A stretch of DNA of 64,000 nt from Terriglobia bacterium (GTDB lineage Bacteria; Acidobacteriota; Terriglobia; Bryobacterales; Bryobacteraceae): NCBI GenBank assembly GCA_020073145.1, contig JAIQFS010000009.1, positions 62,001-126,000 on the forward strand, in the 5' to 3' direction. The translations under genes were made by a program, and so were the position numbers. Position 1 is the stretch's first letter. Every line of letters begins with the position of its first letter. The notes beneath the pieces were generated by a model. It did not search any database, had not been told where the DNA came from, and worked only from the letters and a program-made list of their open reading frames with translations. Positions 1-64,000 of the stretch are shown piece after piece.

Positions 1-469
1 TCTGCAAGCCGAGCGCGGTCAGGTTTTGTCCCACCGAATCATGGAGGAAGCGGGAAGCGGTTTGGCGATCGGCCTCCTGGGCCTTGAGTGCGCCGAGAAC
101 GGTATGGCGTAACTCCTGCTCAGCGGTGCTCCAGGGAGTGATTTCGCGCGCCATGCCTCCCGCGAAGAGAATGCGGCGCCGGCGGCGGAGGGGAAACAGG
201 CTGATGTACCAGGTGGAATTGCCGCGGCGCTCCCGCAGCAGGAGAGTCTCTCCCGCGAGGGCGCGGGCAAAACGGCTGTCCCAGGTTCTCGCCAGGCTCA
301 GGCGGAGAACCGCGGCTGCGGTCTTGCCCTTCATCTGTGCGGCGGGTTTTCCAAACAGAGACGACGGATCGCCGTAGATGGAGCGGAAGACGCCCTTGGG
401 ATCGACGATCCAATAACAAGCCGGGCTCTGCTCAAGCAGGGCTTGCGGCAGCCATGCGGTGTCCTCCAT
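1..469 (-). CDS. PAS-domain sensor histidine kinase, NarL/HisKA_3 type (partial, C terminus off left edge)
   Basis: An open frame reads leftward from ATG at 469 to the window edge without a stop, giving the first 156 residues. Residues about 8-110 look like a PAS sensor domain (opening LLEQSPACYWIVDPKG, then a hydrophobic core around LFAGGMAREITPW). Residues 140-156 read RFLHDSVGQNLTALGLQ, which matches the phosphoacceptor helix of HisKA_3 kinases with His143. No signal peptide or membrane segment is seen, so this part is probably cytoplasmic. The start lies 8 nt after the stop of the transketolase gene, suggesting co-transcription. The kinase ATPase domain and any partner regulator lie outside the window. 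Confidence 0.8.
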   Translation of the reverse strand, partial: MEDTAWLPQALLEQSPACYWIVDPKGVFRSIYGDPSSLFGKPAAQMKGKTAAAVLRLSLARTWDSRFARALAGETLLLRERRGNSTWYISLFPLRRRRRILFAGGMAREITPWSTAEQELRHTVLGALKAQEADRQTASRFLHDSVGQNLTALGLQ

Positions 470-476
470 ACGGGGC

Positions 477-1445
477 TCAGCGGCGTTTGCGCGCCAGGAC
501 GCGCCGCGCGGCGGCGGCAATATCGCGGGCGACCAGACCGTACTTGTTCATCAATTCCTCGGGCGTGCCGGATTCGGCATACGTATCGCGGATGCCGACG
601 AATTCCATGGGGCAGGGCTGGAGCTCGGCCACGACTTGGGCGATGCGGACGCCCATGCCGCCATCCACGAGATGTTCTTCGGCGGAGACGAGGGCGCCGG
701 TTTCGGCCGCCGCGCGACGGATGGCCTCGCGATCGAGCGGTTTGATGGTGTGCATATCGATCACCCGCGCCGAAACTCCCTCGGCTTCGAGGGCATCGGC
801 GGCCCGGAGGGCTTCGGCCACCAGCAGGCCGTTGGCAATGAGGGAGACATCGGACCCTTCCAGCAGCTCGACGGACTTGCCGATTTCGAACTTCTGATCG
901 CCGTTGTAGATGAGGGGAGTCTTGGGCCGGCCGGTGCGGATGAAGACCGGGCCGGAGTGCGCGGCGGCCGCCCGTACCAGGGCTTTGGTGGACGCCTCAT
1001 CGGCCGGCGAGAGGACCACGAAGCCGGGCAGGGAACAGGCCAGGCCGGTTTCTTCGACGCTCATTTGCGAGGGGCCATCTTCACCAATGGAGATGCCGCT
1101 GTGCGTGCCGACGACTTTCACGTTGGTACTGGGGTAGGCCACGCAGACGCGCAATTGTTCGAAGCCCTTATTGATGGCGAAGGCGGAGAAGCTGGCGACG
1201 AAGGGGATCTTGCCGGCGTAGGCCATGCCGGCGGCCTGAGCCACCATGTTGCTTTCGGCGATGCCGTAGGAGAAGAAGCGGTCGGGAAACTCCTTGGCGA
1301 AGTAGGTGGTCATGGTGGACTTGGCGAGGTCGGCGTCGCAGACGACGATGTCGTTGTTTTCGCGGCCGAGATCCACCAGAGCGCGGCCGAACGCTTCGCG
1401 GGTGGCGGGGCCGGGTTTCAGTTCGAACTTGGTTTTGGCCGGCAT
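477..1445 (-). CDS. Transketolase, C-terminal (pyrimidine-binding) subunit
   Basis: A 322-residue protein matching the C-terminal half of transketolase, as found in split transketolases of bacteria and archaea. It carries the pyrimidine-domain signature (YGIAESNMVAQAAGMAYAGK) with the glutamate that activates thiamine diphosphate, followed by SFSAFAINKGFEQLR and the C-terminal domain (HTIKPLDREAIRRAA, SAEEHLVDGGMG). With its upstream partner it should form a heterotetramer moving two-carbon ketol units between sugar phosphates in the non-oxidative pentose phosphate pathway. It starts 2 nt after the stop of the N-terminal subunit gene, so translation is probably coupled. A DXS-like role is less likely because the two-gene split and length fit transketolase better. 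Confidence 0.9.
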   Translation of the reverse strand: MPAKTKFELKPGPATREAFGRALVDLGRENNDIVVCDADLAKSTMTTYFAKEFPDRFFSYGIAESNMVAQAAGMAYAGKIPFVASFSAFAINKGFEQLRVCVAYPSTNVKVVGTHSGISIGEDGPSQMSVEETGLACSLPGFVVLSPADEASTKALVRAAAAHSGPVFIRTGRPKTPLIYNGDQKFEIGKSVELLEGSDVSLIANGLLVAEALRAADALEAEGVSARVIDMHTIKPLDREAIRRAAAETGALVSAEEHLVDGGMGVRIAQVVAELQPCPMEFVGIRDTYAESGTPEELMNKYGLVARDIAAAARRVLARKRR

Positions 1446-1447
1446 GA

Positions 1448-2263
1448 CTACTGCAGCTCCTTTAGGGCCAGCTCCATTTCGGCGGGAGTTGGGGCCATTC
1501 CGTGGAACTTAGGGTTGTTTTCCATGAAGGACACGCCTTTGCCTTTCACGGTGTGGGCCACGATGCAGCTCGGCTGACCCTTGGTCGCCTGAGCTTGTTC
1601 CAGGGCCTTGCGGATGGCGGTGAAATCGTGGCCGTCGATCTCGAGAGTATTCCAGCCGAAGGCGCGCCACTTGTCGGCTAGCGGCTTCACTTCCATGATG
1701 TCCTTGACGAAGCCATCGAGCTGAATGCCGTTGTAGTCGACGATGGCGACCACGTTATCGACCTTGTGGAAGGTGCCCGACATGGCGGCCTCCCAAATCT
1801 GGCCCTCTTGAATCTCGCCGTCGCCCATCATGACGTAGGTGCGGTTCGGGCGGCCGTCGAGGCGGTCGGCCAGGCCCATGCCGAGGGCCATGGAGAGGCC
1901 TTCTCCGAGCGAGCCGGTAGAGGCTTCCAGGCTAGGAAGGAAGCGAACATCGGGATGGCCTTGGTAGACCGAGCCGAGCTTGCGCAAGGTATTCAACTGA
2001 TCTTTGGGAGCGAGGCCGGCTTCCGCCATGGCGGCGTAGAGCACGGGACAGGCATGGCCTTTGGAGAGAATGAATCGGTCGCGATCGGGCCACTTGGGAT
2101 TCTGAGGGTCGATGCGCATGAAATCGAAATAAAGCTGCACGACGATTTCGACCGCCGACAGAGAGCCGCCCGGATGGCCGGACCCCGCCGTGCCGATCAT
2201 TTCGATAATCTCGCGCCGGATAACCTTAGCGAGGGCCTGGAGTTCGGCAACGGATTTAGGCAT
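1448..2263 (-). CDS. Transketolase, N-terminal (thiamine diphosphate-binding) subunit
   Basis: A 271-residue protein with the diphosphate-binding half of transketolase. It has the substrate-site motif GTAGSGHPGGSLSAVE near residues 25-40, SKGHACPVLYAA, and the metal and diphosphate-binding motif beginning MGDGEIQEGQIWEAA and ending in VDYNG. Length is normal for a stand-alone N-terminal subunit. The C-terminal subunit follows directly downstream. Upstream is a small secreted protein gene whose stop is 15 nt before this ATG, so hemB, the secreted protein, both transketolase subunits and the kinase may form one minus-strand transcription unit. Confidence 0.9.
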   Translation of the reverse strand: MPKSVAELQALAKVIRREIIEMIGTAGSGHPGGSLSAVEIVVQLYFDFMRIDPQNPKWPDRDRFILSKGHACPVLYAAMAEAGLAPKDQLNTLRKLGSVYQGHPDVRFLPSLEASTGSLGEGLSMALGMGLADRLDGRPNRTYVMMGDGEIQEGQIWEAAMSGTFHKVDNVVAIVDYNGIQLDGFVKDIMEVKPLADKWRAFGWNTLEIDGHDFTAIRKALEQAQATKGQPSCIVAHTVKGKGVSFMENNPKFHGMAPTPAEMELALKELQ

Positions 2264-2278
2264 GGGAATGATTCAATC

Positions 2279-2938
2279 TTACCGCGCGGCAGAGGGGAGG
2301 TGGATTTGAATGCCGGTGATTTCGGGCTGCACGAGGTCAATGTGGGCGCTACCGTACCGAGGGGATGCTCCCGGGCCGGCAGCCTTCAGCTCGTACGAGC
2401 CGGCGGGCAGGTAGTCCATGTGGAAGCGGCCGCGGACATCGGCCTGCACGGTCCGTAGGGGCTCGACAAATCCGCTGGCCGCGTACAACGAAACCGTGAC
2501 GGAAAAACCTGAGGCGGGGATGCCGGTGATCGCACCGGCGATCCGGTGGGATTCGACGTTGAGCAGAAGGAAATCCGTAAACGGGCGGATCTCTCCAGGA
2601 CGTACCTCGATGGAGGGTGCTTTGCCCGGGTCGACAATATCGCCCAAGTAGGCGGGAAAGACCGCCGCAAAATCGGGCGGGTCCGGCGGCGGCAGGACGG
2701 CCAGGACGTAGCGGCCGGGTGGCAATACCAATCGGTACATTCCGGCTTCGTCCACGATTGCCCGGGCGCCGGCCACCAAACGCGGCAGCCCCTCCACTGT
2801 CCGCCGTTCCATGGTTGCGACCTGGGCGGCCCGGACCGGGCGGTGGTAGACATCGAAGACGCGCCCGGTGACGGTGGCGGATGGAAGATCGGCGGCGAAG
2901 GCCGACCAGGCCCACAGCAGACAGGCCAGCAACCGCAT
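2279..2938 (-). CDS. Secreted carboxypeptidase-regulatory-like domain protein
   Basis: A 219-residue protein with a cleavable signal peptide (MRLLACLLWAWSAFAADL). Two beta-sandwich segments follow: residues about 22-130 (VTGRVFDVYHRPVRAAQV, then MYRLVLPPGRYVLAV) and about 130-215 (HRIAGAITGIPASGFSVTVSL, then YLPAGSYELKAAGPG). The pattern of a variable loop followed by LPxGxYxL is typical of CarboxypepD_reg and related transthyretin-like folds, which are abundant as exported proteins in Acidobacteriota. No catalytic domain is attached, so the role is unknown; surface binding or envelope structure is a guess. The ATG is 2 nt from the hemB stop. Confidence 0.65.
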   Translation of the reverse strand: MRLLACLLWAWSAFAADLPSATVTGRVFDVYHRPVRAAQVATMERRTVEGLPRLVAGARAIVDEAGMYRLVLPPGRYVLAVLPPPDPPDFAAVFPAYLGDIVDPGKAPSIEVRPGEIRPFTDFLLLNVESHRIAGAITGIPASGFSVTVSLYAASGFVEPLRTVQADVRGRFHMDYLPAGSYELKAAGPGASPRYGSAHIDLVQPEITGIQIHLPSAAR

Positions 2939-2940
2939 CG

Positions 2941-3912
2941 CTACCCCAGGAGCCGGGCGGCGGGCTTGGCGAAATAGGTGAGGATGATGCCGGCGCCGGC
3001 GCGGCTGATGCTGGTGAGGGTTTCGATCATGGCCCGCTCGCAGTCGAGCCAGCCGTTGCGGGCGGCGGCAATGATCATGGAATACTCGCCGCTGACCTGG
3101 TAGGCGGCCACGGGGACATCGAAGCGGTCGCGCGCCTGGCGGATCAGGTCGAGATAAGGCAGAGCCGGCTTGACCATGATCATGTCGGCGCCCTCTTCCA
3201 GGTCGAGCGCGATCTCTTTCATGGCTTCGCGGCCGTTGGCGGGGTCCATCTGGTAGCTCCGGCGGTCCCCGAATTGGGGGGTGGAGTCGGCCGCCTCGCG
3301 GAACGGGCCGTAAAAGACCGAGGCGAACTTGGCGGCATAGGCCAGGATGGCGATCTTTTCAAATCCATTGGCGTCGAGGGTCTGGCGGATGGCGCCCACG
3401 CGGCCGTCCATCATGTCGGAGGGGGCGACGATGTCGGCGCCGGCCCGGGCGTGCGAGAGGGCGGCCTTGGCCAGCCACTGGAGAGTGGTGTCGTTGTCCA
3501 CGTCGCCGTCTTTGACGAAACCGCAATGGCCGTGGCTGGTGTATTCGCAATTGCAGACATCGGTCATGATCAGCAACTTCGGAGTTTCCCGGCGGACGGC
3601 GCGGATGGCCTGCTGGACGATGCCGTCGTCGGCGTAGGCGCCGGAGGCCAGGTCATCCTTGGTTTCGGGGAGGCCGAACAGGATGACGCCTCCGATGCCC
3701 AGCGCCTGAACCTCAGCGCACTCGCGGACCAGGTTATCGATGGATAACTGGTAATTCCCGGGCATGGAACTGATTTCGCGCTTGACCCCTTCGCCTGGGC
3801 AAACAAACAGGGGAAGGATGAACTGGGCCGGGCTGAGGCGGGTCTCCCGCACCAGGTTCCGGAGGGCTTCGGAGGCGCGCAGGCGGCGCGGGCGGTGGGT
3901 GGGAAAGGGCAT
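2941..3912 (-). CDS. hemB: Delta-aminolevulinic acid dehydratase (porphobilinogen synthase)
   Basis: This enzyme condenses two 5-aminolevulinate molecules to porphobilinogen in heme and cobalamin biosynthesis, in the cytoplasm. The zinc-type metal site is visible as [14 protein letters not shown] (three cysteines). The two Schiff-base lysines lie in [15 protein letters not shown] and [12 protein letters not shown]. The frame is open upstream to 4020, but the start at 3912 is preferred: it gives 323 residues (normal length), begins [14 protein letters not shown] like other HemB proteins, and has GGAG just upstream. A longer start would overlap the divergent promoter at 3948-3975. HemB heads the minus-strand run that continues with the secreted protein and transketolase genes. 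Confidence 0.95.
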
Positions 3913-3947
3913 CTCTCCGGATTGTACCGCCTGGGCCTGGAAGGGGC

Positions 3948-3975
3948 TTGACATGGAATCAGGCCCGGTTACAAT
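3948..3975 (+). promoter_or_regulatory. Sigma-70 promoter for the zinc-ribbon microprotein and serS
   Basis: TTGACA at 3948-3953 and TACAAT at 3970-3975 are separated by 16 nt. The site sits between divergent hemB and the 47-residue ORF starting at 3997, so transcription would begin a few bases before that start and leave a very short leader. Confidence 0.7.
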
Positions 3976-3996
3976 AGACCTCATCAAAGCGCTGCT

Positions 3997-5438
<1,442 letters not shown>

Positions 5439-5439
5439 C

Positions 5440-5481
5440 GGCAAAAGGCAAAGGGCAAAAGGCAAAAGGCAAAAGGCAAAA
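5440..5481 (+). repeat. Heptanucleotide tandem repeat, six units of GGCAAAA
   Basis: Six head-to-tail 7-bp units (5440-5446, 5447-5453 with GGCAAAG, then four perfect copies to 5481) fill the gap between the serS stop and the GTG/ATG start of the acyltransferase. The purine-rich units provide AAGG-like ribosome-binding sequence. It resembles the short tandemly repeated heptamers known from cyanobacteria and some other genomes. Confidence 0.9.
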
Positions 5482-6528
5482 GTGATGGCGTGGCGCTTCG
5501 CGCGTTTTGAAAAAAGGCCAGTGGATGGGCATTTGCCGGCGTTGACCGGGTTGCGGTTTCTGCTGGCCCTGTGGGTGATGCTCCATCATTTGACGGGGCC
5601 TGGAATGCGGCTGGATGCCGTGGCCCGGACCTGGCCGCACCCGGTGTATGCCTTCATTCGCGGCGGGTACCTGGCGGTGGCCACGTTTTTTGTGCTGTCG
5701 GGATTTGTGCTGGCGCGGAGTTATGGAAGCGGCGGTTGGCACGGAGACCGGCTGCGGCGTTACGCGGTGGCGCGGTTCGCGCGCATCTATCCTGTGTACG
5801 CGCTCAGCCTGGCGCTGGTGGCGCCGTTTGTACTGGCGGACCGCGCGTCCGGAAAGCCCGGCCTGATCGCGAATTATGGCTTATTGCTGCAGGGGTGGAC
5901 CGGACACTTGCCCGTGGGTTGGAATACGCCCGCCTGGTCGCTTTCCTGCGAGATCTTCTTCTATATCTGTTTCCCGTTGACAGTGGTGGCGCTGCGGCGC
6001 GTAAATCCCGGCGTGCTGGCAGTGGCGGCGTGCCTGCTCACGCGGGTGCTGTTCGCTGTGGGTGTGCACGATGAGTGGAAGCCGCTGGTGCATTTCGCCG
6101 ATTTCACGATGGGGATCGCGGCGGCCTCTTTGTACGACCGGCTGCTGCAGGCGCGGCGGCGTCCGGCGGGCTACTGGTTCTATCTGCCGGGGGCGGCGCT
6201 GGGGGCGGCGCTCATCGCCTGGCCGGAGCTGTTGCCCGGTGGCGTCGACCTCAACAGCGCCCTGCGGCCGCTGAACGCCATGCTGCTGGTAGGGTTCGCG
6301 CTGGGCAGCGGGGTGGCGGCGCGGGCGCTGTCTTCGCGGCTGGCGGTCTTCCTCGGAAAATCGAGCTACGCCATGTACATCCTGCACGTCCCGGTGCTGT
6401 GGTGGGTACGGCGCTGGGCGTTGGATTTTTCGGATGCGGGATACGTCGCGCTGGTGATTCTGATTTCGAGCGTGGTCTACCGTTACGTGGAAGAGCCGGC
6501 GAACCGTTACATCCGGGCCTGGGTGTAG
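5482..6528 (+). CDS. Acyltransferase family 3 membrane protein (OafA/YrhL-like)
   Basis: A 348-residue polytopic membrane protein. Its opening HLPALTGLRFLLALWVMLHH carries the conserved R and HH region of acyltransferase 3 enzymes, followed by GGYLAVATFFVLSGFVLARSY, the family hallmark. About ten hydrophobic segments follow and the end is VEEPANRYIRAWV, as usual. These proteins move acyl groups (often acetyl) to sugars of O-antigen, exopolysaccharide or peptidoglycan at the inner membrane; the acceptor cannot be told from sequence. Start is GTG 5482 or ATG 5485, both directly after the heptamer repeat. No glycan gene cluster surrounds it. Confidence 0.85.
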   Translation: MMAWRFARFEKRPVDGHLPALTGLRFLLALWVMLHHLTGPGMRLDAVARTWPHPVYAFIRGGYLAVATFFVLSGFVLARSYGSGGWHGDRLRRYAVARFARIYPVYALSLALVAPFVLADRASGKPGLIANYGLLLQGWTGHLPVGWNTPAWSLSCEIFFYICFPLTVVALRRVNPGVLAVAACLLTRVLFAVGVHDEWKPLVHFADFTMGIAAASLYDRLLQARRRPAGYWFYLPGAALGAALIAWPELLPGGVDLNSALRPLNAMLLVGFALGSGVAARALSSRLAVFLGKSSYAMYILHVPVLWWVRRWALDFSDAGYVALVILISSVVYRYVEEPANRYIRAWV

Positions 6529-6627
6529 CGGGCACAGGGCTGGAGGACGTGCCGGGCCTCGGACCCCGGGGGTTACTATTCGACTCCGGGCCGGCTGTAG
6601 ATCCCTGTCCTTGTGGGGGCATGAAGA

Positions 6628-7389
6628 ATGAAACGAACTGGCACGTCGAGAGGTGCTGCCCGGCGAGATCAGCCGACTGACTGGAAACCGCGCACTAAGA
6701 GCAAAGTTGCGCTCCTAAGAAAAGTGTTCAACTCTGACCGAAAGCGCCGCCTCGACGCACTACTCGCGCAACTGAGCGTCCTCTACGAAGACCTGCGAAT
6801 CGAACTCACGGCCATCACCGAAGACAGCATGCCGAAGCTTGACGTACTGGACCCGGAAGGCGAAGATGTGGACCATCCCGAGCGCACGGGCGCGTATCGA
6901 CGCCACTATTTCTTGCGTCGTTCAATCGCAACGCTGAATGAATTTGCGGTCGCCTTGAGGCATCTGAACGAGGAACAACCTGAGTTCAAACTCATCAGTA
7001 AGAGCAGGGGCTTCAACAAAGAGGCGGAAGCGATCTGGAGCCAAGCGATAGAGTTCTTCGCGGTGAACGAAAAGCTGATTAAGGAAATTCGTCATGACGT
7101 GGGAGGGCACTTCGGTGAGAAGGCGGCTCGTTACGCGGTTGAGAACTTCGATTTAGATACCGTTGGAAAAGTCGAGATGATTCTGGATAAGGACACCGGG
7201 CTGAGAGATCCGCGGCTACACTTTGTTGAGCAGATAGTCGCTACAGCGATCTTTAGGAGCCTGCCGGGTGACCCTCAACAGCGGTTCGAAGAACTGGTCC
7301 AGAAATGCAAGGATGGCTATCTGCACGCGAGCAATTGTGTTCAGCTTCTGCTCGCGCTTTATCTCTTACCGCAATTTGGCCGCTCGTGA
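6628..7389 (+). CDS. Orphan protein with HEPN-like RX5H motif
   Basis: A 253-residue protein of unknown family, cytoplasmic, rich in charged helices, without signal or membrane segments. It begins MKRTGTSRGAARRDQPTDWK with a basic, probably disordered tail. Residues about 90-170 are helical (RRHYFLRRSIATLNEFAVAL, later FFAVNEKLIKEIRHDVGGHF). Arg155 and His161 form R-x5-H, within the RX4-6H spacing of HEPN ribonuclease and toxin domains, and the segment IRHDVGGHFG is helical and polar as expected. The gene stands alone, and its codon use looks less GC-rich than its neighbours, consistent with transfer. The HEPN assignment is inference from a short motif; a function unrelated to RNA cleavage is equally possible. 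Confidence 0.6.
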   Translation: MKRTGTSRGAARRDQPTDWKPRTKSKVALLRKVFNSDRKRRLDALLAQLSVLYEDLRIELTAITEDSMPKLDVLDPEGEDVDHPERTGAYRRHYFLRRSIATLNEFAVALRHLNEEQPEFKLISKSRGFNKEAEAIWSQAIEFFAVNEKLIKEIRHDVGGHFGEKAARYAVENFDLDTVGKVEMILDKDTGLRDPRLHFVEQIVATAIFRSLPGDPQQRFEELVQKCKDGYLHASNCVQLLLALYLLPQFGRS

Positions 7390-7452
7390 TCGATCCGTGG
7401 TTCGCACTACCGGAGTGATGGATTCCCCGATTCTCGGAAACCGAGCCAGTAC

Positions 7453-8049
7453 TCAGAGCGAACCCTTTAAGCCGAGGTCTTCGGCCTTCTCCTGCATGGC
7501 TTTGATGCAGAAATCGATGTGATCGTCGAGGGGGACAGCGAGTTCCTGGGCACCGTCCAGGATGTCCTGGCGATTGACGGACCGCGCGAAAGCCTTGTCC
7601 TTCATCTTTTTCTTGACCGAGGAAACATCCACTTCAAAAACGCTGCGATGCGGCTTGACGTAAGAGATGGCGGTGATGAAGCCGGCCAGCTCGTCACAGG
7701 CGTAGAGAGTCTTTTCGAGCGGGGAGACGCGCGGGACGCCGCTGTAATTGGCGTGCGACAGGATGGCGCGGCGGATTTCGTCATCCACGCCGCGCTCGGC
7801 GAGAATCGCCTCTCCCTTCATGGGGTGGTCGGGAGGCTGGGGATGGACCTCCCAATCGAAATCATGGAGCAAGGCGGTGACGGACCACCGGGACTCCTCT
7901 CCGCCGAGTCTCCGGGCGTACGCGGCGACGCAGGCCTCCACGGCCAGCGCGTGTTTGCGGAGACTCTCCGACTGAGTGAATTCGCAGAGGATGTTCCAGG
8001 CCTGTTGCCGATCGAGCGCCGGTTGAGGGTCCGCCATGGATTCCATCAT
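7453..8049 (-). CDS. HD-domain hydrolase
   Basis: A 198-residue protein with HD-superfamily metal ligands: RKHALAVEACVAAYARRLGG (first His), TALLHDFDWEVHP (HD pair) and AILSHANYSG. HD proteins are metal-dependent phosphohydrolases; this short type resembles predicted nucleotidase/phosphohydrolases that act on small metabolites. The start at 8049 is chosen because its ATG overlaps the stop of the upstream methyltransferase gene in an ATGA arrangement, which implies coupled translation. It gives MMESMADPQPALDRQQ. Substrate is unknown. Confidence 0.8.
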   Translation of the reverse strand: MMESMADPQPALDRQQAWNILCEFTQSESLRKHALAVEACVAAYARRLGGEESRWSVTALLHDFDWEVHPQPPDHPMKGEAILAERGVDDEIRRAILSHANYSGVPRVSPLEKTLYACDELAGFITAISYVKPHRSVFEVDVSSVKKKMKDKAFARSVNRQDILDGAQELAVPLDDHIDFCIKAMQEKAEDLGLKGSL

Positions 8050-9005
8050 AGCGGGGGGAAGGCGTCGCCCCAAGCCGCCTGGCGTGCGGCGCGGAAGAGA
8101 TCGCGGTCGCGCTTGGTCGCGCGAGCGGTTTCAAGGCCGCGCGGCGTGCAAGTTTCCAGCACGATCAAGCCCGGCTGGTGGCGCGGGCGGCGGACGATGC
8201 GGGAGGGCGCGAGGGCCGCGGGCTCGCGCACCAGAGCCACGTAGCTGAACTTCTCGTCTTCATAATTGAGCTCCGCGTCCTTGAGGCGGCGATGCAGGGA
8301 GGTGCGCTGGACGCGCGCCGCGAAGTGGCACCAGTCGGGGGCCGTCATAGGACACGGGCCCGCGGCCGGGCAGGGCGCCAGCATGTGGGCGCCGCGGGCG
8401 AGCAGCCGGTCGCGTACGTCGCGGACCAGGGAGAACCCGCGGGTGGTACCGGGCTCGATCACAACCAGGGCCACGCGGGCAGCCTGCCACAGCCGGAGCG
8501 CCACATCGGCGGAGGGCGTTTCGCCCAGCGAATAGGCGGCGATGACCAGGTCATGCGGCGGAAACTCCGCCAGCCGCTGGAAGTTCTCGGAGCGCAGATG
8601 GACGTGAGGGAGGAACTCGCGAGCGGCGGCGGCCAGTGCCGTGTCGCGCTCGATCCAGGTGATCGGGTTGAGTTCTGGAAACCAGCGCAGGGCAGCCAAA
8701 GACGCGGCTCCGGCTCCGGAGCCGATATCCAACACGCTGGTAATGGGATGGTCTCGCAGTTCGCGCAGTACAGCCTCGGCGGCAGCATAGGTGGCGGGCA
8801 TGCGAGTGGCCAGGTATGCGGCCACGCGCTCGGCGGCGGGAAGGGTCGACAGAGCGGTCGCGCTACCCTCCCGGTACGCGGCGGATAAGGTTTGCGCGGC
8901 CCGTTTCAGCGCCGCGAAGCCCACGGCTTTCGCGCGCTCTTCGGTGAAGCGTCGGACGGGCTCGGGCAGGGGCACACCTCCATCATGCCGGAACTTCGTT
9001 TCCAT
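8046..9005 (-). CDS. Rsm22-type small-ribosome-subunit methyltransferase-like protein
   Basis: A 319-residue class I SAM-dependent methyltransferase-like protein. The SAM-binding loop is SVLDIGSGAGAASLAAL (about residues 90-105), with the acidic end of strand 2 at WIERD. The C-terminal part has the Rsm22 family block: APCPAAGPCPMTAPDWCHFA with four cysteines, then VQRTSLHRRLKDAELNYEDE and KFSYVALVREP. In mitochondria Rsm22 homologues bind an iron-sulfur cluster and help small-subunit assembly; the bacterial role is not well defined. It lies upstream of the HD protein with an ATGA overlap. Confidence 0.85.
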   Translation of the reverse strand: METKFRHDGGVPLPEPVRRFTEERAKAVGFAALKRAAQTLSAAYREGSATALSTLPAAERVAAYLATRMPATYAAAEAVLRELRDHPITSVLDIGSGAGAASLAALRWFPELNPITWIERDTALAAAAREFLPHVHLRSENFQRLAEFPPHDLVIAAYSLGETPSADVALRLWQAARVALVVIEPGTTRGFSLVRDVRDRLLARGAHMLAPCPAAGPCPMTAPDWCHFAARVQRTSLHRRLKDAELNYEDEKFSYVALVREPAALAPSRIVRRPRHQPGLIVLETCTPRGLETARATKRDRDLFRAARQAAWGDAFPPL

Positions 9006-9114
9006 GGGTGGTGTCTATGAGGGTGAAGGCGGGGCACACTTCGGAAACAATCCCAGGGTTTTGCGCCTGGTGCGCATCCGGGACAGGTGTGTCTGCGCGA
9101 GAAGGAGGCCAATC

Positions 9115-9849
9115 ATGTTCGAGCAGGCTGTGCTAAGCCCGGCGCCGGTGCGCAGTTGGGCGGTGATTCTCGGATTTGCGGGCGAGTTGGCGGCGGTAGC
9201 CGGCGCCCTGGCGGTGCCGTTGATCTGGCCGCAGCTTCTACCGAGGGCGGAAGTCCTGACTTCGATTTTCGCCCCCACTCCACCGCTCTCAGCGGCGAAG
9301 GAGGCGAACCTGCCCCACGTGCGCCCCACCCGGCCGTGGCAGCCGGACGGCGCGACGTTTTATCAACCGGTGACGGTGCCGCCCACGACGGTTGTTCTGG
9401 ACGAACCGCCCCCCGGGGTAACGGTGGAAGGGGGAACGCGGGACGCGGTGTCCGGCCCGCTGACCGGCCTGCTGGATTCTGTGATCCGCATGTCCGTGCC
9501 CCGGCGGGCCCCCGAACCGGCTGCGACGCCGGTGGTGAAAGCGGTTGCGCCGGCCGCACCCCAACAGATTCGGGTCACCAGCGTTCTGCAGGCAGCCCGG
9601 CTGGTACATCGGGTCGACCCGGTCTATCCGGTTCCGGCGCGGGCGGCGCGGATCTCAGGTACGGTTGAGTTGGCCGGGGTGATCGGGACGGATGGAAGAA
9701 TCCGCGAGTTGCACGTCACCAGTGGCCCGCCGTTCCTGGCGCGCGCGGCGCTCGAAGCGGTCCGCCAATGGATCTACCGTCCCACGGTGCTGGGCGGCGA
9801 GCCCGTGGAAGTTCTCACGACGATTACGGTGGTGTTCCGGCTGAACTAG
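9115..9849 (+). CDS. TonB family C-terminal domain protein
   Basis: A 244-residue protein with one N-terminal membrane anchor (about residues 14-35), a proline-rich periplasmic linker (residues 50-160) and a C-terminal TonB domain (RISGTVELAGVIGTDGRI, then ALEAVRQWIYRPTVLGGEPV). TonB proteins carry proton-motive energy to outer-membrane receptors, and this window has two such receptors; there is no ExbB/ExbD gene next to it, so pairing is inference. The start at 9115 is chosen for the AAGGAGG at 9102-9108 and the hydrophobic anchor; the frame is open further upstream but into the divergent gene. Several acidobacterial TonB-C proteins have no proven energy role. Confidence 0.8.
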   Translation: MFEQAVLSPAPVRSWAVILGFAGELAAVAGALAVPLIWPQLLPRAEVLTSIFAPTPPLSAAKEANLPHVRPTRPWQPDGATFYQPVTVPPTTVVLDEPPPGVTVEGGTRDAVSGPLTGLLDSVIRMSVPRRAPEPAATPVVKAVAPAAPQQIRVTSVLQAARLVHRVDPVYPVPARAARISGTVELAGVIGTDGRIRELHVTSGPPFLARAALEAVRQWIYRPTVLGGEPVEVLTTITVVFRLN

Positions 9850-9943
9850 GCGCGGCGCGGCCTGGCGCGGGACGCCAGACGCCCAAGGCGATCGGCCCTC
9901 ACCTGAAGGCGGAGGAATTTGCAAAACTGGTATCACACGCCCA

Positions 9944-10228
9944 ATGTTGGTCCGGATCCGTCTCGGCAAACACACTCCCGTCGGCAGCAAGCGCGCCACG
10001 AACCGCCGCGTCGCGCAGGCCATTGCGGCGTTGCTGAAGCCGGCCGCGTTGGTGGCTTGCGTGTTGGGCTGCTGGCGTATTGCCTCGGATTTCAAGTGGA
10101 CCGGTGGCTTCGCCATTCCCTCCGGATTGTTTTCTCACTGGCAGGTCTGGCTGGGCGGAGCTGCGGTGCTGCAATTGTGCTCCCATGCACTGAACCGGTA
10201 CGGCAAAGGCGACCGCACCGTCTCATGA
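9944..10228 (+). CDS. Small membrane protein of unknown function
   Basis: A 94-residue ORF with a basic N terminus (MLVRIRLGKHTPVGSKRATN) followed by two hydrophobic stretches (VAQAIAALLKPAALVACVLG and VWLGGAAVLQLCSHAL) separated by a short polar turn containing FKWTGGFAIPSGLFSHWQVW. The alternation of aromatic and polar residues with two clear membrane helices suggests a real inner-membrane protein. No strong ribosome-binding site is close to the ATG, and no family is recognised. It lies in the plus-strand run between the TonB-like gene and the rhomboid gene. Confidence 0.55.
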   Translation: MLVRIRLGKHTPVGSKRATNRRVAQAIAALLKPAALVACVLGCWRIASDFKWTGGFAIPSGLFSHWQVWLGGAAVLQLCSHALNRYGKGDRTVS

Positions 10229-10269
10229 CGCGAGGAACGCTTCTGATATTCTTACTGTAGAGGCCCGGC

Positions 10270-11019
10270 ATGGGAAATACGCGGCTGCGCTACACCCGAT
10301 CGTCCTTTTTCTACGGATATCTGACGCCGGGAGTGAAGTGGCTGCTGATCAGCAACGTCGCCGTGTTCCTGCTGACGTACCCGCCTCTGGTCGGATCGGC
10401 GCTCAAGCACAATGCCACGGTGCTGTTCGGGCTCTACCCGGAGGGTGCTGTCCACAACCTGATGATCTGGCAGGTCGGCACCTATCTGTTCCTGCACGAT
10501 GGCATCAGCCACGTCCTCTTCAATATGCTCGCTCTGTGGATGTTCGGCTCGATGCTGGAGCAGGACTGGGGGACGCGGCGCTTCCTCAAGTACTATTTCC
10601 TCTGCGGCATCGCGGCGGGACTGTGCGTTTTGGCCGCGAATGTGGCCGTGGGGGACTGGGTGAGGCCGACTATCGGCGCCTCCGGGGCGATCTTCGGATT
10701 GCTGCTGGCCTTCGGCGTCCTCTACCCCAACCAGACCGTGCTGATGAATTTTTTGTTTCCGATCAAAGCCAAGTACATGGTGATGATCTATGCCGCCATC
10801 GAACTGTTGATGACGCTTGGCCCCAACACCGGCGTGAGCACCGTCGCCCATTTGGGCGGCATGGCGTTCGGGTATGCATACTTGAAGGGCCGCTGGCCGC
10901 AGTGGAGTCTGGCGGATGCGCGGTCGGCCTATCATCAGTGGCGGCTGCAACGGGCCAAGCGGAAGTTCCAGGTTTACATGCGCAAACACGGCAAGGGCGG
11001 GGGGCCGTGGGTGAACTGA
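10270..11019 (+). CDS. Rhomboid family intramembrane serine protease
   Basis: A 249-residue six-helix membrane protein. The catalytic serine is Ser138 in TIGASGAIFG and the catalytic histidine is His194 in STVAHLGGMAFG. The HxxxN oxyanion region is present in FLHDGISHVLFNMLALWMFG, and ALWMFGSMLEQDWGTRRF matches the L1 loop. Rhomboids cut transmembrane helices within the bilayer; the substrate here is unknown. A basic C-terminal tail (LQRAKRKFQVYMRKHGKG) follows the last helix. The VWFA gene begins 60 nt downstream. Confidence 0.92.
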   Translation: MGNTRLRYTRSSFFYGYLTPGVKWLLISNVAVFLLTYPPLVGSALKHNATVLFGLYPEGAVHNLMIWQVGTYLFLHDGISHVLFNMLALWMFGSMLEQDWGTRRFLKYYFLCGIAAGLCVLAANVAVGDWVRPTIGASGAIFGLLLAFGVLYPNQTVLMNFLFPIKAKYMVMIYAAIELLMTLGPNTGVSTVAHLGGMAFGYAYLKGRWPQWSLADARSAYHQWRLQRAKRKFQVYMRKHGKGGGPWVN

Positions 11020-11079
11020 GGGCGCAACCCGGGGCCTTGGGGAAACGTCCCTTGCTATAGTGACAGCGGGAGAACGTCT

Positions 11080-12219
11080 ATGCGATCGTGGCTAGTCGTC
11101 ATTCTGTGTGCCGTCGCACTGGGTGTGCCGGTCGGATTGTTGATCGGTCAGGAGCAGGGGCCGAACCGCGAGCCGGGCGCCACCGTGGCCCGCCCGCGCA
11201 AGAAGGACACCGGCAACACGCCCGACGATTCCGACCTGCCCAAGATTCCGTCGAAGTTGAGCAAGAAGAGCGAGGTCGATTCCACCGGCCTGGCCAACTT
11301 CCAAAGCGACGTCTCGATCGTGACGGTGGACGTGGCGGTGTTGGACAACAAAGGCCACTTCATTCCGGGCATCCCCGCGGGCAACTTCCGAGTGACTGAA
11401 GACAACGTGCCGCAGCCTCTCAAGGGAGTCAATCTGGGGGAGGCGCCGATGACGGTGGCGATGGTGATCGAGTTCAGCAACCTGTTCCAGCAATACTATG
11501 GCGACACGTGGTTTCAGACCCTGGCCGCGTCCTGGGGCTTCCTGGAAAGCCTGAGGCCGGAGGACTACGTGGCGGTGGTGGCTTACGATATCCGGCCGGA
11601 GATTCTCACCGATTTCACCACCGACAAGGACAAAGCGCGCGATGCCATGCAGCGCCTCAACATCCCCGCCTTCTCGGAATCCAATCTCTACGATGCTCTG
11701 ACCGACACCGCGGACCGGATGTCGGGGATCGAAGGGCGCAAGGCGATCGTGCTGATCGCTTCCGGTATCGATACTTTCAGCAAGCTCAATTACGGAGAGA
11801 CCCGGAAGAAACTGCAGGAGGCCGGCGTGCCGGTATATCCGATCGGGTTGATGCAGGCGCTACGCATCATGGCTGAGTCGTACGGGGCGCTGGGGCCGAT
11901 TCAGCAAATGGACTTCCTGCAGGCGGACAACGCCATGCGGACGTTCGCGACGGAAACCGGCGGCATTGCGTTTTTCCCGCGGTTCATGGGCGAGTTCCCC
12001 ACGATTTTTCAGAACATCCATCAGGCTCTTCGCAGCCAGTACGTACTCACCTACGAGCCCACCAACAAGGCGCACGACGGCAGTTTCCGCAAGATCAAAG
12101 TGGAGCTGGTGAATCCCGCCACCAACGAGCCGCTGCGCGTCACCGATCAAAAGGGCAAGCCGATCAAATACCAGATCATCGCCAAGAAGGGGTATACCGC
12201 GCCGCGGGCAGTGGAATGA
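11080..12219 (+). CDS. Secreted VWFA-related domain protein, acidobacterial type
   Basis: A 379-residue exported protein: signal peptide (residues 1-23, ending LLIGQEQ), a charged low-complexity linker (residues 25-70), then a von Willebrand A-like domain starting DVSIVTVDVAVLDNKGHFI. The family is one that is greatly expanded in Acidobacteriota. The expected DxSxS metal site is replaced by EFSNL in VAMVIEFSNLFQQYYGD, so metal-dependent adhesion is doubtful. The domain ends with ALRSQYVLTYEPTNKAHDGS and RKIKVELVNP, the usual C-terminal signature. Function is unknown; cell-surface or extracellular protein binding is likely. Confidence 0.85.
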   Translation: MRSWLVVILCAVALGVPVGLLIGQEQGPNREPGATVARPRKKDTGNTPDDSDLPKIPSKLSKKSEVDSTGLANFQSDVSIVTVDVAVLDNKGHFIPGIPAGNFRVTEDNVPQPLKGVNLGEAPMTVAMVIEFSNLFQQYYGDTWFQTLAASWGFLESLRPEDYVAVVAYDIRPEILTDFTTDKDKARDAMQRLNIPAFSESNLYDALTDTADRMSGIEGRKAIVLIASGIDTFSKLNYGETRKKLQEAGVPVYPIGLMQALRIMAESYGALGPIQQMDFLQADNAMRTFATETGGIAFFPRFMGEFPTIFQNIHQALRSQYVLTYEPTNKAHDGSFRKIKVELVNPATNEPLRVTDQKGKPIKYQIIAKKGYTAPRAVE

Positions 12220-12291
12220 GCGCTGGAGTCCAATCGGCGGCCCGGTTGTCAAGAACTAAATGCGGCGTTGTTCCAAGGCGATGCAAATCCG

Positions 12292-12320
12292 TTGACAGGC
12301 CGATGACAGCTCTGTTACTC
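12292..12320 (+). promoter_or_regulatory. Possible sigma-70 promoter upstream of receiver gene
   Basis: A perfect TTGACA at 12292-12297 is followed after 17 nt by TTACTC at 12315-12320, a weak -10. The site is 16 nt before the ATG of the receiver gene at 12337 and lies in the only sizeable gap of this run. Confidence 0.4.
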
Positions 12321-12336
12321 TCGCTCGGTTCCCTAG

Positions 12337-12792
12337 ATGAAAGCCACGCCGGTTTTGAACGCAACAATTCTCCTGGTCGACGACAATCGTGACGGGTTGA
12401 TGGTGCGCCGATCGCTGCTCGAAGAGATCGGCTACCGAGTAGAGGTTTCAGCCAACGCCGAAGAGGCCCTGAAGCTGTTCACGGGCTCGCGATTTGACGT
12501 GGTGATCACGGACTACAAAATGCCGCGGATGAACGGCGCTGAGTTGATCGAGCGAATCCGCAAGGTGGACCCGCAGGCGCGCGTGATCCTGCTTTCGGGC
12601 TTCGTGAATCCGCTTGGTCTGACCGAGCAGAACACGGGCGCCGATACGGTGGTAGAGAAGAGCGCGCGCGAGCCAGTGTACCTGCTGCGGGCCGTGAAGC
12701 GATTGCTGAACCGGCCGCCGCTGCGCAAGCCGCCGGGCCGGCAGACTGGCGGAACGTCGCGGCCGGCTTCCCGCGGGAATCTGGCACACTAG
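12337..12792 (+). CDS. Stand-alone response-regulator receiver protein
   Basis: A 151-residue CheY-like receiver. It has the acidic pair in ILLVDDNRDG, the phosphoacceptor Asp59 in VVITDYKMPRMNGAEL, the conserved Ser in VILLSGF and a lysine in TVVEKSAREP. There is no DNA-binding output domain; the last 30 residues are basic and proline-rich (LLNRPPLRKPPGRQTGG) and probably disordered. Stand-alone receivers usually work by protein contacts with a kinase or motor partner, none of which is adjacent. The next gene starts 5 nt downstream on GTG, so the two may be co-transcribed. Confidence 0.85.
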   Translation: MKATPVLNATILLVDDNRDGLMVRRSLLEEIGYRVEVSANAEEALKLFTGSRFDVVITDYKMPRMNGAELIERIRKVDPQARVILLSGFVNPLGLTEQNTGADTVVEKSAREPVYLLRAVKRLLNRPPLRKPPGRQTGGTSRPASRGNLAH

Positions 12793-12796
12793 GAGC

Positions 12797-14617
12797 GTGG
12801 CGTCCCGTCTTCTCTGCGCGGCCCTGGCCGGGCTGATGGCCGCGTCCGGCGCGCCAGCTCCGCGGAGCCGCAGGCCGCCGGTGCGGACGCCGGCGCGAAC
12901 CTCCACCGTCAGAACCCTGTCGGCGGCGCGGCGCTGGATGCGGACCATGACGCTGCGCGACGAAGTGGCGCAGTTGATCTTCATTCCGTTCTCCGGCACG
13001 TTTCCGAACTCCCGCTCGCGTGAATACCGGAAACTGGTGCGGCTGATTCGCGACACCAAGGTGGGCGGGCTGATTCTGGTGAACTATGCGAAGGGGCGGA
13101 CGACGCCGAAGGCGGAGCCCTACGCGCTGGCCGCATTTCTCAACCGCATGCAGCGACTGGCCCAAACGCCGCTGCTGGTGAGTTCGGATTTCGAGCGCGG
13201 AGCCAGCATGCGGGTCAATGACACGACGTTGTTCCCGCACGCCATGGCCTTCGGGGCCGCCGGTGACCCGGAGTTGGCGCGTTACGAGGGCGAGATCACG
13301 GCGCGGGAAGCGCGGGCGTTGGGAGTGCATTGGGTTTTTTCCCCGGTGGCTGACGTCAACAATAACCCCGACAATCCCGTCATCAATATTCGCTCCTACG
13401 GCGAGAACCCGCAGGCCGTCGCCGCTCTGGTGAAGGCTTTCATCGAGGGAGCGCACTCCGACCCAAAAAATCCCGTGCTCACCACCGCCAAGCATTTTCC
13501 GGGGCACGGCGATACGGCCGACGACACGCACTTGAACCTGGCGGTCGTGTCCGGCGATCGCGACCGGCTCGAGCAAACCGAGCTAACGCCGTTCCGCGCG
13601 GCCATCGAGGCCGGAGTGGATTCGGTGATGACGGCTCACGTGGCCGTGCCGGCGCTGGCGCCGCCCGACCTGCCCGCGACGCTCGCGCCCCAGATCCTGA
13701 CGGACCTGCTGCGGCAGGAGCTTGGGTTTCAGGGGCTGGTGATCACGGACGCTCTCGATATGGGAGGAATCTCCAAGGGCTACAGCACCGGAGAAGCGGC
13801 CGTGCGCGCCCTTCAGGCCGGCGCTGACACCTTGCTCATGCCCCCGGACCCGGACGTGGCGCTGCGGGCCGTGGTGGCGGCGGTGCAAGACGGCCGGCTC
13901 ACGCGCCGCCGCATTCAGCAAAGCGTCTTGAAGATTCTGGAGGCCAAGGAACGGCTGGGGCTGGACCGCCAGCGGCTGGTCAAAGTGGATGCGCTCGGCG
14001 ACCTGCTCGATTCTCCGGAAGCCGAGGAACGGGCGCAGGAGGTGGCCGACCGCGCCGTGACGCTGGTTCGCAACCAGGATAGCTTGGTGCCTCTGAAAGC
14101 GCCGGAGCGCGCCTGCTACCTGGTGCTGGCGGAAGGCCGGTATTCTTCCGAAGGCGAAGTATTCGCACAGGACGTCCGCAAGCGCGCTCCCGGAGCGGCC
14201 CAGGCTACACTCGATGCCACGATGTCGGTGGCGGCGATGGATGACACGGTTCGCAAGTTGCCCGCCTGCGAAGCCTACGTGGTGGCGGCCTTTTCTTCGG
14301 TGGCGGCCTACCGCGGTTCGGTCGGCCTGGCGGGCGACCTGCCTCAGTTCGTTCAAGACCTGATCGCTTCCGGGAAGCCCGTGGCGTTGGTGGCGCTTGG
14401 CAATCCTTATCTCTTGCGCAGCTTTCCAGGGGTGGCCGCGTACCTGGCCACCTTCAGCACGGTGGTTCCCTCGGAAACGGCGGCGGTGCGGGCTTTGTTC
14501 GGAGAATTCAATATCCGCGGCCACTTGCCGGTGACCATTCCGGGCGTAGCCGCCTATGGGGAAGGCATCCCGGTGCAAGCCACTCGGGCGGTACAGATAG
14601 TTCCCCAACCGCAGTAG
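12797..14617 (+). CDS. Glycoside hydrolase family 3 protein, beta-N-acetylhexosaminidase-like
   Basis: A 606-residue exported enzyme with a GTG start, a signal-like N terminus (LLCAALAGLMAASGAPAP) and a GH3 TIM-barrel. The NagZ-type signature KHFPGHGDTADDTHLNL is present, including the Asp-x-His dyad used as general acid/base in GH3 N-acetylglucosaminidases. The nucleophile aspartate is in GLVITDALDMGGI. Residues about 410-600 form the second GH3 domain (VADRAVTLVRNQDSLVPL). The likely activity is release of GlcNAc from peptidoglycan or chitin fragments in the periplasm or outside. The two-domain form is longer than E. coli NagZ and closer to NagZ of Bacillus. Confidence 0.88.
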   Translation: MASRLLCAALAGLMAASGAPAPRSRRPPVRTPARTSTVRTLSAARRWMRTMTLRDEVAQLIFIPFSGTFPNSRSREYRKLVRLIRDTKVGGLILVNYAKGRTTPKAEPYALAAFLNRMQRLAQTPLLVSSDFERGASMRVNDTTLFPHAMAFGAAGDPELARYEGEITAREARALGVHWVFSPVADVNNNPDNPVINIRSYGENPQAVAALVKAFIEGAHSDPKNPVLTTAKHFPGHGDTADDTHLNLAVVSGDRDRLEQTELTPFRAAIEAGVDSVMTAHVAVPALAPPDLPATLAPQILTDLLRQELGFQGLVITDALDMGGISKGYSTGEAAVRALQAGADTLLMPPDPDVALRAVVAAVQDGRLTRRRIQQSVLKILEAKERLGLDRQRLVKVDALGDLLDSPEAEERAQEVADRAVTLVRNQDSLVPLKAPERACYLVLAEGRYSSEGEVFAQDVRKRAPGAAQATLDATMSVAAMDDTVRKLPACEAYVVAAFSSVAAYRGSVGLAGDLPQFVQDLIASGKPVALVALGNPYLLRSFPGVAAYLATFSTVVPSETAAVRALFGEFNIRGHLPVTIPGVAAYGEGIPVQATRAVQIVPQPQ

Positions 14618-14654
14618 TGGGGCCCCGCCGGTCACACGGTATACTTGTCCATGA

Positions 14655-15209
14655 ATGAGCCTGACGCTTCCACCTCCGGGAGTGGCGGTGTTTCTGATGG
14701 TCATGGTCCTGACCGCCGCTGTCTATGACGTTCGGTTCCGGCGAATTCCCAATTGGATTACGGTGAGCGGTGTGGTGATCGGTCTGGGACTGAACACCTT
14801 CCTCTATCGCGGCCTGCCGGGGCTGGTCTTCAGTCTGAAAGGCCTGGCGCTCGGGTTTGGCCTCTACTTCCTGTTGTACGCCTTGCACGCCATGGGGGCG
14901 GGCGATGTGAAGATGATGGCCGCCGTCGGAGCCCTGGTCGGATGGGAGGACTGGTTCGCCATCTTTGTTCTAACGGCTCTTCTGGGTGGAATCCTGGCTG
15001 GTCTGGTGATGCTCCTACGGGGACGCGTCAAAAAGACCATCTGGAACCTGGGGTACATTCTCGGTGAGATGAAGCACGGTCGAGCGGCGTACCTGACCCG
15101 GGAAGAACTCGACGTCAAAAGCCCCAAGTCGGTTGGACTGCCGCACGGCGCCGTCATTGCGGTGGGAACCATGTTTTTCTTGGCGATCAGTGCCCATTTC
15201 GTGAAGTGA
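14655..15209 (+). CDS. A24 family prepilin peptidase (CpaA/TadV-like)
   Basis: A 184-residue membrane protein with the two catalytic aspartates of type IV prepilin peptidases: one in VYDVRFRRIPNWIT near residue 25 and one in the GxGD motif HAMGAGDVKMMAAVGALVGW near residue 82. It has about six membrane helices and lacks the N-terminal cysteine-rich methylase domain of PilD, so it belongs to the short CpaA/TadV type. These enzymes cut leader peptides from pilins at the inner membrane. No pilin or secretion genes are in the window, so its substrates must be encoded elsewhere. Confidence 0.88.
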   Translation: MSLTLPPPGVAVFLMVMVLTAAVYDVRFRRIPNWITVSGVVIGLGLNTFLYRGLPGLVFSLKGLALGFGLYFLLYALHAMGAGDVKMMAAVGALVGWEDWFAIFVLTALLGGILAGLVMLLRGRVKKTIWNLGYILGEMKHGRAAYLTREELDVKSPKSVGLPHGAVIAVGTMFFLAISAHFVK

Positions 15210-15575
15210 ACCGGGGCCAGGAACCGCGCAAAACCCAAATTGAGACACCGGAGAAAGTGTTAAACCCTGTTGCATGCAGGGGCTAGCTCTTGACACGGAA
15301 CCATCCGACTTATATAATCCTCAACCAGGATCACTAAATCCGGACAGGACCTGCTCCTCGCTTGCAGGCTTGCCGGGAGACGAAATTTTAGGGAGTGCAA
15401 CGTTGCAGCAGCCGGATTCCGGCTTGGCCGCATCAGTTGGGGCTAATCGTTGAGCGAATTTCCAGCACGGTATTTGCATGCTCCATCTGCTGGCGCACGT
15501 CAGCACTTCCATGCCCAGCCACACAGTGGCGTCTTGGCTGGCCCTTCCAATCCAACCTCACGGAGAACAACCTCA
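15210..15575 (+). other. Intergenic region with promoter and long structured leader of the TonB receptor gene
   Basis: No gene is supported in these 366 nt. They hold the promoter at 15290-15318 and a roughly 250-nt untranslated leader. The leader includes a perfect 12-bp palindrome TGCAACGTTGCA (15396-15407) and a hairpin with 5-bp arms GCCGG/CCGGC (15411-15423), then a ribosome-binding GGAGA at 15562-15566. The frame of the receptor is open from 15450, but the signal peptide fixes the start at 15576. Confidence 0.6.
15290..15318 (+). promoter_or_regulatory. Consensus sigma-70 promoter of the TonB receptor gene
   Basis: TTGACA (15290-15295), a 17-nt spacer and TATAAT (15313-15318) match the consensus exactly. 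This is the strongest promoter sequence seen in the window. It implies a leader of about 250 nt before the receptor start. Confidence 0.85.
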
Positions 15576-18500
15576 ATGAAGTCTCTTTTGGTCACATTTT
15601 GTCTGCTGTTATCGGCGTCCGCGGCGTTCGGCCAAGCGGGTTCGGCAACCATTACCGGCGCCATCGCCGATCCAGCCGGGGCCGTAATTTCCGGCGCCAA
15701 CATTGGCGCCAGAAACCTGCAAACCGGCGTGAACTATCCGGTGGTCAGCACCACCACGGGAAACTACACCATCTCCCAGTTGCCGGTCGGCCAGTATGAG
15801 GTTTCCGCCACGGTACCGGGCTTCAAGAGGTTTGTGCGCTCGGGCATTACCCTGGACGCCGCGCAGGTGGTCCGCATCGACATCGGCCTGGAAGTCGGCC
15901 AGGCGACGGAGTCGGTCACCGTCCAGGCCGATGCTTCGCTGCTGAAAACCGAGACTGCCGATGTGGTGCATAACATTACTCTCGAGCAGTTGGACAACCT
16001 GCCCATTCTGGGAATCGGGAACTCGAATGCCGGCAGTTCCGGCGTCCGCAATCCGTACAGTTCGGTGCAATTTGTTCCGGGCGTGGCGTACGTCGCCAAC
16101 TCGTCGATGGTCATCAACGGAGCGCCCACCAATACGGCGGCGTATCGCGTGGAGGGCATGGACAACACCAACCATACGGTCGCTTTTGCGTTGCAGGAGA
16201 ATCAGCCCTCCGCGGACGCGATCCAGGAGGTTGCGGTTCAAACCAGCGACTACGCGCCCGAATTTGGAACGGCGGGCGGCGGGTTGTTCAACATCACGAT
16301 GAAGTCGGGCACGAACCAATACCACGGCAGCGGATACGATTATTTCGTCAATGAAGATTTGAACGCGGCGCAGCCGTTCAGTAACAACCCAGCCGGAACC
16401 GGCAACATCCGGCCGCGCAACCGCCGCAATGATTTCGGCGGCACGCTGGGCGGTCCGATCGTGATTCCGAAGGTCTACAACGGCCATGACAAGACCTTCT
16501 TTTTCTGGAGTTACGAGCAATTTAAAGAGAGCTCGCTCATTCCTTTCAACCTGACGCTTCCCACCGCCGCCTATCGCGGCGGCGATTTTTCAGGGATCTC
16601 GGTGAATGGCGGGGCGTCCCCAGCCGCGCTCCAGGCCCTGGGCGTTCCCACCACGCCGCTGGCTTCGACCGACTCGCTGGGCCGTCCGATCTACGCGAAT
16701 ACCATTTACGATCCCGCTACCGTTCGCGCTGGAAACGGCGGGATTCCGGTGACCGATCCCTTCCCGAATAACATGATTTCACCGGCGCGCTTCGATCCGA
16801 TGGCCAAGGCCGTCCAGGCGCTGATCCCGAATCCGACGAGCACCGCCCTGAACTTGAACGGGCTCGGTTCCAACCTCAGCCAGCGGGACACGACGATTCC
16901 GTCGCTCAAATTGGACCAGGTGACGGGCACGAAAGGCCAGTTATCATTCTATTGGTCAACCACACAGACCGACAGCCAGTTTTCCACGCCGAATGGAAAC
17001 GCGGACGGGTTGCCCGACGAGATCTCGCAGAATCGCGGCACGTTCATTCACGCTCAGACGCTGCGGTTGAACTATAACTACACCCTGAGTCCGACCGTGC
17101 TGCTGCACGTGGGAGCGGGCTACTCGCGCATCAGCTTTATCGACGATGCGGCCTTCAAGACGTTTAATTGCGCCGCGGCAATCGGCCTGCAAGGCTGCCA
17201 GAATAACTTCAACTTTCCCACATTTACGCAGATGACCGGCGGCCCCCTCACCCTGCTCCCCGGCGGAGGGAGTGTCGGCAGTCTGGGCGGCATGCAGCAG
17301 ATGGGCAATGCCCAAGCACATACGCATACCCGTACCGAAAGACCGGCGTATAACGCCAATGCCACCTGGGTCAAAGGAAACCACAGCTACAAACTCGGTG
17401 GTGAGGTCTGGTTCCAGGGCAACATCACCGCGCCGCCTTCGGGCGTTCTTTTCAGCGCCACGACGTTTGCGCCCATCACCAACGTGATTACCAACGCGGG
17501 TGCAACCGCGCTCCCCTTCACCCCGCCGCTCGGGTTGTCCGGACAGCAAGTCGGATTCCCCTACGCCAACTTTCTGCTCGGCGACTACACCCGGATTAGC
17601 CAGAGCGCGCCGACCGACACCCGGATGGGCAAGGCCCAATGGGCGCTCTATCTGCAGGATTCCTGGAAGGTGAGTCGCAAGCTGACTCTGGACTACGGCC
17701 TACGCTGGGATTACGCGACGTTGCCGGTGGAGCAATATGGCCGGTCGGCCGATTTCTCCGCGACCACGGCGAATCCGTCAGTTGGAGGGCGTCTCGGCGC
17801 GCCCGTTTTCCAGGCGACGTGCAATTGCTCGTTCGCCGGAAACTACCCCTATGCGATCGGCCCGCGGGTCGGAGCCGCTTACCAGATCAATCCGAAGACG
17901 GTGCTTCGCGTCGGATGGGGCTATGTCTACGGATTTGCCAACGATATTGGCGTCTCCAGTTCGGCCATTGTGAACAATGATGCGGCCGGACCGAACGCGT
18001 TTTCCAATATTCAGACGAGCGGACTACCGCAACCGGTTTGGCCGAATTTCGCTGCCGGCCAAACGCCTCTTCCCGGTGCGATCTCCAGTTCTTTCACGCT
18101 GAATGCGATCGATCGGAACGCCACCCGGCCTCCCCGCCAGAACCAGTGGAGTATCGGGTTGCAGCGGGAGATCACGTCGAACTTCTCGCTCGAGGCAGCC
18201 TACGTGGGCAACCGTGGCGTGTGGTGGAGCGGTCTTGGCCAGGGAGCCAATCTCGGGTTCGTCAATCAAGTCTCGCCGGCTGTGTTTTCGCAGTATGGGC
18301 TGGATCCATTCCACAACCCGAGCGATGCGCTGCTTCTGAGCCAGCCGATTTCCAGCGCGCAAGTGGTGGCCAGGATTCCGAACCTCCCGTTGCCGTACGT
18401 GGGTTATCCGACGAACAGCAGCCTGCTCAACGCGCTGCGGCCCTACCCGCAGTTCAGCACGCTGACCGTCACCAATGCACCTACGGGAAAGACGTACTAC

Positions 18501-19271
18501 GATTCCCTCCAGGTCAAAGTCACCAAGCGCATGTCGCACGGCCTGTCAGTGAATAGCACGTTCACGTGGTCGAAATCGCTCATCAATACCCGGGAGAACT
18601 TCTTCGACGCGTCGAGTTCCAGCAAGACGTTCCAGACCACGGACCAGCCGTTTCTGTTAAACGCCAACATTCTGTACACGACGCAAAAGGCAGCCTTCCT
18701 GGACAACGTCAAGTTCGCCAACACAATCGTGAAGGACTGGCAACTGGGCGCCTTCCTGCAATATGGCAGCGGATTTCCGCTGACTCCCCCGACCGCCACG
18801 ACGGCCAATCCCCTTACCTCAGACGTGGGGGTGACGAACTACATGATCCGCAACCCGAATGTGTCCCTGTATAACAAGGATCTGAATTGCCACTGTATCA
18901 ACCCCTATACGGATCAGATGTTGAATCCGGCCGCCTGGTCGAATCCGGTAGCGGGCACGTACGGTCCGAATGCGCTGTACGGCGATTTCCGCGGACCGCG
19001 CCATCCCAACGAAAGCTTTAACATCGGGCGGAACTTCCGGATTAGAGAACGGATGAATCTCCAGATCCGGGCCGAGTTCGTGAACATTTTCAACCGGACC
19101 TACCTGGGGAATCCGAGCACCGTGAATCCTCTCGCTGCGCCTTCCCACAACCCGGCAGGACAGATTACCGGCGGGTTTGGAACGGTCAACGCCACTGCGA
19201 TCGCGGGCGCGTACCCCTCCATCGGTGGTCTTCCGCGCACGGGCACTCTGGTCGCCCGCTTCACGTTCTAA
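15576..19271 (+). CDS. TonB-dependent outer-membrane receptor, Oar-like
   Basis: A 1231-residue outer-membrane protein. It has a signal peptide (MKSLLVTFCLLLSASAAFGQ), a carboxypeptidase-regulatory-like domain (residues 22-105, ATITGAIADPAGAVISGANI), a plug region (residues about 110-240, with SDYAPEFGTAGGGLFNIT) and a large beta-barrel ending in RTGTLVARFTF with the C-terminal aromatic. This architecture is the Oar/SusC-like receptor type greatly expanded in Acidobacteriota, thought to import oligosaccharides or other large compounds using TonB energy. The start has GGAGA 9 nt upstream. The ORF ends before a terminator, and oxidoreductase genes follow. Ligand is unknown. Confidence 0.93.
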   Translation: MKSLLVTFCLLLSASAAFGQAGSATITGAIADPAGAVISGANIGARNLQTGVNYPVVSTTTGNYTISQLPVGQYEVSATVPGFKRFVRSGITLDAAQVVRIDIGLEVGQATESVTVQADASLLKTETADVVHNITLEQLDNLPILGIGNSNAGSSGVRNPYSSVQFVPGVAYVANSSMVINGAPTNTAAYRVEGMDNTNHTVAFALQENQPSADAIQEVAVQTSDYAPEFGTAGGGLFNITMKSGTNQYHGSGYDYFVNEDLNAAQPFSNNPAGTGNIRPRNRRNDFGGTLGGPIVIPKVYNGHDKTFFFWSYEQFKESSLIPFNLTLPTAAYRGGDFSGISVNGGASPAALQALGVPTTPLASTDSLGRPIYANTIYDPATVRAGNGGIPVTDPFPNNMISPARFDPMAKAVQALIPNPTSTALNLNGLGSNLSQRDTTIPSLKLDQVTGTKGQLSFYWSTTQTDSQFSTPNGNADGLPDEISQNRGTFIHAQTLRLNYNYTLSPTVLLHVGAGYSRISFIDDAAFKTFNCAAAIGLQGCQNNFNFPTFTQMTGGPLTLLPGGGSVGSLGGMQQMGNAQAHTHTRTERPAYNANATWVKGNHSYKLGGEVWFQGNITAPPSGVLFSATTFAPITNVITNAGATALPFTPPLGLSGQQVGFPYANFLLGDYTRISQSAPTDTRMGKAQWALYLQDSWKVSRKLTLDYGLRWDYATLPVEQYGRSADFSATTANPSVGGRLGAPVFQATCNCSFAGNYPYAIGPRVGAAYQINPKTVLRVGWGYVYGFANDIGVSSSAIVNNDAAGPNAFSNIQTSGLPQPVWPNFAAGQTPLPGAISSSFTLNAIDRNATRPPRQNQWSIGLQREITSNFSLEAAYVGNRGVWWSGLGQGANLGFVNQVSPAVFSQYGLDPFHNPSDALLLSQPISSAQVVARIPNLPLPYVGYPTNSSLLNALRPYPQFSTLTVTNAPTGKTYYDSLQVKVTKRMSHGLSVNSTFTWSKSLINTRENFFDASSSSKTFQTTDQPFLLNANILYTTQKAAFLDNVKFANTIVKDWQLGAFLQYGSGFPLTPPTATTANPLTSDVGVTNYMIRNPNVSLYNKDLNCHCINPYTDQMLNPAAWSNPVAGTYGPNALYGDFRGPRHPNESFNIGRNFRIRERMNLQIRAEFVNIFNRTYLGNPSTVNPLAAPSHNPAGQITGGFGTVNATAIAGAYPSIGGLPRTGTLVARFTF

Positions 19272-19294
19272 AGCCTGCATAACACGAATCAAAA

Positions 19295-19327
19295 GGCCTC
19301 GTCCCTTACCGGGGGCGAGGCTTTTTT
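19295..19327 (+). terminator. Rho-independent terminator after TonB receptor
   Basis: Arms GCCTCG (19296-19301) and CGAGGC (19316-19321), extended by CCC/GGG pairing with a bulge, are followed by six T residues (19322-19327). Confidence 0.85.
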
Positions 19328-19339
19328 CGTTTTTCGGGC

Positions 19340-19352
19340 GCGTGATACAATC
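19340..19352 (+). promoter_or_regulatory. Extended -10 element before sorbosone dehydrogenase gene
   Basis: GCGTGATACAATC contains TGA followed by TACAAT, an extended -10. The same 13 bases occur at 26475-26487 before the second GMC gene, at almost the same distance (12 versus 13 nt) behind a matching terminator. The -35 region would fall in the terminator T-tract and is poor. Confidence 0.55.
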
Positions 19353-19379
19353 ACCGGTGTTCATCGGTTCGGAGGAAAC

Positions 19380-20685
19380 ATGCGCGCGCTTCGTCCGATT
19401 CTTCTCGCTTGCTTGCCTGTGACCGCTGCGTGGATTTCCGCGGCTGCCGCGGATAAGATCGACTCCAAGCACCTGGTCACCGGGCCGGCCGCGTTCGGAA
19501 ATGCGCCCTCGCTGAAACCCGGAACCTACCACAAGATCACCGCTGCCGATCTTCCGGCGCCGTTCGCCACCGAGTCCAGCCGGAACAACGCCAAGATGGT
19601 GCCGCGGCCCAATAACGCGTGGCCGCAGGCGCCGGCAGGCTTTCAGGTAGATCTCTACGTGACCAAGCTGGATCAGCCGCGCAAGATTCTCACGGCGCCC
19701 AATGGCGATTTCTTCGTTGCTGATAGCCGCCAAGGCGCGATCCAGATTTTTCGCGGCCGTGACGCGGATGGCCGGCCGATGCGGACGTCCACGTTTGCGA
19801 AGGGCTTGCGGCAGCCCTTCGGGATCGCGTTCTATCCAGCCGGAGCCAATCCGCAATGGGTCTACGTCGGCAACACCAATTCGGTGGTCCGGTTCGCGTA
19901 TCGGAACGGCGACATGGAAGCCGCTGGGCATGCGGAAACCGTTGTTCCGGAGTTGCCCGCGGGAGGTGGGCACTGGACGCGCGATCTGGCTGTTTCCAAG
20001 GATGGCAAGAGTCTGTTCGTGGCAGTCGGCTCGGCGTCGAATATCAATGATCCGGATTCCAATCCGAACGAAACGCACCGCGCTAATATTCTCGAATACA
20101 CGCCCGATGGAAAATTCGTAGGCGTGTACGCGTCGGGTATTCGCAACCCAGTGGGGCTGGGTATCAATCCGGCGACCGGCGAGCTGTGGTGCTCCACCAA
20201 CGAGCGCGACGCGCTCGGCGATAACCTGGTGCCCGATTACATCACCCACGTGCAACGCGGCGGTTTCTACGGCTGGCCGTATTACTACATCGGCAACCAT
20301 CCGGATCCACGGCTCGAAGGGAAGCATCCGGAGTTGAAGGATAAGGTGATTGTCCCCGACGTCCTGATGACGCCGCACAACGCCTCGCTCGCGCTGACGT
20401 TTTTACGACGGTACGCAGTTTCCGCAGGAATACCGCGGCGATCTGTTTGCGGCCGAGCACGGGTCCTGGAATCGGTCGACGCGGTCCGGCTACGAAGTGG
20501 TGCGCGTGCCTCTGGAAGGCGGCCATGCCAGCGGCGTGTATCAGGATTTTCTGACGGGTTTCGTGCTGCCGAACGGCGATGTGTGGGGCCGGCCGGTGGG
20601 GGTCGCAGTAGCCCAGGACGGCGCGTTGATGGTGACCGACGACGGATCCGGATCCATTTGGCGCATCACGTACGCCGGGAAATAA
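19380..20685 (+). pseudogene. L-sorbosone dehydrogenase-like secreted propeller, interrupted by a one-base frameshift
   Basis: The reading frame begins at ATG 19380 (GGAGG just upstream) with a signal peptide and encodes a six-bladed propeller of the sorbosone/glucose dehydrogenase family (GFQVDLYVTKLDQPRKILTA, then ELWCSTNERDALGDNLVPDY and GFYGWPYYYIGNHPDPR). At the run TTTTT (20400-20404) the frame is lost: frame 1 gives nonsense to 20702, while the next frame continues the family exactly with YDGTQFPQEYRGDLFAAEHG to the stop at 20685. Removing one T restores a ~434-residue protein. This may be a sequencing error in a homopolymer, a true mutation or slippage. The intact protein would oxidise a sugar aldehyde or alcohol in the periplasm; it heads the group with the two genes below. 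Confidence 0.85.
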
Positions 20686-20694
20686 GGAGTTCGC

Positions 20695-21297
20695 ATGGCT
20701 GAGGAGAAGCCCTCTTTCGAGATTACGCGCCGTACCGTCATCGCCAGTGCCACGCTGGTTCCGGTGACGGCGCTGACGGCGTCCGCGCAGAGTCCGCCCG
20801 CGGCGCTGACCGCAGCGCAGAGGCAGATTCTGGAAGCATTCGTCGACCGGCTGTGTCCGAAGGACGATCTGGGCGCGGGCGCGGTCGAGTGCGGCGCGGC
20901 CAACTATATCGACCAGCAACTCGCGGGCTACCTGTCGTCGGAGAAGGAGGCGATGGTCGCCGGGCTGGCCGCGGTGGACGCCTACGCGCGCAATTCGCAG
21001 GGCGGCCCTTTCGCCGGACTCTCAGCCGAGAAGCGGGATGCCATTCTGACCGCGGTGGAGAACGGCTCGGCTGCTGGAGTACCCAACGGGCGCGCGTTCT
21101 TCACTCGCCTGCGTCGTCTCACGTTGGAAGGCATGTTCGGCGATCCTTACTATGGGGGCAATACCAACTTCGCCGGCTGGGATTTGATCCAGTATCCGGG
21201 ACCGCGGTTGGCGGTTGGGCCGGAAGAACAGAAGATGAGCAAACCGGCGACGCCCTACCATCGGTCGGCCTGGGGGACCGAGCACAGTGGCCATTAA
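20695..21297 (+). CDS. Gluconate 2-dehydrogenase subunit 3 family protein with Tat signal
   Basis: A 200-residue protein with a twin-arginine signal (ITRRTVIASATLVPVTALTA) and the subunit 3 fold (LTAAQRQILEAFVDRLCPKD, then GAANYIDQQLAG and a C-terminal FAGWDLIQYPGPR). In known gluconate dehydrogenases this small subunit carries the folded FAD-containing large subunit through the Tat pathway. The next gene encodes the GMC large subunit and overlaps this one by 11 nt, which supports a complex. The usual third partner, a multiheme cytochrome c, is not found here, so electron transfer must use another carrier. It starts 9 nt after the sorbosone dehydrogenase stop. Confidence 0.9.
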   Translation: MAEEKPSFEITRRTVIASATLVPVTALTASAQSPPAALTAAQRQILEAFVDRLCPKDDLGAGAVECGAANYIDQQLAGYLSSEKEAMVAGLAAVDAYARNSQGGPFAGLSAEKRDAILTAVENGSAAGVPNGRAFFTRLRRLTLEGMFGDPYYGGNTNFAGWDLIQYPGPRLAVGPEEQKMSKPATPYHRSAWGTEHSGH

Positions 21298-23005
21298 TCT
21301 GAAGCCGGTGGACGTAGCCGTCGTTGGGCTGGGCGCGGCCGGCGGCGTGGCCGTGCTGCCTCTGGCGCGCGCCGGTCTGACGGTGGCCGGCATCGAAGCC
21401 GGCGCGTGGATGGACCCCGCCAAGGATTTTCACGCGGACGAAATCTTCAACAATGTCCGCGGAATGGTCACCACCGGCAATAAGATCCGGCGCGAAGCGC
21501 CCACGTTTCGAACCAGCGCGGATCAGCCGGCCCAGCGGGGCGGGCCGAGCCCCATGATGAACGCTGTAGGCGGCACTTCGATTCACTATCACGCCCAGAG
21601 CTGGCGTCTGAAGCCTTGGGACTTCAAGACCGTTTCGGAAGTGAAGAAGCGCTACGGGGCCGGTTATCTGCCGAAGGGCTCGACCGTGGAAGACTGGCCG
21701 CTGAGCTATGACGACCTGGAGCCGTACTACGACACCGTAGAGCACGAAGTGGGTGTGTGCGGCAAAGCCGGCAACCTCAAAGGCGTGCTGGATCCGGCGG
21801 GTAATGTCTTCGAAGGTCCGAGGGCGCGCGAGTATCCCATGCCGCCGCTGCGCACCACCGATTACCTGGAGCACATGAAGGAGGCGGCGCGGTCGCTGGG
21901 CTGGAAGCCCTTCCATTCGCCGGCTGCAATCAATTCGCAGCCGCGCGGCGGCCGCCCCTCCTGCGGCTATCACGGCTACTGCGACCGCGGCGGATGCCAT
22001 TTGCGCGCCAAGAACTCGACCTGCTTTTCGACCATTCCGGCGGCGCTCAAGACCAAGCGCCTGACCGTCTTCGACCGAGCGCAGGTGACCCGCATCCTCT
22101 CCGACACCAATGGAAGGGTGACTGGCGTCCAATACATCCGCGAAGGCCAGGAATATTTCCAGCCGGCTAAAGCCGTGCTGATCGGTTCCTACACCTATGA
22201 GAACGCCCGGCTGCTGCTGCTCTCGAAATCCAAGGCCTACCCGAACGGTCTGGCCAACAATCACGGGCAGGTGGGGAAACACTACTTCGGGCATTGGGAC
22301 GCGCAGGCCGGGTCCGGTGTCACCGCTCTGTTTCCGATGGACCTGAACATCTGGTATGGAGCGATTCTTTCGCAGGGAGTGGTGATCGACGAATGGGCCG
22401 ATGATAGTTTCGATCACTCGAGCCTCGGCTTCATCGGCGGCGCCAGCATGACGGTGAACACGGAAAAGCATCCCATTGCCGCGGCTTCGACCGCAACCTT
22501 CGGGCAAGCGCCGCAGTGGGGCTCGCAGTGGAAAGCCTGGATTCACGAGAATGCCGGGCGCACGGCGTCGGCCTATCTGCAGGCCAATAGTTTTCCGTAC
22601 GAGAACACGTATCTCGATCTGGACCCCGAGGTGAAAGATCCGCTGGGCGACTCGGTGATTCGCGTGACCAGCGGGCCCAAGGACAACGAACGCCTGGCGT
22701 CCCTGCACGCTCAGGACAAGATGGAGGAGTGGTTCAAGGCGGCGGGCGCCCTCATGGTGACTAAGGGCAATCCACTCGGCCCCCGGCTGAGCACCCACAC
22801 GTATGGCGGCACGCGCATGGGCGACAACCTCGAGACGAGCGTGGTGGACCGGTGGGGCATGGCGCACGAGGCGCCGAACCTGGGGATGCTGGGCGGCTCC
22901 GTATTTGGAACCAGCGGCGCTCGCAACCCCACGCTCACCATCCAGGCGCTGGCCTGGCGCACCGCCAGCCATCTGGTGAAGAGCTGGAAATCGATCGCGG
23001 GGTAA
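21287..23005 (+). CDS. GMC family FAD oxidoreductase, copy 1 (gluconate dehydrogenase large-subunit-like)
   Basis: A 572-residue flavoprotein. The N-terminal dinucleotide-binding motif is VAVVGLGAAGGVAVLPLA; the FAD-contact loop is MNAVGGTSIHYHAQSWRLKP; the C-terminal catalytic histidine region is STHTYGGTRMGDN, ending with GTSGARNPTLTIQALAWRTA. It has no signal peptide and probably rides out with the Tat subunit encoded just upstream. It would oxidise a sugar acid, sugar or alcohol in the periplasm. The GTG start at 21287 is supported by the paralogue at 26527, whose protein begins with the same residues MAINLKPVDVAVIGLGAAGG from an ATG. Confidence 0.92.
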   Translation: MAINLKPVDVAVVGLGAAGGVAVLPLARAGLTVAGIEAGAWMDPAKDFHADEIFNNVRGMVTTGNKIRREAPTFRTSADQPAQRGGPSPMMNAVGGTSIHYHAQSWRLKPWDFKTVSEVKKRYGAGYLPKGSTVEDWPLSYDDLEPYYDTVEHEVGVCGKAGNLKGVLDPAGNVFEGPRAREYPMPPLRTTDYLEHMKEAARSLGWKPFHSPAAINSQPRGGRPSCGYHGYCDRGGCHLRAKNSTCFSTIPAALKTKRLTVFDRAQVTRILSDTNGRVTGVQYIREGQEYFQPAKAVLIGSYTYENARLLLLSKSKAYPNGLANNHGQVGKHYFGHWDAQAGSGVTALFPMDLNIWYGAILSQGVVIDEWADDSFDHSSLGFIGGASMTVNTEKHPIAAASTATFGQAPQWGSQWKAWIHENAGRTASAYLQANSFPYENTYLDLDPEVKDPLGDSVIRVTSGPKDNERLASLHAQDKMEEWFKAAGALMVTKGNPLGPRLSTHTYGGTRMGDNLETSVVDRWGMAHEAPNLGMLGGSVFGTSGARNPTLTIQALAWRTASHLVKSWKSIAG

Positions 23006-23058
23006 TCGCGCCGCGGCACGATCTTGAGGAAATCCCTGGCCGCCGTGCCCATGGCGGG
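23006..23058 (+). other. Possible relic of a Tat-signal gene at a deletion junction
   Basis: Read in frame after the GMC stop, this stretch gives SRRGTILRKSLAAVPMAGW, which looks like a twin-arginine signal (SRRxxxxK, then hydrophobic). The frame then runs into receptor DNA in the wrong phase and stops. No start codon precedes it. It could be the start of a lost Tat-exported protein left at the join to the truncated receptor, or chance. Confidence 0.3.
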
Positions 23059-26000
23059 ATGGAACACGCAGTCCTTATCACGCTCGAAGTGGGTGCGGCT
23101 ACCGAGTCGGTCACGGTGAGCGCGGATGTCAGCCTGTTGAAGACCGAGAGCAGCGACGTCAGTCATAACGTTACCGGCGACCGCCTGACGAGCCTCCCGA
23201 TCCTGCCCATTGGGAACGGATATTCGAGTTCCCACGGCGTGCGGAATCCGATGGCCATGGCCAACCTGGCCCCTGGCACCTATTTCGATCCCAACCTGAA
23301 CATCCGCGTCAATGGCGCGCCCAGCAACACCGAGAGCGTCCGCCTGGACGGACAGGACGCCACCAACGGCGTGGTGACGTTTTCGCAGGCCCAGACGCAG
23401 CCCAGCGTAGAGGCTCTGCAGGAGCTTTCGATTCAGACCAGCAACTATGCCGCGGAGTATGGACAAGCCGGCGCGGGTCTGATCAACTACACCACCAAGA
23501 GCGGCACAAACCAATACCACGGCTCGGGCTACGACTACATCGCCAACGAGTTCTTCAATGCGTCGCAAGCTTACAGCCACCTCACGCCGAAATTGCGGAG
23601 ACAGAATGGCGGCGGCACGCTGGGCGGTCCGGTATATATTCCCAAGATCTACAATGGGCACGACAAGACGTTTTTCTTCTTCAACTATGAGTTTTTCAAG
23701 GAAACCGGGCTCCTCTCCAGCCAATTCCCCACCGTGCCGACCGACGCTTACCGCAGCGGCGACTTTTCGTCGCTGCTGGCTCCCCCGCTGGCCCGGGCAC
23801 TGACCGGCACCGGCGGCGTCACCCAAGACGTGGCTGGACAGCCCTTCCTCAATGGTCAGATTTTCGATCCCAGTTCACAGTTCATCGGGTCCGATGGCCG
23901 CCGTGTCTGGTCTCCGTTCTCCGGCAATCAGATTCCGCAGCCGCGCTTCGATCCGTCGGCCGTCAAGGTGCTGAACCTGATTCCGCACGCATCCCTTTCG
24001 GGCCTGCTCAGTAACTACAACAATCCCTATCTCACAGACCGGTGGACTTCGATTCCGGCGGTCAAGATCGATCACTCGTTCAGTTCCAAGATGAAGCTGT
24101 CCTTCTATTGGTCCGCGACGGCGACCGCAGTGCAATATTGCACGCCGCTGTGCGGATCCGACGGCCTGCCGAACCCGATTACGGCCACGCGCGGCACTTT
24201 TATTGAGTCCCACACCGAGCGCCTCAACTTCGATTACACCCTGACACCGACCATGCTGTTGCACATCGGCGCGGGCTATCAGCACAACGACTTTAAGGAC
24301 ACCGCGCCCACCACGAACTTCGATCTGGCCGGTCAATTAGGGATCAAGGGCGCTACCGTGGGTCCCAATCAGGGCGCGCGGTTCCCGGTTTTCCAGGGAA
24401 TGTTGGGCGTCAACAGCACGGGCGGTATGAACACCATGGGGCCCGCAGCCGGACAGACCCGCAGCATCGAGATCAAGCCGACTTTCAACGCCAGCGTGAC
24501 CTGGGTTAAGGACAATCACACCTTCAAGTTCGGCGGCGACGGACGCACGGAGGGATACCCACAGATCAGCCCCTTCAATACCACCGGCAATTTCACAATC
24601 GGAGCCGACCAGACTGCCAACCCCTGGCTCTCTGACGCTGGAATCACGCTGTCGGGTGGAGCCCAGGGATTCCCCTTTGCGAGTTTCCTGCTGGGCCGGG
24701 TGAGTTCCTACATCATTGCGCAGCCTACGGACACACGGGGCGGACGAAAGTTCCTCGCATTTTTTGCACAAGACACCTGGAAGATGAGCCGCAAGCTGAC
24801 GTTGGATTACGGCCTGCGATGGGATTACTTCGGTTATTCCCGCGAGCAGTACGGCCGGACCCCGGATTTCTCGGCCGCCGTGGCGAACGCCAACGCGGGC
24901 GGACATCTAGGCGCCGTGATTTTCGAGGGGAATGGGCCGGGCCGGTGCAACTGTGACTTCGCCCACAATTATCCCTATGCACTCGGACCGCGCCTCGGTG
25001 TGGCGTATCAGATCGACGCGAAGACCGTGCTTCGGGCCGGCCTTGGCGTCACCTATTCCAGCAGCTCCGGCGGAGCGCAGGGAGCAGCGGGCGCCAGCCA
25101 GACCGTCAATGTGCCGGGTGCCGGAATTCCCGCGATGGTTCTTAGCCAGGGCATTAATGTAACGCCGGTTTGGCCCGATATCCGGCCGAACCTGTTTCCG
25201 TTGCCCGGTCAGACTCCAGCAGTGAGCATTGTCGATAACAACTCCGGCCGTCCGGCCCGGCAGGTGCAGTGGAGCGTCGGACTGCAGCGCGAGATTCTCC
25301 ATGACCTGGTGGTCGAAGCGGCCTATGTCGGCAACCGGGGCGCGTGGTGGCGCACCTCTTCGCTCACCGACTACAATCTGCTTTCACCGGCGATCCTGGC
25401 GGCGAACGGGCTAAACGTGGCCAATGCCGCGGACCGCAATATCCTGAAGGCCCAGATTTCGCAACCGGCGGCAGGCCGTTTTCTGAACCAGTTGCCGTAT
25501 GCCGGCTTCCCGGCAACGGCCACCGTGGCCCAGTCGTTGCGGCCGTTTCCGCAGTTCGGCAGTATCACCGGTCCGGGTCCCTTAGGTAGGACCTGGTATG
25601 ACTCGCTGCAAGTGAAAGCCACCAAGCGCCTCTCCCGCGGTCTGGACCTCACCTATACCTTCACCTGGGCCAAGGAACTCATGCTGGGCGCCGACAGCGA
25701 TACGGGCGGAGGCGTAATTAACGACATCCTGAACCGCGATACCAACAAACAGCTCTCCAGTTTCTCGCGGCCTTTCTGGCATGTGCTGGCAGTGAACTAC
25801 ACGCTCCCCAAGTGGGGACCCAACCGGTGGGTGAAGTCGGCTGTCTCCGACTGGACGATTGGGTCCGTGGTGCAATACGGCAGCGGACAGCCAATTCAAG
25901 TTCCGAACACGGCCGCCAGCGACCTGAATACCGCGCTGCTGCGGGCGGGAACACTGCACGCCCAGCGCGTTGCGGGTCAACCGCTGTTCCTGGCGGATCT

Positions 26001-26403
26001 GAACTGCCATTGCTACGATCCATCGAAGACTCAGGTGCTGAATCCAGCAGCCTGGACGGATCCGGCCGCCGGCACATTCACAACTTCGGCGATGTATTAT
26101 GGCGATTATCGGTATGAACGCCGGCCCAAGGAAACGATGAGCTTTGGCCGCCTCTTCCGAATCCGGGAGCGGGTCAGCCTGCAAATCCGCGCGGAGTTCC
26201 AGAATATCTTCAACCGCACCCAGGTCCCGAACCCGCAGATGGGGGTCCCAGGATTCGGAGCGCCACCCATCAGCTACGCCACTCCGTTGAGCAAGACTCC
26301 CACGGGTACCTACAATGGCGGCTTCGGATCCATCTTTACGACGCCGGGCAACGCCGTGATTGGCGAGCGTTCTGGTTTGCTCGTGGCCCGCTTCTCCTTC
26401 TAG
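23059..26403 (+). pseudogene. TonB-dependent receptor copy 2, lacking signal peptide and N-terminal domain
   Basis: From ATG 23059 the frame encodes 1114 residues that follow the first receptor closely (ITLEVGAATESVTVSADVSL beside LEVGQATESVTVQADASL), through plug (SNYAAEYGQAGAGLINYT) and barrel to the C-terminal GLLVARFSF. About 96 residues are missing at the front: the signal peptide and nearly all of the regulatory-like domain. Homology begins abruptly at about 23070, only 60 nt after the GMC stop, with no promoter or leader. Without a signal peptide the product cannot reach the outer membrane, so the gene is probably dead, although the remaining frame has no stop, which suggests a recent event or an assembly error. 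The frame is formally open from 22852, but that part overlaps the GMC gene. Confidence 0.85.
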
Positions 26404-26428
26404 GCACAAGTCCCCTGGTTAGTTCAGA

Positions 26429-26461
26429 AGCCTCGGTGCCTTCGGGCAGCGAGGCTTTTTT
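26429..26461 (+). terminator. Rho-independent terminator after receptor copy 2
   Basis: Arms GCCTCG (26430-26435) and CGAGGC (26450-26455), with an inner TGCC/GGCA stem around TTCG, are followed by six T residues (26456-26461). The outer arms and the T-tract followed by CGT match the terminator at 19295. Confidence 0.85.
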
Positions 26462-26474
26462 CGTGGGGGACCGT

Positions 26475-26487
26475 GCGTGATACAATC
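26475..26487 (+). promoter_or_regulatory. Extended -10 element before GMC copy 2
   Basis: Same 13-base sequence as at 19340-19352, with TGA next to TACAAT. It is 39 nt before the ATG at 26527. Confidence 0.55.
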
Positions 26488-26526
26488 GCGCTGACTCCCC
26501 GGTATGGAGCAAGTTAGGAGTGTCGC

Positions 26527-28239
26527 ATGGCCATCAACCTGAAACCCGTCGACGTCGCGGTGATCGGGTTGGGGGCGGCCGGCGGGGTGGCGGTGTTGCC
26601 TCTGGCGCGCGCCGGACTCAAGGTCGCCGGTATCGAAGCCGGCACCTGGATGGACCCACGCCAGTTCCGGCCGGACGAGATCTACAACAACGTGCGCATG
26701 CAGGTGACCTCCGTTCCCAAGACGAAACGCGAGGTGCCCACCATTCGCGAGAGTCCCGCGATGCCCGCTCGGCCCGCGCCCAGCCATCCCATGATGAACG
26801 CCATCGGCGGGACTTCGATCCATTATTGGGCGCAGAGTTGGCGGCTGAAGCCGTGGGATTTTGCGGCGCGCACGGAGACCATCCGGCGTTATGGGACGAG
26901 CGCGCTTCCGGCGGGTACGACGCTCGAAGACTGGCCGCTGCGGTATGAGGACCTCGAGCCGTTCTATGACCGGGTGGAGCGCGAGATTGGCGTGTCAGGA
27001 AAGGCCGGCAACATTCAAGGGAGGCTCGACCCGGCCGGCAACGTGTTTGAAGGCCCGCGCCAGCGGGAATACCCCATGCCTCCGCTGCGCGGCACCGAGT
27101 TCACCGAACGCATGGCCGAGGCCGCACGCAAGCTGGGGTGGCGCCCCTTCCGTCCCCCGGCTGCGATCAACTCGCAGCCTTATCGCGGGCGTCCCAGCTG
27201 CGCCTATCATGGCTACTGCAGTTTCGGCGGGTGCCACATCAGCGCCAAGAACTCGACCGCGGTCACCACCATTCCGGATGCGGTCAAGACCAAGAACCTG
27301 ACGATCTTCGACCGCGCTCAGGTGACGCGCATTGCCGCCGGTTCCGATGGCCGCGTGACCGGCGTCCACTATCTGCGTGGCGGCCAGGAGTATTTTCAAC
27401 CCGCGCGTGTGGTGTTGGTGGCGTCGTACACCTACGAGAACTCGCGCCTGTTGCTGCTGTCCAAATCGAAGCCTTATCCCAAGGGGTTGTCCAACCGCCA
27501 CGGCCAAGTCGGCCGGCACTACTTCGGCCACTGGTCGGGAGTGGCGGCGGGCAGCGCCATCGCCCTGTTTCCCTTCGACATCAACAACTGGTACGGCACG
27601 CCGGCGCAGGGCACGACGGTGGACGATTGGGCCGATGACCACTACGACCATGTCGGCGTCGGCTTTATCGGGGGCTCGTCTCTCCACGTGCATACCGAAA
27701 CCCATGCCATCGACGCCGGCGCCATGGAGACGTTCGGCCGCGCGCCGCTGTGGGGCTCGCGCTGGAAGGCATTTGTCCATGCCAACGCCGGACGCTGGAC
27801 CTCCGCTTATCTGCAGACTTCCACATTCCCGTACGAGAGCACGTTTCTGGATCTGGACGATAGGGTGCGCGACCCCGTGGGCGATCCGGTGTGCCGCATC
27901 ACGTCCGGGCCCAAGCAGAATGAGCTGCGGGCCGTGGCGTTCGCGCAGAGCAAGATGGCGGAATGGTTCCGGGCGGCCGGCGCCATCGAGGTGGTGAAGC
28001 CCGCGGCTACGGTTCCCGCGGTGAGCACGCACGCCTATGGCGGCACGCGCATGGGCGACAACCCCGAGACCAGCGTGGTGGACCGTTGGGGCTTTTCGCA
28101 CGAGGCGCCAAACCTGGGCGTGCTGGGCGCGTCCGTCATGGGAACCAGCGGGGCGCGCAATCCGACCCTCACCGTGCAGGCGCTGGCGTGGCGGACGGCG
28201 GAGCACCTGGCGAAGAACTGGAAGTCGATCGCCGGCTGA
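26527..28239 (+). CDS. GMC family FAD oxidoreductase, copy 2
   Basis: A 570-residue paralogue of the enzyme at 21287, colinear over its whole length. It keeps the dinucleotide motif VAVIGLGAAGGVAVLPLARA, the FAD loop MNAIGGTSIHYWAQSWRLKP, and the catalytic segment VSTHAYGGTRMGDNPETSV. It starts on ATG with GTTAGGAG a few bases upstream. Unlike copy 1, no subunit 3 gene precedes it, so its export route is unclear: it may share the Tat partner of copy 1, or work in the cytoplasm. Its own terminator and extended -10 separate it from the receptor pseudogene. Confidence 0.9.
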   Translation: MAINLKPVDVAVIGLGAAGGVAVLPLARAGLKVAGIEAGTWMDPRQFRPDEIYNNVRMQVTSVPKTKREVPTIRESPAMPARPAPSHPMMNAIGGTSIHYWAQSWRLKPWDFAARTETIRRYGTSALPAGTTLEDWPLRYEDLEPFYDRVEREIGVSGKAGNIQGRLDPAGNVFEGPRQREYPMPPLRGTEFTERMAEAARKLGWRPFRPPAAINSQPYRGRPSCAYHGYCSFGGCHISAKNSTAVTTIPDAVKTKNLTIFDRAQVTRIAAGSDGRVTGVHYLRGGQEYFQPARVVLVASYTYENSRLLLLSKSKPYPKGLSNRHGQVGRHYFGHWSGVAAGSAIALFPFDINNWYGTPAQGTTVDDWADDHYDHVGVGFIGGSSLHVHTETHAIDAGAMETFGRAPLWGSRWKAFVHANAGRWTSAYLQTSTFPYESTFLDLDDRVRDPVGDPVCRITSGPKQNELRAVAFAQSKMAEWFRAAGAIEVVKPAATVPAVSTHAYGGTRMGDNPETSVVDRWGFSHEAPNLGVLGASVMGTSGARNPTLTVQALAWRTAEHLAKNWKSIAG

Positions 28240-28299
28240 CGGCGTAACCGCTCAAGCCAAGCGCCATGCGGCCGATAAGTTCGATGAGGACTTGGGCCC

Positions 28300-28674
28300 A
28301 TGAGCGGCGCGCCACGCACGGGAGCGTGCATCCTGGTTGTGGAGGATCACGCGGGCATTCGCGCCATGGCCGTGCGGACCCTCCGGGCCCGCGGCTATGA
28401 GGTTCTGGACGCGCACGACGGCCGGCACGCGCTGGAGGTGGCCGCGGCCTGCAATTCCTCCATCGACTTGTTAGTGACTGATATGGAAATGCCGTACATG
28501 GGCGGACTGGACCTGGCGCGTGAACTGGCCGAATTGCGGCCGGGCCTTCGTGTCCTGTTTGTTTCAGGGAATCGACAAATCGAGCTGCCGGCCCAAGTCC
28601 ATTTCCTGCAGAAGCCCTACACGCCTGCTACCCTCGCTGCCGCGGTGCGTGACGTCCTGGACGCGCCGGCGTGA
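28300..28674 (+). CDS. Stand-alone response-regulator receiver protein
   Basis: A 124-residue single-domain receiver. It has the acidic pair in CILVVEDHAGIRAMA, phosphoacceptor Asp61 in LLVTDMEMPYMGGLDLA, Ser in VLFVSGNRQ and Lys in FLQKPYTPATLAAAV. There is no output domain. The LQKPYTPATL end is typical of receivers that work with hybrid histidine kinases. No kinase gene is adjacent. It begins 60 nt after the GMC gene and may be read from the same message. Confidence 0.88.
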   Translation: MSGAPRTGACILVVEDHAGIRAMAVRTLRARGYEVLDAHDGRHALEVAAACNSSIDLLVTDMEMPYMGGLDLARELAELRPGLRVLFVSGNRQIELPAQVHFLQKPYTPATLAAAVRDVLDAPA

Positions 28675-28734
28675 GTGGGGAACTCTCCGCTTGGCAAGGC
28701 GGTTCGGGCTGGCGCGTTTCCGAGGGATTGTGGC

Positions 28735-28767
28735 GGGTTAGCAACCCGATGCAGGTCACTAACCTGC
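28735..28767. repeat. Pair of short perfect inverted repeats
   Basis: GGGTT/AACCC with a 3-nt loop (28735-28747) and GCAGGT/ACCTGC with a 5-nt loop (28751-28767) lie 4 nt apart in the 240-nt gap between the receiver and RlmI-like genes. No T-tract follows, so they are not a standard terminator. They resemble small dispersed palindromic elements. The rest of the gap, 28675-28917, shows nothing else. Confidence 0.6.
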
Positions 28768-28917
28768 CCCACGATTCGTGCGAGTCCCCACTGGTACAAA
28801 ACAAGTGGCACCGTCGCCACCAGCATGGGCCTCTTCTTTGGCATCTAGCCGGCCGTGAAGGCCGCGCGGCTCGACCCCATCGCCGCTTTACGATACGAAT
28901 AAGCCGCGCTCCAGCGC

Positions 28918-30081
28918 TTAGACGACTTCCAGAATGACGCACTTGAGATACAGCGTCTCCGGCACGGTGAGCAGGATGGGATGATCCTGCGCCTGGGTGC
29001 GCCGCTCGAGGATACGCAACGTGCGCCCGGCATCGAGCGAGGCTTGCGCCACCAGTTCGAGTAAGGCGGCTTCGCTGACGTGATGGGAGCAGGAGCACGT
29101 GACCAAGATTCCGTCCGGAGGCAGCAGCTGCAGCGCGCGCAGGTTGATCTCTTTGTAACCACTGATGGCGGCTTCCACGTCGCGGCGGGATTTGGCGAAG
29201 GCCGGGGGATCCAGCACGACGAGCGAGAACTGGCGGCGGGCCGCGGCGGAGGAGGCCAGGAAGTCGAAGACGTCGGCCTCGCGAAACTCGATGTTTGCGA
29301 TGCCGTTGGCTTCCGCGTTGGCGCGAGCCGTCGCCAGCGCGGGGCCGGAACTGTCGATCGCCTCGACCTTCTCGCATTTCGCGGCCAGGTGCAACGCGAA
29401 GCCGCCGGTGGAGGCAAAGGCATCGAGCGCCCGGCCGCCCCGCGCGTACCGGGCGGCTGCGACATAGTTCTCGCGTTGATCCAGGTAGATGCCGGTCTTT
29501 TGGCCGCGCTGCAGGTCGGCGCGCAGAGCCAGGCCGTTCATGTGGATAGCGGCAAACTCCGGTACCTCACCGCACACCACCGCGGATTCCAGAGGCAACT
29601 GCTCTTTGGCGCGCACCGCTACGTCATTGCGCGCCACAATGCCGCGCGGCTGAAAAATCTCTTCCAGGCAGGAGACAATCTCCGCTTTGGCGGCGTCCAT
29701 GCCCTGGCTTAAGGTTTGAATCACCAGGCAATCGGCGTAACGGTCTACCACCAGGGCAGGGAGGAGGTCAGCCTCGCCGTGCACCACGCGGTAGGCGTCG
29801 CTGTGGCGGACGACGGCGCAACGGTGCTGCTCGGCGGCGCGCAGGCGGCGCAGATAGAAATCACGGCCGATGGCTTCCACTTGCGTGGAGAGCATTCGAA
29901 CCGCGATCTGCGAAGTGGAGCTGTAGTGCGCGGTGCCCAGCGGCCGGCCTCGCGGATCCGCCACTTTGACGGCTTCTCCCGGCTGGGCCCCGTCCCGGTC
30001 GGTGAGGTCGCTCGAAAAAACCCACGGGTGGCCGGAGGCGATGCGGTCGGCCCCCTTCCGGTTGACCCGGACTTCGTTCAT
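28918..30081 (-). CDS. Class I SAM-dependent rRNA methyltransferase, RlmI/RlmK C-terminal type
   Basis: A 387-residue protein with an N-terminal PUA domain (VRVNRKGADRIASGHPWVFS) and a C-terminal methyltransferase domain. The SAM site is ALDAFASTGGFALHLAA; the RNA m5C motifs are LVVLDPPAFAKS and LVTCSCSHHV with the catalytic cysteine. RlmI methylates a cytosine of 23S rRNA in E. coli; the exact target here is not certain. Its ATG overlaps the htpX stop in an ATGA arrangement, so it is the last gene of the quality-control operon. Confidence 0.9.
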   Translation of the reverse strand: MNEVRVNRKGADRIASGHPWVFSSDLTDRDGAQPGEAVKVADPRGRPLGTAHYSSTSQIAVRMLSTQVEAIGRDFYLRRLRAAEQHRCAVVRHSDAYRVVHGEADLLPALVVDRYADCLVIQTLSQGMDAAKAEIVSCLEEIFQPRGIVARNDVAVRAKEQLPLESAVVCGEVPEFAAIHMNGLALRADLQRGQKTGIYLDQRENYVAAARYARGGRALDAFASTGGFALHLAAKCEKVEAIDSSGPALATARANAEANGIANIEFREADVFDFLASSAAARRQFSLVVLDPPAFAKSRRDVEAAISGYKEINLRALQLLPPDGILVTCSCSHHVSEAALLELVAQASLDAGRTLRILERRTQAQDHPILLTVPETLYLKCVILEVV

Positions 30082-30938
30082 CGCAGGCCCTGCAAGCGGG
30101 CGATCCGGTCTTCGGTGGAAGGATGGGTCGAGAACATGCGCATGAAGGACTCGCCGGTGAACGGCTTGATGATGAACATGTGGGCGGTAGCAGGCGAAGC
30201 GTCCATGGGAATCTGTTTGGAATACGTTTCCAGCTTTTGCAAGCCGCCAATCAGCGGGTAGGGAGAGCCAACGTACTTGGCGGAAGCCGCATCGGCGTCG
30301 TATTCGCGGGAGCGCGAAATCGCCATCTGGATCAGGAGCGCGGCAATGGGCGCGAGAATGGCCATGAAGAGCATGGCCAGCGCGCCGCCACGATCGTCAT
30401 CGTCGCTGCGGGATCCGCCGCCGAAGATCATGCCCCAGCGGGCCATGCTAGCCAGCCAGGTGATGGTGCCCGCAATCATGGCGGCCACCGAGCTGATGAG
30501 AATGTCGCGATGCAACACGTGGCCCAGTTCATGGGCCACCACGCCTTCGATCTCGGAATCGCTCATGAGCTGCAAGATGCCGGTGGTGAACGCCACCGAG
30601 GCGTGCGACGGGTTGCGGCCGGTGGCGAAGGCGTTGGGCGAGTCCTGCGGAATGAGCCAGAGCCGCGGCATGGGCAGCCCCATGCGCTGGCTGAGGCTCC
30701 GGACGATGGGCGCCACGCGGCGGTAGACTTCCGGGTTCTCGGCTTCCGTGACGGGTTGTGCCGAGTACATCGACAGCGCGATCTTCTCCGAGAAGAAATA
30801 GCCGCTGAAGTTCATCGCAACCGCGAAGAACAGGGCGATGTAAAGCCCCTGCCGCCCGCCCACCGCCTGCCCCCCGATCAGGAGGACGGCGGTGAGCAGG
30901 CCGAGCAGCAGGGCGGTCTTCAATGAGTTGGTGGTCAT
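30078..30938 (-). CDS. htpX: Membrane zinc metalloprotease HtpX (M48B)
   Basis: A 286-residue inner-membrane protease. Two N-terminal helices (LKTALLLGLLTAVLLIGG and LYIALFFAVAMNFSGYFF) precede the zinc motif in EGVVAHELGHVLHRD, and the third ligand lies in SRSREYDADAASAKYVG. HtpX degrades misfolded membrane proteins together with FtsH. The start at 30938 has AAAGGA upstream and gives the normal N terminus; the longer frame to 30977 adds a basic stretch that overlaps clpB. The gene starts 10 nt after the clpB stop, fitting a stress operon. Confidence 0.93.
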   Translation of the reverse strand: MTTNSLKTALLLGLLTAVLLIGGQAVGGRQGLYIALFFAVAMNFSGYFFSEKIALSMYSAQPVTEAENPEVYRRVAPIVRSLSQRMGLPMPRLWLIPQDSPNAFATGRNPSHASVAFTTGILQLMSDSEIEGVVAHELGHVLHRDILISSVAAMIAGTITWLASMARWGMIFGGGSRSDDDDRGGALAMLFMAILAPIAALLIQMAISRSREYDADAASAKYVGSPYPLIGGLQKLETYSKQIPMDASPATAHMFIIKPFTGESFMRMFSTHPSTEDRIARLQGLR

Positions 30939-30948
30939 AGCACGTCCT

Positions 30949-33579
30949 TTACGCGGTGACCGGCACCGGCTTGGCAAACGTCAGCTCGCCTTCGGCGGGA
31001 CCGGCGTCCACCACTACGGTGTCGCCGTCGGCGAAATCGCCGTTGATCAGCTTGAGCGCCAGCGGATCTTGAATCAGCCGCTGGATGGCGCGTTTCATCG
31101 GCCGCGCGCCATACGGCGGGTCGTAGCCTTCGGAAATGAGCCGGTCCTTGGCGGCCGGCGTCACTTCGAGCGTGATCTTGCGGTCTTTTAAGAGCTCGGC
31201 CACGTTGCCTAGTTGGATATCCACGATGAGCCCCAGATGTTCCCGCGTCAACGTATTGAAGACGATGATATCGTCCACGCGGTTCAGGAATTCCGGCCGG
31301 AACTGCTGGCGCAGCGCTTCCAGAAGCCGCGAGCGCGTGCTATCGCTCTGTTTGTCCTTGCCGTGCACTGAGAATCCGATGGTGTTCTTCTCCACCATGC
31401 CGGTGCCGACGTTGGAGGTCATCACGATCACCACGTTCTTGAAGCTCACGGTGCGGCCCTGACCGTCGGTCAGCCGGCCGTCGTCCAGAATCTGCAGGAG
31501 CATATTGAACACTTCGGGATGGGCCTTCTCGATTTCGTCGAACAGGACCACCGAGTAGGGGCGGCGGCGCACCTGCTCGGTGAGCTGCCCGCCTTCTTCA
31601 TAGCCGACGTAGCCGGGCGGTGCGCCGATCATACGGGCGACCGCGTGCTTCTCCATGTACTCGGACATGTCCACCCGGATCATGGCCCGTTCGTCGTCGA
31701 ACAGATATTCGGCGAGCGCACGCACCAACTCGGTCTTGCCCACGCCGGTCGGCCCGAGAAAGATGAAACTGCCGATCGGACGATGTGGATCACCCAGCCC
31801 GGCGCGGTTGCGCAGAATGGCGTTCGACACCAGCCGCACGGCTTCGTCCTGCCCGATCACGCGGTCTTTGAGCCGCTCGGGCATCTGGACCAGTTTTTGG
31901 ATTTCACCTTCCAGCATGCGCGTGACCGGGATGCCGGTCCACTTGGCCACGATGCGGGCGATATCGTCTTCGCCAATCTCTTCCTTGAGCAACGCGTTTT
32001 CTTTGACGGATTCCATTTCCTGCTCGGCGGTCTGAATGTCCTTCTCAATTTGGGAGAGACGGCCGTAGCGCAATTGCGCGGCCTTTTCCCAATCGCCGGC
32101 GGCCCGCGCCTTGTCCTCTTCGTTGCGCAGGTTCTCCTGTTCTTCCTTGAGCTCGCGAACGCGGGAGATGGCGCCTTTTTCGCGGGTCCAGCGCTCCTTA
32201 AGGCCGGCCGCTTTGCCGCGCAGCAATTCCAGCTCATTCTCGACGTGCCGGAGACGCTCCCGCGAGGACGCGTCCCCTTCCTTGGTCAAAGCGAGGCGTT
32301 CCACTTCGAGGTGCGCGATGCGCCGGTCGATCTGGTCGATTTCGATCGGCATGGAACCGATCTGCAGACGCAGAGCGGAGCCGGCTTCGTCGATCAGGTC
32401 GATGGCCTTGTCCGGCAGGAACCGGTCGGCAATATAGCGATGCGACAGCACGGCGGCCGCGATGATGGCCGAATCCTTGATGCGCACGCCGTGGTGGATC
32501 TCGTATTTCTCCTTGAGGCCGCGCAGAATCGCGATGGTGTCATCCACCGTCGCTTCGCCCACCATCACCGCCTGGAAGCGGCGGGCCAGCGCGGCGTCTT
32601 TCTCGACATGCTTCTTATACTCATTCAACGTCGTGGCACCGATACAGCGCAACTCGCCGCGGGCCAGGGCCGGCTTGAGCAAGTTGGCGGCGTCGATGGC
32701 GCCTTCGGCCGAGCCCGCTCCCACCAGCGTGTGCAGCTCGTCGATGAAGCAGATGATTTCGCCATTGGAATCGATGATCTCTTTCACCACGGCCTTGAGA
32801 CGGTCCTCAAACTCGCCACGGAACTTGGTGCCGGCGATCATGGAGCCCAGGTCGATGCCGACCAGACGCTTGTTCTTAAGCTGGTCGGGCACGTCGCCGC
32901 GCACGATCCGCTGGGCGAGGCCTTCGACGATGGCGGTTTTACCCACGCCGGGCTCGCCGATGAGCACGGGATTGTTCTTGGTGCGGCGGCTGAGCACCTG
33001 CATGACGCGGCGGATTTCATCTTCGCGGCCGATGACCGGGTCGAGTTTGCCCTGGCGGGCGGATTCGGTGAGGTCGTGGGCGTAACGTTCGAGCGCCTGA
33101 TATTTCGACTCCGGGTTCTGATCGGTGATTCGCTGGGTGCCGCGCACCGAAACCAAGGCCTTCAAAATGGCGTCGTGGGTGGCGCCGGCTCGGTCGAGCA
33201 ACTGGCCGGCGGGGTCGCTGCGCCGCTCGGCCAGGGCCAGCAGCATGTGCTCGGTGGAGACGAATTCGTCCTTAAAGCGGGTGGCCTCGTCGAAGGCGTG
33301 CTCGAGCACCTCGTTGAGCGAAGGCGCCAGGTACATGCCCGGCTGCATGGGGCCGGTCTTGGGGAGAGTCGTGACCAGCCGCTGGGCCTCGGACAGGATG
33401 GCATCGGGCCGCACGCCGCACTTCTCAAGTACGGGGCGCACCACCCCTTCCTTTTCTTCGGCCAGGGCGATGAGCAGATGCATCGGAAACATCATCTGGC
33501 TCTGATTCTTCTCCGCCACGCCCTGCGCCTGCTGCAGGGCTTCTTGGGCTTTCTGAGTCAGTCGGTCTAAACGGAACAT
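30949..33579 (-). CDS. clpB: Chaperone ClpB
   Basis: An 876-residue hexameric AAA+ disaggregase acting with DnaK. It has the N-terminal Clp repeats (residues about 1-145), first ATPase domain (Walker [16 protein letters not shown] near residue 205, Walker [15 protein letters not shown]), the M-domain coiled coil (about 405-525, [18 protein letters not shown]) and the second ATPase domain ([35 protein letters not shown]). The end [10 protein letters not shown] lacks the LGF-containing ClpP loop, as expected for ClpB. The start at 33579 has AAGGA upstream. hsp20 lies 120 nt upstream on the same strand. Confidence 0.96.
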
Positions 33580-33599
33580 GTTCGTCCTTAGATACAAAT

Positions 33600-33632
33600 A
33601 GGGCAGGCTACCTTTTACCGGCTGCCTGCCCT
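33600..33632 (-). promoter_or_regulatory. Stem-loop in the clpB leader
   Basis: Perfect 9-bp arms (AGGGCAGGC at 33600-33608 and GCCTGCCCT at 33624-33632) enclose a 15-nt loop, 20 nt upstream of the clpB start. No T-tract follows on the minus strand, so it is probably a processing, stability or control structure rather than a strong terminator. Confidence 0.55.
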
Positions 33633-33699
33633 CCTTTCTCATGGCCGGGATGCGCGCGGCCCCCGCCTCTATTATCTGATGCGCCAGGTCTCTCGTCGG

Positions 33700-34122
33700 C
33701 TACGCTTTGACTTCGACTTTCACCTGGCGCGGCTTGGCGGTTTCCTTCTTGGGGAGCGTCACCGTCAGCACGCCATTGTGGAACTCAGCCGAGATCTTGT
33801 CGGTGTCGAAGAGGTTCGGCACCGCAAAACTGCGGACAAAGTTGCCGTAGCTACGCTCGATGCGGTGGTAGCCTTTGTGGGCCTCCTCCTGCTCGAACTT
33901 GCGCTCGCCGGAGACGGTCAGGGTCTGATTTTCCACGCGCACGTCGATGTCCTTCAAGCTCACTTCCGGCAAATCCGCCTTCAGAACCAAGTCGTTCTCG
34001 GTTTCATAGATGTCGACGGCTGGTGACCAGGGACGGTTCGAAGCGGGCTCGCTCAGAAAGCGGGTGAAAGCATCCTCGAAGAGGCGCAGGTTGGCTAGGG
34101 GATCGAAGTGTGTCAGAGACAT
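33700..34122 (-). CDS. Small heat-shock protein, Hsp20/alpha-crystallin family
   Basis: A 140-residue holdase that binds unfolding proteins and hands them to ClpB/DnaK. The alpha-crystallin domain runs from about residue 38 (PAVDIYETENDLVLKADLPE) to 130, with FHNGVLTVTLPKKETAKPRQ closing it; the conserved G-x-L motif is GVLTV. The start at 34122 is chosen because AAGGAG lies 9 nt upstream; the frame is open to 34179. It lies upstream of clpB with a promoter at 34185-34213, so the order hsp20, clpB, htpX, rRNA methyltransferase makes a coherent stress unit. Confidence 0.93.
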   Translation of the reverse strand: MSLTHFDPLANLRLFEDAFTRFLSEPASNRPWSPAVDIYETENDLVLKADLPEVSLKDIDVRVENQTLTVSGERKFEQEEAHKGYHRIERSYGNFVRSFAVPNLFDTDKISAEFHNGVLTVTLPKKETAKPRQVKVEVKA

Positions 34123-34546
34123 AAGGTTGAAACTCCTTATCGCGATGTCGGTTGGGGAGGCGTCGATAACCTCACTCAATGACGATGATAAAATATGAGT
34201 GCATTTATGTCAAGTAGTCTTAGCGAAAATTTTTAGGGGCTATCGAATGCCCGCATCAACTCGATTAATCGGTTTAATTTCAGTGGATTATGGCCACCGA
34301 GCGGAGTGGACAGTCCCAGGAGGGGGGAGGTCGAGGGGCTTGGCGAGCGCGCCTATCGCAAACAGGATATGGCTGATTCGTTTCTCCAGGCGGGGGGACA
34401 GCCCGACCATGCCGACCCGCTGGGCGGCCAAGCTGGCAGCGACCTCCAACACTGGGGAACTATCGGCAGTGGACCGCATCTGGAGACCTCATCGGCGGAA
34501 ACCGGGGTTTTCTGAAGCCCGGAGCGGATGCGGCCTCCGAGTCCTG
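34123..34546. other. Intergenic region: hsp20 promoter and unexplained sequence
   Basis: The first 90 nt hold the hsp20 leader and promoter. The remaining ~330 nt to the peptidase gene end show no convincing gene. A short minus-strand frame at 34288-34479 and the plus-strand frame at 34199-34558 have no recognisable motifs and poor context. The minus strand near 34217-34270 reads NPLKLNRLIELMRAFDSP before a stop, which could be the tail of a decayed gene, but this is weak. Confidence 0.4.
34185..34213 (-). promoter_or_regulatory. Promoter of the hsp20-clpB block
   Basis: On the minus strand TTGACA (34213-34208) is followed after 17 nt by TATCAT (34190-34185), in an AT-rich patch unusual for the region. 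The leader to the hsp20 ATG is about 55 nt. I find no CIRCE or HspR-type inverted repeat. Confidence 0.65.
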
Positions 34547-36085
34547 CTACTCCGGTAAGGCGGAGGCCATGAATTTGGCGATATCCTGCTTGAGCTTTTC
34601 GAGCGACTGCAATTGCGTGTACATCATGTGGCCTGCCTCATAAAAGCCCAGAGAGACGTGATCTCGCAGCTTGGGGTCGAGCTGCAGGTGGTTCACGGTG
34701 TACTCGGTGGCCAGGAACGGCGTTGCCAGGTCGTAGTACCCGTTGGCGATAAACACTTTCAGGGCGGCATTTTGGGTCATGGCGTCGCGCAGGGTTTCGG
34801 CGACGTTCACGTAACGGTTTTCGTATTCCTTGAAGCTCCACGGCTGGACGCGCTCGGTGAGCACCTCGTAGGGCAAGTCGGTTTCGAACTTCAACTCGGA
34901 GCGGGCGTATTGATTCCAGGCGGCGGTGAAGGCGCCCTGGACGGAGGCATAACTGGCGTCGTAGTCGGGGCGCTCACTGGCCCCATCCTCATCCAGGCCT
35001 TCCAGGCGGCTGTCATAACGTCCCAGGGAGTGACGCTGGTCGCGCAGCAGCTCTTTGCGGAAGCGGCCCGGTCCGACGCGCAGGTTGCACTCCTCGATGA
35101 ACCTCGGCGACAGTCCCGTGAGCCGGGCCAGGTTCTTGACCACGGTGGCGTGTTCTTCAGCAGTGAGGGAATCGCCTTTGAAGAGCGCCAGGGTATAGGG
35201 GCCAGAGGCGAACCGCTGGGATTCCTCGATGGCTTTGGACAGGCCGGCGGCTTGCAGGTCCTTGGACAACTTCTTGTGATACCAGGCGGCGGCCGTATAG
35301 GTCGGCACATACAGAACGTACGGCAGGTCATTGCCGGGGTCGAGACTGATGGTGGCGAAGTTGAGGACCGCGGAGAGCAGAACGATGCCGTTGAGGTTGA
35401 TTCCGAGCTTGTCCTGGAGGTGGCCGGACAAAGCGGCGGCGCGGGTGGTGCCGTAGCTTTCGCCGGCCAGGAATTTGGGCGACATCCAGCGCTCGTTGCG
35501 CGACGTATAGAGGCGGATGAATTCGCCCACCGAATCGACGTCGCCGGTGAAGCCGTGAAAGTCTTTGGCGTTGGCTTCGACGGCGGCGCGGCTGTAACCG
35601 GTGCTGACGGGATCGATGAACACCAGGTCGGTCTGGTCGAGCAGGGTGTAGGGATTGTCGGCGAACCGATAGGGCGGGGGAGTGGGCTTGCCATCGGCGT
35701 CCATCACCACGCGCTTGGGCCCCAGGGATCCCAGATGCAGCCACACCGATGAGGAGCCGGGCCCGCCATTGAAGGCAAACGTCAACGGACGTTTGGAAAG
35801 CTCCGTGACGCCCTTCTTGGTGTACGCCGTGTAGAAGATGCTGGCCGTGGGGGTACCGTCTTCTTTCTTGAGCACCAGAGTACCGGCCACGGCCGTGTAC
35901 TCCAGGGTCTGGCCGTTGATCCGGATGGAGTGCTCGGTTTTGGAGGTCTTTTCCTCCAGTTTCGGAGGCGTGGCCGCCGGAGCGGCGGCTTCGCTGGGCG
36001 GGGCTCCGCCGCGGGCGTCTGCCCGTTGCGCGCACACGGGCAGCGTGAGGGCGATTCCCAGAGATAGCAGGACGAATTTACGCAT
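34547..36085 (-). CDS. Secreted S10 family serine carboxypeptidase
   Basis: A 512-residue exported peptidase. A signal peptide (MRKFVLLSLGIALTLPVCAQ) and a low-complexity linker precede the alpha/beta hydrolase domain. S10 features are FAFNGGPGSSSVWLHLG (oxyanion region), FLAGESYGTTRAAALSG with the catalytic serine, FIANGYYDLATPFLAT with the aspartate, and GFYEAGHMMYTQ with the histidine. S10 enzymes remove C-terminal residues and are unusual in working at acid pH, fitting an acidic soil habitat. It is divergent from the propeller kinase, with 62 nt between the two starts. AAGGA precedes the ATG. Confidence 0.92.
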   Translation of the reverse strand: MRKFVLLSLGIALTLPVCAQRADARGGAPPSEAAAPAATPPKLEEKTSKTEHSIRINGQTLEYTAVAGTLVLKKEDGTPTASIFYTAYTKKGVTELSKRPLTFAFNGGPGSSSVWLHLGSLGPKRVVMDADGKPTPPPYRFADNPYTLLDQTDLVFIDPVSTGYSRAAVEANAKDFHGFTGDVDSVGEFIRLYTSRNERWMSPKFLAGESYGTTRAAALSGHLQDKLGINLNGIVLLSAVLNFATISLDPGNDLPYVLYVPTYTAAAWYHKKLSKDLQAAGLSKAIEESQRFASGPYTLALFKGDSLTAEEHATVVKNLARLTGLSPRFIEECNLRVGPGRFRKELLRDQRHSLGRYDSRLEGLDEDGASERPDYDASYASVQGAFTAAWNQYARSELKFETDLPYEVLTERVQPWSFKEYENRYVNVAETLRDAMTQNAALKVFIANGYYDLATPFLATEYTVNHLQLDPKLRDHVSLGFYEAGHMMYTQLQSLEKLKQDIAKFMASALPE

Positions 36086-36147
36086 TTCCTTCGATTCTAT
36101 CCCGCGGCGGTACGGCCGTGTCTGGTGCTTCTATACTGAAAGAAGTC

Positions 36148-39096
36148 ATGAACTTGGGGCTGGCACGCCGCTTACTCTCACTGGCGCTGGGCTATTTGTG
36201 CGCCGGCGGCGCCTGGGCCCTCGATCCGCACAAGGGGCTGACTCAGTATTCGCGGACCGTCTGGACGCAGGAACATGGTCTGCCCCAGGACACCATCCGC
36301 GAAATTGTCCAGACCGAAGACGGCTATTTGTGGCTGGGCACGGATGAAGGGCTGGCGCGGTTCGACGGCTATGACTTCGTGGTCTTCAACAAGGACCAGG
36401 GGCATTTGCCGGCGAACTCGATCACCGCGCTGGCCGCCGGCACCGACGGGTCGCTGTGGATCGGAACGGCCAACGGTCTCACCCGCTACCGCAACAAGGA
36501 GTTCTATACCTACACCACCAAAGACGGGTTGCCCGACGATTCCATCGCGGACCTCTATGTGGACCACGCCGGCGACCTCTGGGCCGTGGCGGGCGTGGAC
36601 CTGGCGCGATTCGCAGCCGGTCGGTTTACGGTGTTCCGGGCCGGCAAAGACATTCCGGTGATGACCGTGCAACGGGTGAGCGAGGACCGGCATCACGTCC
36701 TGTGGGTCGGAGGATTCGGCAGCCTGATCAAACGGGTAGGTACCCGCTTTATCAAGGTGCTGGACAGCGACACGCTGGGCAACACCTTCGTCACGCAATT
36801 GGTCGATGACGATAAGGACAATCTGTGGATTGCGGGAAGCCAGGGATTGATCGTGCGCTCGCCCGATGGCAAGACCCGGCGCTACGACACGCGCGACGGG
36901 CTGCCGGACGTGTTCATCCGCGCCCTCTGGCGGGACCACGACGGCAACGTGTGGGCCGGGACCAATTCCGGATTGGCGCGCTTGCAGAACAACCGGTTCA
37001 CCACCATGACGGGGCCGGGAGGACGCGATCGCGACCAGGTGCGGTGTCTGTTCGAGGACCGCGAGGGCAATTTGTGGGTGGGGGCCAACACCGGGCTCAG
37101 CCGTCTGCGGGATGATGTGTTCACGGTCTACGGCAAAAGCGAAGGGCTGCCGAGCGATGACCCCAACACGGTCTATCAGGATCGCAGCGGCCGCATCTGG
37201 GTGGGGTTTCATGACAGCGGCCTGATGTTGTTCGAGCCGGACGGCTACCGGCTCTTCACCACCCGCAATGGGCTGCCGAACGATGAGGTTTTTTCCATTG
37301 GGGAGAGCCGCAACGGCGATCTTTTGGTGGGGACCCGCGGCGGGCTGGTTCGCATCCGCGACGGCCACCTCAGCACCTACCGGCCCCCGGACCTGTTGAA
37401 CCGCGGACTGGTGTTCGATTCGCTGGAAGATTCGGCCGGCCGCCTGTGGCTCGGCCTTCCCGGAGGCCTTGCCGAGTTGCGCGGCAATCAACTGCACATC
37501 GTGATTCAGGGCGGCCCCGTGCTGAATTACGCCGTGGTCTCGCTAGCCGAAGGCCGCGACGGGGGCCTCTGGGCGGGAACCTACGGCAAGGGACTCTGGC
37601 GCGTGCATGGGGACGAAAGGAGGCAGTTCACCGAGGCGGATGGACTGTCGAGCGACCAGATTCGCTCGGTGCGCGAAGATCGCGACGGCACCTTATGGAT
37701 TGCGACTTTCGGCGGAGGCCTGAATGCCTTTCGCGACAACCGGTTCACCAACTTTACGGAGAAAGACGGGCTCTTGAGCGACAACATCTCGGATGTGGCC
37801 GATGACGGAGAATCGCTCTGGTTGAGTACCACGCGCGGTATCTGCCGCGTCGCAAAGCGGCAGTTGCGGGATTTTGCGAATCACAAGATCAGCCGGCTGG
37901 AGCCGACCAACTACGGGGTGGCGGACGGATTGCGGAGCGCGCAGTGTGCGCCGGGGTATCCCATCCCGGGCGGCGGACGGCGCACACGCGACGGCCGCCT
38001 GTGGTTCCCCACCAGCCGCGGGTTGGCGGTGATTGACCCTAATGCCCACCGGCCCCTGGGGCCGCCGCCGGCCGTGGACCTGGTGGCCATGACCGAAGAC
38101 GACCGGCCGGTGGACCTCACCCATCCGGCGCGGCTCCGCCCCGGCACCCAGAGAATTCAGATCCGGTACACGGCCATTCACTTGGGCGCGCCCGACCGCG
38201 TGCAGTATTCGCGCAAGCTGGAAGGGCTGGATGCCGGCTGGCTACCCGTGGGCAACCGGCGTGTCGCCGACTACAACAGCCTGCGTCACGGGTCGTACCG
38301 GTTTCTGGTGCGCGCCGAATTACCGGGCCTGCCGGCCACCGAGCAATCCTACAGTTTCGAACTGCTCCCGGAGTTTTACGAGACCACGTGGTTCCAGATC
38401 CTGGCCGCCTTGGCGGTGATCGCCGCGGCCTGGGGCTTGTATCAATTGCGGCTGCGCCAGTTAGGGTCGCGATTCGCACTGGTGCTCGACGAGCGGGCGC
38501 GGTTGGCGCGCGAAATTCACGACACGCTGTCGCAGGGATTTGTAGGGATCTCCTCGCAACTCGATGCGGTGGCCATGGCCATGCCGCAAGACCGCAGTAA
38601 AGCCCGAGAGTTTCTGGACCTGGCGCGCAAGATGGCGCGGCACAGCCTGACGGAAGCGCGGCGGTCCGTGATGGACCTGCGCGCGTCGGTGCTGGAAGGG
38701 CAGGATCTGGCCGCGGCGCTGCAGTCCGGCGCGCAGATCTGGACCGCGGGGTCGGGAGTCAACGTGGAGGTGGATGTATCCGGCGTCCACGACCCGCTTC
38801 CGCAGGAGTTCGAACAGCACCTGTTGCGCATCACCCAGGAAGCCGTGACCAATGTGCTCAAGCACGCCGGCGCCAGCCGGATCTGGGTGAAACTGCATAT
38901 GGAAGGTCGCCAACTCGACCTGCGCATTGTGGACAACGGCAGCGGGTTCGAACAGCAGGACGTGTTCTCCTCGGTGGGCGGCCATTTTGGACTGATTGGC
39001 ATGCGCGAGCGAGCCGAGCGTCTGGGCGGCGAATTGCACCTGGCCAGTCATCCCGGAGAAGGTACAAAAGTGGAAGTGACGGTTCCTCTCCCGTGA
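36148..39096 (+). CDS. Two-component-regulator-propeller histidine kinase
   Basis: A 982-residue membrane sensor. After a signal peptide (residues 1-24) come about twelve propeller repeats with the WxGT signature (GYLWLGTDEGLARFDGYDF, SLWIGTANGLTRYRNKEF, NLWVGANTGLSRLRDDVF) forming one or two seven-bladed propellers outside the membrane. Then come a Y_Y_Y domain (IQIRYTAIHLGAPDRVQYSR), a membrane helix (residues about 750-768), HisKA_3 (ARLAREIHDTLSQGFVGISS, His791) and HATPase (ITQEAVTNVLKHAGA, GLIGMRERAERLGGEL). It resembles SusR/HTCS-like polysaccharide sensors, but with a separate regulator. Start 36148 is preferred over 36118 because it gives a clean signal peptide. The regulator gene overlaps by 4 nt. 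Confidence 0.92.
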   Translation: MNLGLARRLLSLALGYLCAGGAWALDPHKGLTQYSRTVWTQEHGLPQDTIREIVQTEDGYLWLGTDEGLARFDGYDFVVFNKDQGHLPANSITALAAGTDGSLWIGTANGLTRYRNKEFYTYTTKDGLPDDSIADLYVDHAGDLWAVAGVDLARFAAGRFTVFRAGKDIPVMTVQRVSEDRHHVLWVGGFGSLIKRVGTRFIKVLDSDTLGNTFVTQLVDDDKDNLWIAGSQGLIVRSPDGKTRRYDTRDGLPDVFIRALWRDHDGNVWAGTNSGLARLQNNRFTTMTGPGGRDRDQVRCLFEDREGNLWVGANTGLSRLRDDVFTVYGKSEGLPSDDPNTVYQDRSGRIWVGFHDSGLMLFEPDGYRLFTTRNGLPNDEVFSIGESRNGDLLVGTRGGLVRIRDGHLSTYRPPDLLNRGLVFDSLEDSAGRLWLGLPGGLAELRGNQLHIVIQGGPVLNYAVVSLAEGRDGGLWAGTYGKGLWRVHGDERRQFTEADGLSSDQIRSVREDRDGTLWIATFGGGLNAFRDNRFTNFTEKDGLLSDNISDVADDGESLWLSTTRGICRVAKRQLRDFANHKISRLEPTNYGVADGLRSAQCAPGYPIPGGGRRTRDGRLWFPTSRGLAVIDPNAHRPLGPPPAVDLVAMTEDDRPVDLTHPARLRPGTQRIQIRYTAIHLGAPDRVQYSRKLEGLDAGWLPVGNRRVADYNSLRHGSYRFLVRAELPGLPATEQSYSFELLPEFYETTWFQILAALAVIAAAWGLYQLRLRQLGSRFALVLDERARLAREIHDTLSQGFVGISSQLDAVAMAMPQDRSKAREFLDLARKMARHSLTEARRSVMDLRASVLEGQDLAAALQSGAQIWTAGSGVNVEVDVSGVHDPLPQEFEQHLLRITQEAVTNVLKHAGASRIWVKLHMEGRQLDLRIVDNGSGFEQQDVFSSVGGHFGLIGMRERAERLGGELHLASHPGEGTKVEVTVPLP

Positions 39097-39719
39097 GCAA
39101 TCCCATTCGCATTCTAGTGGCCGAAGATCACCTGGTGGCGCGGGTGGGCGTGAGCACTATTGTCAACATGCAGCCGGACATGACCGTGGTGGCCGAAGCC
39201 GCCAACGGACAACAGGCGGTGGAACTCTACCGCAAGCACGCTCCGGATGTCACGTTGCTCGACATGCGGATGCCCATCATGTCCGGGGTGGAGGCGGCGC
39301 AGGCGATTCGCGCCGAATTCCCCAATGCGCGCATGATCGCGCTCACCACCTATGGCGGCGATGAAGACATCCGGCGCGCGCTGGCGGCCGGGGTCCAGGC
39401 GTATCTGACGAAAGATGTTCTGCACGATGAACTGATCAAGTCGATTCGCGCGGTGCACAGCGGCCAGACTTATCTACCCGCGGGAGTGGCGGCGGCCCTG
39501 GCGGCGCAGATGCCGCGCCCGGATCTGAGCGCCCGCGAAGTGCAGGTGCTCGAGCTCATCGTGCGCGGGCTGGCCAATAAGCAGATCGCTTATTCGCTCA
39601 ACATTGCCGAGCACACGGTGAAGAACCACGTCAAAAACATCCTGAGCAAGCTCGGCGTGCAGGACCGCACGCAAGCCGCGACGGCGGCGATTCAGAGGGG
39701 GATCGTGCACTTGTCGTGA
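39093..39719 (+). CDS. NarL/FixJ-type response regulator
   Basis: A 208-residue regulator with an N-terminal receiver (ILVAEDHLVARVGV, phosphoacceptor Asp57 in VTLLDMRMPIMSGVEAA, Lys in AYLTKDVLHDE) and a C-terminal LuxR helix-turn-helix (LSAREVQVLELIVRGLANKQ, then HTVKNHVKNILSKLGVQDRT). Its GTG start overlaps the kinase stop (GTGA), so the pair is translated together and almost certainly forms one signalling system. The target genes are not shown by the sequence; the divergent peptidase and the nearby hydrolase are candidates only by position. Confidence 0.93.
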   Translation: MSNPIRILVAEDHLVARVGVSTIVNMQPDMTVVAEAANGQQAVELYRKHAPDVTLLDMRMPIMSGVEAAQAIRAEFPNARMIALTTYGGDEDIRRALAAGVQAYLTKDVLHDELIKSIRAVHSGQTYLPAGVAAALAAQMPRPDLSAREVQVLELIVRGLANKQIAYSLNIAEHTVKNHVKNILSKLGVQDRTQAATAAIQRGIVHLS

Positions 39720-39790
39720 GGGGGCCGAAGAGCTAAACGGGACTCGCGTGGAGCCTCAGCTTCGCGCCAAGAGGAACCGACCCCCGGGAA

Positions 39791-39812
39791 GGGCGGCATG
39801 CCGCCGCCCTCT
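39791..39812. terminator. Hairpin between convergent regulator and hydrolase genes
   Basis: GGGCGGC (39791-39797) and GCCGCCC (39803-39809) form a strong stem; the sequence then turns T-rich (TCTCATTTATTT). It lies between the ends of two convergent genes and could stop the plus-strand message. Confidence 0.55.
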
Positions 39813-39815
39813 CAT

Positions 39816-40946
39816 TTATTTAATGCTTTTGATCCACTTCAGGATCGGGCCGGAGACCGTCTTGTCGGGGGTGTCGATCGAGAACACCTCCGACATATGG
39901 CTCTCACCCTTTTCGAAAAGCATGGTGGGGCAATGATCCGGGCCCGCCTTGCAGAGTTCGTCGTGCAGGGCCTGGTTGAAGGCGCTATTCGTTCCATTGA
40001 TGCCAGGGTCCAACTCAGCGGTGGCCAGCATGATTTTGACGGTGCTGGTTTTCAGCGCGGGCAGGCTGGAGCGCGCCAACTGCGTGGCGGCATCCACTTG
40101 CGGACCGCGGCCGAATCCGCCGGCGCCTCTGCCGCCGCGAGCCGGAGGAGGATCGTCCGCCCGGCTCGGTCCGGCGATGGCGCCGGCGTTCGAGAACGCC
40201 GCTCCGGCCGGAAGGCCGCACGTTTTGCCCGCTCCCGCCAGAATGTCGGGGCCTCCGCGTCCACCGGCGGGCGCGGCCGGTTGGATGGGCAGAATGTTGA
40301 ACTGGCCGGACATGAAGATCGCGCCCTTCACCCCAACGCCCTTCGGGCCCCACAATTCAGGGCGCCCGATGTACACACCCAGCGGCCCATTGCCGGCGGA
40401 TTGCGCCCAGATGAACATGCGGTCGGGATTGCCTTTGTATTTGCCAATGTTCGCTTCCACCCACTGGATCATGAGTGAAACGTCCTTGCCGCCGTCGTCC
40501 CAGTTTGCCCCCTGGTGACGCTGCATGTTCACGCCCACCATGCCGTTCTTGGTTGCCCAGCGCATGATGTTGTCGTAGAACGCGTTCGCCTCGCGGTCTT
40601 GCTGTTCGATCTTATTGCCCGCGCCGCCGGCGATGTACATCAGCACCGGGCGCGACGCGCCGCCCTTATCGGCGGTGAAGATATCGACCACATCCTTGGG
40701 ATTGGGGCCGAAGGAGACGTCGCGCGCGATGGTGATGCCCGGGTAGAGAGGAGTCACCGAGCTGTTGACGTCGTTGACCGGCATCAGAGGCCGGTAGAGC
40801 TTCGCCGTGCAGGGGGGATCGACGATCTGCCCGATCTTCCTCAGCTCGGCTTCAATCTTGGGCGGGACCTGAGCCTGCAGGGTCACCGCCGCCAGCGCCA
40901 AGAAGCCGAGGCCGCAGCACAAACATCTCACGTTCTGGATTCTCAT
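39816..40946 (-). CDS. Secreted alpha/beta hydrolase (carboxylesterase-like)
   Basis: A 376-residue exported protein. The signal peptide (CCGLGFLALAAVTLQAQ) has a cysteine-rich front. The fold is alpha/beta hydrolase: SRPVLMYIAGGAGNKIEQQD (oxyanion strand), NPDRMFIWAQSAGNGPLGVY with nucleophile serine in AQSAG, and SHMSEVFSID with the histidine near the end. Residues about 230-290 hold a Gly/Ala/Pro-rich insert (PAAPAGGRGGPDILAG, then RGGRGAGGFGRG) that interrupts the domain. Esterase activity is likely, substrate unknown. ATG 40946 is preferred to 40961 because it gives the signal peptide directly. Confidence 0.85.
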   Translation of the reverse strand: MRIQNVRCLCCGLGFLALAAVTLQAQVPPKIEAELRKIGQIVDPPCTAKLYRPLMPVNDVNSSVTPLYPGITIARDVSFGPNPKDVVDIFTADKGGASRPVLMYIAGGAGNKIEQQDREANAFYDNIMRWATKNGMVGVNMQRHQGANWDDGGKDVSLMIQWVEANIGKYKGNPDRMFIWAQSAGNGPLGVYIGRPELWGPKGVGVKGAIFMSGQFNILPIQPAAPAGGRGGPDILAGAGKTCGLPAGAAFSNAGAIAGPSRADDPPPARGGRGAGGFGRGPQVDAATQLARSSLPALKTSTVKIMLATAELDPGINGTNSAFNQALHDELCKAGPDHCPTMLFEKGESHMSEVFSIDTPDKTVSGPILKWIKSIK

Positions 40947-41118
40947 ACCGCTGAACAACATATCATGATTCGCGCCGGCCGGATCGTCGCCCCGCTCGCG
41001 CGCTCATCTCCAGCACCCGCGCCCGCTCATAGCTCAAAAGGGCTATCAGGCGCTGCTCCCGTGGCGTCACATCGATTTCAGCACCGTCCGTTATCATGAA
41101 AATACCCATCTCCTCGGC

Positions 41119-44100
41119 ATGTGGATCGTCCAAGTAGCCCTCAAGCGCCCTTACACCTTCGTGGTGGTGGCTCTGCTGATCGCCTTGTTGGGAGTGGCCG
41201 CCATCGAATCCATGCCGGTGGACATCTTTCCGTACATCGATATTCCCGTCGTGAGCGTGGTCTGGCAATACGGCGGCCTGTCGCCGGAGGAAATGGAAAA
41301 GCGCATCGTGGTCAGCAACGAGCGCGCCATGACCACCACGGTCAACGATATCGAGCACACCGAATCGCGTTCGTACAATGGGGTCGCGGTGATTCGCGTT
41401 TATCTGCAGCCCAGCGCCCAGGTGGATCTGGCGGTGGCGCAGATCACGGCTCAGGCACAGTCGAATATCCGCGCCTTTCCGCCGGGCACTACGCCGCCCA
41501 ACATCCTGAAATATGACGCTTCCGCCGTACCCATCCTCCAACTGGGGATGGAGAGCAAGGTGCTCGCGGAGCAGGAGCTGTTCGACCTCGGGCAGAATTT
41601 CATCCGCACCCAGTTGTCCACTGTGCAGGGCATCTCGGTGCCGCTGCCCTATGGCGGAAAGTTCCGCGCGGTGGAGGTGGATCTCAATCCCGACCAGATG
41701 TACGCCAAGCAGCTCACCGCGTCGGATGTCTCGAATGCGCTAGCGGCGCAGAACCTGATCCTGCCGGCGGGCACGGCCAAGATCGGCGATAAGGACTACC
41801 AGGTGCGGCTCAACAGCAGCCCGCGCTTGCTGGACGACATGAACAATCTGCCGGTGAAAGTGGTCAACGGTGCTACCGTGTTCCTGAAAGACGTGGCCCA
41901 GGTGCGTGACGGGAACACGGTGCAGACCAGTATCGTGCGCACCAATGGCAGCCGAGGCGCGCTCCTCACGGTCATGCGGAATGGCAAGGCGTCAACGCTG
42001 GCCGTGGTGGATGGAGTCCGGCGAGAGCTACCCAAGATTTTGGCCGGCCTGCCGGATACGCTGCACGTCCGCGAGTTGGGCGATCAATCGCTGTTTGTGC
42101 GGGCGTCGGTCAACGGCGTGGTGCGCGAGGCGGTTATGGCCGCGGTGCTCACCGGTTTGATGATTCTGCTGTTCTTGGGGAGCTGGCGCAGCACGCTCAT
42201 CGTGTGCATCTCCATTCCGCTTTCGATTCTCACTTCGCTGTGCGTGCTGAGCTTGCTGGGCGAGACCATCAACGTGATGACGCTGGGGGGAATGGCCCTG
42301 GCGGTCGGCATCCTGGTGGACGACGCCACCGTGGCCGTCGAGAACATTCATCGCAACCTGGCGATGCGCAAGCCCGTGGTGCGCGCCGTACTCGATGGCG
42401 CTCAACAGATCGCGGCGCCCGCGTTTGTCGCCACGCTCTCCATCTGCATCGTGTTCGTCCCGGTCCTGCTGCTCACCGGCGCGGCGAAGTTTCTGTTTAC
42501 TCCGCTGGCGTTGGCCGTGGTATTTGCCATGCTGGCTTCGTATTTCTTTTCGCGGACTCTGGTCTGCACCATGTCCCATTACATGCTCCGGGCGGAGTTG
42601 AAGAACCATCGTCCAGCCGCGGAGACGCGGGGCGGGGGTATTTTCCGGGCGTTGCACCGCGGTTTCAACCGCCAGTTTGAGCTGATGCGCGCCTCTTACA
42701 CCTCGCTGTTGCACTGGGTGCTCGACCATCCGGCCCCGGTGTTGACGGCGTTTGTCGTGTTCGTGGCGGGCTCTCTCCTGCTGGCGGGCTGGGTAGGAAG
42801 GGATTTCTTTCCTACTGTCGATTCCGGACAGATGCGCCTGCATGCCCGCGCGCCCAGCGGCACCCGCATCGAGACCACCGAGACTATTTTTGCCGATATC
42901 GATCGCGAGATTCGCCAGGTGATTCCGCCGGCGGAGATCGAAAACATCATCGACAACATCGGAATTCCCAATGGCGGCTTCAACCTGGCCTTCGGCGACA
43001 ACCCGACCATCGGCCCGGGCGACGGCGACATTCTGGTCTCCCTGAAATCCGGCCAGCACGCGCCGACCGAGGAATACACCGAGATCCTCCGCAAACGTCT
43101 GCATGAGCGGTTTCCGGACGTCACCTTTTACTTCGAGGCCGCGAATATTACCAACCAGATTCTGAATTTCGGGCTGCCCGCGCCCATTGACGTGCAGGTT
43201 CTGGGCCGGAACGCCGCCGCGAATTATCCCATCGCGAGGCGTCTGGAAGGGCGCATCGCCCAGATTCCGGGAGCCGCGGACGTGCATGTGCATCAGGTGG
43301 TGGATTACCCCGAGATCCGGCTCGACGTGAATCGCGACAAGGCCGGGCAGATGGGATTGACCGAGCGCGACGTCTCGCAGAGCCTGCTGATTTCTCTCAG
43401 CTCCACCAACCAGATTGCGCCTTCGTTCTGGCTCGACTGGAACACCGGAGTCAGCTACAACGTCAACGTGCAGACGCCTCAGTACCGCATCGATTCCATG
43501 AGCGCGCTGCTGCGAACTCCCATCGGGTTTCCGGCTGGCAACATCGCCTCCAACACGCTGACGTCGCTGGCCGGCACGGCCAATGCGGGGAATAGCTCGG
43601 TGGGTGCGACTCCCAACCAGGCCACGGCGGCGTATGGCAATCCGGGCACGGCCGCCCTCAATCCGCAGTTATTGGCCAATCTGGCTGTGGCCAGCCGCGG
43701 TGTGGCTCCGGAAATCGTGGACCACTACAATACCCAGCCGGTGTTCGACGTTTACACGAATGTCGACCGCCGCGACTTGGGCAGCGTGGGCTCGGCGGTG
43801 GAAAAGATTGTCGCCGATGAATCGCAGCATCTTCCCCGCGGCACTACCATCGAGGTCCGCGGTCAGTACCGCACCATGCAAAGCTCCTTCTACCGGCTCG
43901 GATTGGGCATGGCCTTCGCGGTGGTTCTGGTGTATCTGCTGATGGTGGTGAATTTCCAATCGTGGCTGGATCCTTTCATCATTCTGATGGCCCTGCCGGG
44001 AGCCATAGCGGGCATCGTGTGGATTCTGTTTATCACGCAGACCACGTTCAGCGTGCCGTCCCTGATGGGTTCCATCATGTGCGTTGGAGTGGCGACCGCC

Positions 44101-44460
44101 AACAGTATCCTGGTCGTCGTGTTTGCCAACGATCAACGCGCGGAAGGGTTGGACGCGCGTTCGGCTGCGCTGGCTGCCGGGCACACGCGCATCCGGCCGG
44201 TGTTGATGACCGCCGCCGCCATGATCATCGGGATGATGCCAATGGCCCTGGGGATGGGCGAGGGCGGGGAACAGAACACGCCGCTGGGGCGGGCCGTCAT
44301 CGGCGGCTTGCTGCTGGCCACGGTGACCACCCTCTTCATCGTGCCGCTGGTATACAGCTTGCTGCGCAAGAAGCCGCCGGTAGAATTCGGGCACAACTTG
44401 GAGCGGGAGGAACAGGAATATTTCCGGGATGAGATGCGGTTTCGTGAGGACCTGGCATGA
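41119..44460 (+). CDS. RND efflux pump, inner-membrane permease (HAE1/AcrB family)
   Basis: A 1113-residue twelve-helix transporter. The proton-relay aspartate pair in helix 4 is LAVGILVDDATVAVENIHRN. The N-terminal helix is PYTFVVVALLIALLGVAAIE, and the C-terminal half has MGSIMCVGVATANSILVV and MGEGGEQNTPLGRAVIGG. It is longer than the usual ~1040 residues because of an extra Gly/Ala/Asn-rich loop in the second porter domain, at nt about 43525-43695 (NTLTSLAGTANAGNSSVGAT). It is the first gene of a three-gene operon; the adaptor gene overlaps by 4 nt (ATGA). Substrates are unknown: solvent, dye or antibiotic export is typical. Confidence 0.93.
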   Translation: MWIVQVALKRPYTFVVVALLIALLGVAAIESMPVDIFPYIDIPVVSVVWQYGGLSPEEMEKRIVVSNERAMTTTVNDIEHTESRSYNGVAVIRVYLQPSAQVDLAVAQITAQAQSNIRAFPPGTTPPNILKYDASAVPILQLGMESKVLAEQELFDLGQNFIRTQLSTVQGISVPLPYGGKFRAVEVDLNPDQMYAKQLTASDVSNALAAQNLILPAGTAKIGDKDYQVRLNSSPRLLDDMNNLPVKVVNGATVFLKDVAQVRDGNTVQTSIVRTNGSRGALLTVMRNGKASTLAVVDGVRRELPKILAGLPDTLHVRELGDQSLFVRASVNGVVREAVMAAVLTGLMILLFLGSWRSTLIVCISIPLSILTSLCVLSLLGETINVMTLGGMALAVGILVDDATVAVENIHRNLAMRKPVVRAVLDGAQQIAAPAFVATLSICIVFVPVLLLTGAAKFLFTPLALAVVFAMLASYFFSRTLVCTMSHYMLRAELKNHRPAAETRGGGIFRALHRGFNRQFELMRASYTSLLHWVLDHPAPVLTAFVVFVAGSLLLAGWVGRDFFPTVDSGQMRLHARAPSGTRIETTETIFADIDREIRQVIPPAEIENIIDNIGIPNGGFNLAFGDNPTIGPGDGDILVSLKSGQHAPTEEYTEILRKRLHERFPDVTFYFEAANITNQILNFGLPAPIDVQVLGRNAAANYPIARRLEGRIAQIPGAADVHVHQVVDYPEIRLDVNRDKAGQMGLTERDVSQSLLISLSSTNQIAPSFWLDWNTGVSYNVNVQTPQYRIDSMSALLRTPIGFPAGNIASNTLTSLAGTANAGNSSVGATPNQATAAYGNPGTAALNPQLLANLAVASRGVAPEIVDHYNTQPVFDVYTNVDRRDLGSVGSAVEKIVADESQHLPRGTTIEVRGQYRTMQSSFYRLGLGMAFAVVLVYLLMVVNFQSWLDPFIILMALPGAIAGIVWILFITQTTFSVPSLMGSIMCVGVATANSILVVVFANDQRAEGLDARSAALAAGHTRIRPVLMTAAAMIIGMMPMALGMGEGGEQNTPLGRAVIGGLLLATVTTLFIVPLVYSLLRKKPPVEFGHNLEREEQEYFRDEMRFREDLA

Positions 44461-45806
44461 AGAACAGCGGGCCGACTGAGGAACAGTTGCGCGCGGAAAT
44501 CGAGGAACTGAAGCGCCGCCTGGAAGAGCAGCGGGTTCTGCAACAGGCTGGTGTGCCCGCGGCGCAGGCAGGGCCTTCGCCAGGCAAGCTCCTGTTCCTC
44601 GGATTGTTCATGATCGCGTTGATCGTGGCCGGCTTCTTTGCGGGTTATTTGCCGCGGCAGCGCCGGGAGCAGGTCTTGGCCGCCGAGACCAAGACCGATG
44701 CCGAGAGTCTTCCCGCGGTCACTGTGGCGTCCGTCACGCGCAGCGCCACCCGCACCGATCTGGTGTTGCCGGGCAACATCCAGCCGGTCACCGAAGCCCC
44801 CGTGTTGGCCCGCGCTTCAGGGTATGTCCGGAAACGGTATGCCGATATCGGCGACCGCGTGATGGAGGGGCAGGTGCTGGCGGAGATCGAGGCTCCGGAG
44901 CTCGATCAGCAGATCCGGCAGGCCCAGGCGACTCTGGACCAGGCGCAGAGCTCCGTCCAGCAGGCCGAGGCAGCGCTCCAGCAGGGGCGCAGCAACGAGG
45001 ACCTGGCGCGCATCACGGCGGGACGCTGGGCGAATCTGGTGAGCCGCGGAGCGGTCTCCAAGCAAGAGAACGACGTCTACCAGGCGCAGTTCGCGGCCCA
45101 GCAGGCCAACGTACAAGCCCTGGGGAAAGCCGTGGCAGCCGCCCAAAGCAACGTCGGGGCGGTTCAGGCGAACATCGCCCGGTTGACGGACCTGAAGGGC
45201 TATCAGACGGTCCGAGCGCCCTTTGCCGGGGTCATTACCGTGCGCAATGTGGATGTCGGGGCGCTGATCAATGAGGGCAACACGCTGCTGTTCCGCATCG
45301 CGCAGACCGGGAAAATGCGGACCTACATCAACGTGCCGCAGTCGGATGCGGATTCGGTGCGCACCGGCCAGACGGCCAGCCTGGAGATCGTTGATCTGCG
45401 CGGCCGCCGGTTTGTCGGGCGCGTGACCCGCACCTCCAAGGCTCTTGATCCGGCCAGCCGGACCCTGCTCACGGAAGTGGAGGTCTCGAACCCGGACGAC
45501 GCTCTGTTGCCGGGCATGTTTACTCAGGTGGACCTCGAGGTACCTCGGAAGAATCCGCCGCTGTTGATTCCCGGCGATACGCTAGTGGTGCGCGCCGATG
45601 GGCCCCAGGTGGCGGTAGTGACTGCCGACGGCCAGGTGCATTTCACACGCATCCAGTTGGGGCGCGACTATGGCGACCGTCTGGAGGTGCTTTCGGGGTT
45701 GGAAGAAGGGCAGCAACTGGTGGTGAATCCGAGCGACTTGGTGCGGGAAGGCGTCAAGGTCAAGCCGGTGCCGCAGTCCGGCCCGGCGCCGGCCCGCCGC
45801 TCCTGA
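44457..45806 (+). CDS. RND efflux periplasmic adaptor (membrane fusion protein)
   Basis: A 449-residue adaptor. A coiled-coil N terminus (EEQLRAEIEELKRRLEEQRV) is followed by a membrane anchor (residues about 42-60, LFLGLFMIALIVAGFFAGYL). Then come the lipoyl halves (GYVRKRYADIGDRVMEGQVL and TVRAPFAGVITVRNVDVG), an alpha-hairpin (LDQAQSSVQQAEAALQQGRS) and the beta-barrel/membrane-proximal domain. It joins the inner-membrane pump to TolC. The N-terminal cytoplasmic coiled coil ahead of the anchor is an addition not found in AcrA-type lipoproteins. Confidence 0.92.
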   Translation: MKNSGPTEEQLRAEIEELKRRLEEQRVLQQAGVPAAQAGPSPGKLLFLGLFMIALIVAGFFAGYLPRQRREQVLAAETKTDAESLPAVTVASVTRSATRTDLVLPGNIQPVTEAPVLARASGYVRKRYADIGDRVMEGQVLAEIEAPELDQQIRQAQATLDQAQSSVQQAEAALQQGRSNEDLARITAGRWANLVSRGAVSKQENDVYQAQFAAQQANVQALGKAVAAAQSNVGAVQANIARLTDLKGYQTVRAPFAGVITVRNVDVGALINEGNTLLFRIAQTGKMRTYINVPQSDADSVRTGQTASLEIVDLRGRRFVGRVTRTSKALDPASRTLLTEVEVSNPDDALLPGMFTQVDLEVPRKNPPLLIPGDTLVVRADGPQVAVVTADGQVHFTRIQLGRDYGDRLEVLSGLEEGQQLVVNPSDLVREGVKVKPVPQSGPAPARRS

Positions 45807-45819
45807 AGAAACGATCACG

Positions 45820-47685
45820 ATGTCCAAATCAGGTTTGAGTTTCCTAATTGCAGGCCTCTTGTGCGCGGGCCTGGGCCGGGCACAGACCGGCGGCACTCTG
45901 GCGGGAATCCCCCGGACCGGACCTCCCGTCCGCTTTCAGAATTCGCCGCGCGTTCACGAGTTGATCCGTGCCGGCAGCCTCTATCTCTCGCTCCAGGATG
46001 CGCTGGCCCTGGCCATCGAAAACAATCTCGACGTCGAGTTGCAGCGCTACAACCTGCCGTCGGCCGATACCGACGCATTGCGCGCCAAGGGAGGCGGCGT
46101 CGTGCGCGGCCTGAATTTCACTCTTGCGGAAGTGCCCACCGGCGTGGGGGGGCCGCTCAGTCCGGTGTTGACCAATCCGGTCGCCACCCTCAGCGCCACG
46201 GGTGGATCTTCGGTCACGACGAACGGCTTGGAATTGGGAGTGCTCGCCGGCCCGGCCACCAATCTTTCCATGCAGGGCCCCCTCCCTCAATCCAATGGAA
46301 CGCTCATTCCCAATTACGACCCGGCCCTGGTGGGGCTGTTGAACTGGACCCATCAAACCACGCCGCAAAGCAATAGCGTGACCAGCGGCACTCCGTCACT
46401 GGTGGCCAACACCACCCTGGCGAATGCCGGGATTCAGGAGGGCTTTGCCACGGGAGCCTTCGCCGGCCTCACCTTCAACAATAGCCATCAGTCGGTGAAT
46501 TCTCTGCGGACAGCCTACAACCCCTTCACCGGATCGAGCCTCGGCCTCAACGTCACTCAGCCGCTGCTGCGCGGATTCGGCTTGAGCTTGAACCGCCGCT
46601 TCATCCGCATCGCCGGCAACGAACAGCGGATCGGGAGCCTGCTGTTCCGCCAGCAGCTCATCGCGACGGTTTACGGAGTGATTCGGCTCTACACCGATTT
46701 CGTCGCCCTGACTCAAGATGTCAAGGTGAAGCAGGAATCGGTGATGCTGGCCGAAAAACTCCTTTCCGACGTCCAGGCTCAGGTGGAGGAGGGAACCCTG
46801 GCGCCGGTGGAACAGACGCGCGCCAACGCGCAGGTGTTTTCCACGCGCCAGGATCTCGCCAATTCCCAAGGCCTGCTGGAAGAACAGGAAGCCATTCTCA
46901 AGAACGTGCTGACTCGCCAGGGAAATGAAGACCCCGACGTGCGGGCGGCCCACCTCATCCCGACCGATCCGCTCGAGATTCCGCCCCAGGACAATATTCA
47001 GCCGATTCAGGATTTGACGGCCCAGGCGCTGGCCAATCGTCCCGATCTGGGGCAGGCCCGGCTGCAAATCGACAACTCCCAGATTGGGTTGCAGGGTTCC
47101 CGAAACGCGACGAAGCCCGAAGTCGATCTGGTGGGAACCCTTCAGAACAACGGGCTGGCGGGCGCGCTCAACCCCCTGTTGCCCACCGCCGATCCGGCCC
47201 TAATCGGTGGCTATGGCGGGGTTCTCGATCAGATCTTCTCGCGCCGGTACCCGACCTATGGCATCGGGCTGCAGCTCACTCTGCCGCTGCACAACCGCGT
47301 GGCGGAGGCCGATCTGGCGCGCGATGAGATCCAGGTCAAGCAGTCCCAGATCCGGCTGCGACAGCTCGAAAACGAGGCCCGGCTGGAAGTGGAGGACGCG
47401 GTCATCGCCATGCGGCGCGCCCGCGCCTCCTCCCAAGCCGCGGCCCAAGCCCGGGCCCTGCAAGAGCAGTCGCTCCAAGTGGAGCAGGCCAAGTTCGAAG
47501 TCGGGGCCTCCACCAGCTTCTTCGTGATCCAGTACGAGAGCCTTCTGGCGCAAGCGCGCTCCACCGAAGTCGCCGCCCAAAGCGCTTACGTCAAGGCGAG
47601 GGCCGCCCTCCAACGAGCCATCGGCACCATCCTCGACGAGAATCATGTCTCGGTGGCAGCGGCTGCGAAGGGCTCGATTCGGTAG
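45820..47685 (+). CDS. TolC family outer-membrane channel
   Basis: A 621-residue outer-membrane factor with signal peptide (residues 1-21) and two TolC repeats: LQDALALAIENNLDVELQRY near residue 50 and the long helical stretches VTQPLLRGFGLSLNRRFIRI and NEARLEVEDAVIAMRRARAS. It is ~150 residues longer than E. coli TolC because the region between the first helix and the barrel holds a Gly/Thr/Asn-rich insert (residues about 85-215). The gene follows the adaptor by 13 nt and completes the tripartite pump. Confidence 0.92.
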   Translation: MSKSGLSFLIAGLLCAGLGRAQTGGTLAGIPRTGPPVRFQNSPRVHELIRAGSLYLSLQDALALAIENNLDVELQRYNLPSADTDALRAKGGGVVRGLNFTLAEVPTGVGGPLSPVLTNPVATLSATGGSSVTTNGLELGVLAGPATNLSMQGPLPQSNGTLIPNYDPALVGLLNWTHQTTPQSNSVTSGTPSLVANTTLANAGIQEGFATGAFAGLTFNNSHQSVNSLRTAYNPFTGSSLGLNVTQPLLRGFGLSLNRRFIRIAGNEQRIGSLLFRQQLIATVYGVIRLYTDFVALTQDVKVKQESVMLAEKLLSDVQAQVEEGTLAPVEQTRANAQVFSTRQDLANSQGLLEEQEAILKNVLTRQGNEDPDVRAAHLIPTDPLEIPPQDNIQPIQDLTAQALANRPDLGQARLQIDNSQIGLQGSRNATKPEVDLVGTLQNNGLAGALNPLLPTADPALIGGYGGVLDQIFSRRYPTYGIGLQLTLPLHNRVAEADLARDEIQVKQSQIRLRQLENEARLEVEDAVIAMRRARASSQAAAQARALQEQSLQVEQAKFEVGASTSFFVIQYESLLAQARSTEVAAQSAYVKARAALQRAIGTILDENHVSVAAAAKGSIR

Positions 47686-47699
47686 GCGCAGTCCCGCTC

Positions 47700-48134
47700 C
47701 TACTGGGCCTGGATCGAGTCGATGTAGCGCATTAGAGCGGTGACTCGAAGCTGGCTATCCTCCTTGCCTCGCAACGATTTGAACAACTCTCCCCAGATGG
47801 GCATATCCCGGGAGCCGTGCGCTCCCACCACGTCGTCTCCCTGGATGATGCGCTGGACGTGGACCTCGGGGAACTTCCCTCCGGCTCTGCGGGCGATTTG
47901 AGTGAGGTCGGCGGGCGTCTTCTTCAACGCTCCGGCGGCGGGACCGGTTCCTTTTGCGTCGTTGCCATGGCACACGGCGCAGTAGTGGGTGAACATTTCA
48001 TGTCCATCCATCGTGGAAGCGGCCTGCACGGGAACCCGCTTAATCGTCGTGGACGGCTCTTGAGCGCTGATCGTCGAGACGCCAAACGCCAAGGCGATTC
48101 CAATAACGAGATATTGGGGTGTTAATATCCTCAT
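47700..48134 (-). CDS. Secreted class I cytochrome c
   Basis: A 144-residue periplasmic protein with signal peptide (YLVIGIALAFGVSTISAQ) and one heme site, CAVCHG, near residue 54. The axial methionine is probably in SRDMPIWGELF. The form with TPADLTQIARRAGGKFPEVH resembles single-heme carriers of the cytochrome c oxidase or dehydrogenase support type. The start at 48134 is chosen because the longer frame would add an arginine-rich stretch before the signal. It is convergent with the efflux operon and could be an electron carrier for periplasmic dehydrogenases. Confidence 0.85.
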   Translation of the reverse strand: MRILTPQYLVIGIALAFGVSTISAQEPSTTIKRVPVQAASTMDGHEMFTHYCAVCHGNDAKGTGPAAGALKKTPADLTQIARRAGGKFPEVHVQRIIQGDDVVGAHGSRDMPIWGELFKSLRGKEDSQLRVTALMRYIDSIQAQ

Positions 48135-48243
48135 AGCTCGATCATAGCTCCAAAGAGCCGTGAGGGCAATCAAATTCCGGGCGAAATGTAACAATTTTCT
48201 ACAGTCGGCCTGGGAGGAGCGGGGGATTTCCCAACAGGAAGGA

Positions 48244-49143
48244 TCAGCGACTGTCCCAGCCCAGATGGAGATGGGTTTGGCCGTCCGTGGCGTCGAGCGC
48301 AATGTGCGACACGTCCCCACGCGAATTTCGGGAAAGGTGCAGAGAGCCGCGGAGGCGGGCGGAGTCCTCGGTGGCGACGTCAGCCTTCAGCGAATCCCCC
48401 TCCGACCCGATGACGGACCCCGAAAGAGTCAGTCGGCGCCCGCCGTCGGCGCGGAAGGATACCAGAATGCGGCCGCCGCGGTCGATGTCCACGGTGACGT
48501 CGGAAAGCCTCTGCACGGCGTCACCGCTGACGGCAGACGTGCCGTGCCCGCGCCCCTTAAAGTGGATTGCGTTGTTCCACACCAAGCCGCCCGGCCCATT
48601 GTCAACGCCGCCGGTCGGTTGGTCTCCGAATGAGTCTTCGCGGCCGGTTGACGAATAGTCAGGACTATCCATCGTCAGCCAAGTGACCCGGAAACGATAG
48701 GCTTCTTCACCGCCCCGGATGCGCACCACGGCCACATAATCGTTGGCACGCGACGGTTTCGATACCAATTGGACCGCGCCATGGCTGTCGCGGGCCTCGA
48801 ATTTGAACCCCTGGAGGTTGCGGTTGGGCAGCGCAGCGTTGCATTCCGAGCCATCGTCCCGGCCTTCCCGGCCGGTATCCGTACGGATTGAGACGACGTC
48901 ACCGCGCAGCGACACTTCGCCCTCGTGGTCGATCCGGACACGGATATCACATTCGCCTCTGCCGATCGGCACGTCCCGGCGGGTCATTTTGCCGACGCGG
49001 AACTGTGTGTCTGCGCCGGCCGGCAGAATGGCCAGAATCGCCAAGAATGGGACCGAAACGCGAAAGGAGAATGCAGCTCTCACTCTCTTCAGGATATGTC
49101 GGAACAGACCGGTTGTGGGCACTCGGTCGAACGGGGAATCCAA
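48244..49143 (-). CDS. Secreted protein of unknown function
   Basis: A 299-residue ORF with a positively charged start and hydrophobic segment (VSVPFLAILAILPAGA) ending in a likely cleavage site near residue 45. The mature part is acidic, Gly- and Asp-rich and predicted mostly beta (GEVSLRGDVVSIRTD, YRFRVTWLTMDSPDYSS, GRILVSFRADGGRRLTLSGS). It has no cysteine pair or catalytic motif I recognise. An alternative later start within the first 30 residues is possible. It is divergent from metH, whose start is 54 nt away. Confidence 0.65.
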   Translation of the reverse strand: MDSPFDRVPTTGLFRHILKRVRAAFSFRVSVPFLAILAILPAGADTQFRVGKMTRRDVPIGRGECDIRVRIDHEGEVSLRGDVVSIRTDTGREGRDDGSECNAALPNRNLQGFKFEARDSHGAVQLVSKPSRANDYVAVVRIRGGEEAYRFRVTWLTMDSPDYSSTGREDSFGDQPTGGVDNGPGGLVWNNAIHFKGRGHGTSAVSGDAVQRLSDVTVDIDRGGRILVSFRADGGRRLTLSGSVIGSEGDSLKADVATEDSARLRGSLHLSRNSRGDVSHIALDATDGQTHLHLGWDSR

Positions 49144-49197
49144 TCTTGGCGATCATCCTTTAGCCGCGCCTGCTAAACTGAGAAAAAGGTCCTCTAT

Positions 49198-52100
49198 ATG
49201 AACACGCCCCTGGAGCGGCAACGGGAGCTCGAGGACATCCTGGAGCACCGCGTCCTGGTGCTGGATGGCGCCATGGGGACCATGCTCCAACAGCGAAACC
49301 TCACGGCCGGGGACTTTGGCGGCGCTGCTCTGGAAGGCTGCAACGAGAACCTGGTCCGTACGCGGCCGGATGTGGTGCTCGATATCCATCGCGCCTATCT
49401 TCGGGCGGGCGCCGATGTGGTCGAAACTAATTCCTTTGGCGGCACAGCGTTGGTGCTGCGCGAGTACGGATTGCAGAACGACGCCTACGCCGTGAATCTG
49501 GCCGCAGCCCGGCTGGCTCGGCAGGCCGCCGATGAATTGTCCACCACCGGCAAGACGCGGTTTGTGGCCGGCTGCATGGGTCCTACGACCAAAGCCATTA
49601 CGGTGACCGGCGGAGTGACCTTTCCGGAGTTGACCAGCAACTACTATGAACAGGCTAAGGCGCTGATGGAGGGCGGAGCGGACTTGCTGCTGGTCGAGAC
49701 TTGCCAGGATACGCGGAATGTCAAAGCGGCGCTGCTGGGAATTGAGCGACTGACCCAGGAGTTGGGGCGGCGCGTTCCGATCATGGTCTCCGGGACCATC
49801 GAGCCGATGGGCACCATGCTGGCCGGCCAGACCGCCGAAGCCTTTTGCGCGTCGATCACGCATGCGCCGCTGCTGTCCATCGGGTTGAATTGCGCCACGG
49901 GCCCCGAGTTCATGACGGACCACCTCCGAACTATCAGTGAGATGGCGCCCGTTCGTGTCTCCTGCTATCCCAACGCCGGGCTGCCCAACGAGGAAGGGAA
50001 ATACCTGGAGACGCCCGATTCTCTGGCTTCCCAGCTGGAGCGTTTTCTGGACAATGGGTGGCTCAACATCGTGGGCGGGTGCTGCGGAACCACCGATGCG
50101 CACATCCGGGCCATCGCGCAGATGGCCGAACGCAAGCGGCCGCGGCTGCTGCAGCCGCGCTCACGCCGCGCGTATTACTCCGGCATCGACCTGGTGGAGG
50201 CCGACCCTGCCAGCGGCACGCTGATTGTGGGCGAACGCACCAACGTGATTGGCTCGCGCCTCTTCAAGAATATGGTGGCGGAAGAGAAGTGGGACGAAGC
50301 CACTGAGATTGCACGCTGGCAAGTCAAGAATGGCGCGCACATCGTGGATGTCTGCCTGCAAAGCACCGAGCGCGACGAGCTGCAGGATATCGCGCCGTTT
50401 TACGAGCACCTGATCCGCAAGATCAAGGCGCCGGTGATGATCGATACCACCGATCCCAAGGCGGTGGAACTGGCGCTCACCTATTGCCAGGGCAAGAGCA
50501 TCATCAATTCCATCAACCTGGAGGACGGCGAAGAGAAGTTCGAACTGGTGTGCCCTATCGCGAGACGCCACGGCGCGGCCCTTGTGGTGGGCTGCATTGA
50601 CGAAGACAAGATCCAGGCGCAGGCGTTCACGCGGGAACGGAAGCTCGCGGTGGCCGAGCGCTCCTATCGTCTGTTGACGGAGAAATACGGAATTCCGCCG
50701 GAAGACATCATCATCGACCCGCTGGTATTTCCGTGCTCTACCGGCGACGCCAACTACATCGGCGGGGCGGTCGAGACCATTGAGGCCATCCGCCAGGTGA
50801 AGGAGAAAATCCCGTACGTCAAAACGGTGCTGGGGATTTCCAACGTTGCTTTCGGATTGCCGCCGGCCGCGCGCGAAGTGGTGAACTCCGTCTTCCTGTA
50901 TTACTGCACCAAGGCCGGGCTCGACCTGGCCATCGTCAACTCCGAAAAGCTGGAGCGCTTCGCGTCGATTCCGGAAGATCAACGGCGGCTGGCGGAAGAT
51001 CTGTTATTCAACCGGCCGGCCGTGAATGCCGAAGAGCTGTCTCTGCGCACGGCGCCGGAAGACTGGCGCGCCCAGACCGCGGAACAGAAGATCGCCATCA
51101 ACCAGTTCCACATCGCCGCTATCACGGAATACTTCCGCAAGACCGGCGCCCGTGAGAAGCGCCGCGCCGCGGACCTGCCGCTGGATGAGAGACTGGCCCG
51201 CTACATCATCGAAGGAACCAAGGACGGACTGATCCCCGATTTGGATCGCAAGATGGCGGAAGGGGCCGGACCGCTGGCCATCATCAACGGGCCGCTGATG
51301 GCGGGCATGGCCGAAGTGGGCCGCCTGTTCAACAACAACGAGCTGATCGTGGCCGAAGTACTGCAGTCGGCCGAAGCCATGAAGGCCGCCGTCAACCACC
51401 TGGAGCAGTTCATGGAGAAGACCGAGACCGCCACTCGAGGCAAGGTGATTCTGGCCACAGTCAAAGGCGACGTTCACGATATCGGAAAGAACCTGGTGGA
51501 GATCATCCTGTCGAACAATGGCTACCGCGTGATCAACCTGGGGATCAAGGTGGCGCCCGAGGTTCTCATCGGTGCTTTCCAGGAACACAAGCCCGATGCC
51601 ATCGGCCTATCCGGCCTGCTGGTGAAGAGCACGCAGCAGATGGTAACCACCGCCAGCGATTTCAAGGCCGCGGGCATCCGTGCGCCCATCCTGGTGGGCG
51701 GCGCGGCCCTGTCTGAAAAATTCGCGCGCAATAAAATCGCCCCGGCTTACGGAGAAGCCGTTTGCTACGCGAAGGATGCCATGTCGGGCCTGAGCCTGTT
51801 GAACCGGATCATGGACCCGGTGCAACGCGAGGCCACGCTAGCCGCCAACCGGTTCCTGGAGGCCCCGGCGGAGGTCCCGCGCGAGAAAGCCATCCCCGTA
51901 CCCGTGACCAGCCGGCGGAGCGCCAAGGTGCGCCTGGATCTTCCGATTCCACCGGCCCCTTACCTGCATCGCAAGGTGCGCGACGTGCCGCACTTGGCCG
52001 ACGTCTGGAGCTACATGAATCCGTTCATGCTCTATGGACGTCACCTGGGATACAAGGGCAATTTCGAAAAGGACCTGGCGGACCACGAACCCAAAGCCCT

Positions 52101-52758
52101 GGAGCTGTTCCAGAAGGTGGAAGCGGTGCAGCGGGACGCCGCGCGCTTCATGAAGGCCAAGGCCGTCTGGCAGTTTTTCGAGGCCGAGCGCGACGGCAAC
52201 GCCATTCACCTGTTCGCGCCCGGCGGCTCTTCGCCCATCCACACCTTTCAATTCGGCCGCCAGCTTCGGGATAACGGGCTGTGCCTGAGCGACTATATCC
52301 TCGAGGCCGAGGAAGGGCGGCGAGATCATCTGGCGCTATTCGTGGTCACCGCGGGGTCCAGTATCCGCGAGCAGGCCGAGGAGTGGAAGCAGGCCGGCGA
52401 ATTCTTCAAGACTCACGCCATTCAGGCGCTGGCGCTCGAAACCGCGGAAGGCTGCGCGGAGTGGCTGCACCGCCGCCTTCGCGAGGACTGGGGCTTTCCC
52501 GACCCGCCATCGATGAGCATGCAAGACCGGTTCACGTCGCGGTATCGCGGCAAACGCTATAGTTTCGGATACCCCGCGTGCCCGAACCTGGACGACCAGC
52601 AAGGCCTCTGGAGACTGCTGCAGCCCGAGGAGATTGGCGTGCATCTCACCGAAGGCATGATGATGGACCCAGAAGCCAGCGTCAGCGCAATGGTGTTCCA
52701 TCACCCCGACTGCGTGTACTTCACCGCCGACGAGACCGAGCCGGTGCCGGTGGGGTGA
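49198..52758 (+). CDS. metH: Cobalamin-dependent methionine synthase
   Basis: A 1186-residue enzyme transferring the methyl group of methyl-tetrahydrofolate to homocysteine through cobalamin. The homocysteine domain spans about 1-310, with zinc cysteines in IGLNCATGPEFM and VGGCCGTTDAHIRA. The pterin domain spans about 330-610 (GERTNVIGSRLF, PVMIDTTDPKAVELAL). The B12 domain has the cap (AVNHLEQFM) and the base-off motif GDVHDIGKNLVEIIL with the axial histidine, then AIGLSGLLVKST. The reactivation domain spans about 880-1186 with the SAM motif RGKRYSFGYPACPNLDD. No B12 or SAM riboswitch is visible in the 54 nt upstream. Confidence 0.97.
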   Translation: MNTPLERQRELEDILEHRVLVLDGAMGTMLQQRNLTAGDFGGAALEGCNENLVRTRPDVVLDIHRAYLRAGADVVETNSFGGTALVLREYGLQNDAYAVNLAAARLARQAADELSTTGKTRFVAGCMGPTTKAITVTGGVTFPELTSNYYEQAKALMEGGADLLLVETCQDTRNVKAALLGIERLTQELGRRVPIMVSGTIEPMGTMLAGQTAEAFCASITHAPLLSIGLNCATGPEFMTDHLRTISEMAPVRVSCYPNAGLPNEEGKYLETPDSLASQLERFLDNGWLNIVGGCCGTTDAHIRAIAQMAERKRPRLLQPRSRRAYYSGIDLVEADPASGTLIVGERTNVIGSRLFKNMVAEEKWDEATEIARWQVKNGAHIVDVCLQSTERDELQDIAPFYEHLIRKIKAPVMIDTTDPKAVELALTYCQGKSIINSINLEDGEEKFELVCPIARRHGAALVVGCIDEDKIQAQAFTRERKLAVAERSYRLLTEKYGIPPEDIIIDPLVFPCSTGDANYIGGAVETIEAIRQVKEKIPYVKTVLGISNVAFGLPPAAREVVNSVFLYYCTKAGLDLAIVNSEKLERFASIPEDQRRLAEDLLFNRPAVNAEELSLRTAPEDWRAQTAEQKIAINQFHIAAITEYFRKTGAREKRRAADLPLDERLARYIIEGTKDGLIPDLDRKMAEGAGPLAIINGPLMAGMAEVGRLFNNNELIVAEVLQSAEAMKAAVNHLEQFMEKTETATRGKVILATVKGDVHDIGKNLVEIILSNNGYRVINLGIKVAPEVLIGAFQEHKPDAIGLSGLLVKSTQQMVTTASDFKAAGIRAPILVGGAALSEKFARNKIAPAYGEAVCYAKDAMSGLSLLNRIMDPVQREATLAANRFLEAPAEVPREKAIPVPVTSRRSAKVRLDLPIPPAPYLHRKVRDVPHLADVWSYMNPFMLYGRHLGYKGNFEKDLADHEPKALELFQKVEAVQRDAARFMKAKAVWQFFEAERDGNAIHLFAPGGSSPIHTFQFGRQLRDNGLCLSDYILEAEEGRRDHLALFVVTAGSSIREQAEEWKQAGEFFKTHAIQALALETAEGCAEWLHRRLREDWGFPDPPSMSMQDRFTSRYRGKRYSFGYPACPNLDDQQGLWRLLQPEEIGVHLTEGMMMDPEASVSAMVFHHPDCVYFTADETEPVPVG

Positions 52759-52800
52759 AGCGCATCTTGAGACAACCGCAGTTGACCGTCGCGCTCTGCA

Positions 52801-52830
52801 TTCATTCCAATTCATTCCAATTCATTCCAA
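52801..52830 (+). repeat. Three perfect 10-bp tandem repeats
   Basis: TTCATTCCAA is repeated three times head to tail at 52801-52830, 43 nt after the metH stop. It is followed by the small palindrome GTGTTGAACAC at 52834-52844. No array-like spacers are present, so it is not CRISPR. Confidence 0.9.
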
Positions 52831-52913
52831 GGCGTGTTGAACACACCTAGCCTCCGTGGTAGCGTAGTATCACTCCAGGGCTGAATTCTGCGTTCGAGGG
52901 AGCGCCGGTGAAC

Positions 52914-54578
52914 ATGCGCACTTTCTGTTTGGCGATGGCAGTATTTCTCGAGTTGGTTTATTTCCAAACGACGCCCGGCGCTGCGCAAACTCCCGCCTCG
53001 GTTGCCCTTTCAGGGCGCGTCAGCTCGGTAGAAGAGGGGCCCCTGGAAGGAGTGCTGGTCAGCGCCAAGAAGGCGGGCTCGACGATGACCATCACCGTGG
53101 TCAGCGATGCCGAGGGCTGGTATCGGTTCCCTTCGTCGAAGCTGACCCCGGGGCAGTATGGGCTGCGCGTTCGAGCCGGGGGATACGATCTGGATGGCCC
53201 AGGCACGGTCGATGTGGCCGCAGGCAAACCGGCCACCGCCAATCTGAAACTTCGTCCGGCCGCCGATCCGGCCGCGCAACTCTCGAATGCGGAGTGGTTC
53301 GCGAGCCTGCCGGGCACCGAGCCGCAAAAGGCCTCGATCCGGAACTGCACGCACTGTCACACGCTGGAACGCATCATGCGGTCGCGTGCGGATACGGACG
53401 CGATGGTGAAGGTCATCGAGCGCATGTCCACCTATCCACAGCTTTCGTTTCCCTTGATGCCGCAGAAGCTGGTCGCCCCGCGAGTGGGTGGCGGCGAAGA
53501 TCCCTTGGAGCAAAGGCTGGAAAGCTGGCGGCGGCAGGCCCAGTATCTGAGCACCGTCAATCTGAGTGCCACCGACCGGTGGAAGTACTCCTTTCACTTT
53601 CATCCCCGGCCGAAGGGGAGGGCGACCGAGGTCATTTACACCGAATACGATTTGCCGCAGCGCACGCGGCAGCCGCACGACGTGGTGGTGGATTCGGAAG
53701 GCATGGCTTGGTACGCCAGCTTCGGCGAGCAGATTCTCGGCAAGATCGACACGCGCACGGGCAAGGCGACGGAATACCCGATTCCCCGCCTGAAGGCGAA
53801 CCTGCCCACCGGTATCCTGGCGCTGCGCTTCGACAAGGACGAGAACCTGTGGATGGGGATGCAGTTCCAAGGTGGCATCGCCAAATTCGACCGGAAGACG
53901 GAGAAGTTCCAAACCTGGAGTCTGCCGCCGGAGTTGAACGGTGATTACGTTCAGATCAACCAGGTGAGCCCGGAGCATTCGTACGTGGACGGGAAGGTCT
54001 GGTTGCAGGATGCAGGCACCTACACAGTGCTTCGTCTGGATCTGAAGTCGGGCAAGTTCGAGGTCTTCACGCCCTATGCGATTCCGAGGCCCAACATTTA
54101 CGACGTGATCTCCGATGCTCAGAACAATGTGTACTTCACGGTGATGGGAAAAGAGCATATCGGGCGGATTGACGCCCAGACGGGGAAAATCACGCTCCAT
54201 CGAACGCCCACGGCCGGTTCCGGACCGCGCCGGGGAATGATCGATCCGGAGGGCCGCCTGTGGTTCGGCGAGAACCGGGCAGACCGTATCGGGATGTTCG
54301 ACACCAAGTCGGAACAATTTAAGGAGTGGGTGGCTCCGACGCCCGGGTCCTGGCCCTACGATGTGACTGCCGACAAGAACGGCGAAGCCTGGTCCGGCGG
54401 TGAGTTCACCGATACGGTACAACGCCTGAATCCAAAGACCGGTGAGTTTGTGGAGTATCTGCTGCCGCGGTTCACGAATATCCGGCGCGTGTTTGTTGAT
54501 AACTCGACCACGCCGGTTACGTTATGGGTGGGGAACAACCACGGCGCCTCCATCGTGAAACTGGAACCGCTGAACTGA
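52914..54578 (+). CDS. Secreted fusion: regulatory-like domain, heme motif and Vgb-like propeller
   Basis: A 554-residue exported protein (start GTG 52908 or ATG 52914). After a signal peptide (about 1-24) comes a carboxypeptidase-regulatory-like domain (VALSGRVSSVEEGPLEGVLV, then LTPGQYGLRVRAGGYDLDGP). Residues about 143-230 carry CTHCHTLERIM, a CxxCH heme-binding site. From about 240 onward there is a seven-bladed propeller with virginiamycin-B-lyase-like blades (GMAWYASFGEQILGKIDTRT, ENLWMGMQFQGGIAKFDRKT, GRLWFGENRADRIGMFDTKS). Lyase activity is not implied. It leads the five-gene exported cluster and could be a redox-active sugar or lignin-related binding protein, but this is inference. 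Confidence 0.85.
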   Translation: MRTFCLAMAVFLELVYFQTTPGAAQTPASVALSGRVSSVEEGPLEGVLVSAKKAGSTMTITVVSDAEGWYRFPSSKLTPGQYGLRVRAGGYDLDGPGTVDVAAGKPATANLKLRPAADPAAQLSNAEWFASLPGTEPQKASIRNCTHCHTLERIMRSRADTDAMVKVIERMSTYPQLSFPLMPQKLVAPRVGGGEDPLEQRLESWRRQAQYLSTVNLSATDRWKYSFHFHPRPKGRATEVIYTEYDLPQRTRQPHDVVVDSEGMAWYASFGEQILGKIDTRTGKATEYPIPRLKANLPTGILALRFDKDENLWMGMQFQGGIAKFDRKTEKFQTWSLPPELNGDYVQINQVSPEHSYVDGKVWLQDAGTYTVLRLDLKSGKFEVFTPYAIPRPNIYDVISDAQNNVYFTVMGKEHIGRIDAQTGKITLHRTPTAGSGPRRGMIDPEGRLWFGENRADRIGMFDTKSEQFKEWVAPTPGSWPYDVTADKNGEAWSGGEFTDTVQRLNPKTGEFVEYLLPRFTNIRRVFVDNSTTPVTLWVGNNHGASIVKLEPLN

Positions 54579-54584
54579 GGAAGA

Positions 54585-55598
54585 ATGATGGAGAAACGGC
54601 CGATGCGTTCGCGAATTTTCCGGACCTGCGTGATTCTGGCAACAGCCGTGCCCGCATTCGCCGCGCCGAAGGAGTGCGACCGCGCCTGCCTCAAGAGCAC
54701 GCTCGATCAGTACCTGAACGCGGTCATCCAGCACGACCCGGCCGCCGCGCCTTTGTTTGTCGGGTTCCGGCAAACCGAGAACGCGGTCGTGGTCCGTCCC
54801 GGCACGGGCGTGTGGAAGACGGTGACCGCGCTGGGCAAACTCCAGCGGCGCTACCTCGACCCGGTTAGCGGCCAAGCCGGCTACTTCGGTACGGTCGAGG
54901 AACAGGGCGAACCGGCCATCGTCACCGTGCGCTTGAAAGTGGAAGACCGCAAGATCACCGAAGCCGAATGGTTCCTGGTGCACAAAGGCGATCCAGGCCT
55001 CAACGGCCCGCCGGCACCCGGTCAAAATGCCGGCAATTTCTTTGACCCCGACAACGTGACGGCCCACCCGCCGCCCGACCGGATCGTGCCCAAGGATTCC
55101 CGCACCTCGCGCGAGGCCCTGATCGCGATCACCAACAGCTATTTCGACGGCATCACGACCCACGACGGCTCCCTCATCATGGCGCACCCCGGATGCACGC
55201 GAGTGGAGAACGGCAACACGGTGACCGGCCGCCCCGCAGGGGGCCGCGGACGAGGCCCGGCGCCGGAGGCCGCGGCCGCGCCAGGCGCCGTCACCGACTG
55301 CACCTCCGGCCTGGCGACGATCAACATCCAGAATGTGGCGGCCCGCCGCTACCCGATTGTGGACGAGGAAGCCGGCGTGGTTCTGGCGATCGCCGTTTTC
55401 CTGCGGAAGCCCGGCACCCCCACGCGGAGAAATGCGTTCAGCGAGTGGTTCGTGATCGACAACAGCAAGATCCGCAGCATCTATTCGGCGATGTTCTATC
55501 CACCGCCGGAGGCGCCGGTCCCCAACTGGCCTCCGTACGAGGGAAACTGGCCCCTCCCGCCGACCCTGGCAGCGCCGCCAGCGGCCCCGAACCGGTAG
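54585..55598 (+). CDS. Secreted protein with two NTF2-like halves
   Basis: A 337-residue exported protein with signal peptide (TCVILATAVPAFAAPKEC) and two similar halves. The first reads LDQYLNAVIQHDPAAAPLFV and ends EPAIVTVRLKVEDRKITEAE; the second reads TNSYFDGITTHDGSLIMAHP and ends GVVLAIAVFLRKPGTPTRRN then SEWFVIDNSKIRSIYSAMFY. Both follow the NTF2/SnoaL helix-then-curved-sheet pattern, and the whole resembles DUF8021-type proteins. A Gly/Ala/Pro insert (GRPAGGRGRGPAPEA) breaks the second half. Enzyme activity is unknown; it lies 6 nt after the propeller gene and 82 nt before the PQQ dehydrogenase. Confidence 0.75.
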   Translation: MMEKRPMRSRIFRTCVILATAVPAFAAPKECDRACLKSTLDQYLNAVIQHDPAAAPLFVGFRQTENAVVVRPGTGVWKTVTALGKLQRRYLDPVSGQAGYFGTVEEQGEPAIVTVRLKVEDRKITEAEWFLVHKGDPGLNGPPAPGQNAGNFFDPDNVTAHPPPDRIVPKDSRTSREALIAITNSYFDGITTHDGSLIMAHPGCTRVENGNTVTGRPAGGRGRGPAPEAAAAPGAVTDCTSGLATINIQNVAARRYPIVDEEAGVVLAIAVFLRKPGTPTRRNAFSEWFVIDNSKIRSIYSAMFYPPPEAPVPNWPPYEGNWPLPPTLAAPPAAPNR

Positions 55599-55680
55599 CC
55601 GATCCGCGCGAGGCGGGCTTTGCGGGCCCAGCCGCGTGCACGGGCATTTGATGTAACCTAGGCGACGAAGGAGAAACGGA

Positions 55681-57840
55681 GTGACGACTCGAATCGCGCT
55701 GGGGACGGCAATCACTGTGTGCGGCCTCATCTTTCTGGCTCCCCAAAGCGGAGCCCAGCCCGATGCCGGCGGGCCCTATACCGCCGAGCAAGCGGCGGTG
55801 GGACGGAGTGCGTACCAAGCCAACTGCGCCGCCTGCCATGCGCCGGATCTCTCCGGACGCGAAGGGCCGCAACTGGCCGGCGCCAATTTTATAAGTCAAT
55901 GGGGCGGGCGGACCGCTGGCGAGCTGACCGGTTATCTGCGTGCGGCCATGCCTCCCGGCGCCGGCGGCTCGCTGCCGGACCAGGCTTATGTCAATCTCAC
56001 CGCATTCATTCTGGATGCCAACAGCGCGCGGCCCGGCGATCGAGCGCTCACCGCGGAATCCACCGTGGCGATCCGCAGCGTCGCATCGGGGCAGCGGGCG
56101 GCGTATTTGCGGCCGGGGGCGGCGCCTCCCGCCACGTCTTCAGCCCCACAGCAGGCTTCGGCCCGGCAGACACCTCGCGGCATCACGGTGGCGGGCGAAG
56201 TCAAGAACTACGTTCCGGTCACCGACGCCATGCTGCGCAATCCCGATCCCGGCGACTGGCTCATGATTCGCCGCGACTACAAGGCTACCTACTACAGCCC
56301 GCTCAACCAGATCACGTCGCAGAACGTCAATGAGCTGCGCCTGGTGTGGAGTTGGTCGATGCAGGATGGCGCCAGCAACGGCAACCAGCCCGCGCCCATC
56401 GTGCACAATGGCGTGCTCTACGTGAACAATGCCGGCGAGGTGCTGCAGGCCCTGAACGCCAAGACCGGCGATTTAATCTGGGAGAACCACTACGGAACGA
56501 TTCCCAACGCCCCCGCCATGCGCGGTATCGCCATCTACCAGGACAAGATTCTGGTCGCTACCCCGGATGCGCACCTGATGGCCTTTGACGCGCGCACCGG
56601 CAAGGGGATCTGGGACACCACCATCGGCGACCGCTCCAAAGGGGAATACGCCGAAACCAGCGGGCCGATCGTGGTGAAGGGCCGGGTGATTGAAGGGCTG
56701 GGCCGCGACTCCTGTGCGACGTACCGGGATGAGAAATGCTTCATCAGCGCGTACGATGCCCAGACCGGCAAGGAAGCCTGGCGGTTTCGCACGGTGGCGC
56801 TCGAGGGCGAACCCGGCGGCGACTCCTGGGGAAGCCTCTCGAACACCTTCCGGGCCGGCACGGAGAGTTGGATCACCGGAAGTTACGACCCCGACTTGAA
56901 CCTGACGTACTGGGGTACGGCGCAAGCCAAGCCGTGGATGCGCGTGAGTCGAGGCTCGGGCAACGGATCCACCTTGTATTCCAACTCCACCCTGGCGCTC
57001 GATGCCGATACGGGAAAGCTGGCCTGGTATCACAGCTACGTGCCGGGCGAGACGCTGGACCTGGACGAAGTGTTCGAACGCGTGCTGGTGGACGATCAGG
57101 GTGAGCGCTACGTCTTCAGCGCGGGCAAGACGGGCATTTTGTGGAAGCTTGACCGCAAGACGGGAAAGTATCTCGGCCATCACGAAATGGTCTATCAGAA
57201 TGTCTACGATTCCATCGACCCGCGAACCGGTGAGCCGCACTATCGCAACGACATTGTCGAGCAGCGCATCGGCGAGTGGGTGACGGCGTGCCCGTCGACC
57301 GAAGGCGGAAAGAACTGGCCGTCGATGACTTACTATCCGCCGGGGAACCGGCTGATCATTCCCTTGAGCCAGAGCTGCCTGGAGATGCAGGGCCAGCCCA
57401 TCGAAAAAGTCGCGGGGGGCGGCAGTGGCAATGGCGCGCTGCGGCGCTTCTTCGAGATGCCCGGGACGAACGGCAACGTCGGCAAGCTGGCGGCGTACGA
57501 TGTGCGGACTATGCGCGAGCTCTGGAAGTACGAGCAGCGCGCGCCATTCCTGACGGGCGTCGTCTCGACCGCCGGAGGTGTGGCCTTCGCGGGCGACCTG
57601 GACCGCATGTTCCGCGCCTTCGATGCCGGAACGGGCAGAATTCTCTGGGAGACGCGCCTGCCGGCCGCGGTGCAAGGCTTCCCGCTGACGTTCACCGCGG
57701 GCGGCAAGCAATATGTCGCCGTGACCACGAGTAACGGCGGCGGCAGCCCGCGCAATGTGCCGTCCGTGGTTGCTTACGACCTGCACTATCCGACGACCGG
57801 CAACGCGCTTTACGTGTTTGCGCTTCCGGAGCGGAGATAG
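55681..57840 (+). CDS. PQQ-dependent alcohol dehydrogenase with N-terminal cytochrome c domain
   Basis: A 719-residue periplasmic enzyme with a GTG start preceded by GGAG. After a signal peptide (about 1-26) comes a cytochrome c domain with [16 protein letters not shown]. From about residue 165 there is an eight-bladed PQQ propeller ([60 protein letters not shown], then [20 protein letters not shown]). It would oxidise an alcohol or aldehyde and pass electrons through its own heme. In best-known quinohemoprotein dehydrogenases the heme domain is C-terminal; here it is N-terminal. Substrate is unknown. Confidence 0.92.
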
Positions 57841-57951
57841 GGAGTTCATCGCAGGCGACGAATGCGCCTGCACTCATCTCGTCCCGGTCGCCGGACTTTC
57901 CCGGGTTCCGTTAGAATAGGAATCCCGACGGGAAACTTTGAGGAGACGTTT

Positions 57952-59010
57952 ATGAAATGGATTCTGACGTCGTCAGTCGCTCTGGCTGTGCTGGCCGCCG
58001 CGCCGGTGCTGGCCCAGCGCAAGGCATCCATCGAAAATGTGCCCGAGATTCCGTTCACCTCGGCGTCGAACCTGCTGAAACTTCCGGCAGGGGAGTATCT
58101 GGGTGAATCGGTTGCGGTGGCCACCAACTCCAAAGGCCACATCTTCGTGTATCACCGCAGCGCCCAGACGCGGCTGTTTGAGTTCGACAAAGCCGGTAAC
58201 TTCCTTAAGGAAATCGGCAGCGGCTATTATGGCTTCGAATTCGCGCATTCGGTGCGCGTCGACAAGGACGACAACATCTGGACCGTTGACGAAGGCACCA
58301 ACATGATCACCAAGTTCAGCCCGGAAGGGAAGGTGCTGATGGTGCTCGGCCGCCGCCCGCCCGCGGTCGATGGCGCTGTGGCCTACCCCGCCGGTCCTCC
58401 GGGCACGCCCAACGTCCCCGCAAAGAAGTACATCTTCTGCCGGCCCACCGACATCGGCTGGGACCCGCAGGGCAACATCTTCATCTCCGACGGTTACTGC
58501 AACAACCGCGTCGTCAAATATGACAAGGATGGCCGCTTCCTGGCGCAGGCCGGCAGCGAGAAGCCGGGCAAGGCGCTCGGCGAATTCAATCTGCCGCACG
58601 GCTTGCAGGTCGATGGACAGGGCAATGTCTGGGTGGCCGACCGCTCCAACAATCGCTACCAGGTGCTCGACAATAATCTGAAGCCCATCCGCGAAATCAC
58701 CAACCTGGGCGTCGGCTGGACCGTGTGCGTTTCGGCGGGTCCTCACCAATACGCGTTCCTTTCCAACTCGAACCCCAACGGCAACATGCCGGGCACGTGG
58801 GAGAACACGGGCGAAATCTACAAGGCGGAGCTGGACGGCACTGTGCTCGGCAAATTCGGTCACCCCGGGAAGCTGGCGCCGGGATTCCAGGTGGTGCACA
58901 CCATGGATTGCCGCAATCCGAATGAGATCGTCGTCGGCGAAATTGAATCGTGGCGCGTGCAGAAGCTTCTGCTCCACGCCACCAACGGCAGTGTGGGAGG
59001 TGCGCGGTGA
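57952..59010 (+). CDS. Secreted NHL-repeat beta-propeller protein 1
   Basis: A 352-residue exported protein. ATG 57952 has GAGGAG upstream and starts the signal peptide MKWILTSSVALAVLAAAPVL. Six NHL-like blades follow (GHIFVYHRSAQTRLFEFDKA, NIWTVDEGTNMITKFSPEGK, NIFISDGYCNNRVVKYDKDG, NVWVADRSNNRYQVLDNNLK). The longer frame from 57862 has no plausible start. It is related to the protein encoded just downstream and overlaps its start by 4 nt. Propellers of this type can bind or hydrolyse lactones, or mediate protein contacts; no catalytic site is evident. Confidence 0.88.
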   Translation: MKWILTSSVALAVLAAAPVLAQRKASIENVPEIPFTSASNLLKLPAGEYLGESVAVATNSKGHIFVYHRSAQTRLFEFDKAGNFLKEIGSGYYGFEFAHSVRVDKDDNIWTVDEGTNMITKFSPEGKVLMVLGRRPPAVDGAVAYPAGPPGTPNVPAKKYIFCRPTDIGWDPQGNIFISDGYCNNRVVKYDKDGRFLAQAGSEKPGKALGEFNLPHGLQVDGQGNVWVADRSNNRYQVLDNNLKPIREITNLGVGWTVCVSAGPHQYAFLSNSNPNGNMPGTWENTGEIYKAELDGTVLGKFGHPGKLAPGFQVVHTMDCRNPNEIVVGEIESWRVQKLLLHATNGSVGGAR

Positions 59011-60035
59011 ACCGAACTCTGCTAGCCGTGGCCGCCGCGATGATTTCCAGCATTCCGGCTGTCGCCCAGAAGGACGCACCCGAAATCCGCTTCGACTCCG
59101 TCCCCAATCCGCTGCAGCTTCCCGCCAACCTCTACCTGGGCGAAGTGGGGGGCGTGGCCACCAATTCGCGCGGCGATATTTTTGTCTACACGCGAACCGG
59201 CCATCCCACTATCTCGATCGGCACCGCGCGGCCTTTCGCGCACGGCGGCTCGCGCCTGTTCGAGTTCGATCGCACCGGCAAGTTCGTCCGCGAAATCGGC
59301 AAGGATAGCTACGGATTTCTGTTCGCCTCGCAGGTCCGCGTCGATTTGAGCGACAACATCTGGGTAGTCGATCAGATGAGCAACATGGTGATCAAGTTCG
59401 ATCCGCAGGTTCACGTCGCGATGCTGCTCGGCCGCAAAGCGGAGAATGTCAACGTTCCTGTGCGGCCGGGGCGTGGCGGCGAAGGCGCGGGCCAGCCGAC
59501 CGACTTGTTCGATCGCCCGACCGACGTCGCCTGGGATGCGGCCGGCAACATCTTCGTGGCCGATGGCCTCGGCAACGCGCGCATCGCCAAGTTTGACAAA
59601 GACGGCAAATTCATCAAGTCATGGGGCAAGAAAGGAACCGCGCCCGGCGAGTTCGCCAATGTCCGCAGCATCGCGGTGGACTCGCAAGGCAACGTCTACG
59701 CGGCGGACGGCGGCAACAAGCGCATCGAGGTCTTCGACAGTGACGGCGCCTTCAAGACCGCCATCGCCGATGTCGGCAACGCGCAGGCGCTGTGCCTGAC
59801 CAAGGGCGCGAGTCCGGTTCTATACGTTTCGAATTCCAATCCGCCCGACGACATCGACCGCGACGGTGAAATCTACCGCCTGCGCCTCGATGGAACCATC
59901 ACCGGCAAATTCGGCCGCGCCGGCAAACTACTCAAGGAATTCGGCACCGTCAACGCCATCGACTGCCGCGCCGAGAACACGCTCTACGTTGGCGAGATCG
60001 GCAATTTGCGAGTGCAGAAGCTGGTGCTGCACTAG
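59007..60035 (+). CDS. Secreted NHL-repeat beta-propeller protein 2
   Basis: A 342-residue paralogue of the preceding protein. The GTG start at 59007 forms a GTGA overlap with the upstream stop and has GGGAGG 6 nt before it; it gives a signal peptide (RTLLAVAAAMISSIPAVAQ). Blades read GDIFVYTRTGHPTISIGTAR, NIFVADGLGNARIAKFDKDG and NVYAADGGNKRIEVFDSDG. Both paralogues share the opening LQLPANLYLGEVGGVATNSR or its close equivalent. An insert rich in Gly/Arg (PVRPGRGGEGAGQ) lies in the middle. It ends the exported cluster, and the convergent tag gene follows 3 nt later. Confidence 0.88.
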   Translation: MNRTLLAVAAAMISSIPAVAQKDAPEIRFDSVPNPLQLPANLYLGEVGGVATNSRGDIFVYTRTGHPTISIGTARPFAHGGSRLFEFDRTGKFVREIGKDSYGFLFASQVRVDLSDNIWVVDQMSNMVIKFDPQVHVAMLLGRKAENVNVPVRPGRGGEGAGQPTDLFDRPTDVAWDAAGNIFVADGLGNARIAKFDKDGKFIKSWGKKGTAPGEFANVRSIAVDSQGNVYAADGGNKRIEVFDSDGAFKTAIADVGNAQALCLTKGASPVLYVSNSNPPDDIDRDGEIYRLRLDGTITGKFGRAGKLLKEFGTVNAIDCRAENTLYVGEIGNLRVQKLVLH

Positions 60036-60038
60036 ACC

Positions 60039-60614
60039 TCACCGCAATTCCCTGTAGCGGTAGCAAGTGAGTAGGTGATCGTTGACCATTCCGGTGGCCT
60101 GCATGAAGGCATAACAGATGGTCGAACCGACGAAGGTGAATCCGCGTTTGCGCAGATCCATGCTCAGCGCATCGGACTCAGCGGTGCAGGGCGGCACTTG
60201 GCCGGGGCGGCGCCGGCGGTTCACGATCGGGCGGCCGCCGACGAACTGCCACACGTAGCGATCGAAGCTGCCGAATTCCTTCTGAACGCCAAGGAAGGCC
60301 CGGGCATTTTGAATGGCGCTTCGAACCTTCAGGCGGTTGCGGACAATCCCTTCGTTGGCCAGCAACTGCGCGACTCGCGCGGCATCGTACCCGGCAATCT
60401 TGCGCGGGTCGAAGCGATCGAAAGCGCGGCGATAGGCGGGACGCTTCTTGAGAATGGTGGACCAGCTCAGGCCGGCCTGCGCGCCTTCGAGCACGAGGAA
60501 CTCAAACAGGCGGCGATCGTCGTGCAGAGGTACGCCCCATTCGGTGTCGTGATAGGCGATGGAGAGAGGGTCGCTGGCCCAGGAGCAGCGTGGGAGATCC
60601 GCCAGTGGTTTCAT
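60039..60614 (-). CDS. tag: DNA-3-methyladenine glycosylase I
   Basis: A 191-residue repair enzyme removing 3-methyladenine from DNA. The zinc snap is visible: Cys in RCSWASDPLSIAYHDTEWGV (with His) and the pair in MVNDHLLTCYRY. The catalytic and binding region EFLVLEGAQAGLSWSTILKK and the helix-hairpin-helix GFTFVGSTICYAFMQATGMV are intact. The ATG at 60614 gives a family-normal N terminus; the frame is open to 60683. The gene is convergent with the propeller cluster and divergent from the reductase. Confidence 0.94.
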   Translation of the reverse strand: MKPLADLPRCSWASDPLSIAYHDTEWGVPLHDDRRLFEFLVLEGAQAGLSWSTILKKRPAYRRAFDRFDPRKIAGYDAARVAQLLANEGIVRNRLKVRSAIQNARAFLGVQKEFGSFDRYVWQFVGGRPIVNRRRRPGQVPPCTAESDALSMDLRKRGFTFVGSTICYAFMQATGMVNDHLLTCYRYRELR

Positions 60615-60774
60615 GGCGGTCGCCCCGGCCTTGTTTTTAGCGAGCGACGATCTGGCCCCGACGCGTGGCGGCTGCGATTTCATGGCGCAGGATCAGTGTA
60701 CTGCAAAAGTGGCCCCGGTGCGCCCGCGGGGAGCGCCCATTTCGTCCGGATCGCGAAGACGGTATCTTGAGGGC

Positions 60775-62181
60775 ATGACCACCTACGACGCTCTGATCAT
60801 CGGAACGGGCCAGGCCGGGCCTCCGCTGGCGCGGCGGTTGGCACAATCCGGAATGAAGGTCGCGATCGTCGAACGCGATCGGTTCGGCGGTACCTGCGTG
60901 AACACGGGATGCATTCCGACCAAGACGATGGTGGCGAGTGCGTATGCCGCTCACATGGTCCGGCGCGCCGCCGAGTTCGGTGTGGAGATCGGCGGAGCCT
61001 GGCGCGTCGATATGAAGAGGGTGAAGGCGCGGAAGGACGCGATCTCGGGACAGTCGCGAACCGGGCTGGAGAACTCGCTGAAGCACACAGAAAACATCAC
61101 GGTCTACGAAGGCCACGCTCGCTTCGAAGCGCCGCACGAAGTGGCGGTGGGCGCGGACCGGCTGGCGGCCGAGCGCATTTTCATCAACGTGGGAGGGCGC
61201 GCCGCGGTTCCGCCGATGCCGGGACTGGACCAGGTGGAGTACTTGACCAACAGCTCCATGATGGAGGTCGATTTTCTGCCGCGGCACTTGATCGTGGTGG
61301 GTGGGAGTTATATCGGGCTGGAGTTCGGACAAATGTTCCGTCGTTTCGGGAGTGACGTGACGATCCTGGAGATGGGGGCTCGCCTCATTCCGCGCGAGGA
61401 TGAAGATGTGTCGGCCGCGGTTCAGGAGATTCTGGAAGGGGAGGGGGTTCTAGTTCGGCTGAACGCGAAGTGCATCGGGTTTTCCAGGTACGGGGAGGAG
61501 GTCGGCGTGCGCGCGGAGTGTGTCGAGGGCTCGCCCGAGGTTCGCGGATCGCATGTGCTGCTGGCAGTGGGGCGGCGGCCGAATACCGACGATCTGGGGC
61601 TGGAGAATGCTGGGGTGTCGACGGATGCGCGCGGGTATATCAGCGTGGACGATCAACTGCGCACCGGCGTTCCGGGGATCTGGGCGGTTGGCGACTGCAA
61701 TGGCAAAGGCGGATTCACGCACACCTCGTACAACGATTTCGAGATAGTGGCGGGGAATCTTCTGGACAACGATCCGCGCCGCGTGAGCGACCGCATATTG
61801 GCGTATGCCCTCTACATCGACCCGCCGCTGGGCCGTGTAGGTATGACGGAGGCCGACGTGCGGCGGAGCGGGAGGCGCGCTCTGGTGGGCAAGCGGCCCA
61901 TGACTCGGGTGGGCCGCGCGGTGGAGAAAGGCGAGACCCAGGGGTTCATGAAGATCCTGGTAGAGGCGAAGACCGGCGAAGTCTTGGGCGCTGTAATTCT
62001 AGGAACGGGCGGGGATGAGTCGATTCACTCGATTCTGGATGTCATGTATGCGAAGGCTCCCTACACCACCATTCAGCGCGCTGTGCATATTCATCCGACG
62101 GTGTCGGAGCTGATCCCGACTATGTTGAGCGAGTTGCAGCCGTTGGCGGACCCGGCGAGCGCGGGTTCGGTCACCCCCTGA
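60775..62181 (+). CDS. Pyridine nucleotide-disulfide oxidoreductase (mercuric reductase/lipoamide dehydrogenase-like)
   Basis: A 468-residue flavoprotein. It has FAD motif DALIIGTGQAGPPLARRLAQ, redox cysteines in GGTCVNTGCIPTKTMVA, NAD motif LIVVGGSYIGLEFGQMFRRF, the second FAD segment GIWAVGDCNGKGGFTHTSYN and the C-terminal HIHPTVSELIPTML that supplies the partner histidine. It lacks the N-terminal heavy-metal domain and the C-terminal cysteine pair of MerA, so mercury reduction is unlikely. The ATG at 60775 is the conserved N terminus. The natural disulfide substrate is unknown; it is a solitary gene without dehydrogenase-complex partners. Confidence 0.9.
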   Translation: MTTYDALIIGTGQAGPPLARRLAQSGMKVAIVERDRFGGTCVNTGCIPTKTMVASAYAAHMVRRAAEFGVEIGGAWRVDMKRVKARKDAISGQSRTGLENSLKHTENITVYEGHARFEAPHEVAVGADRLAAERIFINVGGRAAVPPMPGLDQVEYLTNSSMMEVDFLPRHLIVVGGSYIGLEFGQMFRRFGSDVTILEMGARLIPREDEDVSAAVQEILEGEGVLVRLNAKCIGFSRYGEEVGVRAECVEGSPEVRGSHVLLAVGRRPNTDDLGLENAGVSTDARGYISVDDQLRTGVPGIWAVGDCNGKGGFTHTSYNDFEIVAGNLLDNDPRRVSDRILAYALYIDPPLGRVGMTEADVRRSGRRALVGKRPMTRVGRAVEKGETQGFMKILVEAKTGEVLGAVILGTGGDESIHSILDVMYAKAPYTTIQRAVHIHPTVSELIPTMLSELQPLADPASAGSVTP

Positions 62182-62224
62182 GGTCGCCAGAATCCCGGCG
62201 CGGTTCACAACGTCCGAAAGTCGT

Positions 62225-63370
62225 CTACCGCACCGTCAATTCGACCCAGCCCGGCAGCGTCGCCGGCTGGTTGTTGAGGAAGACGATCCGGCGGGTCTTG
62301 GGAAAGGGCAGGTTGGACGCCAGGGCGCGGTTGTAGAGCGTGAACTGGTTCAGAATCTGGCGGTACTCGGGGTTGGTGGTGTCGAGCCAGGAACTCTTGG
62401 CCAGCAGGCCGCCGCCCCAACCGAGCGCCAACAGACACGAATCGTTTTCCTTGGCTTGGGCCAGGCGCTGCTCCAAGGCGGCGAGGTTTTTGTCGAGCAA
62501 GCCGAGGCCGGCCATGGCAGCGTATTGGCGCTGCAAGGCCAGCAGGCCTGCGGCGTAGACGTTGACCGACTCGAAAATCTTGGCCCGGTTCAGTGACTCC
62601 GGCCAGCGCACCATGCGGCGGACTTCCGGCGCCAGGAGGAAACTCTTCTCGCTCCAATCGCCTTCAAACGTGGAGCCGGGAACGGCCATTTCGGCGAAGG
62701 CCGGCGTGCTGTCGTCGGGGCGGCTGCCGTCCACGGCGCCGCGGGGGCTCTGCTTCCAAGCGAGGGCGTATTGTCCGGCGCGCGGCTGTAGGGTGGAGGT
62801 ACGCAGCAGATAGACCTTGAATTGCGAAACCGGGACGGTGGAGGAATCGCCGGCGCTGATGAAACGCATGCGGTTGGCGCCGGAAGAGCCAAGGGCATGG
62901 TCTTCCACAATTTCGGCGGGACGGCGCGGCAAGCGGTCGCCTTTCACACGTTCCAGGACTTCCTGCAACATGCCGTCGCGCCAATTGGCGAACAGCATGC
63001 CGGTGCGCAGCGCTCCCTTGAGGGCTGCGGCCGGCAAGTACGGGCCGGAGGCGCCGCAGGCGAAGGTCGGAATGTGCAGGCTCTCTCCCATGGCGCGGTT
63101 CCAATAGTTGGCATAGGCCGCGTTTTCAAAGGGAATGCGGCGGCCCGCGAAATTCTGCGCGAAGCCGCCCCAGGAGGCGAAGTCCAGTTTGTCGGCCTTC
63201 TTGAGTTGAGCGAGATAGCCGTCCAGACGCGGGCCCCTGGCCAGCAGGCGGAAGATGCGCCATTGATCGAGGACATTGACGTGGTCTTTCCAGACCATGT
63301 AGTCGATGGGGCTGAGCTTGCGGCCGTCGCCGACCAGCAGCGGGGTGAGACAAGTGAGGCGATAGCGCAT
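62225..63370 (-). CDS. csm5: Type III-A CRISPR-associated RAMP protein Csm5
   Basis: A 381-residue RAMP protein. N-terminal RAMP signature is YRLTCLTPLLVGDGRKLSPI, then DYMVWKDHVNVLDQWRIF; the core motif AALKGALRTGMLFANW is the Csm5 SxLKGxLR block; the C-terminal glycine-rich loop is LALGWGGGLLAKSSWLD. Csm5 caps the 3' end of the Csm effector complex and helps crRNA maturation. The start at 63370 overlaps the csm4 stop by 1 nt (TGATG), so they are one operon; the frame is formally open to 63595 but that part is out of phase with csm4 function. It is the last gene of the operon, convergent with the reductase. Confidence 0.92.
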   Translation of the reverse strand: MRYRLTCLTPLLVGDGRKLSPIDYMVWKDHVNVLDQWRIFRLLARGPRLDGYLAQLKKADKLDFASWGGFAQNFAGRRIPFENAAYANYWNRAMGESLHIPTFACGASGPYLPAAALKGALRTGMLFANWRDGMLQEVLERVKGDRLPRRPAEIVEDHALGSSGANRMRFISAGDSSTVPVSQFKVYLLRTSTLQPRAGQYALAWKQSPRGAVDGSRPDDSTPAFAEMAVPGSTFEGDWSEKSFLLAPEVRRMVRWPESLNRAKIFESVNVYAAGLLALQRQYAAMAGLGLLDKNLAALEQRLAQAKENDSCLLALGWGGGLLAKSSWLDTTNPEYRQILNQFTLYNRALASNLPFPKTRRIVFLNNQPATLPGWVELTVR

Positions 63371-64000
63371 CAGCTCACCTCGGGCAGCGGGATGGAGAGG
63401 GCGAAACCCGAGCGGAAAACGGGATGGGCGAAGCCGTCGGGAGCGACGTCGGGGGCGGCGCCGCGGAGCGCGGAGCCCGAGACCAGCACGGAGCCTTCGG
63501 CCACCATGTGAACCTGCTTTTTCAATTCGCCGGAGCCGGCGGGACTCTCCACACGGCCGCCGCGGGCCAGGACGGTGTAGTCGCCTCGGCTCCAATCGAC
63601 GATGTCGGCGGGTGCGGGCGAGAACAGGGAGAGGAGCCAGTGGGTATTCCCGTGAGACCGAACATCGGCTTCAGGAGATTCGGTGTTTTCGGCAACCTGA
63701 CGTCCGTTCTCGGGCCCCTGGCCTCCGAGGATCATATCGGGCAGCGTGCCTTCGGTGAATTCAGGAGATTCAGAGCGACCCCATCCGCGGGAGCGTTCGC
63801 CCCCGAAGCCGCTATCCGCCAGCCAGCGGAAGGCGGCTTTGACGGGCTCCTGCCATCGAGCGCGCGCGTCTTCATCGGCAAAGGAGACGACAGCCCACAA
63901 GCCCGCGCCGGGGCGGAATTCCAGGCAGGCGGTGGAATGGCGTTCGGTGGAGCCGGACAACCGGTCGACGGCGGCGTTCCACCTCACTCCGGTACGAAAC
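63370..64000 (-). CDS. csm4: Type III-A CRISPR-associated RAMP protein Csm4 (partial, N terminus off right edge)
   Basis: The last 210 or so residues of Csm4, open through the right edge. It reads VRWNAAVDRLSGSTERHSTA then EFRPGAGLWAVVSF, followed by the RAMP glycine loop SGFGGERSRGWGRSESPEF. The C terminus has the family block RGGRVESPAGSGELKKQVHM then VAEGSVLVSGSALRGAAPD and HPVFRSGFALSIPLPEVS. Csm4 binds the 5' handle of crRNA and contacts Cas10. A poorly conserved linker (SPEADVRSHGNTHWLLSLFS) separates the parts. Genes cas10, csm2, csm3 and the array should lie to the right, outside the window. Confidence 0.92.
   Translation of the reverse strand, partial: FRTGVRWNAAVDRLSGSTERHSTACLEFRPGAGLWAVVSFADEDARARWQEPVKAAFRWLADSGFGGERSRGWGRSESPEFTEGTLPDMILGGQGPENGRQVAENTESPEADVRSHGNTHWLLSLFSPAPADIVDWSRGDYTVLARGGRVESPAGSGELKKQVHMVAEGSVLVSGSALRGAAPDVAPDGFAHPVFRSGFALSIPLPEVS

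Follow-up and report, generated by a model that had tools for sequence, protein, structure and literature searches.

A 5'-truncated TonB-dependent receptor gene between two GMC oxidoreductase genes of a Terriglobia bacterium

The receptor gene R2 in the 64,000-nucleotide stretch of DNA analysed here (the window; C22:62001-126000 of a soil acidobacterial genome, G000, of 6.32 Mb in 88 contigs) has lost its 5' end: the truncation is real, the signal peptide is absent, and R2 is unique in this among the relatives examined. We read the 5' end of R2 most readily as the margin of a block that was moved or duplicated. On balance we lean towards describing R2 as a 5'-truncated Oar-type receptor that derives from a block placed between the oxidoreductase genes GMC1 and GMC2 and is now a young pseudogene, with GMC2 possibly under a promoter carried by that block. 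The genes concerned all lie on the forward strand in the order R1, GSDH, G2DH3, GMC1, R2 and GMC2 (Table 1). Judged by the receptor, the nearest named relatives are metagenome-assembled genomes of Bryobacterales and Terriglobia, and the genome itself holds 79 stretches matching the receptor, with dozens of related TonB receptors.

Table 1. Features of the window around R2, in window coordinates
Feature	Position	Strand	Remarks
Promoter-like site 5' of R1	15290..15318	+	TTGACA-17-TATAAT, 12/12 sigma-70 consensus; consensus match only
R1, complete Oar-type TonB-dependent receptor	15576..19271	+	signal peptide, CarboxypepD_reg, plug, barrel; comparison reference
Terminator-like hairpin (19291-19326), then GSDH leader motif GCGCGTGATACAATC (19338-19352)	19291..19352	+	
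GSDH, glucose/sorbosone dehydrogenase family	19380..20702	+	frameshift near 20400 when compared with the intact gene of G003
G2DH3, gluconate 2-dehydrogenase subunit 3 family protein	20695..21297	+	
GMC1, GMC oxidoreductase	21287..23005	+	88% identity to G003 counterpart
Orphan spacer, 65 nt, GMC1 stop to first homologous R2 codon	23006..23070	+	no match elsewhere in the genome
R2, 5'-truncated TonB-dependent receptor, 1114 aa from first in-frame ATG	23059..26403	+	plug and barrel; lacks signal peptide and CarboxypepD_reg
Terminator-like hairpin and T run 3' of R2	26430..26461	+	consensus match only
GSDH-type leader motif GTGCGTGATACAATC, extended -10-like, 5' of GMC2	26473..26487	+	
GMC2, GMC oxidoreductase	26527..28239	+	68% identity to GMC1; adjoins GMC1 in G003

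The missing N-terminus of R2

The R2 open reading frame runs from a GTG at 22852 to 26403 (1183 aa), in a frame that is open from 22765 and traverses the 3' end of GMC1 in another frame. From the first in-frame ATG (23059) the 1114 codons contain no stop, bearing out the more than 1,100 open codons of the original prediction. The BLASTP alignment of R1 with R2 starts at I-x-LEVG, its leucine being R1 residue 105, just where homology had been proposed to begin. Recognisable homology begins at codons 23071-23077, with LEVG at 23083, and is separated from the GMC1 stop codon (23003-23005) by 65-71 nt, or 77 nt when counted to LEVG, close to the 60 nt first suggested.

The proposal that R2 has lost promoter, leader, signal peptide and a regulatory-like domain is likewise supported. 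Searches with Pfam identified CarboxypepD_reg (PF13620; E 3.1e-18) and OMP_b-brl_4 in R1, and OMP_b-brl_4 (E 1.4e-151) with CarboxypepD_reg absent in R2; the plug family PF07715 went unreported at E 0.001 for both proteins, and NCBIfam returned nothing for the receptors. Related receptor bodies were gathered by tblastn of the first 400 R2 residues against the fetched loci, keeping those in which the match starts at query residue 12 or earlier and leaving out later starts and bodies cut by contig ends. The N-terminal domain lies in frame directly upstream in 71 of the 72 distinct bodies obtained (E 1.7e-51 to 1.5e-14), R2 being the sole exception, which argues that its loss in R2 is no chance effect. 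Because the N-terminal profile was built from 11 own-genome paralogues that are all among the 71, the independent count is 60 of 61.

An alternative signal peptide in frame, which would have contradicted the truncation, is not encoded: the frame from 22765 to LEVG holds no hydrophobic stretch, with a best 12-residue hydropathy of 0.55 upstream of LEVG versus 2.33 in the R1 signal peptide. Before R2 we found no counterpart of the R1 promoter site; in R1 that site stands 258 nt 5' of the ATG, leaving a long leader. Ribosome-site pairing at the ATG at 23059 (-5.3, with the lower background quartile at -5.5) is no better than at random positions. The possibility that the missing N-terminus persists as a separate nearby gene was rejected: when the N-terminus of R1 was used as query against the own genome, the only hit in the interval from R1 to GMC2 was that of R1 itself.

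In the predicted structure of R2 (pLDDT 81, pTM 0.78) residues 1-25 are disordered and are followed by a plug and a barrel; the best fold matches in the PDB are TonB-dependent transporters (TM at most 0.49 by query length), and a PDB sequence search gave no match. Residues 15-21, ESVTVSA, lie within the stretch modelled as disordered and resemble what we take to be a TonB box motif. Taken together, these results put the cut past the N-terminal extension and ahead of the putative TonB box.

The GMC1-GMC2 locus and the flank before GMC2

In G003, a genome of the same genus, the order is GSDH-G2DH3-GMC1-GMC2 and the GMC1 stop is followed after 9 nt by the GMC2 ATG, with no receptor between them. 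The identity of the G003 counterparts to those of the window is 88% for GMC1 and 85% for GMC2. As G003 has no receptor at this place, R2 appears in the window as an extra block. In a GMC tree the GMC1 genes of the window and G003 group together (100/99), and GMC1 and GMC2 form old, separate lineages. A GMC2-like match at E <=1e-150 was obtained in 33 of 237 family genomes (best five candidates per genome), and among the matches listed from these best five candidates only the window genome and G003 carry two GMC2-like genes on one contig. No receptor directly follows GMC1 in G001, where the contig ends 169 nt on, or in G206 and G226, and GMC2-type genes in six genomes (G001, G002, G004, G208, G209 and G228) have G2DH3 directly upstream and no receptor. 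The family-genome searches scored the best few candidates per genome, in assemblies with many short contigs, so that a GMC1-GMC2 adjacency or other truncated receptors can be missed; within the same best few candidates per genome we found no donor locus in which an intact R2 is followed by GSDH. Comparison of orthologous loci thus returned no relative with a receptor here, and the deletion proposed for R2 is not established by it.

A decayed receptor remnant lies directly upstream of GSDH in G003 (L089, G003:C274, about 4640-5140, minus strand). It is R2-like by BLAST, but across all fetched loci the receptors L015 and L053 outscored R2, and we rejected it as the counterpart of R2.

The 3' flank of R2 resembles that of R1. 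The spacer between R2 and GMC2 aligns with the spacer between R1 and GSDH, the alignment covering the terminator-like hairpin and continuing into the motif GCGTGATACAATC; it scores 46, whereas 1000 shuffles gave no more than 25. The GSDH leader of G003 is identical at 26 of 28 nt. Allowing at most two mismatches, the 15-mer occurs four times in the genome, namely upstream of GMC2, of GSDH and of a GSDH paralogue on contig C68, and once on C53; a reversed control pattern occurs once. The stretch fetched around the C68 paralogue contains no match to a receptor, and the leader of this paralogue, aligned alone with that of GMC2, scores 29, within the range of shuffles (maximum 30). We read the GSDH-type sequence before GMC2 as a putative GSDH promoter that travelled with a receptor 3' end, and this promoter-like sequence may drive GMC2. 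A GSDH-type 3' flank, together with the receptor-free locus of G003, suggests that the 5' edge of R2 may coincide with the boundary of a block that was inserted or duplicated. More tentatively, and with some doubt on our part, the unit of R2, terminator and GSDH promoter might be a mobile promoter cassette that uncoupled GMC2 from its operon and brought it under GSDH-type promoter control, the useful part of the relic then being the 3' flank and not the receptor.

Origin and state of the truncated receptor

The remainder of R2 is well kept. Among the 122 columns in which the other receptors show at least 95% conservation, it departs from 1, ranking 6 of 40, and apart from the missing front the gene has neither stops nor frameshifts and has kept its conserved residues. 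Considered as a pseudogene, R2 has lost an essential part and shows no relaxed constraint in what is left. As the body is without decay, either the truncation is recent or the remaining protein is still constrained; dS to the nearest relatives exceeds 1.4 and is saturated, so that the two look alike in a dN/dS analysis of R2. Of the recent deletion originally suggested, the recency agrees with the undecayed body, and a simple deletion in place is not established.

The module has a second apparent lesion, the frameshift in GSDH. The intact G003 protein aligns with one frame over residues 27-343 and with the next over residues 343-436; identity is 83-84% and dN/dS low (0.056 and 0.079) on the two sides of the shift, which could be a real lesion or an assembly slip. 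In the own genome one receptor is split over two frames (L184, G000:C45:5000-13000) and another is a C-terminal fragment only (L183, G000:C77:75000-81000). A metagenome-assembled record labelled Bordetella parapertussis (L043, CALQCC020000012.1) holds two receptors of Bryobacterales type, and the organism label looks wrong; the second of the two has 19 of 127 conserved columns changed and runs off the locus end.

In the course of events that we favour, a local rearrangement would have brought in a block, now lying between GMC1 and GMC2, whose one end falls inside a receptor gene, just before the TonB-box and plug region; from there it would extend over the receptor stop and the terminator as far as a promoter and leader of GSDH type. 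The receptor front, with its promoter, signal peptide and CarboxypepD_reg domain, would have remained outside the block, which would explain the sharp junction. We infer that the block was inserted, not trimmed in place, and that the change relative to G003 ran in this direction. With regard to expression, we infer that the lack of a clear ribosome site would let little R2 product be made, that any product would, without a signal peptide, stay in the cytoplasm and have no function as an outer-membrane transporter, and that the terminator of the block would separate GMC2 from the GMC1 operon, leaving the GSDH-type promoter to take over GMC2.

Several alternatives have to be weighed against such an insertion. 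One is that the junction is an artefact of the metagenome assembly, either a collapse between repeated modules, as the original prediction had considered while calling R2 a second copy of R1, or a false join that linked GMC1 to the interior of a receptor gene located elsewhere. R1 and R2 are 44% identical over 1165 columns (BLASTP), and in a quickly built 40-receptor tree, with SH-aLRT support only, R2 groups with G028 and L042-L044 and R1 with three other receptors of its own genome. R2 is therefore not a copy of R1, and a collapse between the two is unlikely; their regions have no exact string longer than 22 nt in common. A false join, which we consider improbable, could draw on the dependence on a single assembly in 88 contigs and on the nearby GSDH frameshift, itself perhaps an assembly or base-calling slip. 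Against it, the junction has no repeat: its longest string in common with the rest of the window is 15 nt, and the spacer DNA (23000-23079) has no long match in the 6.32-Mb genome, the best non-self hit (E 0.235) spanning 19 nt, one of them mismatched. The window moreover contains no N, and on the far side of R2 stands GMC2, which belongs beside GMC1 as in G003. A 601-nt junction query had no match in phage records. It speaks against the favoured insertion that neither a transposase nor inverted ends nor a significant target duplication was found at the ends of the R2 block, where the longest direct repeat is 8 nt (equalled in 51 of 500 shuffles).

The reading frame of the GMC1 stop, which is out of frame with R2, spells SRRGTILRKSLAAVPMAGW across 23006-23080, a peptide resembling a twin-arginine signal. 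It could be a remnant of a lost 5' end if R2 was truncated in place, that is, if an ancestor had a complete R2 between GMC1 and GMC2, from which the window lineage lost the front in one deletion and G003 the whole receptor; however, the peptide has no homologue in five genomes of the genus (best non-self E 1.1). Deletion in place would fit the intact and conserved remainder of R2, and it takes as many events as an insertion if GMC2 and R2 arrived together. The decayed receptor at the neighbouring position in G003 shows that receptors have been lost in that lineage, so that R2 could have been lost there too, leaving the direction of change unfixed. Yet the 9-nt spacing of GMC1 and GMC2 in G003 is that of a tight operon and none of the relatives examined carries a receptor here, and we regard deletion in place, the main rival, as possible but rather unlikely. 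That R2 still works, as an extension-less receptor or as a cytoplasmic or decoy product made from the ATG at 23059 by read-through from GMC1, seems to us hardly credible, for all that its long open frame, its near-invariant positions and the predicted TonB plug-and-barrel fold speak for it. According to published work, losing the extension alone does not necessarily disable such a transporter: a Myxococcus Oar variant without its N-terminal extension was still functional, reaching the outer membrane and supporting PopC secretion (PMC6434023), whereas removal of the extension from Bt1763 stopped growth on levan (PMC7782687). Both variants apparently kept a signal peptide by design; R2 has none in frame. 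R2 also lacks a promoter and a clear ribosome site.

R2 as a block-derived, truncated gene would be a snapshot of receptor turnover, caught before the onset of decay. It looks like an ordinary receptor paralogue, recently inactivated in a rearranged oxidoreductase region, and promoter capture by GMC2 is possible. A perfect barrel in an open frame of 1,100 codons is no guarantee of a working receptor, although automatic annotation would probably name R2 one. Promoter capture, if true, would offer a simple route for an oxidoreductase out of its operon.

Comparison with known receptor systems

From the plug onwards R2 is like the Oar-type transporters (Myxococcus Oar; PF13620-plug-barrel), of which R1 and the 71 other bodies represent the complete form with an N-terminal extension; R2 differs in having neither the extension nor a signal peptide. 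In the SusC proteins of Bacteroidetes that carry an N-terminal extension, such as Bt1763, the extension precedes the TonB box, plug and barrel, and SusC chains (8aa4, 8aa0) are among the fold matches of R2, with no close PDB sequence match; here too R2 differs by lacking extension and signal peptide. A further parallel is the birth-and-death decay of receptor paralogues in large gene families of Acidobacteria, exemplified by the damaged receptors on contigs C45 and C77 of the own genome and by the G003 remnant; R2 is set apart from these decaying paralogues by a clean cut at one end only and an otherwise undecayed body.
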